The position numbers and the translations under genes were made by a program. The notes under the pieces are model-generated. The model worked only from the letters and a program-made list of their open reading frames with translations, searched no databases and had not been told where the DNA came from. From a virus, in IMG/VR virus record IMGVR_UViG_3300045538_000557, positions 1 to 30,383 of that record: DNA of 30,383 nucleotides; one strand, 5' to 3'. Position 1 is the first letter of the stretch. Every line of letters begins with the position of its first letter. Positions 1 to 30,383 of this stretch are shown piece after piece.

Positions 1-133
1 CATAGAGCAAAAACCAGACTGCATGGTCTGCCATGGAAGTGGCCATTCAGGAGATGTACGTGATTATCTCCAGCGAGAAGCCGATCAAGAATGGGACATG
101 AATCAAATGGATCCTTTGATGCGGTGGCACTAA
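1..133 (+). CDS. Zinc-ribbon-like small protein, 3' part (second copy of the 30164 gene)
   Basis: This is the 3' end of the gene that is complete at 30164-30358, repeated because the contig overlaps itself. Base 1 is the third base of a codon and the stop is TAA at 131-133. It keeps the second CxxC pair followed by HGSGH and a tail ending in WH. One of the two mismatches changes Ile to Met between these cysteines and the other is silent. In the circular genome this and the 30164 gene are one gene, lying directly upstream of the SSB gene. Confidence 0.85.
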   Translation, partial: IEQKPDCMVCHGSGHSGDVRDYLQREADQEWDMNQMDPLMRWH

Positions 134-158
134 AAATAGGAATTTTAAAATGATTAAA
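1..158. repeat. Terminal overlap copy (circular junction), left end
   Basis: These 158 bases match 30226-30383 at a constant offset of 30225, with two differences: G at 25 against T at 30250, and C at 31 against T at 30256. An overlap at contig ends usually marks a circular or circularly permuted molecule. The two mismatches suggest mixed population variants or read errors rather than an exact physical terminal repeat. Confidence 0.9.
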
Positions 159-536
159 TTATGTCTGACAGGCCATATCGGTAAAGATGCTGAGTTAAAG
201 CAAAGCCAAAACGGAAAAACTTACTGCAAGTTTAGTGTCGCAGTTACTGAGACGAAAAAGCAAGATAAGACCACATGGGTAAACTGCCTGCTTTTTGGTA
301 ATCTCGCTTCGGCACTTCATCAATATCTAGTCAAAGGAACCAAGGTGTACGTTGATGGCAAGCCGACTTTTTCAGCCTACATCGGCACAGACCAAACTCC
401 TCAGTCAGGCGTCTCTCTTGAAGTCAAAGAGATAGAGCTGATCGGTGAGCGCAAGAAGTCTGAGCAAGCTCACACTATGAGTGAATTCATGTCTGGACCC
501 TTAGGCTTTACTTCAAATGATGACATCCCTTTTTAA
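150..536 (+). CDS. ssb: Single-stranded DNA-binding protein
   Basis: This 128-residue protein has the layout of a bacterial or phage SSB. An N-terminal OB-fold (about residues 1-100) opens with MIKLCLTGHIGKDAEL and contains WVNCLLFGNLA and YVDGKP strands. A short linker follows, then the acidic tip DDIPF, which in this family docks partner proteins such as recombination and repair enzymes. It would coat single-stranded DNA during replication and Erf-mediated annealing. The ATG at 150 has an AGGA Shine-Dalgarno about 8 bases upstream. The gene follows the zinc-ribbon gene and precedes a 59-residue ORF; the unit ends at the terminator at 775-807. The first nine bases recur at the very end of the window. 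Confidence 0.95.
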   Translation: MIKLCLTGHIGKDAELKQSQNGKTYCKFSVAVTETKKQDKTTWVNCLLFGNLASALHQYLVKGTKVYVDGKPTFSAYIGTDQTPQSGVSLEVKEIELIGERKKSEQAHTMSEFMSGPLGFTSNDDIPF

Positions 537-568
537 GCTTGATAAATAGTCCATAAGGAGATCTCTCA

Positions 569-748
569 ATGGACTACGAAAAAAATGTGAAAGTAAAATC
601 AGTCAGTGAAAAACCAAACATGTCCCCAAGCCTTGGCGGATCTAGAAACTCTAAACTAGATAAGCAAGCACAAAACGTGAAAGCGAAAGATGCTAGCGTT
701 TATGTGAAGGCTGGTATACAAGATCAAGCTAAACAAGCGGGCGCGTAA
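569..748 (+). CDS. Small hydrophilic protein, unknown function
   Basis: This 59-residue ORF runs from ATG at 569 to TAA at 746-748. An excellent Shine-Dalgarno (AAGGAG) lies 8 bases before the start, which is the main reason to accept it. The product is highly charged and polar, lysine-rich, without hydrophobic segments or cysteines, and is probably disordered or a short helix (MDYEKNVKVK... ending KQAGA). It sits between SSB and a strong terminator, so it is the last gene of the SSB transcript. I do not recognise a family. An SSB-associated or DNA-binding accessory role is possible from position alone. Confidence 0.7.
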   Translation: MDYEKNVKVKSVSEKPNMSPSLGGSRNSKLDKQAQNVKAKDASVYVKAGIQDQAKQAGA

Positions 749-774
749 AAACATCCGCTATCAAACTCTAGAAA

Positions 775-807
775 GGAAGGGGTATTCAGTTACCTCTTCC
801 TTTTTTT
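775..807 (+). terminator. Rho-independent terminator after the SSB unit
   Basis: A 9-bp stem (GGAAGGGGT with ACCTCTTCC, one G.T pair) has an 8-base loop and is followed by seven T residues. It lies 26 bases after the 59-residue ORF and directly upstream of the promoter for the Erf gene, so it separates the two units. Confidence 0.9.
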
Positions 808-808
808 G

Positions 809-836
809 TTTAAAATGAGCCATTTTAAGCTATAAT
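809..836 (+). promoter_or_regulatory. Early promoter of the Erf gene (leaderless)
   Basis: TTTAAA at 809-814, within TTTGTTTAAA, is followed by a 16-bp spacer and a perfect TATAAT at 831-836. The ATG at 845 is only 8 bases after the -10 box, so transcription should start at or within two bases of the start codon. The same hexamer pattern is seen at 27547-27575 and 30129-30157. Confidence 0.65.
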
Positions 837-844
837 TGACGCAT

Positions 845-1504
845 ATGAAAAATCTAATTCAAGCTTTAGTAAAGGCCCAATCAGTTATTCAACCGGCAGA
901 AAAAAACGCAGTTAATCCCCATTTCAAATCTAGATATGCAGATCTTGATAGCATCATGAGGTCAATTCGTGAGCCTCTCGCATCCAATGGATTAGCTCTA
1001 ACTCAAGTCATTTCAATGGATGAACAAGAGAGAATGTACCTGACAACCACTCTTCATCACATCTCAGGTGAAGAGATGAACTGTAAAGTGTTGGTCATCT
1101 CTCAACGCAAAGACGCCCAGGGCTACGGTAGCGCACTGACTTACTTTAGAAGGTATTCAATTACCTCGCTACTTTGCCTTGTAGCCAGCGATGAGGCAAT
1201 AGAGGATGATGGAGAAGCCGCTCAAGGGCGGGAAGTTAAAACTAAACAACCCTCTGAAGTAAAAGCCCCCCCAATTGATTTAAAAAAATTAGAGCAACGA
1301 GATCTAAATATTGCCAAAAGATTAGACCGATTAAATTTCATGTCAAAAAAATGGACCAAAGAAGACTTAATGGGACTCTGCCAGTGTCAATTCGGAAAAG
1401 CGGGTAAGGACTTAAATTTTGAAGAAGTCGAGAAAGCATTTCAGATTGTAGAAAAACACGCTGATTTAAATTCTGCGATGATTGAGCTTGATCGTTCAAA
1501 ATAA
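845..1504 (+). CDS. erf: Erf-family single-strand annealing recombinase
   Basis: This protein of about 219 residues is of the ERF (essential recombination function) superfamily. The N-terminal 130 residues carry the family pattern: an amphipathic start (NLIQALVKAQ), NPHFKSRYADLDSI, then the hallmark GYGSALTYFRRYSITSLLCL and the acidic DEAIEDDGEAA. The C-terminal third is a charged, helical tail. Family members form rings on single-stranded DNA and anneal complementary strands during phage recombination, end repair and genome circularisation, working with SSB, encoded just upstream. I chose ATG 845 over the in-frame TTG at 836. No Shine-Dalgarno is visible; the promoter lies directly before the ATG, which implies a leaderless message. 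Confidence 0.93.
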   Translation: MKNLIQALVKAQSVIQPAEKNAVNPHFKSRYADLDSIMRSIREPLASNGLALTQVISMDEQERMYLTTTLHHISGEEMNCKVLVISQRKDAQGYGSALTYFRRYSITSLLCLVASDEAIEDDGEAAQGREVKTKQPSEVKAPPIDLKKLEQRDLNIAKRLDRLNFMSKKWTKEDLMGLCQCQFGKAGKDLNFEEVEKAFQIVEKHADLNSAMIELDRSK

Positions 1505-1521
1505 TAGTGTACAAGGTCATT

Positions 1522-1539
1522 GACGTTTCAAATAACGTC
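1522..1539. repeat. Small hairpin after the Erf gene
   Basis: GACGTT and AACGTC pair perfectly around a 6-base loop 17 bases after the Erf stop codon. No T tract follows, so it is not a standard terminator. It may stabilise the 3' end of the transcript. Confidence 0.4.
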
Positions 1540-1569
1540 GGTAAGTAAGCAATCAATCATATTCTCACA

Positions 1570-1621
1570 CCGGAACTTGTTTTATAAAAAAAATCCAAAC
1601 CATAGTTAAGACAAGTTCCGG
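1570..1621. repeat. 11-bp perfect inverted repeat with 30-base spacer
   Basis: CCGGAACTTGT (1570-1580) is mirrored exactly by ACAAGTTCCGG (1611-1621) around a 30-base A-rich spacer containing eight A in a row. No T tract follows on either strand. It occupies the gene-free stretch 1505-1672. It could be a protein-binding site, a replication-related element or an mRNA structure ahead of the small ORF at 1673. Confidence 0.6.
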
Positions 1622-1672
1622 CTTCCAAAACTTCTTGAACTCTCACCATATTGATGTATTTTTTGTGGCATT

Positions 1673-1819
1673 ATGCCGCTAAAAAAAGGATCATCTCAAA
1701 AAACTATCTCAAAAAACATCAGCCAGCTCTCCAAGGAGGGTTATCCTCAAAAACAAGCAATAGCGATTGCGCTGAGTAAAGCTGGCAAGTCTTATGCTCA
1801 AAAGAAAAAGAAAGCTTAA
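1673..1819 (+). CDS. Small basic protein with KQAIAIAL motif
   Basis: This 48-residue ORF starts [19 protein letters not shown] and continues with the pattern [15 protein letters not shown], ending in a lysine run. Short proteins with this KKG-S--TIS-NI...G--QKQA-AIAL arrangement are common in phage and prophage genomes, are usually called hypothetical, and are probably small helical nucleic-acid or protein binders. There is no Shine-Dalgarno of note before the ATG. The last 26 bases overlap the next ORF in another frame. Family recognition is from pattern memory only; the function is unknown. Confidence 0.7.
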
Positions 1820-1985
1820 AGTCTTCTGCGGAATTTGTAAAAAGAGCAAGTTTAACGACTATGGACTATGCATAATATGTGCGTGCGGAAAAATCACGAC
1901 TTGGCAATATTTAGATCTCGTTGCTCTTGCCGAATGGTCTAACGAGCAGTGGGAAAAAGAAAAAAAGAGAAGTTCTAAAAAATAA
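1794..1985 (+). CDS. Small zinc-finger-like protein
   Basis: This 63-residue protein has a basic N-terminus and two cysteine pairs, C12-x2-C15 and C26-x2-C29, plus C31, spaced as a zinc ribbon or knuckle. A helical charged tail ends KKRSSKK. It probably binds zinc and possibly nucleic acid. The ATG overlaps the preceding 48-residue ORF by 26 bases, so translational coupling is likely; an alternative downstream start would lose the basic leader but keep the cysteines. It is the last rightward gene before a convergent hairpin. No family is recognised. Confidence 0.6.
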
Positions 1986-2030
1986 AACTTCTCTCTCATG
2001 CATCCTTTTGCTTTTCTTGATATTTAATCC

Positions 2031-2054
2031 CACACGTGACTTCTATAACGTGTG
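2031..2054. terminator. Hairpin between convergent genes
   Basis: CACACGT and ACGTGTG form a 7-bp perfect stem with a 10-base loop, between the ends of the rightward zinc-finger ORF and the leftward nuclease gene. No proper T tract follows on either strand, so termination is inferred only from position. Confidence 0.35.
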
Positions 2055-2062
2055 AGAAATGA

Positions 2063-2440
2063 TTATTTACACGAATTATCAATCTTTGACAAGAGATCTA
2101 AAGCATCACTGACAGATCTCACACACCCAGTGATTGCGCCTAAAAGTTCCATATCGAAAAGGAAGTTTTTTTGCTCATCTGTTAACTTTCCTGTTTTTGA
2201 CTTCACTTCTAAACAAAGCATCTTGCCTCGATAGATTCCCAAAATATCAGAGACACCCCTAATTTGATATTTAGTGAGTTTACGAAACACTTTTTTTTGA
2301 GGATCAAATATTCCTGCACTCTGATTTTTCCAAACTTTGCAATGAGGCAAAATATTTAAAGTATCAATGATAGAGTTCTCTATCTCTTTTTCACTCGGAT
2401 GTTTCAATTTAGACTTAAGGCTTCGACGTACAACCGGCAT
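2063..2440 (-). CDS. VRR-NUC-type nuclease
   Basis: This 125-residue protein looks like a stand-alone VRR-NUC domain (PD-(D/E)XK superfamily). Visible elements are an N-terminal acidic helix (SEKEIENSIIDTL), a basic strand (KVWKNQSAG), then RGVSDILGI with D65, CLEVK with E78 and K80, and TDEQ with Q90, matching the D...ExK...Q active-site order. Members are often proposed to cut branched DNA such as recombination or replication intermediates, so a role with Erf and SSB is plausible. It lies on the opposite strand to those genes and outside the late operon. The start overlaps the upstream membrane-protein ORF by 26 bases, which suggests coupling. Confidence 0.85.
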   Translation of the reverse strand: MPVVRRSLKSKLKHPSEKEIENSIIDTLNILPHCKVWKNQSAGIFDPQKKVFRKLTKYQIRGVSDILGIYRGKMLCLEVKSKTGKLTDEQKNFLFDMELLGAITGCVRSVSDALDLLSKIDNSCK

Positions 2441-2600
2441 AATCTTCTCCCATAAACTCTAGAGAATGCTCAATACGCTCAAGCTGTATTAAGATGTTAG
2501 TATGATCTTCATTAATTTTAAAAAAACCTGCGACTATAACAATCATGAGTAATGCTAAGATGAAATAATTCGCTAATCTTTCGAATGCTTCAATATTCAT
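2415..2600 (-). CDS. Small single-span membrane protein
   Basis: This protein of about 61 residues has one strong hydrophobic segment (YFILALLMIVIVAGFF) followed by a charged helix ending near EDYAGC. I prefer the ATG at 2600 (MNIEAF); an in-frame ATG at 2615 adds five residues. Neither has a Shine-Dalgarno, and a TATACG box ends six bases before ATG 2600, hinting at a leaderless start. It is co-directional and overlapping with the VRR-NUC gene. The function is unknown; superinfection exclusion or an accessory lysis role is possible for such proteins but unsupported. Confidence 0.6.
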   Translation of the reverse strand: MNIEAFERLANYFILALLMIVIVAGFFKINEDHTNILIQLERIEHSLEFMGEDYAGCTSKP

Positions 2601-2706
2601 GAAAATCGTATACATGTATAGCGCTTAGATTTCATTAGTTTTTATTTGAACCCATCAGTTTAGGTTTTTACTTGCTAAAGATCAAATTGAAGCTTAAATC
2701 TCATTT

Positions 2707-2868
2707 ATGAAGAAACTTAAGATGACTATTTCAGAAGCTGCGCGAGTTTTGGGTAAACTTGGGGGGGCGGTTAAGTCTGCTCGGAAAGCTAAGTCCTCAG
2801 CTATAAATGGCAAACTTGGAGGAAGACCTAAAAAGAAAAAGCCCGAGAACGAAAATTCTCAGGCTTAG
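2707..2868 (+). CDS. Small basic GGRPKKK protein
   Basis: This 53-residue ORF begins MKKLKMTISEAARVLGKLGG and carries two related pieces, GKLGGAVKSARKAK and NGKLGGRPKKKK. The GGRPKKK stretch resembles an AT-hook-like DNA minor-groove motif. Short proteins of this make-up (GKLGG...KA...NG--GGRPKK) recur in phage and bacterial genomes and are uncharacterised. It lies alone on the plus strand between leftward genes, and its last codons form the 5' arm of a strong bidirectional terminator. There is no clear Shine-Dalgarno (weak GAAG). Acceptance rests on the typical sequence pattern. Confidence 0.65.
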   Translation: MKKLKMTISEAARVLGKLGGAVKSARKAKSSAINGKLGGRPKKKKPENENSQA

Positions 2869-2875
2869 CGTTTTT
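2839..2875. terminator. Bidirectional rho-independent terminator ending the late operon
   Basis: AAGCCCGAGAA pairs with TTCTCAGGCTT (11 positions, one C-A mismatch) around a 6-base loop. On the minus strand it is followed by TTTTTCTTTTT and closes the late operon 30 bases after the lipoprotein stop. On the plus strand a five-T run follows at 2871-2875, serving the small basic ORF. Confidence 0.85.
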
Positions 2876-2904
2876 ACATCAGGTTATAAAGCTTCAATAC
2901 TTCA

Positions 2905-3156
2905 TTATTTAGAGCATTTCAAGTGTGCTTGATTTAAAAGTTTTTGAGTATCGTCAGGACTCATGCAAACATAGTTATTAGCTTTTTCTAATGGCAATGT
3001 TTCTTCTTTTCCATCTGGATGCACACATTCTAAAGATGAGTTTTCACTATCTAAAATGCAAACAGTCACACTCACTTTAGAGCATGCATTAAAGCTTATT
3101 AATACGCTTAGCCACAGCGCGAGCTGCAGCGCGCTTCTCTTCTTTAGTCTTAGCAT
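2905..3156 (-). CDS. Outer-membrane lipoprotein, spanin-like (Rz1 role)
   Basis: This 83-residue protein starts with a basic MLRLKKR, a hydrophobic stretch and a lipobox-like FNAC with the lipidated cysteine at C25, followed by about 58 periplasmic residues containing four more cysteines. Its start lies 68 bases inside the preceding small membrane-protein gene in another frame, the classic nested arrangement of Rz1 in Rz. By that logic it is the outer-membrane spanin that, with the inner partner, fuses the membranes at the end of lysis in a Gram-negative host. It is the last gene of the late operon. Function comes from architecture and context; there is no sequence-level match I can name. Confidence 0.65.
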   Translation of the reverse strand: MLRLKKRSALQLALWLSVLISFNACSKVSVTVCILDSENSSLECVHPDGKEETLPLEKANNYVCMSPDDTQKLLNQAHLKCSK

Positions 3157-3301
3157 TTTTCACCTGTTCAATTGCTTCTTGATTATCGGCAACAAGCTGT
3201 TCAGGGTCTTTTCGCTGTACAGTTTTGCTTAACTTAAACAACTGCTTGATCGCAGAGATTAAGCTTAATAAAAGTTCTGGTAATACTTTCAACCAAGTCA
3301 T
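3089..3301 (-). CDS. Small membrane-anchored protein, inner-spanin-like (Rz role)
   Basis: This 70-residue protein has an N-terminal hydrophobic segment (about residues 3-24, VLPELLLSLISAIKQLF), then a strongly charged helical domain rich in K, E, Q and A that should form a coiled coil. That is the plan of an inner-membrane spanin, though shorter than most. The ATG overlaps the holin-like stop as ATGA, and the lipoprotein gene begins within it in another frame. The nested pair after endolysin and holin is the main evidence. It could also be a second holin-type protein. Confidence 0.6.
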   Translation of the reverse strand: MTWLKVLPELLLSLISAIKQLFKLSKTVQRKDPEQLVADNQEAIEQVKNAKTKEEKRAAARAVAKRINKL

Positions 3302-3447
3302 TTCTGTTCTTTCAAAGTTTTTAGTACTTTAATGACAAGATCTAAAATGCCATTACTTTTTAGATTAGGATTTAAAGCTAGACTCTCTGAGATTGCTAAT
3401 AAAACTGCTAGGATTACTGGTAGATGTACACTGATTTTTTCTAACAT
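3298..3447 (-). CDS. Small holin-like membrane protein
   Basis: This 49-residue ORF runs from ATG (complement of 3445-3447) to TGA (3298-3300). It has a short N-terminus (MLEKISV), one hydrophobic segment (about residues 8-26, LPVILAVLLAISESLAL) and a basic C-terminal helix ending KEQK. Size, single span, charged tail and position directly after the endolysin fit a small holin that would release or activate the endolysin. It overlaps the next gene by 4 bases (ATGA) and follows the endolysin stop by 33 bases. No family is recognised; the call rests on context. Confidence 0.65.
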   Translation of the reverse strand: MLEKISVHLPVILAVLLAISESLALNPNLKSNGILDLVIKVLKTLKEQK

Positions 3448-3480
3448 ATTCTAACCCCCGATCGTTAAATTACATCGTTA

Positions 3481-3909
3481 TTAAATAGAAAGGAAGAGTT
3501 GTTTTTCTGCTTCCCTTCTTTTTTCTAAACCAGGCAAAACTTTTCCCTTTGAGAATACCCATCGTTGAAACTGCTCAGCTGCTTGTGCTCGTTCATTCTT
3601 GTTCAAATGCTTTAAAAGAGTAGATGAAGCAAAATTGCCTAGTCCAATGTTGAAGACTAAGCACACTAACGCTGACCATTGATTGTCAGTCACTTGATTT
3701 AAAATCAGTGACTTCATTCCTCTCTCACACATCTCAATGTCTTCTTTTAAAAACTGTTCAGCTTCTGCCTCAGTGATATTTCTACCCAGCTTTCCAGCTT
3801 TTACAGATCCATATCCAACAGTAGGGATTCCCGCTGGGCAGAGATAAGGCTCTAATTTCAAACCCTCATACTTCTTAATGATCGCAATTCCTTTTTCATT
3901 GCACCTCAT
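3481..3909 (-). CDS. Endolysin, GH24 (T4-type) lysozyme
   Basis: This 142-residue muramidase would cleave the MurNAc-GlcNAc glycan bond of peptidoglycan at the end of infection. The N-terminus holds the glycoside hydrolase 24 catalytic pattern E-x8-(D/C)-x5-T: E15 in YEGLKLEPYL, C24 replacing the usual Asp, and T30 in IPTVGYGS. Later landmarks are LVFNIGLGNF and the C-terminal GLEKRREAE typical of the family. No signal peptide is visible, so export needs a holin. The start overlaps the preceding ejection-protein stop as ATGA, and the holin-like gene follows. The Cys variant is known in other phage lysozymes and is not expected to inactivate it. Confidence 0.93.
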   Translation of the reverse strand: MRCNEKGIAIIKKYEGLKLEPYLCPAGIPTVGYGSVKAGKLGRNITEAEAEQFLKEDIEMCERGMKSLILNQVTDNQWSALVCLVFNIGLGNFASSTLLKHLNKNERAQAAEQFQRWVFSKGKVLPGLEKRREAEKQLFLSI

Positions 3910-6170
3910 TTTTTAATCCGATCTAAAACCTTTAGCATATCTGGGCGATCTTCTTTTAAAAATTCAGATTTACTTGTGGCTGGGACAATAGGCTTTGATT
4001 GAGGTTGATCTCCTACCATGTATTTTTTCAAAATTACTGTATCGACTTGTCCATTTTTTTGAAGATCTGTCAGTGCTCTTGCTTTCGTAACTGAATCCAA
4101 TTTGGAATTTTTTAAATCATCTAAAACTTGAGGAATTGCCTGAATTTCTACTCTAGTTTTTAGAGGCTCATCTTTCTCCATCCCGACAACATTTGCGCGA
4201 ATAAACCCATCAACTAAGTTCTGCCTCGTTTTAGCGTCAATATCTCCCAATGCTTGATTCAATTTTTGAACTGAAGGCATTCCTTGAATAGAAAGAACTC
4301 CGTCTAATATTTTTTTAGTCGTTGGAGCCCCAAATGTTTTCACTAAATATCCAACACCGGCTCCAACCATTGCCCCACCCGTACCACCTAAGGCAGTTCC
4401 AGCAAGAGCACCCCCAGCGGTAGCCCCCCCGAGCATCTCTTTCCAAAAATTAACATCTCGGGAACCATTCATGGTCAATTTTTCAAAATCAGCTGACATG
4501 GCCGCATCATCTGCAAGCTTTACTAAATCATCATCAGCAAGTTGTGAAAGAAGCCCTAAAGTTCTTCGGCCTTCAATGCTTCTTCCGCCCATCACCCCTT
4601 TTAAAAAAGCTTGAGTAGTTTTTGGATCTAGTCGTTCAACTGGCATAGTGCGCTTAATTGCATTAATGCCTTTTGAGATACTTACTCCTGTTGCTTTTTC
4701 AAGGTTAAGAGCCAAAGCATTAACAGATGGATTTTTTCCTACCGCTAGAGTTTGAATTGCACTTAACGCGCCTTTTTCTGTGCCAAACATATTTGAAGCA
4801 GTTTCAAGAAGCCTAGCATCCTGCGCTACTTTATCCATCTTTTTTGCATACTCAGGAGACAGTTTTCTTAGCTCTGAATTCAAACCGCTTCGAATCGTTT
4901 TTAATGCATTGTCTAATCTGCTACTAAAAGTTCCTTCTGCTTGAGAAAACTCGGTAATCTCATCTAATCCTTGAATCACTTGCTTCGCAGTAGGTAAATC
5001 AAAGTTTTCTCCAATTTGATCTTTTAAACTAGAGATTCTGTCTCGTAAATCAGTCAGTTTGTTAGCAACATTTTCTCGTAAAGGATTGATTAAAATATCG
5101 CCCGTTTTTTGCCGCTGTGCTGCAATCTGCTTGTCAATACTAGATAAAATGTCATCTGCTTTAATGACTTTTTCAGCACCTTTTTTTGCTGTCTCAATAC
5201 CCGCTTTTTCAAGGATATCGTACGACTCTTGAGATCCCTTAATCACTTTATCTTTAAGAGCTTTGACGGCGACAAGTACGTCATCAGCCGCTTGTTTTCT
5301 TTGCTCTACTAACGCAGCTTGTACCTTATTGACCGCTTCATCGACTTTATCTTTTAAAGCCTCGGTAGTCATTGGCAACAAAGGTTTTTCACGTTTTAAA
5401 TACGCTTTAATCGTTTTCTCAGGTACCCCACCAAAGGCAGATAATGCTTTGGCTCCTCCAGCTTTTAAGCCTTTTCCAACCAGCGGTAATGCTTCTAGTC
5501 CCGCTGTGATTGCTGCCGTCGTAGTTGCGACCTCTTCAGGTTTTAAAGCCGCTTCAGGTGCCATAAACCCAGTAGGAATCTCAGCGGCTTTTTTTAATTC
5601 ACTACCTAAAACTGCTTGAGCAGTAGATTCGGCAACTTTTTCACCTGCTTTGGTCAGTGCTTCAGGTAAAAGTTTTTGAATAGGTAAAGCCTCTGCAATA
5701 GGAGCAACTAATCTTTCAGCACCAGCGACTATTCCTTTTCCAGCAAGAGAAACGCCTTTTCCAATTCTACCTACCGGAGAAATTAAAGCCCCAGCAATTT
5801 CAGCTCCTGTAGCTACTTGAGGGAGCTCAGCTTCTAGTCCTTTTCGTCTTGCAACATCTTTAGCAAATTCTTTTTGAAGCCGTGTGGTATCAATACTCTT
5901 AGAGAAGAAATCTTTTAGACTCTCAGCATCAAACCCAGCATCGATCAAGTTACCAATCGTCGCGTTGACTCCTGAAAGGATAGGCTCAGAAACTCCAAAG
6001 GTTGCTCCTTCTAAAGCAGAGCGTGCCGCTGTTTCAAGTTTCTCAGCTCCAATTGGTCCAGGTGCAACAGGTTCATCCAAGACTTGAAAACTTTTAGATG
6101 GGTCAAAGGGTGGCTTTTTTTCTTCTACCACCTCAAACGGCTTCTTAGGGTCAAATGCTGGTTTAGCCAT
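3906..6170 (-). CDS. Large internal virion (DNA-ejection) protein
   Basis: This 754-residue, mostly helical, alanine- and lysine-rich protein has no enzymatic motif I can see. The N-terminus carries two copies of a short motif, FDPKKPFEVV and FDPSKSFQVL, about 16 residues apart. The middle is long helices with coiled-coil character. Near residues 570-610 a glycine-zipper-like stretch (GGATAGGALAGTALGGTGG) could enter membranes. This size and composition, as the last of three consecutive such genes before lysis, fit the large ejection protein of P22-type podoviruses (gp16/gp20 position), which leaves the capsid to form a conduit for DNA. It shares one base with the preceding gene (TAATG) and four with the endolysin. 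Confidence 0.7.
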   Translation of the reverse strand: MAKPAFDPKKPFEVVEEKKPPFDPSKSFQVLDEPVAPGPIGAEKLETAARSALEGATFGVSEPILSGVNATIGNLIDAGFDAESLKDFFSKSIDTTRLQKEFAKDVARRKGLEAELPQVATGAEIAGALISPVGRIGKGVSLAGKGIVAGAERLVAPIAEALPIQKLLPEALTKAGEKVAESTAQAVLGSELKKAAEIPTGFMAPEAALKPEEVATTTAAITAGLEALPLVGKGLKAGGAKALSAFGGVPEKTIKAYLKREKPLLPMTTEALKDKVDEAVNKVQAALVEQRKQAADDVLVAVKALKDKVIKGSQESYDILEKAGIETAKKGAEKVIKADDILSSIDKQIAAQRQKTGDILINPLRENVANKLTDLRDRISSLKDQIGENFDLPTAKQVIQGLDEITEFSQAEGTFSSRLDNALKTIRSGLNSELRKLSPEYAKKMDKVAQDARLLETASNMFGTEKGALSAIQTLAVGKNPSVNALALNLEKATGVSISKGINAIKRTMPVERLDPKTTQAFLKGVMGGRSIEGRRTLGLLSQLADDDLVKLADDAAMSADFEKLTMNGSRDVNFWKEMLGGATAGGALAGTALGGTGGAMVGAGVGYLVKTFGAPTTKKILDGVLSIQGMPSVQKLNQALGDIDAKTRQNLVDGFIRANVVGMEKDEPLKTRVEIQAIPQVLDDLKNSKLDSVTKARALTDLQKNGQVDTVILKKYMVGDQPQSKPIVPATSKSEFLKEDRPDMLKVLDRIKK

Positions 6171-7150
6171 TATTCATACTCCCCGGTTGCTTCATTAAGC
6201 TTGTAGACATGCCCGCCTTGTTGAATCATTTTAGGCTTTGGTGCTGCTTGTGCAGATGGAATGATCTCAGTTTTTTCTAATCGTGGTAATGGGACTGGAA
6301 CTAAAGGTATCTGCTCCAAAGCTTTTTTACCCTCAGCTTGTAAACCTGCTAGAACTTGCATCCTGTTTGCTTTTTTAATGGCCGCTTGATCAGGGGTATC
6401 TCCTGCTCTAGGAAAATATTGCTGCTCAGCATTAGCAAACTCAGCTTGTGAAATCGCAGCTCCAGACTCACGCCTTAAAACAGCATTAACAAAGTTTCTC
6501 TCTGCCTGAGTTTGAGCCTTCAGAGCATTATCTTGCAATCGCTGAGGAAGCATAGATTTAAAACCTTGACCAATACTTGCTCGGTCGTAGCCTTGTTGTT
6601 CTAATGAATTAAAAACACTTTCAGCTTGTTCTAATCGTCTAGCGTAGGTCCCAGACGCGTACTCTTGTGCTGACAGCTTCTTTTCTTCCTTAGCTTTCTG
6701 CTCCAATTGCTTTTCTTTTAATGCAAGTTCTTGCTTATCTAGACCTAATTTCTCAAGAGCTGCAAACTGATTTCTTCTCTCAGCTGCTTCTGCAAGAGCT
6801 AGTCGTTTTTCCTCAGCACTTGCCTTGCGTTCTTCACTTGCCGCAAGTCTTGCCTCTGATTTCAATCTCAAAGCTGTCTCTACGCCTGCACGCTCTTCTT
6901 TCTTCATTTGAGCTTTGCGCTCTTGCTCTAACTGTTGAGCCTTTGTGAGTTGTGATAATCCAGATAACCCAGCTTCACCACCAATAGCTCCACCACGAGC
7001 GCCACCTAAAGCAGCACCAGCAAGTAATGGTGCTAATCCTATAATTGCCTGAGCAAGTAAATTTGAAGTTGGTTCAGACTCAACCGAAGGTTTAGTTAAG
7101 GAAGGTTGATCTTCTGGAAGCCCCATTGCGATTGATCGTAAATCAGCCAT
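6170..7150 (-). CDS. Internal virion / DNA-transfer protein
   Basis: This 326-residue protein has a glycine-rich hydrophobic segment near residues 30-65 (IIGLAPLLAGAALGGARGGAIGG), a long coiled coil rich in K, E, A and Q (about 68-165), and a conserved-looking helical domain with RRESGAAISQAEFANAEQQYFP and GDTPDQAAIKKANRM. That last pattern is common in podovirus ejection proteins and some tape-measure-like proteins. It should be packaged in the capsid and delivered with the DNA. It is joined by one-base TAATG overlaps to genes on both sides, which suggests stoichiometric translation of the three ejection proteins. Confidence 0.7.
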   Translation of the reverse strand: MADLRSIAMGLPEDQPSLTKPSVESEPTSNLLAQAIIGLAPLLAGAALGGARGGAIGGEAGLSGLSQLTKAQQLEQERKAQMKKEERAGVETALRLKSEARLAASEERKASAEEKRLALAEAAERRNQFAALEKLGLDKQELALKEKQLEQKAKEEKKLSAQEYASGTYARRLEQAESVFNSLEQQGYDRASIGQGFKSMLPQRLQDNALKAQTQAERNFVNAVLRRESGAAISQAEFANAEQQYFPRAGDTPDQAAIKKANRMQVLAGLQAEGKKALEQIPLVPVPLPRLEKTEIIPSAQAAPKPKMIQQGGHVYKLNEATGEYE

Positions 7151-8049
7151 TATACAAGTTCTCCATTTTTTCGAATAAATGGTTGATCGCTACCGAGAAA
7201 ATTCCAAACCTTACGATAAACTCGACTCAGATATGTATTGTTTGGAATATCTAAGATAGGTTTTAAAATTACTTTTTCTCCAAATAATTTAATGACCCAG
7301 GGTTGTTTTTCTAAACGAGGCACTATCATTTCAGATAATTTGTAATACCCTCGAAGTTCTTTTTTCGTAATATAATGATCACGAATAAATCTAGCTTCAT
7401 TGAGTTGGTCGATTGCATTCATCACTTTCATATTGCAACCATAATTCAAATGAACCTGATTCATATCAACTTTACTTAACTCAATTAATTCTTTAGCCTC
7501 AACAGGGTTTAAACCTAAAGACGCTTTGACAATACACAATACAACGCAACACCCACCCCCGCCTTGAGAAGCAACTTGAGCTTGAGCTTTTGCTCCTTCC
7601 TTCGCAGCTTCTGCGGCTAGTTGTTGACCAGTCAAGGATGCAAGAATTTGTTTCATAGCTACGTTTTGTGCAATATTAGCAAACTGCTCTTTTTGAGCTT
7701 GCTCAAGATTATATAATGTTCTCTGAGTCAATCCTTGCTCTTCACCAACACGTCTCTGTTGCTCAACTTGTTGTAAAATCCTAGCTTGCTGTGCTGCAGC
7801 TGCGCCGCCTCTCATTCCAGAACGTGCCTGTTGAGCGGCAAGTTGTCTTTGAGCTGCTTGCTGTTGGGTCATCAAATCTCGAGCTAGTTGTTGACGTTGA
7901 GCTGTCTCAACTTGCCCACCTAATCTTTCAAGCTTAATTGGAGAAACTTGCAACTCTTCTTTCCATTGTTCTCTCTGGCGTTCTTGAATTGCTGCTTTTT
8001 CTTGTTCTTGTGCTTTTAAAGCTTCTTGTAACCCTGAAAAAATTCCCAT
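7150..8049 (-). CDS. Probable ejection protein, coiled coil with Cys-rich joint
   Basis: This 299-residue protein is in two parts. Residues 1-165 form a very Gln/Ala-rich coiled coil (AAQQARILQQVEQQRR). A GGGGCC joint and a hydrophobic VVLCIVKA follow. The C-terminal 125 residues have a different, globular composition with aromatic and basic residues and end near FIRKNGELV. The first part resembles small P22-type ejection proteins; I do not recognise the C-terminal domain. It is the first of three probable ejection genes. The abrupt change in composition suggests fusion of two modules. Confidence 0.6.
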   Translation of the reverse strand: MGIFSGLQEALKAQEQEKAAIQERQREQWKEELQVSPIKLERLGGQVETAQRQQLARDLMTQQQAAQRQLAAQQARSGMRGGAAAAQQARILQQVEQQRRVGEEQGLTQRTLYNLEQAQKEQFANIAQNVAMKQILASLTGQQLAAEAAKEGAKAQAQVASQGGGGCCVVLCIVKASLGLNPVEAKELIELSKVDMNQVHLNYGCNMKVMNAIDQLNEARFIRDHYITKKELRGYYKLSEMIVPRLEKQPWVIKLFGEKVILKPILDIPNNTYLSRVYRKVWNFLGSDQPFIRKNGELV

Positions 8050-8052
8050 AGA

Positions 8053-8397
8053 TCACCTCAAAAATATAACTGTGGCTGTTCCACTTCCAGCACTGTTTTT
8101 TTTCAAATAAACATAATCCTTAGACCACGCTGTAGGCCCATCAACTATATCCTGAGTTGAGGATCTGACAATAATTCTTTGAGTGGGAATCACTCCTAAA
8201 TTATGCCTAAAAGATTGCTCGTCATTACCAGAAAAAGAAAATGTTGCTTCAAATCCTTCAAAGTTATCTAAAAGTTTTAATTTATTTAAACCTGAAGTGA
8301 GATCTCGTAAAGAGTTTGCAAGCTCAACGGATAGATATCGAATAGCTTCCTCAATCGTCTCTCCAGATCTAAAAAGTTTAAATCCTGAGAACTTCAT
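8053..8397 (-). CDS. Small tail-associated structural protein
   Basis: This 114-residue protein has a helical N-terminal half (IEEAIRYLSVELANSLRDL) and a beta-rich C-terminal half containing FRHNLGVIPTQRIIV and ending GTATVIFLR. The H-LG--P pattern with a final strand is typical of small trimeric tip or appendage domains in phage fibres and tail hubs. Its start overlaps the nozzle gene stop as ATGA, so it is likely made with it. It could be a tail plug or needle-like protein, because P22 places its needle gene after gp10; length and sequence do not confirm this. Confidence 0.5.
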   Translation of the reverse strand: MKFSGFKLFRSGETIEEAIRYLSVELANSLRDLTSGLNKLKLLDNFEGFEATFSFSGNDEQSFRHNLGVIPTQRIIVRSSTQDIVDGPTAWSKDYVYLKKNSAGSGTATVIFLR

Positions 8398-10901
8398 TTG
8401 ACGAACCTCGGCTTGTAAGGTGCAGCAATTTCAAACTCATAACCAGTGACGTTAATGTTTTTTTGCATCTCTGAATTAGTGAATACTGCTCGAATAGATT
8501 TCACTCGATTATTATTCAACTTTTTCACATAGGTCGGCTCGGTTGGTGAGCCATATGGACCTGTTCCATAAGGATCAACTCCATATCCACTTGCACCGAT
8601 ACTCACTGTGACTTCTGACTTCATGTCAGGAATCCAATTTACCTCAGTTTGAAAGGTGAGACTGAAATCATTCTCTGTTGCACCGGTTGAGAAAATACTT
8701 ACTGAAATGAAACTTTTTAAAATACTTGCTTCACCTAAAAAATCCCACGCACTTTTCCAATAGCAAGAAATTGCAGAATTGTTGTTGGCATAGTCGTAAT
8801 TTGTTTCTGTGATGTGAAATTTATATAAATTATACCTTAAAGCGGATGAGTAAGCAGAGTAATCACGTTCTGAAAAAAAGAACTTAGAATCATACTCAAC
8901 CATCCCACCAGCCATATTCACATAATCCCACTCTAACCATGCATCACGAGGATAATCATAGACAAAGATTAGTGAGTTACTATTCGCAGAAACACTGCCT
9001 GATGTGCTTGTCTCACATGGAATAAAAAGGAGATATCTCTGACTGATACGATCGTGAAAACTTACAGCTCTTTTAAACTTAAAAATCTTAGTCGTGTCTG
9101 ACTCACCTTGTTGATCGAAAATGGGATCAATTCGACTGACGAAAGGATTTTGCTCATAAGGCCCTAACCCTCTTGGTACTTGCCCCCCCTGAAGTAATCT
9201 AGGCCCTTGCAAGCTCATAAACATCAAGGCACCTCTTACGTCTTGAATAGACGCATGAGCAGCGCATCCAATGTCATTAGCGATTTGATCGACCTTAAAA
9301 GATTGGCCAACAAAGTCTCCCGAAAGGGAATGAATTCCTTTGCTTTGAAACATGATGAAGAATTCATTAGATGGACTAATTCCTGTAATGCGATCACCTA
9401 AAAGGTCATTCACTATCACTTGATTGTCAGGAACTGGAAAATACTCAGGACTTTCAATATCTGAAAAAGAAACAGTATTTACATTCTCAAGATTACCTGC
9501 AGTCACAAGTAATCCTTGAAAGGTTGAAATGTATCTCCCTTTTTCAGGAGGGGAGCGATCTGTTGCAGGCTCTACGTAGACCGCTCCAAGGCTTGTGTCT
9601 GCAATATTGTCTCGATAGGTTTGATTAGCTGTAAATGAATTGTTTGGAAGCTCAACCAAGTCATACCAAACAGTTGGACTAGATGCTGAGTTCTTACTTC
9701 TGTAGAGTCTAATCCTCAAATTATTTGAAATTACTGCATTATCAGCAACATTAACCGCAGCCCCTGAGATTGTGATGGTTGTCGAAGCAACTGCAGTTAC
9801 AGATCTTTCAACGTATTGAGCAGAAACTCCATCATAAAAGTATGCAGTATCTCCGACTTTAATCGTATGAGATGCACCGCTTCCATTATCCACAGTGATG
9901 GTCGTTACTCCAGCTTGAACTCCATTGACCACAGCGCAATTTGTATTATACCCAGAAGCCGCCAGAACATTGTTAACAGTGACATCAATCTGGTTTCCAT
10001 TGTAATCTACTATAGCACTTTCAATCCAATTACCTTCAATTTCGTTTCCTTGAGCGTCTTTTTGAAGAATTGTGACCTTGTAACTGTAATTATCTACTCC
10101 TAAAACACCCGCTACCGTTGAGTTTGCAAGTGAGACTCCTGAGCAAGTTGGAACTCCAGCATTGTAGACGTTTTGCCCATCATACTTCTTAACTGCGTCA
10201 TATCCATTACTAAAATAGAGAATATTGTAGAGCTGTACGCCTGAAGTATTTTCAAAGTTTGCATCATTTTTATAAGTAGAGTTGCCAGGAAAAACAGTAG
10301 AAGGTGAATTAACTTGTGACCAATAGCGAGTCTTTAAAACTAGCGCAGAAGCTTTTAAATCGTACTCAACTGTGCAATCTAAAAAAGCAGCGGGCATTGT
10401 TCCTACCGTCGCTACTGCAGTGAATCCTGTCAGAGCCCCAATTGCTGAAGCTAGCGTATTTACTGTAACAGGACTTGCTTCATCAAACCCTAGCCCTAGA
10501 TCATAGTTTAAAACTTCACTTGTGCCTTCAATAATTTTAAATCTGTAATCATTGGTAGATGTGTCGTAAATTATTGAACATACGCAAAGACTCGCAGCAC
10601 CTGAATAAGTGACTGTAAGAGTACCTTCTTTCAACTTCCAAAGGTTGTTATCTACAGCTAAGAGCTCCACACTTTCCGCACCCGTAGTGGAGTTATAAGT
10701 CTTATAAGTGAATAACCCTTGCCCACCCTTTGACTCTGCACTTCCCTGGTAGCCTTTACGTTTTTCTACTGACCCAGTGTTGGTAAACTGAATATTTCGT
10801 AACGCTGTGGCGTAGGCTTCTGGAAACTTCAAATCAGATGACTTGTAATCTACACCTGCAAGATTTTCATATCGTTTGACGAAAGTGTAGTTAGATGCCA
10901 C
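8394..10901 (-). CDS. Tail nozzle / tail tube B-like protein (P22 gp10, T7 gp12 role)
   Basis: This 835-residue beta-rich protein has an N-terminus (ENLAGVDYKSSDLKFPEAYA, then ALRNIQFTNTGSVEKRKGYQ) matching the opening of podovirus nozzle proteins, where 'positions chosen, columns named, with caution or known regions' precede a propeller. Repeated beta segments include ILYFSNGYDAVKKYDG, FQGLLVTAGNLENVNTVSFSD, ISPSNEFFIMFQSKGIH and FIFVYDYPRDAWLEW-like strands, typical of a beta-propeller tail tube. It would continue the DNA channel below the adaptor and retain packaged DNA. It follows the adaptor gene by 8 bases. The fold assignment is from pattern and synteny; it is larger than P22 gp10 (about 470) and close to T7 gp12 (about 790). 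Confidence 0.75.
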   Translation of the reverse strand: MASNYTFVKRYENLAGVDYKSSDLKFPEAYATALRNIQFTNTGSVEKRKGYQGSAESKGGQGLFTYKTYNSTTGAESVELLAVDNNLWKLKEGTLTVTYSGAASLCVCSIIYDTSTNDYRFKIIEGTSEVLNYDLGLGFDEASPVTVNTLASAIGALTGFTAVATVGTMPAAFLDCTVEYDLKASALVLKTRYWSQVNSPSTVFPGNSTYKNDANFENTSGVQLYNILYFSNGYDAVKKYDGQNVYNAGVPTCSGVSLANSTVAGVLGVDNYSYKVTILQKDAQGNEIEGNWIESAIVDYNGNQIDVTVNNVLAASGYNTNCAVVNGVQAGVTTITVDNGSGASHTIKVGDTAYFYDGVSAQYVERSVTAVASTTITISGAAVNVADNAVISNNLRIRLYRSKNSASSPTVWYDLVELPNNSFTANQTYRDNIADTSLGAVYVEPATDRSPPEKGRYISTFQGLLVTAGNLENVNTVSFSDIESPEYFPVPDNQVIVNDLLGDRITGISPSNEFFIMFQSKGIHSLSGDFVGQSFKVDQIANDIGCAAHASIQDVRGALMFMSLQGPRLLQGGQVPRGLGPYEQNPFVSRIDPIFDQQGESDTTKIFKFKRAVSFHDRISQRYLLFIPCETSTSGSVSANSNSLIFVYDYPRDAWLEWDYVNMAGGMVEYDSKFFFSERDYSAYSSALRYNLYKFHITETNYDYANNNSAISCYWKSAWDFLGEASILKSFISVSIFSTGATENDFSLTFQTEVNWIPDMKSEVTVSIGASGYGVDPYGTGPYGSPTEPTYVKKLNNNRVKSIRAVFTNSEMQKNINVTGYEFEIAAPYKPRFVK

Positions 10902-10909
10902 AAGTCACC

Positions 10910-11839
10910 TCAAAGTTCATATCCCAAATAAAATGGATCGATGATTGGAATTCTGTCTGGATCGTTATCAGGCTCAGCAAACGCAGATCTGAGAGTCCCT
11001 TCAATTTTTTGAAGTAACGCTGCTAGCTCTGCTTGATCTGTGCTTGAATCTCTAACAAATACTCTCATATTACAATATTCGAGTAAGTATTTCTCACAAA
11101 TATCAGGCAATTCACTGACATTACTTGAATACTTTCCTCTAAAAGCATAATCACCCACTGCAATGGTTTCACCACTTTCAAAGGTAAATCCTGAAGTGAT
11201 ATTGACTACACCTGTTGAAGAATTGACTGAATCAATCTTGATGTTCTTCATTTTAATGTTTCCGTACTTGTCACAAATTGTCATGTACGGTTGCTCATTC
11301 AAAGCGTCAGTATCAAGATTGGTTGTTGTATCTAAAATTAAACTTGTAATTGTATTTGTTCCAAGCGTTACAGATGAGACTGTACCTCGCACAATATCCA
11401 AATAAGGAATAGATTTCTGATAGATAATTCTAAGCTTCCCACCTTGTTGTGGGGGAGGCTGAATAATTAAATTAGACCCTTGCCTCAGATAAAAAGAAGG
11501 ATTGCCGTTAATGCCGTCAATCCTCTCTTTTAAACTTCCTTTTCTGATTGGATAATAATCTTGATCTAACCCAGAAGGAGAATAAGATATATTATCAATT
11601 CGAGTGCCCATATAGCAATCAGTAGGAATAGAATAGGTTTCCACTCCGATTGATACATCTTGATATTTCTCCGCCATTAAAATGGTAGGGAACATTGAAT
11701 TGAGAATTGCGTGAATTTCTTCTTGAGCATCATTAAAAGCTTGAATGAATTCAGAATCAGCAACACCCGCAGTATCTGAATAATCCTGATTACCTGTTGC
11801 TCTTCTGCTTGTTGTAATGAGCTGCTCAAGAATACGCAT
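10910..11839 (-). CDS. Head-to-tail adaptor / tail tube A-like protein
   Basis: This 309-residue protein has a helical N-terminus (DSEFIQAFNDAQEEIHAIL), a central beta region (VETYSIPTDCYMGTRIDNI, GSNLIIQPPPQQGGKLRIIY) and a helical C-terminus (ELPDICEKYLLEYCNMRVFV, ELAALLQKIEGTLRSAF). This helix-beta-helix layout, with a P-rich strand followed by Y-K, is seen in adaptor proteins such as T7 gp11 and relatives of P22 gp4. It would form the ring between portal and nozzle. Its place immediately before the nozzle gene supports this. An inserted beta segment (about residues 155-235) may be a surface domain. Confidence 0.7.
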   Translation of the reverse strand: MRILEQLITTSRRATGNQDYSDTAGVADSEFIQAFNDAQEEIHAILNSMFPTILMAEKYQDVSIGVETYSIPTDCYMGTRIDNISYSPSGLDQDYYPIRKGSLKERIDGINGNPSFYLRQGSNLIIQPPPQQGGKLRIIYQKSIPYLDIVRGTVSSVTLGTNTITSLILDTTTNLDTDALNEQPYMTICDKYGNIKMKNIKIDSVNSSTGVVNITSGFTFESGETIAVGDYAFRGKYSSNVSELPDICEKYLLEYCNMRVFVRDSSTDQAELAALLQKIEGTLRSAFAEPDNDPDRIPIIDPFYLGYEL

Positions 11840-11844
11840 TTGAC

Positions 11845-12129
11845 TTACTCCTCAGACTTAGGTCTCATTTTTCCAATGATGAAAGCAATTTTGGTCTTAT
11901 CTACTGGTTGAGCTGCTTCACTTTCCATCTCATCGGATTCTTCTGCTTCATGCTCACCACAGCATTTTCCAATCAAATCCTCCATGCTCATATCATACTT
12001 ATCAGCAAGCCCCATTAATTCATCATGAAGAGATTGAACTTTCTTCATATCCTTTGGAGAAATCTCCATAGACTTCTCTTCAGACTTATCTTCCATACCA
12101 CCCATAAAACGTTCTCTATTTTTATACAT
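11845..12129 (-). CDS. Small acidic protein, unknown
   Basis: This 94-residue, strongly acidic protein carries a possible helical hairpin (PKDMKKVQSLHDELMGLADK) and an adjacent Cys pair (GKCCGEHEAEE). The ATG at 12129 is preceded by TGAGGAACT, a good Shine-Dalgarno; internal Met9 and Met12 are less well placed. It lies between two Gln-rich small proteins and the tail adaptor, so it is probably a virion or assembly factor. No family is recognised. Confidence 0.6.
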   Translation of the reverse strand: MYKNRERFMGGMEDKSEEKSMEISPKDMKKVQSLHDELMGLADKYDMSMEDLIGKCCGEHEAEESDEMESEAAQPVDKTKIAFIIGKMRPKSEE

Positions 12130-12135
12130 AGTTCC

Positions 12136-12444
12136 TCACATTACCGTTCTTAAATTTGCAATTAAACGTGCTAAAGAATCTTGTTGTCCTTGTTGACTTG
12201 CTTGAATTCCTTTAATTTGACTTTCAGTTAATTGTTGCTGAGCTTGTTGTTGAGCTTGAGTACTCATAATATCTTGTTGAGCTTTTTGAGCTAACAATCC
12301 AGTTAAGAGTTGAGTTCCTGCTTGGATACCAGCTGCGCCTAATTGCTTGCCCGCTGCAGATTCTGCGGCTTTTTGGGCAGCAAGCTTATCTTCTTGTTGT
12401 TGCTTTAAAAATGAACTTAAAAGAGCATTGTATCTATCGTTCAT
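12136..12444 (-). CDS. Small Gln/Ala-rich virion-type protein
   Basis: This 102-residue helical protein is dominated by Q and A (QAQQQAQQQLTESQIKGIQA), with a short glycine-bearing hydrophobic segment (GIQAGTQLLTGLLAQKA). Composition resembles the N-terminal part of the probable ejection protein at 7150-8049. It is adjacent to a similar 75-residue ORF, separated by one base. It is probably a minor internal or tail protein; the function is unknown. Confidence 0.6.
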   Translation of the reverse strand: MNDRYNALLSSFLKQQQEDKLAAQKAAESAAGKQLGAAGIQAGTQLLTGLLAQKAQQDIMSTQAQQQAQQQLTESQIKGIQASQQGQQDSLARLIANLRTVM

Positions 12445-12445
12445 A

Positions 12446-12673
12446 TTATTTTCCTAACAAAGCTGTTCGATAAGCCTCTACTAAATTACTCAAAGCAGCT
12501 TGGGACCCTTGAGTCTGTTGTTGAATCCCTGCTTGTTCAATTTGAGCAGATTGAGAAGCTATATTAGAAAGCATCTGTTGCTTAGCTTGTTCTCGTGCAG
12601 CTTTTTGACCTAAAAGTCCACCGAGTAAACTTGTTGCTGTTCCAATTAGTGTTGCTCCAATTAATGGATCCAT
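12446..12673 (-). CDS. Small glycine-zipper / Gln-rich protein
   Basis: This 75-residue protein has an N-terminal glycine-spaced hydrophobic segment (PLIGATLIGTATSLLGGLLG) and a Gln-rich amphipathic helix (QSAQIEQAGIQQQTQGSQAA). Glycine-zipper segments of this kind occur in ejected membrane-active proteins. With the next gene, which has the same two-part plan in reversed order, it could form a small pair of ejected or tail-tip proteins. No named family; the inference is from composition and position. Confidence 0.55.
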   Translation of the reverse strand: MDPLIGATLIGTATSLLGGLLGQKAAREQAKQQMLSNIASQSAQIEQAGIQQQTQGSQAALSNLVEAYRTALLGK

Positions 12674-12681
12674 TCGTCACC

Positions 12682-13233
12682 TCACTTATAATCAAGTTCC
12701 CAGTCAGCAAAGTAACTGGTTCCATCGTAATAAAATGTTACTATATCCACAGCACTAGCCGATGTACTCAAAATCGGTGTTTGCCCTTGTGGAAACTTCA
12801 CAGTCGCTGGAAAGACTAAATCCAAAGGTGCTGCACCTTGGACCACTAATAACCTATAAACTGCACCCGCTATTGGATTACTCAAAGTCAAAGTTACATT
12901 CCCAGAAGCTGAGGTAAGGTCTAGCTTCTGCATATTCCCATTATTCCAGTCTACTGTTTGCGTAGTCCCGGATGGGGTAAGGGTGCTTGCTACGTTAAAA
13001 GCTAAGTTTTTGCTTAACTTTCCTTGAGTCACTGAATTGTTATCGAGCTTAGCAGTGGTGACACATAAGTCGGTTAATGAAGCCGTGACCATCTTATTGC
13101 CGTCACCACCGCCAGTGTGCGTATGCTGAGAAATTTTTGTCCAAGTCGTACTATACAGAGTCGAGGCCCAGTTTCGGGTGCCAGAAGTTGGAATTGTGAG
13201 AGTGAGCCCTAAGCTCAGTGTAGTGTACGCCAT
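12682..13233 (-). CDS. Tail-fibre-type protein with HTHTGGGDG motif
   Basis: This 183-residue beta-rich protein contains HTHTGGGDGN, a motif frequent in trimeric phage fibre shafts and metal-binding tips, then LDNNSVTQGKLSKN repeats of the kind found in fibre collars. The C-terminal domain runs VDWNNGNMQKLDLTSASGNV to YYDGTSYFADW, a compact beta domain commonly seen at fibre ends. It probably forms a short appendage or the distal part of a fibre. It follows the 135-residue ORF by 3 bases within the fibre block. Confidence 0.65.
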   Translation of the reverse strand: MAYTTLSLGLTLTIPTSGTRNWASTLYSTTWTKISQHTHTGGGDGNKMVTASLTDLCVTTAKLDNNSVTQGKLSKNLAFNVASTLTPSGTTQTVDWNNGNMQKLDLTSASGNVTLTLSNPIAGAVYRLLVVQGAAPLDLVFPATVKFPQGQTPILSTSASAVDIVTFYYDGTSYFADWELDYK

Positions 13234-13236
13234 GAA

Positions 13237-13644
13237 TCACCCTTGAGTTGGTTTAGGATATTTTGCTTTAACTTCATAACGACGTTGACGCAATAGATCT
13301 AGCGCAATTTCAGGACCGTCAAAAAATGCGTTTAGAAACTCTTCAGGAGACGGATACGCTCGAATTCTATTTTGTATGCACTCCTGAAGAGCGTGATCAA
13401 ACGTAACATCCGTAATCTCAATTGTATATTCTGCTTTTAACTTCACCCAAGTTTTTAAACCTGAAATATCTTCACGTGTTTCAGTTTCTAATACATCAGA
13501 TGGATCGTAGGCTTCTGAAGCTTCAATAATCCACCGTTCAGGTTTTCCAAAGCTTGATTCATAATAAGTATGATCAGCAAAATCGGAATTCCACCCATTT
13601 GTAATTTGGCCAGTTTTATTATTTCGAATATAATATTGAATCAT
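13237..13644 (-). CDS. Unknown protein, possible fibre accessory or assembly factor
   Basis: This 135-residue protein opens MIQYYIRNNKTGQITNGWNS and ends in a basic helical region (DLLRQRRYEVKAKYPKPTQG). An early beta segment with W/Y residues is followed by helices around YPSPEEFLNAFFDG. It is soluble, with no transmembrane segment. It lies between two fibre genes, a usual position for tail-fibre assembly chaperones, but I see no clear Tfa-type signature. Confidence 0.55.
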   Translation of the reverse strand: MIQYYIRNNKTGQITNGWNSDFADHTYYESSFGKPERWIIEASEAYDPSDVLETETREDISGLKTWVKLKAEYTIEITDVTFDHALQECIQNRIRAYPSPEEFLNAFFDGPEIALDLLRQRRYEVKAKYPKPTQG

Positions 13645-13645
13645 A

Positions 13646-16003
13646 TTAATTACCTACACGTTCAACAGAAAAATAAACATAACGAGCATCGTTGTTCAAG
13701 CTGATCGAATTAGTTGTGTTCATAGCATTATTTACACCAATATACAGAATATCTCCGGCAACACACGAAACAGTAGCTGTAAATTGAGTTGTATAATAAA
13801 CTGCAGAAGTACTAACAGCTGAAGTCCCGGATCCATTTAGGGCAGTACTTGTGCTATTTTTCATAACAACACAATATAATGTATTCCCTACAGTAAGAGG
13901 TGTTATTTGAGCATTAATAGATCCAGTTATGCGATATTTTCCGCTGACTGGTACGGTATAACTGCCAGTACTTGTATCATAACCATTTGTCGTGTCGTAT
14001 ACTTTGGTCGAATATTTAACAACATTAAATGCATTATTGGTTCCTGTAGTGCTTGTACTATTTGTATAAGCTGCAGCCACCGTGTCCGTAGCAGCGATCT
14101 GAGCTGGTCCGGAAAGACGTTCAATTTTTATATAAGCTGATGAAATTCCAACAGCGCCAGCTGTATTTTGAGTAGCTAAAGGATAAATTTTATCTCCAGC
14201 GTTTAATTTAAGTAAAATTGTTCCAAGACTGTAACTATATTGTGTTGGGTTTGTTGTTGCTGAAATTTCTGTCATTACTGAACTGCTATTTAATCCATAT
14301 CCAACTCTGAAAAGACCAGTAATGGTAGAAACTAAAGAACATGCAATTGTTATAGAATAAGTACCTGGTACTGTTATTGTGTAATTTGCTGAAGAACCGG
14401 ATGTCCAGCCTCCATTAGTATCAATAGCAGCGGATCCAATTTGTAACACTGTAACAACACTACTTGCAGAGATATTGTTAGTTGCTCCAGAAGCATAAAG
14501 CGCAACCACATTAGTCGCAGCATCTGAACTCATTACTACGTTAGATGACCAACCTGTGATTGGAACTTTTAATTGAGCATCGTACGTAAATCCACCCGTA
14601 AAAGGACTATCCGCACTTCCTTCAACGTTAGCACGTTCAAAAGATAAGTCAGTATTTACGTTATGTTGAGGTCGTACTAAAATAATTGATGTACTTAGTA
14701 ATGAAGAAAAAACGCCTCCTAAAGTGTAAAAAACACCGCCTCTAACGTAACCAGAATACGAACCAAGAAGAGTACCAAAATTATTTGTTCCGCCTGCACT
14801 ATCGGTAATAGTAGTCGTTAAATCTACTTTAGTAGTGTCAATCGACATTCCGGAGGGCAAACTAAAAGTATAATACCCGGAGCCGTTTGCAGTTCCAGAA
14901 ACTTTCATTAAAATCTCGGCACTGTCGCCGACTCTGCGCCATTTACCAGAAGCGGTTACGGTAGGATTAGAAGTTGATCCTGTAACAGTTGGAGTATAAC
15001 TCTGCCAATCTGTAACTGGACATCCATAACTAGCGTATTCAGGACCAACTGCAATTGTATCTAATGCAAACGTATACGCAGAAGCACTCACTGTTGCGAC
15101 TTGCACCACAAGTCTGTAGGAAGTCCCAGACGCTTGTGTCTGAAATGTAGCAATATGCCTCATTTTAGTTGAAGCTGTTGCACTTTGAATTTGGTAGCCC
15201 GCTGGTTGAATGATGACAGGAGTTCCAGAAGGATCTGCGATCAAATAAACTGTAAGGTCTCCCGTCGTATAAGTCCCTGAGAGTAATTCGTAATCAAATG
15301 TAACTGAAAGAGGTTTTGCTATATCTGCATTATCAATTGTGAAAGAGTATGCAACCCCTTCACCCATGTAGTTTGCAGCACCCTTGGTAAAATTAAAATC
15401 AGCTGAACCACGAAGAGGTGTAGTTGTATCTCTTGTCCAAGTAACGTTAGGTGATCCACCTGAGCCAGTTTTTGGAATAGATCTGACCATTGTGCCAGAC
15501 CCATTCGTAGTTAGAGCAAGAGCAGAACCTCCAACAGAAGTAGCAACTTGAAAGGTGTTAGTTGTAGGGTTTACAACGTAATAGAGAGTATTTGTTGAGA
15601 TCCCAGTTGTAGAAGTGATGGAGGTGAATGAGATTGCAGTTCCTGCCGCAATTCCATGATTATTTAGAGTAACTGTGTCCCCTGCATCTTGAAACGTGAC
15701 AGAGTCTGTTTCTTTATAAGTACTCCAACCAGTCGTTCCGTTTGCGGCATCAGGATTTAAAATGTAATTAATTCCAGCTTGTCCGCTTGCTCCAACTTCG
15801 GTCCAGTTAGTAGAAGAACCGGAGTCGTTCTTTCTATAGAGCTTTCCGGTACTAGAATTTAAAAGAAGCGAGCCAGGATTGGCAGAAGTTGCAGAACTTG
15901 TTGGATCAACTGTAGATGAGATGATGTCATTCCCACCACCCAAGTCAATTGTAGACTTTAAAGTCTTTACTTTAGTTCCTGAAAATATAACTGCACTACC
16001 CAT
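13646..16003 (-). CDS. Tail fibre / receptor-binding protein with C1q-like domains
   Basis: This 785-residue protein is rich in Ser, Thr and Gly. The N-terminus (SAVIFSGTKVKTLKSTIDLG, then SSTVDPTSSATSANPGSLLL and GKLYRKNDSGSSTNWTEV) is a common virion-anchoring and collar arrangement. Mid regions have jelly-roll-like carbohydrate-module patterns (YILNPDAANGTTGWSTYKE...). The C-terminal 300 residues hold two successive C1q/TNF-like domains, each with the pattern 'YTITVPGTYSITIACSL' or 'SYTVPVSGKYRITGSINAQI', consistent with trimeric receptor binding. An AGGA Shine-Dalgarno precedes the ATG. It is the likely host-range determinant together with the next gene. Confidence 0.75.
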   Translation of the reverse strand: MGSAVIFSGTKVKTLKSTIDLGGGNDIISSTVDPTSSATSANPGSLLLNSSTGKLYRKNDSGSSTNWTEVGASGQAGINYILNPDAANGTTGWSTYKETDSVTFQDAGDTVTLNNHGIAAGTAISFTSITSTTGISTNTLYYVVNPTTNTFQVATSVGGSALALTTNGSGTMVRSIPKTGSGGSPNVTWTRDTTTPLRGSADFNFTKGAANYMGEGVAYSFTIDNADIAKPLSVTFDYELLSGTYTTGDLTVYLIADPSGTPVIIQPAGYQIQSATASTKMRHIATFQTQASGTSYRLVVQVATVSASAYTFALDTIAVGPEYASYGCPVTDWQSYTPTVTGSTSNPTVTASGKWRRVGDSAEILMKVSGTANGSGYYTFSLPSGMSIDTTKVDLTTTITDSAGGTNNFGTLLGSYSGYVRGGVFYTLGGVFSSLLSTSIILVRPQHNVNTDLSFERANVEGSADSPFTGGFTYDAQLKVPITGWSSNVVMSSDAATNVVALYASGATNNISASSVVTVLQIGSAAIDTNGGWTSGSSANYTITVPGTYSITIACSLVSTITGLFRVGYGLNSSSVMTEISATTNPTQYSYSLGTILLKLNAGDKIYPLATQNTAGAVGISSAYIKIERLSGPAQIAATDTVAAAYTNSTSTTGTNNAFNVVKYSTKVYDTTNGYDTSTGSYTVPVSGKYRITGSINAQITPLTVGNTLYCVVMKNSTSTALNGSGTSAVSTSAVYYTTQFTATVSCVAGDILYIGVNNAMNTTNSISLNNDARYVYFSVERVGN

Positions 16004-16027
16004 GTTGTTAAGTCCTTTCGAGTTCTA

Positions 16028-18139
16028 CTATGCGTAGAAGTTAACAGAAATTTCACCCACGCTTGCCGTCGCACTCACTGCCTTAATTGCAACACGAGTA
16101 GATGTCGCTATCGCAAGAGAGATGCGCCCATTACCGCCTGGAAAAATATAAATTTGATCTGATTCAGACCCAGCCCCCCCGGTTGCAAGGACCAGGGTTT
16201 GACCTGAAGAGTCAAAAATCTCAACTTCATTCACAGCACCAGAAGTGGAAGCAAGAAGCTGTACATAAGCCCCAGTCGTGACTGAGGTGGATGTATAATC
16301 AATTCTTGCTCTATTTCTGACTGAACGGCCAACTTGTGAAGTGTTTAAATTACTTTGATCACTAGCAATGACGACTGGAGCACTTCCAGTCATTGCTTTT
16401 TGACCTAAAGATCCAAACTTTCCATTAAGTCCTGATAAAGTAGTTTCAGAAGCGGCCCCTGTGGGGAGAGACACTACCCCTGAAACGTTCGTAATATTCC
16501 AAACACCACTCTGACTTGCTGGTACTGCACTTTGATCGCTTGCAATGACAACTGGAAGTGAAGTTGCCATAGGTCTTTGGCCATCTAAAGCTGTATCAAT
16601 ATCTGAAAGAGTCGCTGCTACAACAAGCGCGCCGCTTGGATTAACCTTACAATTGACATAACCACCGCCTCCTCCAGTCGTGACTCCTGTGATCACAGAT
16701 CTATTTAAGGAAGCTAAGCTATTGTCTGTTAAAGTATCCGTAATTTTCGTATACGAACTAGTCGTACCTCCTGCCCAACACGCCGTGGCCATAATTAAAT
16801 TAGTAGCATCAGCACTTGTTTTTTTGACGTCTAATGTGATGGGTAGGTTCGGGTCAGCAATGCTTGGATTTAAAGAAGAGTTAGGCTGTTTGATGGTGTG
16901 AAAGTTTACCCAAACACCATCAGGAGAAAATACGTCAAATAAAATAGACGCAGATCCTAACCAACCAAAACGAATTCTAAATAAATTGGAATAGGCCAAA
17001 TTAATGGCTTCCGGAGATCCATTTCTAGTAAACTTTGATCCCGATGCTCCAGTTAATAAATCACCATTAAAACTTGCTCGCGCTGTACTTGTATCACTTG
17101 CCCCAGTTCTAACCGTGACTCCAAAGCTTGTTCCCTCATATCCAAGAAAAAATCCATTATTAGAATCGTAGATCCCAATTCTTTGATAAGAGTTTACGCT
17201 GGTTGGAGCAGTGAATGCTGCGGTAAAGTAAGCATAACTTTCAGAAGCTGGTCTATAAATTACACTGTTTACTGAAACGGCTTTTGCCTGTGCAGTAGTT
17301 GCAGTACTTGTTGAGTAAAGAGCATGACCATTAGTATGACTTACAGCTCCCCCACCTGATAAGGTTTGAGTGATGTAAGTAGAGCCAGGAGCAGTTTCAA
17401 AATTAACTTCAATTTGATTGTAGCGCGTTCCTGAAATAGTAGTGGCAAAAACATCATTGCCTGGATCTATTGCAGCTTTTATGACGTTTACGTCTAAACC
17501 TTTGATCGGTCCAATCGAAGTAGAAGTAATTACTCCACCTGATGCATCTACAATTTGAGTTTTTTGAGAGCCGGAAGTTTGATTAGAACTTGTAGCAGCT
17601 CCAGTTGGCAATGCACTAGATAAAACATCAACTTGTAATTCACCATCACTGTCTGTTTTTAATACTTGGACAGCGCTTCCATCGTATCCACTCACAACTT
17701 TAGTCAACGCAGGTAATGCACCACCATCTGCGGCAGTTGCAGCTTCACTAAATGAAGATACGGTAAGAAGCTCACCTGAAGCGTTTACTACTGGATACTT
17801 GTGTCTTAAAATTTGGAAACTGACACCCAAGGCTGGTGCTGAAGGGAGTTCTTCAGCAAGTGTAATTGTATTGGAAGCAACGGAGTACACTTTCACTTCT
17901 TGACCATTCAAGGTCCCTGATGTGAAACGGATGATATCGCCTACTTGCGCAGCGTGGCCAGTTGCATTGATGAGTGTTGTTGTGGATGATGCCTCAGCCG
18001 TGTCAGTCCCTACTTCACGGACGAATTGATGAGCTAACACGGACAAACCATTTTGAAGGACTCTAACAGGCTCTACCGTGGCATACTGTGGTGTTAACCT
18101 GTCATCTTTTTCCTGTGTCGGCCAGCCCTTGATGCTCAT
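16028..18139 (-). CDS. Large structural protein, probable tail appendage
   Basis: This 703-residue beta-rich protein has several repeated short modules: two PVVIASDQS segments near residues 540 and 595, and two LPTGAA(T/S) segments. The first 130 residues form a domain with HAAQVGDIIRFTSGTLNGQE, typical of small beta-barrels. A lectin-like central domain follows (AYFTAAFTAPTSVNSYQRIG, FRIRFGWLGSASILFDVFSP). The C-terminus is another beta domain (AVNEVEIFDSSGQTLVL). The PVVIASDQS pattern recurs in structural proteins of many environmental phages. It is probably a fibre base, whisker or spike; no enzymatic motif is seen. GGGGAG nine bases upstream sets the ATG. Confidence 0.65.
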   Translation of the reverse strand: MSIKGWPTQEKDDRLTPQYATVEPVRVLQNGLSVLAHQFVREVGTDTAEASSTTTLINATGHAAQVGDIIRFTSGTLNGQEVKVYSVASNTITLAEELPSAPALGVSFQILRHKYPVVNASGELLTVSSFSEAATAADGGALPALTKVVSGYDGSAVQVLKTDSDGELQVDVLSSALPTGAATSSNQTSGSQKTQIVDASGGVITSTSIGPIKGLDVNVIKAAIDPGNDVFATTISGTRYNQIEVNFETAPGSTYITQTLSGGGAVSHTNGHALYSTSTATTAQAKAVSVNSVIYRPASESYAYFTAAFTAPTSVNSYQRIGIYDSNNGFFLGYEGTSFGVTVRTGASDTSTARASFNGDLLTGASGSKFTRNGSPEAINLAYSNLFRIRFGWLGSASILFDVFSPDGVWVNFHTIKQPNSSLNPSIADPNLPITLDVKKTSADATNLIMATACWAGGTTSSYTKITDTLTDNSLASLNRSVITGVTTGGGGGYVNCKVNPSGALVVAATLSDIDTALDGQRPMATSLPVVIASDQSAVPASQSGVWNITNVSGVVSLPTGAASETTLSGLNGKFGSLGQKAMTGSAPVVIASDQSNLNTSQVGRSVRNRARIDYTSTSVTTGAYVQLLASTSGAVNEVEIFDSSGQTLVLATGGAGSESDQIYIFPGGNGRISLAIATSTRVAIKAVSATASVGEISVNFYA

Positions 18140-18197
18140 CTTCTTTTTCTCCCCGTGTTAGTACCGGATCTCGGTAAAAAGGTTTCATTTGTTTTGT

Positions 18198-18227
18198 ATT
18201 AGTTTCTTAAAAAAATCAAAAACTAAT
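18198..18227. repeat. Intergenic hairpin upstream of the 703-residue structural gene
   Basis: ATTAGTTT and AAACTAAT pair over 8 bp around a 14-base AT-rich loop. It touches the stop codon of the preceding leftward gene. No T tract directly follows, so it may be an mRNA stability or processing element. Confidence 0.4.
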
Positions 18228-18565
18228 TATCTGCGCTTGTCATAATACAAGTCCACAGTAGCCGTGCAAGTTGTAGTTCCACCTGTAAAATCAAAAAATG
18301 CACGAGCATAAGTCATTCCGAAAGTAGTAGCTCGAATGACTTCACTTCCTGTTGCTGTAGCTGCGGTGAAGCTAATCCAATCAATCCAAGTTGCATTATC
18401 AGGACTGACTTGAATCTTGACTACTAAACTTGTTCCAGCACCTAAAGCTGTGATTTTTAAAAGACCAACAAAGTCAACTTGAAGGCCTTCGAGTGAATAT
18501 GCTGTTCCGTAGGTATCACCAGAGATAGCACCTGAGCTTAATTGTAATTTATTAACACTTGCCAT
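18227..18565 (-). CDS. Small beta-rich virion protein
   Basis: This 112-residue protein starts at ATG 18565 (MASVNKLQLSSG); a longer in-frame start at 18598 would lie within a terminator hairpin, and GGAG sits six bases before 18565. It reads as a beta-sandwich: VVKIQVSPDNATWIDWISF is a pattern found in many phage head or neck proteins, and it ends in a basic DKRR. It lies between the capsid and appendage blocks. A head decoration, neck or appendage base protein is likely; no named family. Confidence 0.6.
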   Translation of the reverse strand: MASVNKLQLSSGAISGDTYGTAYSLEGLQVDFVGLLKITALGAGTSLVVKIQVSPDNATWIDWISFTAATATGSEVIRATTFGMTYARAFFDFTGGTTTCTATVDLYYDKRR

Positions 18566-18573
18566 GATGACTC

Positions 18574-18624
18574 CAAAAAAAAGACCATAAGACCGCAAAC
18601 AGGGACGTTATAGCGATCTTATGG
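18574..18624 (-). terminator. Terminator between head and appendage genes
   Basis: Read leftward, CCATAAGATCGC pairs with GCGGTCTTATGG (8 bp, one mismatch, 3 bp) around a 16-base loop and is followed by TCTTTTTTTT. It should stop part of the transcripts leaving the head genes. Appendage genes would then be expressed at a lower level or need read-through. Confidence 0.7.
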
Positions 18625-18637
18625 CCAACTTGATAAA

Positions 18638-18964
18638 TTAAGTTTCGTCCGCAGCGTCGTAACCTTGAACGATCAAATTGAACACTGCATCAGTTGCAGC
18701 ATTTGCATTTGATTTAGTCAAGATTTGAACTGAGGTTGCAGAACAAGCAGCGATTTCAGCATAACAAGTAGCAGTCATACAACTTGCTACCGCAATGGGA
18801 GTTCTTGCAAACGCCTTTGAAAAAGTGATGGTATAATCACCTGTTCCATTATCAGCTAAGGTACCATCAAACGATCCAATATTGATCGCAGCTGTACCCG
18901 TTCCAGTCACTTTGAATGCTAATTGTCTTGGAAGTCTTTGAGTCGATTTAATTTCACGTAACAT
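18638..18964 (-). CDS. Small capsid-associated protein, unknown
   Basis: This 108-residue protein has a short basic N-terminus (MLREIKSTQRLPRQL) and beta-strand-rich remainder (TAAINIGSFDG, DYTITFSKAFARTPIAVA, SVQILTKSN). It is the first gene after the major capsid gene and upstream of a terminator, so it likely shares the capsid's high expression. A cementing or decoration protein fits position and size. The family is unrecognised; three Cys residues (in MTATCYAEIAACSA and VASC) are unusual for such proteins. Confidence 0.6.
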   Translation of the reverse strand: MLREIKSTQRLPRQLAFKVTGTGTAAINIGSFDGTLADNGTGDYTITFSKAFARTPIAVASCMTATCYAEIAACSATSVQILTKSNANAATDAVFNLIVQGYDAADET

Positions 18965-18985
18965 AGTTATCTCCGTGGATGTTTA

Positions 18986-19019
18986 GATTAAGGAGAGAGA
19001 CTATTCCCCCTCCTTAATC
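18986..19019. repeat. 10-bp perfect hairpin after the major capsid gene
   Basis: GATTAAGGAG and CTCCTTAATC form a perfect 10-bp stem around a 14-base loop, in the short gap between the capsid stop and the 108-residue gene. There is no T tract, so it could protect the upstream capsid mRNA from 3' decay, or be an RNase processing site, rather than terminate. Confidence 0.6.
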
Positions 19020-19038
19020 ACTATGACTAATCAGTTAT

Positions 19039-20496
19039 TTAGGTCGCTAAACCAGTGATCACTCCATGAAAATTTGGCGTCACATAAAATTGGCAATAGC
19101 CTCCGAACCTAAAAGAGTAGCTGTCAGAAGACGCATCTCTTAACAAAACCGTGCCGTCGTCATCAAAAAAACCGAAGTCTGGCCGATGGTGAATGGTGAG
19201 GTAGTTGTCATTGAGCAAGTACACTCTGTCATCTTCACAGAAACGCTCTGGGAAGATACCGACTGGGCCAGCTGCAGACATGAATTCAAGACCGCGGAAA
19301 GAAATTTTTCCAACGAGGTCTTGAGCTCTTGGATCCAGAAGATATTGTTTTTGATCTTCAAGAATGTTTAAGAGCTTACGATACTGAGTGAAAGAAGTGA
19401 TAATCAGGTTAGGAACCTTTCCAGACTTGCGTTGAATTTCCATCATACCCTGATTCAGAATGTCAGCGGTAATACCAGCTGAAGAAGCCGCAATCTGAGC
19501 AGAAGCCTGCCAGCGACGACCTACAGTGATGCTGTACTGAGTTCCGGAAGTAGCATCCAACACACCTTTCAAGCCTGCAGGATCGTTGTCTTTAGAATAC
19601 TGCATGTATAATGTCTTTGCACCAGTATCCGCAGTCAAGTCCACAGTTCCAGAGATTCTGGAAAGTGTTAACGTGCGGGTAGATGGAGCAACAGCGGTGA
19701 TTTCCCAAATAGCACTCGTGCTATAAGGATTAGTCACGCTGTCCAACATAATATAATCGCGCTCTTCGAAGTTTGCTTCCTTCCAAGTAGCGGAAGAAAT
19801 CACCACGGTTGGAGCTGCTGCAGTACCGCCTGCTGCGGCTGCAGTGGTCACACCGAGAGACCCTGTGCCGTCATTGAACAATGTACGGCTCATATTTCTC
19901 ATCCAAGACTCAACCGCTTTTTGGGTTGAATATTTGGTCAATTCCACGAATGACCCGCTATCCACGCTAGCTGCTTTGATGGCCTCACGGTCAATCTGTC
20001 CTACAGCATACATTTTTTTAGCTTCAATCACTGCATCCTGAACAGATGCATAGTTAGCGATAGGAAGAGAGCCAGAGCCGACGCCGCCAGCGAAAGAGGT
20101 TGGAACTGCAATGTCCATTCTCTTACCGACGAAGTTATATTCCTTCTTACAACGTCCTAAAAGGACGTTAGCAGAATTGTAGGTATTATCTGCGAGCTTC
20201 ACTTTTGTTACCGTTAAGGCTTTTTATCCCTAACTTCTCACCATTAAATTCTGGTGAGGTCAGCATACATTTTCACCTGTTCAGGCAGGTGGAGGCGGCT
20301 CTTGGAGGAATTTTAATCTTGTCCTCTATGCGTTACGAACTACTAAATCCATTTAGTTAGCCCTCGGTATTTCCATCTCAGGGTTCACCGAAACACGCCC
20401 CTTTTCATCTATCTATTACTAGATAGAGCGGCAAACTCAACTACCGTACTTGATTTTGAATAAATTTGAGGCTGTACTTAGACTAAATTGTGCCAC
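19039..20496 (-). CDS. Major capsid protein, split by a group I intron (join 20496-20443 and 20199-19039)
   Basis: This is the main HK97-fold-type shell protein, 404 residues after splicing. The first exon (18 codons) starts at GTG 20496 with AAGGAG eight bases upstream. The second exon is 386 codons to TAA at 19039. The spliced start reads MAQFSLSTASNLFKIKYG, then KLADNTYNSANVLLGRC, giving the usual capsid N-terminus with LFK-KYG before a GK...VP segment (VGKRMDIAVPTSFAGGVGSG). The second-exon ORF alone would start at a GTG (20202) with no Shine-Dalgarno and lack this N-terminus, so the split reading is preferred. Unspliced RNA stops after 19 codons at TGA. Downstream of the scaffold gene, as in P22. 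Residues such as SVESWMRN and LLNDNYLTIHHRPDFGFFDD are also typical of this capsid group. Confidence 0.85.
20200..20442 (-). ncRNA. Group I self-splicing intron, ORF-less (243 nt)
   Basis: In intron numbering (n = 20443 minus position), P1 pairs exon CGGU with n11-14 GCCG, giving U.G at the 5' site. P10 pairs n5-10 GAGUUU with AAGCUC at the start of exon 2 (6 bp). P2 is n17-22/29-34; P3 n42-47/146-151; P4 n50-56/75-81 with GAA and AAAU joints around a short P5; P6 n82-91/96-104. P7 is n110-116/176-181 with bulged C111 and the G-site pair G112-C180; P7.1 n117-121/134-138; P8 n152-157/164-169; P9 n185-190/201-206; P9.1 n209-214/224-230. P9.0 pairs n183-184 with n241-242, and n243 is the terminal G. 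An extra helix between P7 and P3 suggests subgroup IA, the usual phage type. Confidence 0.88.
20443..20496 (-). other. Major capsid gene exon 1 (18 codons)
   Basis: GTG start at 20494-20496, ending in GGT at 20443-20445, in frame with exon 2 at AAG (20197-20199). It encodes MAQFSLSTASNLFKIKYG. The last four bases, CGGU in RNA, form P1 with the intron guide sequence. Standard annotation would miss this exon because it is followed by AGT TGA in the unspliced RNA. Confidence 0.85.
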
Positions 20497-20504
20497 TTTA
20501 GTTT

Positions 20505-20510
20505 CTCCTT
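20505..20510 (-). promoter_or_regulatory. Shine-Dalgarno that fixes the true capsid start
   Basis: AAGGAG overlaps the scaffold stop codon and lies 8 bases before GTG 20496. It has no other gene to serve, and so marks the capsid start on the far side of the intron. Confidence 0.8.
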
Positions 20511-21726
20511 AGATGTCTTCAAAAAAGAGGGGATCACTTCCTGATCTCTTTACCCCAGCCTCAGCTTGAGACCGTTTTTGAATTTTAGTTATTTTTTTAC
20601 TTAACTTCTTAGCCGCTAAGTTCCCATGTAGCGACTGTATGACCTCATCAATCTCCTCAGGCGTAGCCTGGGTTTGGATTGCGAGTTGTGCGAGCTTTTC
20701 GACCTCTTGATAGTTCCCTGCAAGCTCTGGATTTACCGCAACTAGTTTCGATTCAATCGTTTCAACTAGTTTGAGGTTTCCGAAATACTCTCCGACTTGT
20801 TCGGGAGTAATTTGATCTGCCGGTACACCATTTTTGACAAGAGTATCGTAAGCTTCCACGAAATCTTGTTTAGACATCTGCTTTGAAGTGAGAATATCTA
20901 AGACTTGAGTTTCAAGGGCTTTCACCTTGGCTGCTTCCGCTTGTTGGGTTTTGGCAGCTTCCTCACGTTGCTTAAAATACGTATTCTCTTCCTCAAGACG
21001 CTTCAGTCTTAATTCCTCTGGGGATAGTGTAGACTCTTCTTCCATGACTTGTCGAATTTTTTCGACTGCGTCATTGTAAAGTTTTTGACCATCCGTTCCG
21101 AGGTTCTCTCCTAAGAGCTCTATAAAACCTTTTAAATCTTTTTTCTGAGCGAGCAGCTCATGTGACTTGGTCAGAACATCATTTATTTTCTGACGCTGAC
21201 TATTAAACTCTTCCCGCTCTACTTTATGCTTTTTAAATAAATCGTCTAAATGTCTTTGTTGACTGTAACGGTTAATTATTTCTTGTACCGGTACTTCTAT
21301 ACTTTTTCCGTCAACTTTAACAGAAACTAAGGCGTCCGACTGAATTTCAACATCTTGGCCATTGTTTTTAAATTTTAACGGCTTTACGATGTTTTTGCTT
21401 AGATTTTCGTCTTTCGCCTTAGTTTTTGTATGACTCGTTTTAGTTTGATCTGAAGTTACTTCTTCTTTGTTTTTTTCTTCACTGCTTTTTTCTTCGCCAT
21501 GGTTTTCTCCTTTCTTATTTATTACTTCATCTAAATCATCGCCCTCATCCTTTCGGCGTTGGGCAGTCTTTACTTCTGGATCTTTTTTAAAATTATCTCG
21601 CCAGTTATTTACAGCGGATAATTCATCCCAGCTCACCGGACTTGATCCGCCTACGACTTCGATTGGTTCCTGAACGTTTGCAGTTTCTACGTTAACACTT
21701 GTAGTCTGCGCTGCGCTTTCACTCAT
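20509..21726 (-). CDS. Capsid scaffolding protein
   Basis: This 405-residue, highly charged, helical protein lies between portal and capsid genes. The N-terminal 130 residues are acidic and probably disordered (EGDDLDEVINKKGENHGEEK...). Then come a small beta element (DGKSIEVPVQEIINRYS) and long coiled coils (QRQKINDVLTKSHELLAQKK; EELRLKRLEEENTYFKQREE). It ends with a Lys-rich helix (LSKKITKIQKRSQ) before SGSDPLFFEDI. Scaffolds direct capsid assembly around the portal and leave before DNA packaging, and a basic C-terminal helix typically binds coat. Position and composition make the call strong; sequence similarity cannot be tested here. GGAG in the portal stop region is its Shine-Dalgarno. 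Confidence 0.85.
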   Translation of the reverse strand: MSESAAQTTSVNVETANVQEPIEVVGGSSPVSWDELSAVNNWRDNFKKDPEVKTAQRRKDEGDDLDEVINKKGENHGEEKSSEEKNKEEVTSDQTKTSHTKTKAKDENLSKNIVKPLKFKNNGQDVEIQSDALVSVKVDGKSIEVPVQEIINRYSQQRHLDDLFKKHKVEREEFNSQRQKINDVLTKSHELLAQKKDLKGFIELLGENLGTDGQKLYNDAVEKIRQVMEEESTLSPEELRLKRLEEENTYFKQREEAAKTQQAEAAKVKALETQVLDILTSKQMSKQDFVEAYDTLVKNGVPADQITPEQVGEYFGNLKLVETIESKLVAVNPELAGNYQEVEKLAQLAIQTQATPEEIDEVIQSLHGNLAAKKLSKKITKIQKRSQAEAGVKRSGSDPLFFEDI

Positions 21727-21729
21727 TCT

Positions 21730-23946
21730 CTATACTCCGCTTGTCGGTTGAACGGGACCACTTAGCCCCAGTTGTTGTTCGATAGTTGGTTCTGGCATAT
21801 TGACTGGTTGCTGACCCACTTGAGGATTGACTGGCATACCAGGTAAGGACTGAATAGGTGCTCCTGTTGCATCTTGTCCCGCCATCTGTGGCTGCTCAGG
21901 CATGGGGGGGCTCAACGGCATAGGCATGTAGAACATGGGAAACAATGCAAGCTTTGAAAGTTCTTGAGCGAACATTGGATTTTTCTGAGCGACTTCCATC
22001 ATGAGCATCTCATGAGCCATGATGTGATTGATCACTCGTTTCTGAACCGGCTCAGGAGTCTGATACTTAAAGGAGTACTCTTGAACTAATCGAGTATGCT
22101 CTCTCCAATGAATGATATGATTTTCAAACTCTTTCGGAGATAACTGTTCTTCACTCAATGCATCTTTAGTATCACGTGACAACTCTTCATTCTCTGCTTG
22201 AGCTGTTCTGACTGCAACTGTAGCCGCATCAATAAACTTCTCGGACTGGCCCAAGTCTAAAAGATCAATGACTTGTTCAGAAGTAAATTGATCAGGAAAC
22301 CTTTCATTTAAATCTAAAAGAGTCTGAGTTCTAGCTGCAATCGATCTTGGTAGAGCTGAAGTGTTTTGGATTCTAATGTCATAATCCTTTTCAAGGAATG
22401 CAACATTGAAAAACTTAGTCATCCAGGAGTTATCTTTTCCAATGACTCGAATCATTCTTTCATCTGACTCATCATAATAATCGCCACAGACTGCCAGAGT
22501 TAGTTTAGCGATATTTAAGATCATGTCATTGTACTTGAGCACTAGCTCATTATATCTTTCGCTCTCTTGTTCAGAGAGGAACTGAAGGGCAACCCCAGCT
22601 TTAATTCCAGGAGGTGGCTCACCCCGACTTACTCCAAAGACACCTGAGATCTGTTGAAACTCTTCCTTAATCTTCTCTCGGAATGCAAAGACGTCGCTTG
22701 GAACTGTTGTGGCAGTCGCAAGTACTGGTGGTTGAGGCCCCTTATATTGAACTATAGTGATATCGTTAGCCAGTCGATCTAGGGATATACTTCCAGAAGG
22801 TACCATCCATTTTGGGTGGGAAGCGAGCACGATATTGCGCAAGAGCATATTCGTGATGTTGTTATAAGTCCCAGTTAGTTGTTTGATGTTTTCAAAGAAG
22901 GACACTCCATACAATTCACCTGGGTACTCAATATCTGTAAACCTGATGAATGGGAGTTGATCATGTGAGAATGGGCTTTGTTCATTTTCCAAGATCACAT
23001 CTTTCAAAAATACGATCTTGCGGCCCTTGTCCATCATTGGGCTTCGACGATGCCAGAAGGTGTAAACAACAACTTCTCCACGCGCTGGCCTGAGTTCCAT
23101 TTTCTCGTAATCATAGACCTGAGCGTCATCAAGATCCTTAATCTTAGATGCTTTCTCTGGATATCTCTGCCTTAATTCTTGAGTATTGATCAGCTCGCGA
23201 GTGAAACAGTAATCTACGTCTACGAACTGACGCTTTTTCTGGAGTAGAATCTCAGAAGCAAGCCAAACTTGATACTTAACGTCACCAGTTCTTACAGGAC
23301 GATCAATATAAACGGTATTCCCTTGAGGGTCTTTAGTTGGTTGTCCATCTTCATTCAAGACTGGGACTTTTCCGCCATGTTCTTTAGACGCCTTCACCCA
23401 CGCGGGGTTGAGATCACCTTTGTTTTCATCCCAAAGGACGAAGAGGTAACTTTCACCCATGACTAAAGCATTGGTGACGAGTTGAATCTGAATCTTTCCC
23501 TCAAAATCTGACTCGTACCAAATATGGTCTAAAAGCTGCTTAGTCACTTTCGCTGCGACCTTATCTCCTAACTCATCGTTAGTGGGAAGGATGGCAACGG
23601 CTGGCTTAAACTTGATTAGGCGTGAGGCGCGATTTTTCGTTAGATCATACAGTTGATTACTGACGATCTTTCTGACGACTTGAGCCCTATCTGTTCCTCG
23701 ATCTCTGGCATCTAACCTTGTCTCTAACTCTTGGTATTGAATGCCCTTATACAGCGCGAGATTTCTTCTCATGACTCTAATTCTGGGCTCGTTCTCTTGC
23801 TCTAAGAATCCAAGTTCCGAGGATAGCCACCTCAAAATATCTTGTTCATTCCTAGAATCATCTAGGTCTAAAGAATAGAGTGGGTATTTGGGTTGAGAGA
23901 ACGATTTGTCCAAAGTATCTAGTGCGCCGTCAAAGAAGTAACTCAT
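21730..23946 (-). CDS. Portal protein (P22 type)
   Basis: This 738-residue protein forms the dodecameric ring at one capsid vertex through which DNA is packaged and released. The N-terminal region (NEPRIRVMRRNLALYKGIQY, IVSNQLYDLTKNRASRLIKF, ALVMGESYLFVLWDENKGDL) matches the wing and clip of large podovirus portals. A long helical stem follows, then a C-terminal barrel-like helix rich in acidic and Gln residues, and a Pro/Met/Gln-rich tail (PMPLSPPMPEQPQMAG). Its size (P22 gp1 is 725) and the neighbouring terminase and scaffold genes agree. The start overlaps the small membrane-protein gene as ATGA. Confidence 0.92.
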   Translation of the reverse strand: MSYFFDGALDTLDKSFSQPKYPLYSLDLDDSRNEQDILRWLSSELGFLEQENEPRIRVMRRNLALYKGIQYQELETRLDARDRGTDRAQVVRKIVSNQLYDLTKNRASRLIKFKPAVAILPTNDELGDKVAAKVTKQLLDHIWYESDFEGKIQIQLVTNALVMGESYLFVLWDENKGDLNPAWVKASKEHGGKVPVLNEDGQPTKDPQGNTVYIDRPVRTGDVKYQVWLASEILLQKKRQFVDVDYCFTRELINTQELRQRYPEKASKIKDLDDAQVYDYEKMELRPARGEVVVYTFWHRRSPMMDKGRKIVFLKDVILENEQSPFSHDQLPFIRFTDIEYPGELYGVSFFENIKQLTGTYNNITNMLLRNIVLASHPKWMVPSGSISLDRLANDITIVQYKGPQPPVLATATTVPSDVFAFREKIKEEFQQISGVFGVSRGEPPPGIKAGVALQFLSEQESERYNELVLKYNDMILNIAKLTLAVCGDYYDESDERMIRVIGKDNSWMTKFFNVAFLEKDYDIRIQNTSALPRSIAARTQTLLDLNERFPDQFTSEQVIDLLDLGQSEKFIDAATVAVRTAQAENEELSRDTKDALSEEQLSPKEFENHIIHWREHTRLVQEYSFKYQTPEPVQKRVINHIMAHEMLMMEVAQKNPMFAQELSKLALFPMFYMPMPLSPPMPEQPQMAGQDATGAPIQSLPGMPVNPQVGQQPVNMPEPTIEQQLGLSGPVQPTSGV

Positions 23947-24149
23947 ACTGCCTCGAAGATATCTTTATTCATTTTTTCTTCCAAGTCTTTTGTCACTTTT
24001 TCAAATTCTGGGTTGGCTGGTACGTACTGAATCGAATGTGTGCTTTTTTGCATTGCTTTGACTTCTGTCAGGCACCACAAACTCATCATGATAGAAAACG
24101 TAGAAATTAAGATAGAAAAAAGCAAAATTGCACCAAAAAATGCTTCCAT
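23943..24149 (-). CDS. Small membrane protein between terminase and portal
   Basis: This 68-residue protein has one strong hydrophobic segment (residues 4-26, FFGAILLFSILISTFSIMMSL) and a charged, soluble tail (PEFEKVTKDLEEKMNKD). It is fused by overlaps to its neighbours: one base with the terminase stop (TAATG) and four with the portal start (ATGA), so it is certainly translated with them. A membrane protein in the packaging block is unusual. It could be an early exclusion factor or a membrane anchor for assembly; there is no evidence for either. Confidence 0.7.
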   Translation of the reverse strand: MEAFFGAILLFSILISTFSIMMSLWCLTEVKAMQKSTHSIQYVPANPEFEKVTKDLEEKMNKDIFEAV

Positions 24150-25528
24150 TAAAAATCCTCAAACTCGTTTTGTGAAAGCTCAGGAAAATCCTGAGCCGGG
24201 GTATATCCCCGCTTCATTTCTACTACATCTAACTTAGGCTCTTTAGTTGTCAAAATGGAATAATAGTTCGAATCAAAAATATATCTTAAGCAGTCAATCA
24301 GGTGATCATCCTTTTTAGGGATTCTACCTGATGAGTCTTTTCTATAATTCTCTAACTCCCAAAACAGCTTCTTGCATCTGTCACTAATCTTGAGTTTGCC
24401 ATGGAGCATGACATCTTTAATTAAAGATAAGCCTGTAAGCTTGTCGGACTTCATTTTTTGAGTCGGTTCAAGATGCTCATTGAAAACGTCTAAAACTTCA
24501 TTAGCAAACCAGGTAGAGGCTTCATCGTAGCCTTGTTGCCATTCCTCATCCCAAAGCTCATCTCTTTTTTCTCGAATCTTAGGCCAAATCTTACCCACAG
24601 TCATTTCAGCTTGTTCCAGCTCATAGATCTCATCTAGGCAATAGACGACTTTAGAATATGGATTGATCGCACAGAATAGAACGGCAAAACATGAAGCCCC
24701 GGCAGGATCGCACCAAAACACCCATCGCAGTTTCTTACGATCCCGCCAGAGTTCACCCAAGAGCGTGTTATGGCTTTGGATGAAACTTTCTTTGAGCATC
24801 GGGAAGATTGCAGAAGCCCCCCCACGGACGAACTTAGCTTCATACTCTCTTTCCCACTTATCCCCTTCTCCTAAAGCATATAACTCAGCTTTCTTTTTCT
24901 CAAGCCACTCAAGTGAAATGTGAGGGTTAGCAGAAGTTGGAAATTCAAAGTATCTTTTCTGAGGATCTTTTTTAAAAGCATCTGAGAGCTTAGTGAATTG
25001 ACACTCAAACTCAGGGGGGGTTCCAATAATCATGAGAGGAGAGTCAAAAGCAGCTCGGTTAGGATCGTAGGCTTCATAAAACTCAGGTCTGAAGTCTTTG
25101 AACTCGTCAAATACAGATAACCCTCTAGGTTTCACTCCTCGGTAAGCTTCCACATTGTCAGAACCATCAAGTTTAATAAAACTCTGATTCTTAAATGTGA
25201 TTCGCATCTCAGTGTTGTTAATATCTTCAATCCATTCGCTTGGTCCAAAGTCCTGAATACGGCGAGAGGACCACAGAATTTCTCTTGCTTGTTTCATGTA
25301 AGGAGCAAAGTAGTAATTCTCAGAGTTGGGGAATGTAAAAGCATAGCGCCAAAGCAGATAAGAGACTAACTCTGACTTTCCGAAGTTTCTTCCGCATTGT
25401 GCAAAGAGTTCCTTGACCTCACCTGAGATAAGAGGTCTTCCAATCTCAATTTGAGCAGAATGAGGAATCCATCGATCGTGAAGTTCCTTAATCCCCAAGG
25501 CTATGCGTTGAATTTCTGGATGAATCAC
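24149..25528 (-). CDS. terL: Terminase large subunit (packaging ATPase/nuclease)
   Basis: This 459-residue protein is the motor that drives DNA into the procapsid and cuts the concatemer. The N-terminal ATPase has the Walker A variant GRNFGKS at residues 46-52, Walker B LSVFDE at 137-142, and the coupling motif MIIGTPPE at 166-173. The C-terminal RNase H-like nuclease shows D274 in FWCDPAG, D335 in GYDEAS, and acidic DDH..D (407, 408, 412), the expected catalytic aspartates. The start is GTG at 25528, preceded by an AGGA-like signal, and lies 41 bases inside the methyltransferase gene. Partner small terminase: 26609-26992. Packaging is probably headful, given the P22-like head block and permuted ends. 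Confidence 0.95.
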   Translation of the reverse strand: MIHPEIQRIALGIKELHDRWIPHSAQIEIGRPLISGEVKELFAQCGRNFGKSELVSYLLWRYAFTFPNSENYYFAPYMKQAREILWSSRRIQDFGPSEWIEDINNTEMRITFKNQSFIKLDGSDNVEAYRGVKPRGLSVFDEFKDFRPEFYEAYDPNRAAFDSPLMIIGTPPEFECQFTKLSDAFKKDPQKRYFEFPTSANPHISLEWLEKKKAELYALGEGDKWEREYEAKFVRGGASAIFPMLKESFIQSHNTLLGELWRDRKKLRWVFWCDPAGASCFAVLFCAINPYSKVVYCLDEIYELEQAEMTVGKIWPKIREKRDELWDEEWQQGYDEASTWFANEVLDVFNEHLEPTQKMKSDKLTGLSLIKDVMLHGKLKISDRCKKLFWELENYRKDSSGRIPKKDDHLIDCLRYIFDSNYYSILTTKEPKLDVVEMKRGYTPAQDFPELSQNEFEDF

Positions 25529-26495
25529 TCTTGATCCTTTTTTCTGCTATTTCAAAATATTCAGCTTCTGATTCAATCCCGGTAAATCTAAAACCTTCAG
25601 ACAAAGCAGCTACTCCTGTAGATCCGCTACCCATAAATGGATCTAAAACTGTTCCTTTTGGAGGAGTAATTAATTTACAGAAATAACGCATAAGCTTTAA
25701 AGGTTTTACGGTTGGATGATTATTATCCTTTCCTCGTTCGCTTGGACTAATCTTAGCGCAGTAAAAGAAACGGGAGGCATTTGGACTCTGATCATTCAAT
25801 GTTTTTACAGCGCATTCAGGTGAGCATTGGTTGTCCTGACATTCAGGTTCATGAGAAAATACTAGATTAGCTGGAAAGCGTCCTGTATACTGATCGACCT
25901 CACGCCTAACACCGGAATACCTTTTATTCCACTCGCTTTTTTTTTCGTACTTCGTTCCCGGATTTTTATACCCCGGAGTTCTAGGTATAGAATCAATCCT
26001 TCCCCCATCAATATTGATTCCACCGCATCCGTGAGTTAACACGTTTTGCGTCACGGTTTTTTCTTCAATTGGTTTTCTGATCAAAATCCAATTCTCTACC
26101 GCTGGCTTTAGAGCAGTGCCCCATCCTTTCCATTTTGCACCTCCACCGGCTTTTTCAATATTCAATGACTTCGGAAATCCCTGACCAAAAATGTGATGGA
26201 TAACGTCACGTACCTCAAACCCAGCATCCTCTAAAGCCGTTGCTGTCCAGTGTGCTGTTCGTGGAAGTGCCCACACTAAACCATGAGCGCCTGGTTTTAA
26301 AACTCTATGGCACTCTTTCATAACCCCAGTCATCCAAGCAATCCATTGGTCTCTTCCGCCCTTGTTAGAGTCCCATTCTTTTCCCATAAAACCAATTCCA
26401 GCTGGAGGGTCGGTAATTAATGAATCTATTGAGTTACTTTCTAAAGTTTTTAACACTTTAGAACAATCGTTTAGATATAAGTTAATGTTGTGCAC
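25488..26495 (-). CDS. DNA N6-adenine or N4-cytosine methyltransferase (beta-type)
   Basis: This 335-residue AdoMet-dependent DNA methyltransferase has motif IV near the N-terminus (DPPAG, 29-33) and motif I near the C-terminus (DPFMGSGSTG, 285-294), the beta-class order. HPTVKPLKLM precedes motif I, as usual. The catalytic motif reads DPPA rather than DPP(Y/F/W), a variant I have seen in phage methylases with the continuation GI-FMGKEWD; activity is not certain. A Cys-rich segment (CQDNQCSPECA) may bind zinc. The start is GTG at 26495. No restriction enzyme is seen, so it is an orphan, likely protecting phage DNA or marking it for packaging or regulation. Flanking 11-bp repeats suggest it was inserted as a cassette. 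Confidence 0.9.
   Translation of the reverse strand: MHNINLYLNDCSKVLKTLESNSIDSLITDPPAGIGFMGKEWDSNKGGRDQWIAWMTGVMKECHRVLKPGAHGLVWALPRTAHWTATALEDAGFEVRDVIHHIFGQGFPKSLNIEKAGGGAKWKGWGTALKPAVENWILIRKPIEEKTVTQNVLTHGCGGINIDGGRIDSIPRTPGYKNPGTKYEKKSEWNKRYSGVRREVDQYTGRFPANLVFSHEPECQDNQCSPECAVKTLNDQSPNASRFFYCAKISPSERGKDNNHPTVKPLKLMRYFCKLITPPKGTVLDPFMGSGSTGVAALSEGFRFTGIESEAEYFEIAEKRIKSDSSRNSTHSLGD
25526..25536 (-). repeat. 11-bp direct repeat at terminase start (copy of 26493-26503)
   Basis: GATCAAGAGTG spans the GTG start of the large terminase and encodes IKS in the methyltransferase frame. An identical copy begins at the methyltransferase start, 967 bp away. Confidence 0.6.
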
Positions 26496-26625
26496 TCTTG
26501 ATCTCGAATATTTGACGAATCACTTCCATATGCGCGTCTCTCTCAGCTTCAAGTTTTAGACACGTCATTTGAAGATTTTGAATCTCCAGTTTTAAAAGCT
26601 CAATTTCTTTAACTAGATTTTCCAT
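26482..26625 (-). CDS. Short coiled-coil protein
   Basis: This 47-residue ORF starts at ATG 26625 (MENLVKEIELLKLEIQN), overlapping the small terminase by 17 bases; a longer frame start at 26697 lies deep within that gene and is unlikely. Heptad Leu/Ile spacing predicts a single coiled-coil helix ending IFEIKSAQH. It overlaps the methyltransferase start by 14 bases. It may oligomerise with terminase subunits or be an assembly factor. No recognised family. Confidence 0.6.
   Translation of the reverse strand: MENLVKEIELLKLEIQNLQMTCLKLEAERDAHMEVIRQIFEIKSAQH
26493..26503 (-). repeat. 11-bp direct repeat at methyltransferase start (copy of 25526-25536)
   Basis: Same GATCAAGAGTG; it spans the methyltransferase GTG start and encodes IKS in the coiled-coil ORF, the same reading phase as the other copy. 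Confidence 0.6.
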
Positions 26626-26992
26626 TTTTCTTTTTCTTGAGAAACGGATCTTGAACCAAGATTTCCTGAATCTCAGAGTGACTGAGCTTTTCCTCATGAA
26701 CTTGAGTCACTTCGCCAGTGTGCTCAATCGCTTTTCGTTTAGGATATAAGTAACCACAAGCGTCAGATGCTGCTTTTTGCCGAATATCAGGAGAGATGAC
26801 TAGCTTTTCAACTACCTCACCTTTTTGAGTTGGAGCAAAAGTATATTCATCCTTGTAACCTAAACGTTTCCAGTCACCCAAAGCAAACAAGCAAAGAATT
26901 TCAAAAGGATCACATCCTAGTTCTTTAGCTTTCTCAGCTAGTTGCAATGTAGGTTTATTCGCTGTGCCTTTGGTTCGTCCGCCGTATCTCAT
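26609..26992 (-). CDS. terS: Probable terminase small subunit
   Basis: This 127-residue protein starts MRYGGRTKGTANKPTLQLAE, a basic opening seen in many phage small-terminase-like proteins (G-KG--NK-T). Helices follow (LGCDPFEILCLFALGDWKRL, ISPDIRQKAASDACGYLYPK) and a Lys-rich end (LKKKKNGKSS). Small terminases bind the packaging signal and load the large subunit. An AGGAGAG Shine-Dalgarno is visible. It is followed by a short coiled-coil gene and the methyltransferase before the large terminase, so the usual TerS-TerL adjacency is interrupted. Confidence 0.75.
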   Translation of the reverse strand: MRYGGRTKGTANKPTLQLAEKAKELGCDPFEILCLFALGDWKRLGYKDEYTFAPTQKGEVVEKLVISPDIRQKAASDACGYLYPKRKAIEHTGEVTQVHEEKLSHSEIQEILVQDPFLKKKKNGKSS

Positions 26993-27014
26993 CTCTCTCT
27001 CCTGTTATAATTGA

Positions 27015-27353
27015 CTACTTTAGTTTTTTTCTACTTTTATCGTCAGGTTTATTCTCTAAAGAATCTGACTTGAGAGAAGTTATTAATTTTTCAGGAGCTT
27101 TTTCAACCGGCTTTTCCATTTTCTTCTCAACCGGCTTTTCAACCTCAGTCTTAAACTCAATGAGAAGCTTTAAAAGCTCGAACGCATCCCAGTCTCTGTA
27201 TCTCTGATAGATATAGTCATTCACTTTTTCACTCACAATCTTGTTCAAATGCTCATTGAGTTGATCCAGTGTCAGGTCTCTATCAAATGTTGTTTTGAGG
27301 TGTTTTTTTAGGAAAGATACTTCAGAAGATAAGTCATCAGGTGCGCGTTTCAC
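27015..27353 (-). CDS. First late-operon protein, unknown
   Basis: This 112-residue protein has a helical N-terminal domain (DLSSEVSFLKKHLKTTFDRD, then NEHLNKIVSEKVNDYIYQRY) and a low-complexity tail with EKPVEKKMEKPVEKAPEK repeats and a basic end. GGAG close upstream of ATG 27353 and a promoter at 27384-27412 make it the leader gene of the late operon. A regulator or terminase accessory is possible from position; there is no recognised DNA-binding motif. Confidence 0.7.
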   Translation of the reverse strand: MKRAPDDLSSEVSFLKKHLKTTFDRDLTLDQLNEHLNKIVSEKVNDYIYQRYRDWDAFELLKLLIEFKTEVEKPVEKKMEKPVEKAPEKLITSLKSDSLENKPDDKSRKKLK

Positions 27354-27383
27354 GTTCTAGCTCCTTTCGTGTCGCTTAAAACA

Positions 27384-27412
27384 ATTGAACACTACCTAAG
27401 CTTTTTAGTCAA
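27384..27412 (-). promoter_or_regulatory. Leftward late-operon promoter
   Basis: Read leftward, TTGACT (27407-27412) is followed by a 17-base spacer and TTCAAT (27384-27389), a sigma-70-like promoter with a good -35 and a weak -10. It is the only plausible one before the first late gene, whose Shine-Dalgarno AAAGGAG lies downstream. Confidence 0.6.
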
Positions 27413-27442
27413 TTACAAAACTTTAATGATTTTAAAAAGTTA

Positions 27443-27480
27443 GGCCCCAACTAGTATTGTTAAAGTTGAGGCCCTGGATT
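27443..27480. terminator. Hairpin in the divergent control region
   Basis: GGCCCCAAC pairs with GTTGAGGCC (9 positions, one C-A mismatch) around a 13-base loop. Downstream are CTGGATTTTT on the plus strand and TAACTTTTT on the minus strand. It may insulate the leftward and rightward promoters from each other. Confidence 0.5.
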
Positions 27481-27546
27481 TTTAGATATGAAAAATCACT
27501 CACTCGTTATGAGTAAGCTGCTCTTTTATACCTCAAACTTTTTTTG

Positions 27547-27575
27547 TTTCAAACTGTTTAGGTATAGAGTATAAC
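27547..27575 (+). promoter_or_regulatory. Early promoter of the replication operon
   Basis: TTTCAA (27547-27552), inside TTTGTTTCAA, is followed by 17 bases and TATAAC (27570-27575). It is the same design as at 30129-30157. Expected transcription start near 27583, giving a leader of about 160 bases before the initiator gene. Confidence 0.65.
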
Positions 27576-27580
27576 AGTTT
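27551..27580. promoter_or_regulatory. Possible operator dyad over the early promoter
   Basis: AAACTGTT (27551-27558) and AACAGTTT (27573-27580) form an 8-bp inverted repeat whose arms cover the end of the -35 and the -10 box. A dimeric repressor bound here would block RNA polymerase. No candidate repressor gene is identified in the window. Confidence 0.45.
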
Positions 27581-27610
27581 CACAATTTTAGCGGATTGCA
27601 GAAAGAACTG

Positions 27611-27685
27611 ATGAACAATGAAAATAAAAGTTTTGGAGCTCAAAAATATATCCTAGACGCAAAGTCTGTTCTTTTTGGTTTTTGA
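27611..27685 (+). CDS. Possible leader peptide
   Basis: A 24-codon ORF (MNNENKSFGAQKYILDAK then SVLFGF, stop TGA) lies in the leader of the initiator gene. Its last codons and stop lie in the 3' arm of a 12-bp stem and end 6 bases before a terminator hairpin. That is the geometry of translation-coupled attenuation. Only a weak purine-rich ribosome site precedes it, so it may also be a chance ORF. Confidence 0.3.
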   Translation: MNNENKSFGAQKYILDAKSVLFGF

Positions 27686-27690
27686 GCTTC
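27635..27690 (+). promoter_or_regulatory. Long stem-loop in the early leader
   Basis: GGAGCTCAAAAA (27635-27646) pairs with TTTTTGAGCTTC (27679-27690) over 12 bp with one G.U pair. Inside is a small hairpin AGAC-GCAAA-GTCT (27655-27667). It sits immediately upstream of a terminator, so the pair could act as an attenuator, or mark a free RNA of about 140 bases. Confidence 0.6.
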
Positions 27691-27691
27691 A

Positions 27692-27725
27692 GCCTCAGCA
27701 TGCGCTAACATGCTGGGGCATTTTT
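27692..27725 (+). terminator. Terminator/attenuator ahead of the initiator gene
   Basis: GCCTCAGCATG pairs with CATGCTGGGGC (11 bp with one G.T) around a 6-base loop, then ATTTTT. It lies between the early promoter and the initiator ATG at 27742, so transcription must pass it to express replication genes. Confidence 0.85.
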
Positions 27726-27741
27726 ATTTAAGGACCTCAAC

Positions 27742-28566
27742 ATGGCTCGTTTCAACAGTGGATGGGTAAAGCTACACCGAGAGCTTTTAGAAAAAGATAT
27801 CAGTCAAAATGTAATCCTTTTTGCTATTTGGCATTTTTTATTGTTGGCAGCAGTATACAAAGAAACTCAACTACTATGGAATGGAAAGCAAAAAAAACTT
27901 CAGCCAGGACAAGCTGTGATTGGAATTCGAGAGCTCGCACAACGGTGGGATATCTCGTCTCGAACTGTTCACAAATGGTTAGACTATTTAGAAAAAACAG
28001 GAAGAATTGTGAAGGAGTCGTGCACACGGGGAACCATCGTAACTATTTGTAATTGGGACGTTTATCAGATTTCTGAAGATGAGTCGTTCACACAAAGTAA
28101 ACATGAAGTAAACGCAGAGGAAACGCAAAGTAAACGCGAAGTAAACGTGGAGGAAACGCGAAGTAAACGCGAAGTAAACCTTAGTAAAGAAAGTAAGAAA
28201 GAAAGAAATAAAGAAGAGAAGAAAGAAAGAAGGAAAGAAGGGGAAAACAATATTGTGGGAATTCGTCCCAAATACCCCCAAGAGTTTGAAGACCTCTGGC
28301 TCCTTTATGAGCGTCGTGGAGATAAGAAGGCGGCCTTTGGGGTATACAAGCAATTAAAATTGAATGGCGATGCCTTATCGGCTCTTAAAACAGGGATTAG
28401 AAACTACGTCAGGAGTACTCCTGAGTGGAAATATCGAAAGCACTTCGAACGCTTTTTAAAAACAGACTGGATGGAAACGGCTGAAGCACCAGTTGTGCAG
28501 ATTGTTCCCAAATCGAAAAGCCAAGAAATTGCTGAAGCGAATGCCTGGTTACTGCAGATAAAATAA
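27742..28566 (+). CDS. Replication initiator (winged-helix, DnaD/O-like)
   Basis: This 274-residue protein has the usual two-domain form of phage replisome organisers. The N-terminal winged helix (residues about 1-110) includes FNSGWVKLHRELL, PGQAVIGIRELAQRW and a recognition helix DISSRTVHKWLDYLEKTGR. A charged linker (about 115-172) follows, encoded by the iteron array and a purine tract. The C-terminal domain starts KYPQEFEDLWLLYERRGDKK and ends with HFERFLKTDWME, a common replication-protein ending. It should bind the iterons within its gene, open the origin and load helicase with the next gene product, like lambda O and P. AAGGA precedes the ATG; the gene lies behind an attenuator. Confidence 0.88.
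   Translation: MARFNSGWVKLHRELLEKDISQNVILFAIWHFLLLAAVYKETQLLWNGKQKKLQPGQAVIGIRELAQRWDISSRTVHKWLDYLEKTGRIVKESCTRGTIVTICNWDVYQISEDESFTQSKHEVNAEETQSKREVNVEETRSKREVNLSKESKKERNKEEKKERRKEGENNIVGIRPKYPQEFEDLWLLYERRGDKKAAFGVYKQLKLNGDALSALKTGIRNYVRSTPEWKYRKHFERFLKTDWMETAEAPVVQIVPKSKSQEIAEANAWLLQIK
28096..28179 (+). repeat. Iteron array: eight AG(T/G)AAAC at 11-bp period (probable origin)
   Basis: AGTAAAC or AGGAAAC begins at 28096, 28107, 28118, 28129, 28140, 28151, 28162 and 28173, an exact 11-bp step. Every third unit is AGGAAAC (28118, 28151), so the DNA is also a 33-bp tandem repeat, read as SK(H/R)EVNxEET in protein. Regular helical spacing puts all sites on one face of DNA. This is the iteron pattern of initiator-bound origins, as in lambda O. 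Location: inside the initiator's own gene. Confidence 0.82.
28186..28247 (+). other. Polypurine tract next to the iterons
   Basis: Of 62 bases only two are pyrimidines (T at 28194 and 28209), and 28210-28247 is an unbroken purine run. It follows the iterons directly and encodes a Lys/Glu-rich linker. Such asymmetric AT-rich tracts can melt or form unusual structure, so it may be the unwinding element of the origin. Confidence 0.6.
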
Positions 28567-28585
28567 ACAAAAATGGTACACTATT

Positions 28586-29110
28586 ATGAACAAATCAACT
28601 TTGAGTCGCACCTTGTACGCAATTGGCAAAATGTACAACGTCAGAATTGAGCAAGACGTTTTGTGTCTTTGGGAACTTGTCCTTGAAGAGTTGACTGATG
28701 AAGAGTTTTTGCAGGGTGTAAAACTTTACTTAAAAGGATCAAATAAATTTTTTCCTCAACCAGGAGAAATTCTTCAACTTGTAAAACCGAAATTTGATTC
28801 AAAAAACGAAGCTTCCGAAATTGTAGATCGAATTTTTACTGCATTGAGTAAATATGGATTTTCTAAGTTCGATATCGAGCGAGCGAAAATTGAAATTGGA
28901 GAAATAGGCTGGAGTTATATTCAAAAATTGGGTGGTTGGTCTCTTTGGGGTCAAAACATAACAAATGATCAAGTCCCCATTTTAAAATCTCAAATGAGAA
29001 ATAGTCTTCAACACTTGCTAGATACTAATCATCGTGTTAAAGAGTTTTCCCAACCAAACAATTTAATGACTTTGAAAGACTATAACGTTTCAATTAAAAT
29101 GATTGAATAA
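28586..29110 (+). CDS. Helicase loader-like replication protein
   Basis: This 174-residue protein follows the initiator by 19 bases. The N-terminal domain (TLYAIGKMYNVRIEQDVLCL then WELVLEELTDEEFLQGVKLY, ending in NKFFPQPGEILQLV) matches the helical fold of phage helicase loader or inhibitor proteins such as SPP1 G39P, with the characteristic FFP-PGEI end. The C-terminal half includes IGWSYIQKLGGWSLWGQN, found in related phage proteins. It should bring host replicative helicase to the origin. Identification is by pattern and by the O/P-type gene order. Three separate 86-residue copies of a similar domain follow. Confidence 0.72.
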   Translation: MNKSTLSRTLYAIGKMYNVRIEQDVLCLWELVLEELTDEEFLQGVKLYLKGSNKFFPQPGEILQLVKPKFDSKNEASEIVDRIFTALSKYGFSKFDIERAKIEIGEIGWSYIQKLGGWSLWGQNITNDQVPILKSQMRNSLQHLLDTNHRVKEFSQPNNLMTLKDYNVSIKMIE

Positions 29111-29124
29111 CGAAGGAGACATCT

Positions 29125-29385
29125 GTGCGTGTAGTGCGTAGTGCAGAAGTTGAATTGCCAAGATTAAAAAAACTTATTCGTAATCTTGCTGAATATTATT
29201 TTAAATCTGTCACTGAAAACCAAATTGAAATGTATGCAGAAGACTTACTGCCGATGGGCAGTGAACTAGCTGAGCAAGCTTCAAGAGAATATCGCCAAGG
29301 ATTTGGAAATATTGATTTTCCAATCCCAGCAATTTTGAAACAACAAGTAGGTTTTTTTGAAAATACTTTACTGAAAACAGGGTAG
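29125..29385 (+). CDS. Helicase-loader-like domain paralog, copy 1
   Basis: This 86-residue protein starts at GTG 29125 with AAGGAG upstream. It shares with copies 2 and 3 the pattern MR(V/I)V(R/K)S...E(L/M)P.L, EYYF, EMYAEDLLPMGSEL and FP(I/V/L)P. The run 'L..YYF....E.QIEMYAEDLLPMG' then 'FPIP.IL' matches the N-terminal domain of helicase loader proteins, including the preceding gene's FFPQPGEIL. It may bind the host helicase or compete with the full loader. Copies are all 86 residues and diverged, so the triplication is not recent. Confidence 0.72.
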   Translation: MRVVRSAEVELPRLKKLIRNLAEYYFKSVTENQIEMYAEDLLPMGSELAEQASREYRQGFGNIDFPIPAILKQQVGFFENTLLKTG

Positions 29386-29401
29386 CTCATATTGTGTTCT
29401 C

Positions 29402-29662
29402 ATGAGAATTGTAAAAAGCCCTGAAGAAGAAATGCCTATTTTAAGAGCTCTTGTAAGAGATTTGGGAGAGTATTATTTTACTCCTCTTACCGATAAACAA
29501 GTAGAAATGTATGCTGAAGATTTGTTGCCAATGGGTAGTGAGTTAGCTTTAAAAGCTGCTTCAAAGTATCGTAAAAGTTTTTACAACAATAAATTCCCAG
29601 TACCAGCGACGCTGAAGCGAACTGTTTACTTCTTTGATCGAAATAATTTAAAAACTCCTTAA
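29402..29662 (+). CDS. Helicase-loader-like domain paralog, copy 2
   Basis: 86 residues from ATG 29402; the closest landmarks are MRIVKSPEEEMPILRAL, EYYFTPLTDKQVEMYAEDLL and KFPVPATLK. It is aligned without gaps to copies 1 and 3. Its start has only a weak Shine-Dalgarno, 16 bases after copy 1's stop. It has more substitutions in the C-terminal third (YFFDRNNLKTP) than the others. Same inference as for copy 1; it may have a distinct partner or be a specificity variant. Confidence 0.7.
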   Translation: MRIVKSPEEEMPILRALVRDLGEYYFTPLTDKQVEMYAEDLLPMGSELALKAASKYRKSFYNNKFPVPATLKRTVYFFDRNNLKTP

Positions 29663-29676
29663 ATAAGGGGCACTGT

Positions 29677-29937
29677 ATGCGTGTAGTACGTAGTCCAGAA
29701 ATTGAATTGCCAATTTTAAAAGACATTGTAAGAGATTTGTCCGAATATTATTTTACTTCTCTGAGTGAAAAACAAATTGAGATGTATGCTCAAGACTTGT
29801 TAGCTATGGGGAGTGAACTAACAATACAAGCAGTGTCAAAATATCGAAAAGGTTTTGGAAATACTGAGTTTCCACTTCCAGTTGTTTTAAAACAAGAAAT
29901 TCAATTTTATGACGAGATATTGTTAGATATAGTTTAA
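29677..29937 (+). CDS. Helicase-loader-like domain paralog, copy 3
   Basis: 86 residues from ATG 29677, with AAGGGG upstream and 14 bases after copy 2. MRVVRSPEIELPILKDIV, EKQIEMYAQDLLAMGSEL and EFPLPVVLKQE place it with copies 1 and 2. LAMG replaces LPMG of the other copies and the C-terminus ends LLDIV, so it has diverged mainly at the end. Gene order and shared length argue for tandem duplication before divergence. Confidence 0.7.
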   Translation: MRVVRSPEIELPILKDIVRDLSEYYFTSLSEKQIEMYAQDLLAMGSELTIQAVSKYRKGFGNTEFPLPVVLKQEIQFYDEILLDIV

Positions 29938-29939
29938 CT

Positions 29940-30122
29940 ATGCGTCGTCAACGTATCAACCGCACCACGATTCTCATCCAAGATCTTACGCAGTTAGAAG
30001 CCTATTGCATGCTCGAACGTCTCAAGGAGAAGGAAGCTCAACAACTTCTTTCTCCTTTCGAGCTTTCTCTCAAAGAAGAATTAGAATTCCGTCTCGCTGA
30101 ATTAATGCAACAAGAAGCTTAA
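29940..30122 (+). CDS. Small helical protein, unknown
   Basis: This 60-residue protein starts at ATG 29940, two bases after copy 3's stop. It is rich in L, E, Q and R and probably all helix (QLEAYCMLERLKEKEAQQLL, KEELEFRLAELMQ). It is likely translated by coupling with the preceding gene and followed by a new promoter. No family is recognised. Confidence 0.65.
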   Translation: MRRQRINRTTILIQDLTQLEAYCMLERLKEKEAQQLLSPFELSLKEELEFRLAELMQQEA

Positions 30123-30128
30123 ATTTTG

Positions 30129-30157
30129 TTTCAATCCCAATTCGGTTAGGTTATAAC
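30129..30157 (+). promoter_or_regulatory. Early promoter of the zinc-ribbon/SSB unit (leaderless)
   Basis: TTTCAA (30129-30134), inside TTTGTTTCAA, is followed by 17 bases and TATAAC (30152-30157). The -10 lies in a perfect palindrome GGTTATAACC (30149-30158). The ATG at 30164 is six bases after the box, so the message should begin at or very near the start codon. Confidence 0.65.
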
Positions 30158-30163
30158 CCATTG

Positions 30164-30358
30164 ATGGAAAAATATGGTCGCTGCTTAAGCTGCACTACGT
30201 TTAAGTTCACTGAAACTCAAATGATCATAGAGCAAAAACCAGACTGCATTGTCTGTCATGGAAGTGGCCATTCAGGAGATGTACGTGATTATCTCCAGCG
30301 AGAAGCCGATCAAGAATGGGACATGAATCAAATGGATCCTTTGATGCGGTGGCACTAA
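30164..30358 (+). CDS. Small zinc-ribbon-like protein
   Basis: This 64-residue protein has cysteine pairs C7-x2-C10 and C28-x2-C31 followed by HGSGH, consistent with a zinc ribbon. The C-terminal half is acidic and helical (DYLQREADQEWDMNQMDPLM, ending RWH). I chose ATG 30164 over the TTG at 30161 because of the promoter geometry. No Shine-Dalgarno is visible. The HGSGH after CxxC resembles DnaJ-type CxxCxGxG modules, but only one such repeat is partly present. It precedes SSB by 16 bases in the circular genome. Confidence 0.72.
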   Translation: MEKYGRCLSCTTFKFTETQMIIEQKPDCIVCHGSGHSGDVRDYLQREADQEWDMNQMDPLMRWH

Positions 30359-30383
30359 AAATAGGAATTTTAAAATGATTAAA
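30226..30383. repeat. Terminal overlap copy (circular junction), right end
   Basis: Second copy of bases 1-158 with two mismatches, ending nine bases into the SSB gene (ATG ATT AAA). Joining here gives a circle of about 30,225 bp. Confidence 0.9.

Follow-up and report, generated by a model that had tools for sequence, protein, structure and literature searches.

The major capsid gene of the virus studied here is almost certainly interrupted, between codons 18 and 19, by an IA-like group I intron that contains no open reading frame (ORF). The DNA analysed (hereafter the window) is a 30,383-base single virus record of unstated completeness, on whose minus strand the gene is laid out as an 18-codon exon (20496-20443), a 243-nt insert (20442-20200) and a capsid ORF (20199-19039); the individual features are collected in Table 1. 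Exon 1 begins with the GTG at 20496, behind a strong Shine-Dalgarno sequence, is translated as VAQFSLSTASNLFKIKYG and has its last base at 20443. An in-frame TGA follows two codons past its end, and the reading resumes with KLADN at 20199; apart from the insert, the capsid frame is intact. All of these elements (Shine-Dalgarno, GTG, 18 codons ending in KIKYG, stop and resumption at KLADN) had been described in the first-pass annotation of this DNA, whose intron interval equals the insert to the base. Exon 2 matches PHROG 14242 (major head protein, E=5e-13) and the Pfam family SU10_MCP, and a search of the capsid protein against phage and plasmid collections gave no match. The neighbouring ORF at 20509-21726 has no PHROG or Pfam match, and the name “scaffold” given to it earlier was conjecture, as were the words “small” and “lytic” applied to the phage.

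Because translation of an unspliced mRNA would end two codons inside the intron, capsid synthesis would require splicing; the dependence of capsid output on splicing that had been proposed thus stands, and regulation by splicing is conjectural. For this gene, a gene caller would give a truncated capsid protein.

Table 1. Features of the interrupted capsid gene and of its predicted intron, in transcript order (window positions).
Feature	Position	Strand	Evidence
Shine-Dalgarno AAGGAG of capsid gene	20505-20510	-	sequence
Exon 1: GTG + 17 codons, (M/V)AQFSLSTASNLFKIKYG	20443-20496	-	peptide joined to KLADN in nearly all relatives
P1 exon strand CGGU, U.G at 5' splice site	20443-20446	-	
Group I intron (predicted), 243 nt, without ORF; 5' end AGUUGAG, 3' end GUG with terminal G at 20200	20200-20442	-	
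P10 intron strand GAGUUU, pairs with exon 2 AAGCUC (20199-20194)	20433-20438	-	
P1 intron strand GCCG (internal guide sequence)	20429-20432	-	
P2 hairpin CUAUCUA/UAGAUAG	20409-20426	-	
P3 5' strand	20396-20401	-	covariation
P4-P5 hairpin (CGGU-GAA-CCC ... AAU-ACCG)	20364-20391	-	covariation
P6/P6a hairpin	20337-20363	-	covariation
P7 5' strand (AxGCAUA, one bulged base)	20327-20333	-	covariation
P7.1 hairpin between P7 and P3', IA feature	20305-20326	-	covariation
P3 3' strand	20292-20297	-	covariation
P8 hairpin	20274-20291	-	covariation
P7 3' strand (UAUGCU)	20262-20267	-	covariation
P9 hairpin	20237-20258	-	covariation
P9.1 hairpin GUUAGGG/CCUUAAC	20213-20234	-	
Exon 2: remainder of SU10-like major capsid protein, 386 aa + stop	19039-20199	-	PHROG, Pfam

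The boundaries of the insert can be read directly from related viruses. A scan of viral contigs returned 77 relatives of exon 2, and the sequence ahead of the match showed, in nearly all of them, MAQFSLxTASNLFKIKYG or something very similar joined without a gap to KLADN or KLSEN (about 70 encode a gapless N-terminus of this kind). Since these relatives carry both exons as one uninterrupted sequence, the insert is an intervening sequence whose boundaries are known. The exceptions at the identical site are L003 (identical in DNA to L032), L020 and L035, so that three other distinct viruses besides the window have the site occupied; in each, the reading stops just before the junction, where an insert of 231-235 nt separates exon 2 from an intact exon 1 further upstream. 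A fifth copy, in L051, is a 267-nt relative of the insert at a second site, near the capsid C-terminus, and its in-frame removal restores DFGFFDDDGTV.

These relatives also bear on the simplest alternative, namely that there is no intron, that the capsid protein starts at the GTG at 20202, where an ORF does begin, and that the 18 upstream codons are spurious or form a separate leader peptide. However, MAQFSLSTASNLFKIKYG is fused to KLADN in nearly all relatives, the stretch directly before 20202 (GGUAACAAAAGUG) has no Shine-Dalgarno-like run, and the other same-site introns end in CUG or GCG, not in ATG or GTG. Because the last codon of the insert varies among the four same-site introns (GUG, CUG, GCG and CUG; the L051 intron ends in AUG), the 20202 GTG is not a conserved start, and we give this explanation practically no credence. 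Homologous capsids starting at this GTG had been named beforehand as the observation that would speak against an intron, and the opposite was seen, with exon 1 joined to KLADN.

The fold of the insert was examined by comparative analysis. A core pattern (GGNGAANNCTGANANGNNAATNCCNANG), drawn from five capsid inserts, matched 39 viral stretches, and 19 distinct matches were aligned from P3 to P9 and compared with a group I structure written by hand, with 45 pairs. In these 19 homologues 92.4% of the cells are paired over the 45 pairs, against 31-44% when the structure is slid by 1-3 columns, a control somewhat favourable to the structure because it was drawn on the same sequences. Two-sided changes, which this circumstance does not explain, occur in 33 of the 45 pairs, and none of 500 shuffles reaches any of the measures. 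Across the 19 aligned introns P3, P4, P6 and P7 are 100% paired, P5 95% and P8 92%, every helix from P3 to P8 showing two-sided changes; P3, paired in every sequence, changes at all six of its positions (6/6). The P7 pseudoknot is the class-defining feature of group I introns, and here P7 shows A-U/G-C swaps at two positions around its one-base bulge. The 19 aligned introns also have a P7.1, with 95.8% of its cells paired, and the longer family members a second hairpin; because P7.1 sits between P7 and P3', it points to subgroup IA.

In the window, the insert folds better than its shuffles (z = -3.7; 1 of 200 as good). As the contig is a single virus record, one could also think of an assembly artefact, or of an intron so degenerate that it no longer splices and so kills the capsid gene of this genome; we consider this very improbable, since the core helices are all intact, the capsid frame is otherwise intact, and the homologues at the same site in other contigs keep their pairs despite differing in sequence.

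At the splice sites of all five introns, the guide sequence is paired with the tail of exon 1, the last pair being U.G; the terminal intron base is G, and a P10 of 5-9 bp abuts P1. Guide bases and exon 2 change together: exon 2 AAGUU pairs with AACUU in L003, AAGCU with AGCUU in L020 and L035, and at the second site, in L051, a wholly different guide (UUGGAU/GUCCAA) fits the local exons too. Short of RNA, this fit of P1 and P10 across introns is the strongest evidence for the proposed group I mechanism and, together with the covarying core, its agreement with the exons at two different insertion sites supports the group I reading of the first-pass annotation. The P1 pairing predicted there (CGGU/GCCG, with U.G at the splice site) and the terminal G at 20200 are both present, as is the P10 pairing GAGUUU/AAGCUC, which by strict count comprises 7 bp instead of the 6 given. 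The two-base P9.0 placed before the terminal G is not conserved in the proposed register, its bases differing across the five introns (by eye); J7/9 is nearly constant while the 3'-terminal bases vary.

From these features we infer catalysis and splicing in vivo. The pre-mRNA would fold into a P3-P9/P4-P6 ribozyme, in which an exogenous guanosine, held in P7, would attack the P1 U.G pair after ...UACGGU; the freed exon 1 would then attack past the terminal G, with P10 aligning exon 2, and the product would be a GGU-AAG junction within a single continuous capsid ORF. Translational bypassing, in which the ribosome skips the insert with no splicing, as in T4 gene 60, would also have a stop almost directly after exon 1. 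Nevertheless, none of the landing codons (GUG, CUG, GCG, CUG) matches the take-off codon GGU, and the inserts, 231-267 nt long, carry a complete covarying ribozyme core and a P1/P10 fit, so that we find bypassing barely conceivable. A group II intron was ruled out, Rfam group II models having no match in the window.

The group I assignment was further examined with two covariance models, both of which omit P7: R1, which includes the window intron, and R2, whose 14 training introns lie outside the set of exon 2 relatives and include no copy from this capsid gene. R2 finds all five introns of this gene, the window intron at 127 bits (E=1.6e-39). When R1 is run on complete phage genomes, its matches include a T4 intron annotated as “group 1A intron in nrdD” (E=2.9e-8) and, in Twort, a site (16652-16842) with a virion gene on one side and an intron-encoded nuclease on the other (E=2.4e-4). 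The SPO1 genome, known to carry an intron, is not matched by R1, and the family therefore covers just a portion of IA diversity. With P7.1 and the T4 nrdD match as its basis, the assignment suggested here is IA-like. A search with the Rfam group I model (RF00028), proposed in the first-pass annotation as a check, reported nothing in the window at the gathering threshold or at E<=10, and nothing in ten family members at the gathering threshold; such a match is a measure of library coverage rather than of the biology of the class. The standard RNA library thus misses a widespread family of phage introns. Two pattern matches (L087 and L105), with no model match, were discarded as chance.

The distribution of the intron is patchy. 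In a quick capsid tree of moderate support each of the four N-terminal-site introns occupies a separate branch, and intron-bearing alleles adjoin intron-less sisters at 94-97% identity; mobility is therefore implied. The synonymous junction TACGGT is found in 4/4 intron alleles versus 6/52 intron-less ones (p=0.0006, an optimistic value since the rows are related), which fits coconversion on homing or a P1 constraint. At 231-243 nt, the four N-terminal-site introns are too short for an endonuclease gene, and Pfam detected no endonuclease (HNH, GIY-YIG, LAGLIDADG) among the 26 window proteins scanned. The intron would be a mobile, patchily spread element of a larger phage intron family, without an endonuclease of its own, and was probably moved by a trans-supplied endonuclease, by recombination between capsid alleles or by reverse splicing.

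Regarding this larger family, 15 of the 31 distinct introns matched by the pattern (about half) lie in major capsid genes, a share that may be biased because the pattern came from capsid introns and that includes three assignments (L080, L085 and L100) made solely by similarity to L097. The capsid introns span at least four PHROG families (14242, 1328, 334 and 9953; the PHROG matches of L115 and L097 are weak), and other members sit in genes for a virion protein, portal, terminase, ribonucleotide reductase and tRNA. L113, L115 and L116 are relatives with endonuclease-like ORFs (by eye and mutual similarity). Many filamentous cyanobacterial genomes (L141-L168) carry close members of the family, which is also present in other bacterial genomes. 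Three different intron sites were seen in a single capsid family, phrog_334 (L083:892-1072, L088:3306-3486 and L093:7345-7525). A tentative reading, which we regard as possible but rather doubtful, is that of a compact IA-like family, invisible to Rfam, that has become specialised for the capsid genes of phages (four or more capsid families and, within one gene, several sites; often endonuclease-less), for which capsid genes would be a recurrent niche and in which splicing may time capsid production.

Group I introns in capsid genes are already known, and the window intron adds one. In the mycobacteriophage LittleE (Cluster J), such an intron was proven by RT-PCR and N-terminal protein sequencing, and Tuc2009 is cited in the same paper as another case (PMC3706429). 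Going by its description, the LittleE intron resembles the one in the window in splitting the major capsid gene, in the U at the exon end and in the terminal G; it differs in being about 819 bp long, with an endonuclease ORF, and in belonging to another phage lineage and capsid family. The tail intron of BAKA (also Cluster J; PMC3706429), at 265 bp, is short like that of the window. Among the R1 matches, the T4 nrdD (sunY) group IA intron lies, unlike the window intron, in a nucleotide-metabolism gene and carries I-TevII. Those of Staphylococcus phage ROSA (7588-7806, E=2.2e-24) and Twort lie beside virion genes and HNH or intron-encoded nucleases, differing from the window in their host genes and in the endonuclease genes alongside. 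Bajarodcaudo virus 1 (PQ006092) likewise has a capsid gene annotated in pieces and an R1 match of 129 bits, but several introns with endonucleases in that one gene; its capsid region (L118, PQ006092.1 17453-22568) holds several model matches (record 19843-24463), with intron-associated endonucleases between the capsid pieces. A 2025 survey of Bastillevirinae describes phage introns as mostly confined to genes of nucleotide and DNA metabolism and asks why introns colonised those genes only (PMC11878797); with about half of one family's distinct pattern matches in major capsid genes, this question becomes testable.

Other observations were made along the way. One family member (L110:2209-2552) lies within an apparent phage tRNA-Leu(UAA) gene, in the 5' half of its anticodon stem, and this tRNA is absent from the ARAGORN list. 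According to a 2014 review, all phage introns observed to date lay in protein-coding genes (PMC3984707). In five related but distinct contigs (L096, L098, L102, L107 and L111), an ORF that ends in YLxRKY and contains a GDG motif, as LAGLIDADG-type homing endonucleases typically do, stands just upstream of the intron core, an arrangement that is possibly an intron inside an endonuclease or intein. In the window itself, three tandem paralogous 86-aa ORFs (29125-29937, plus strand; RVVRS/RIVKS ... EYYF ... QIEMYAEDLLPMGSEL) gave no Pfam match, and a 785-aa protein with a C1q-like domain (13646-16003, minus strand) is probably structural.
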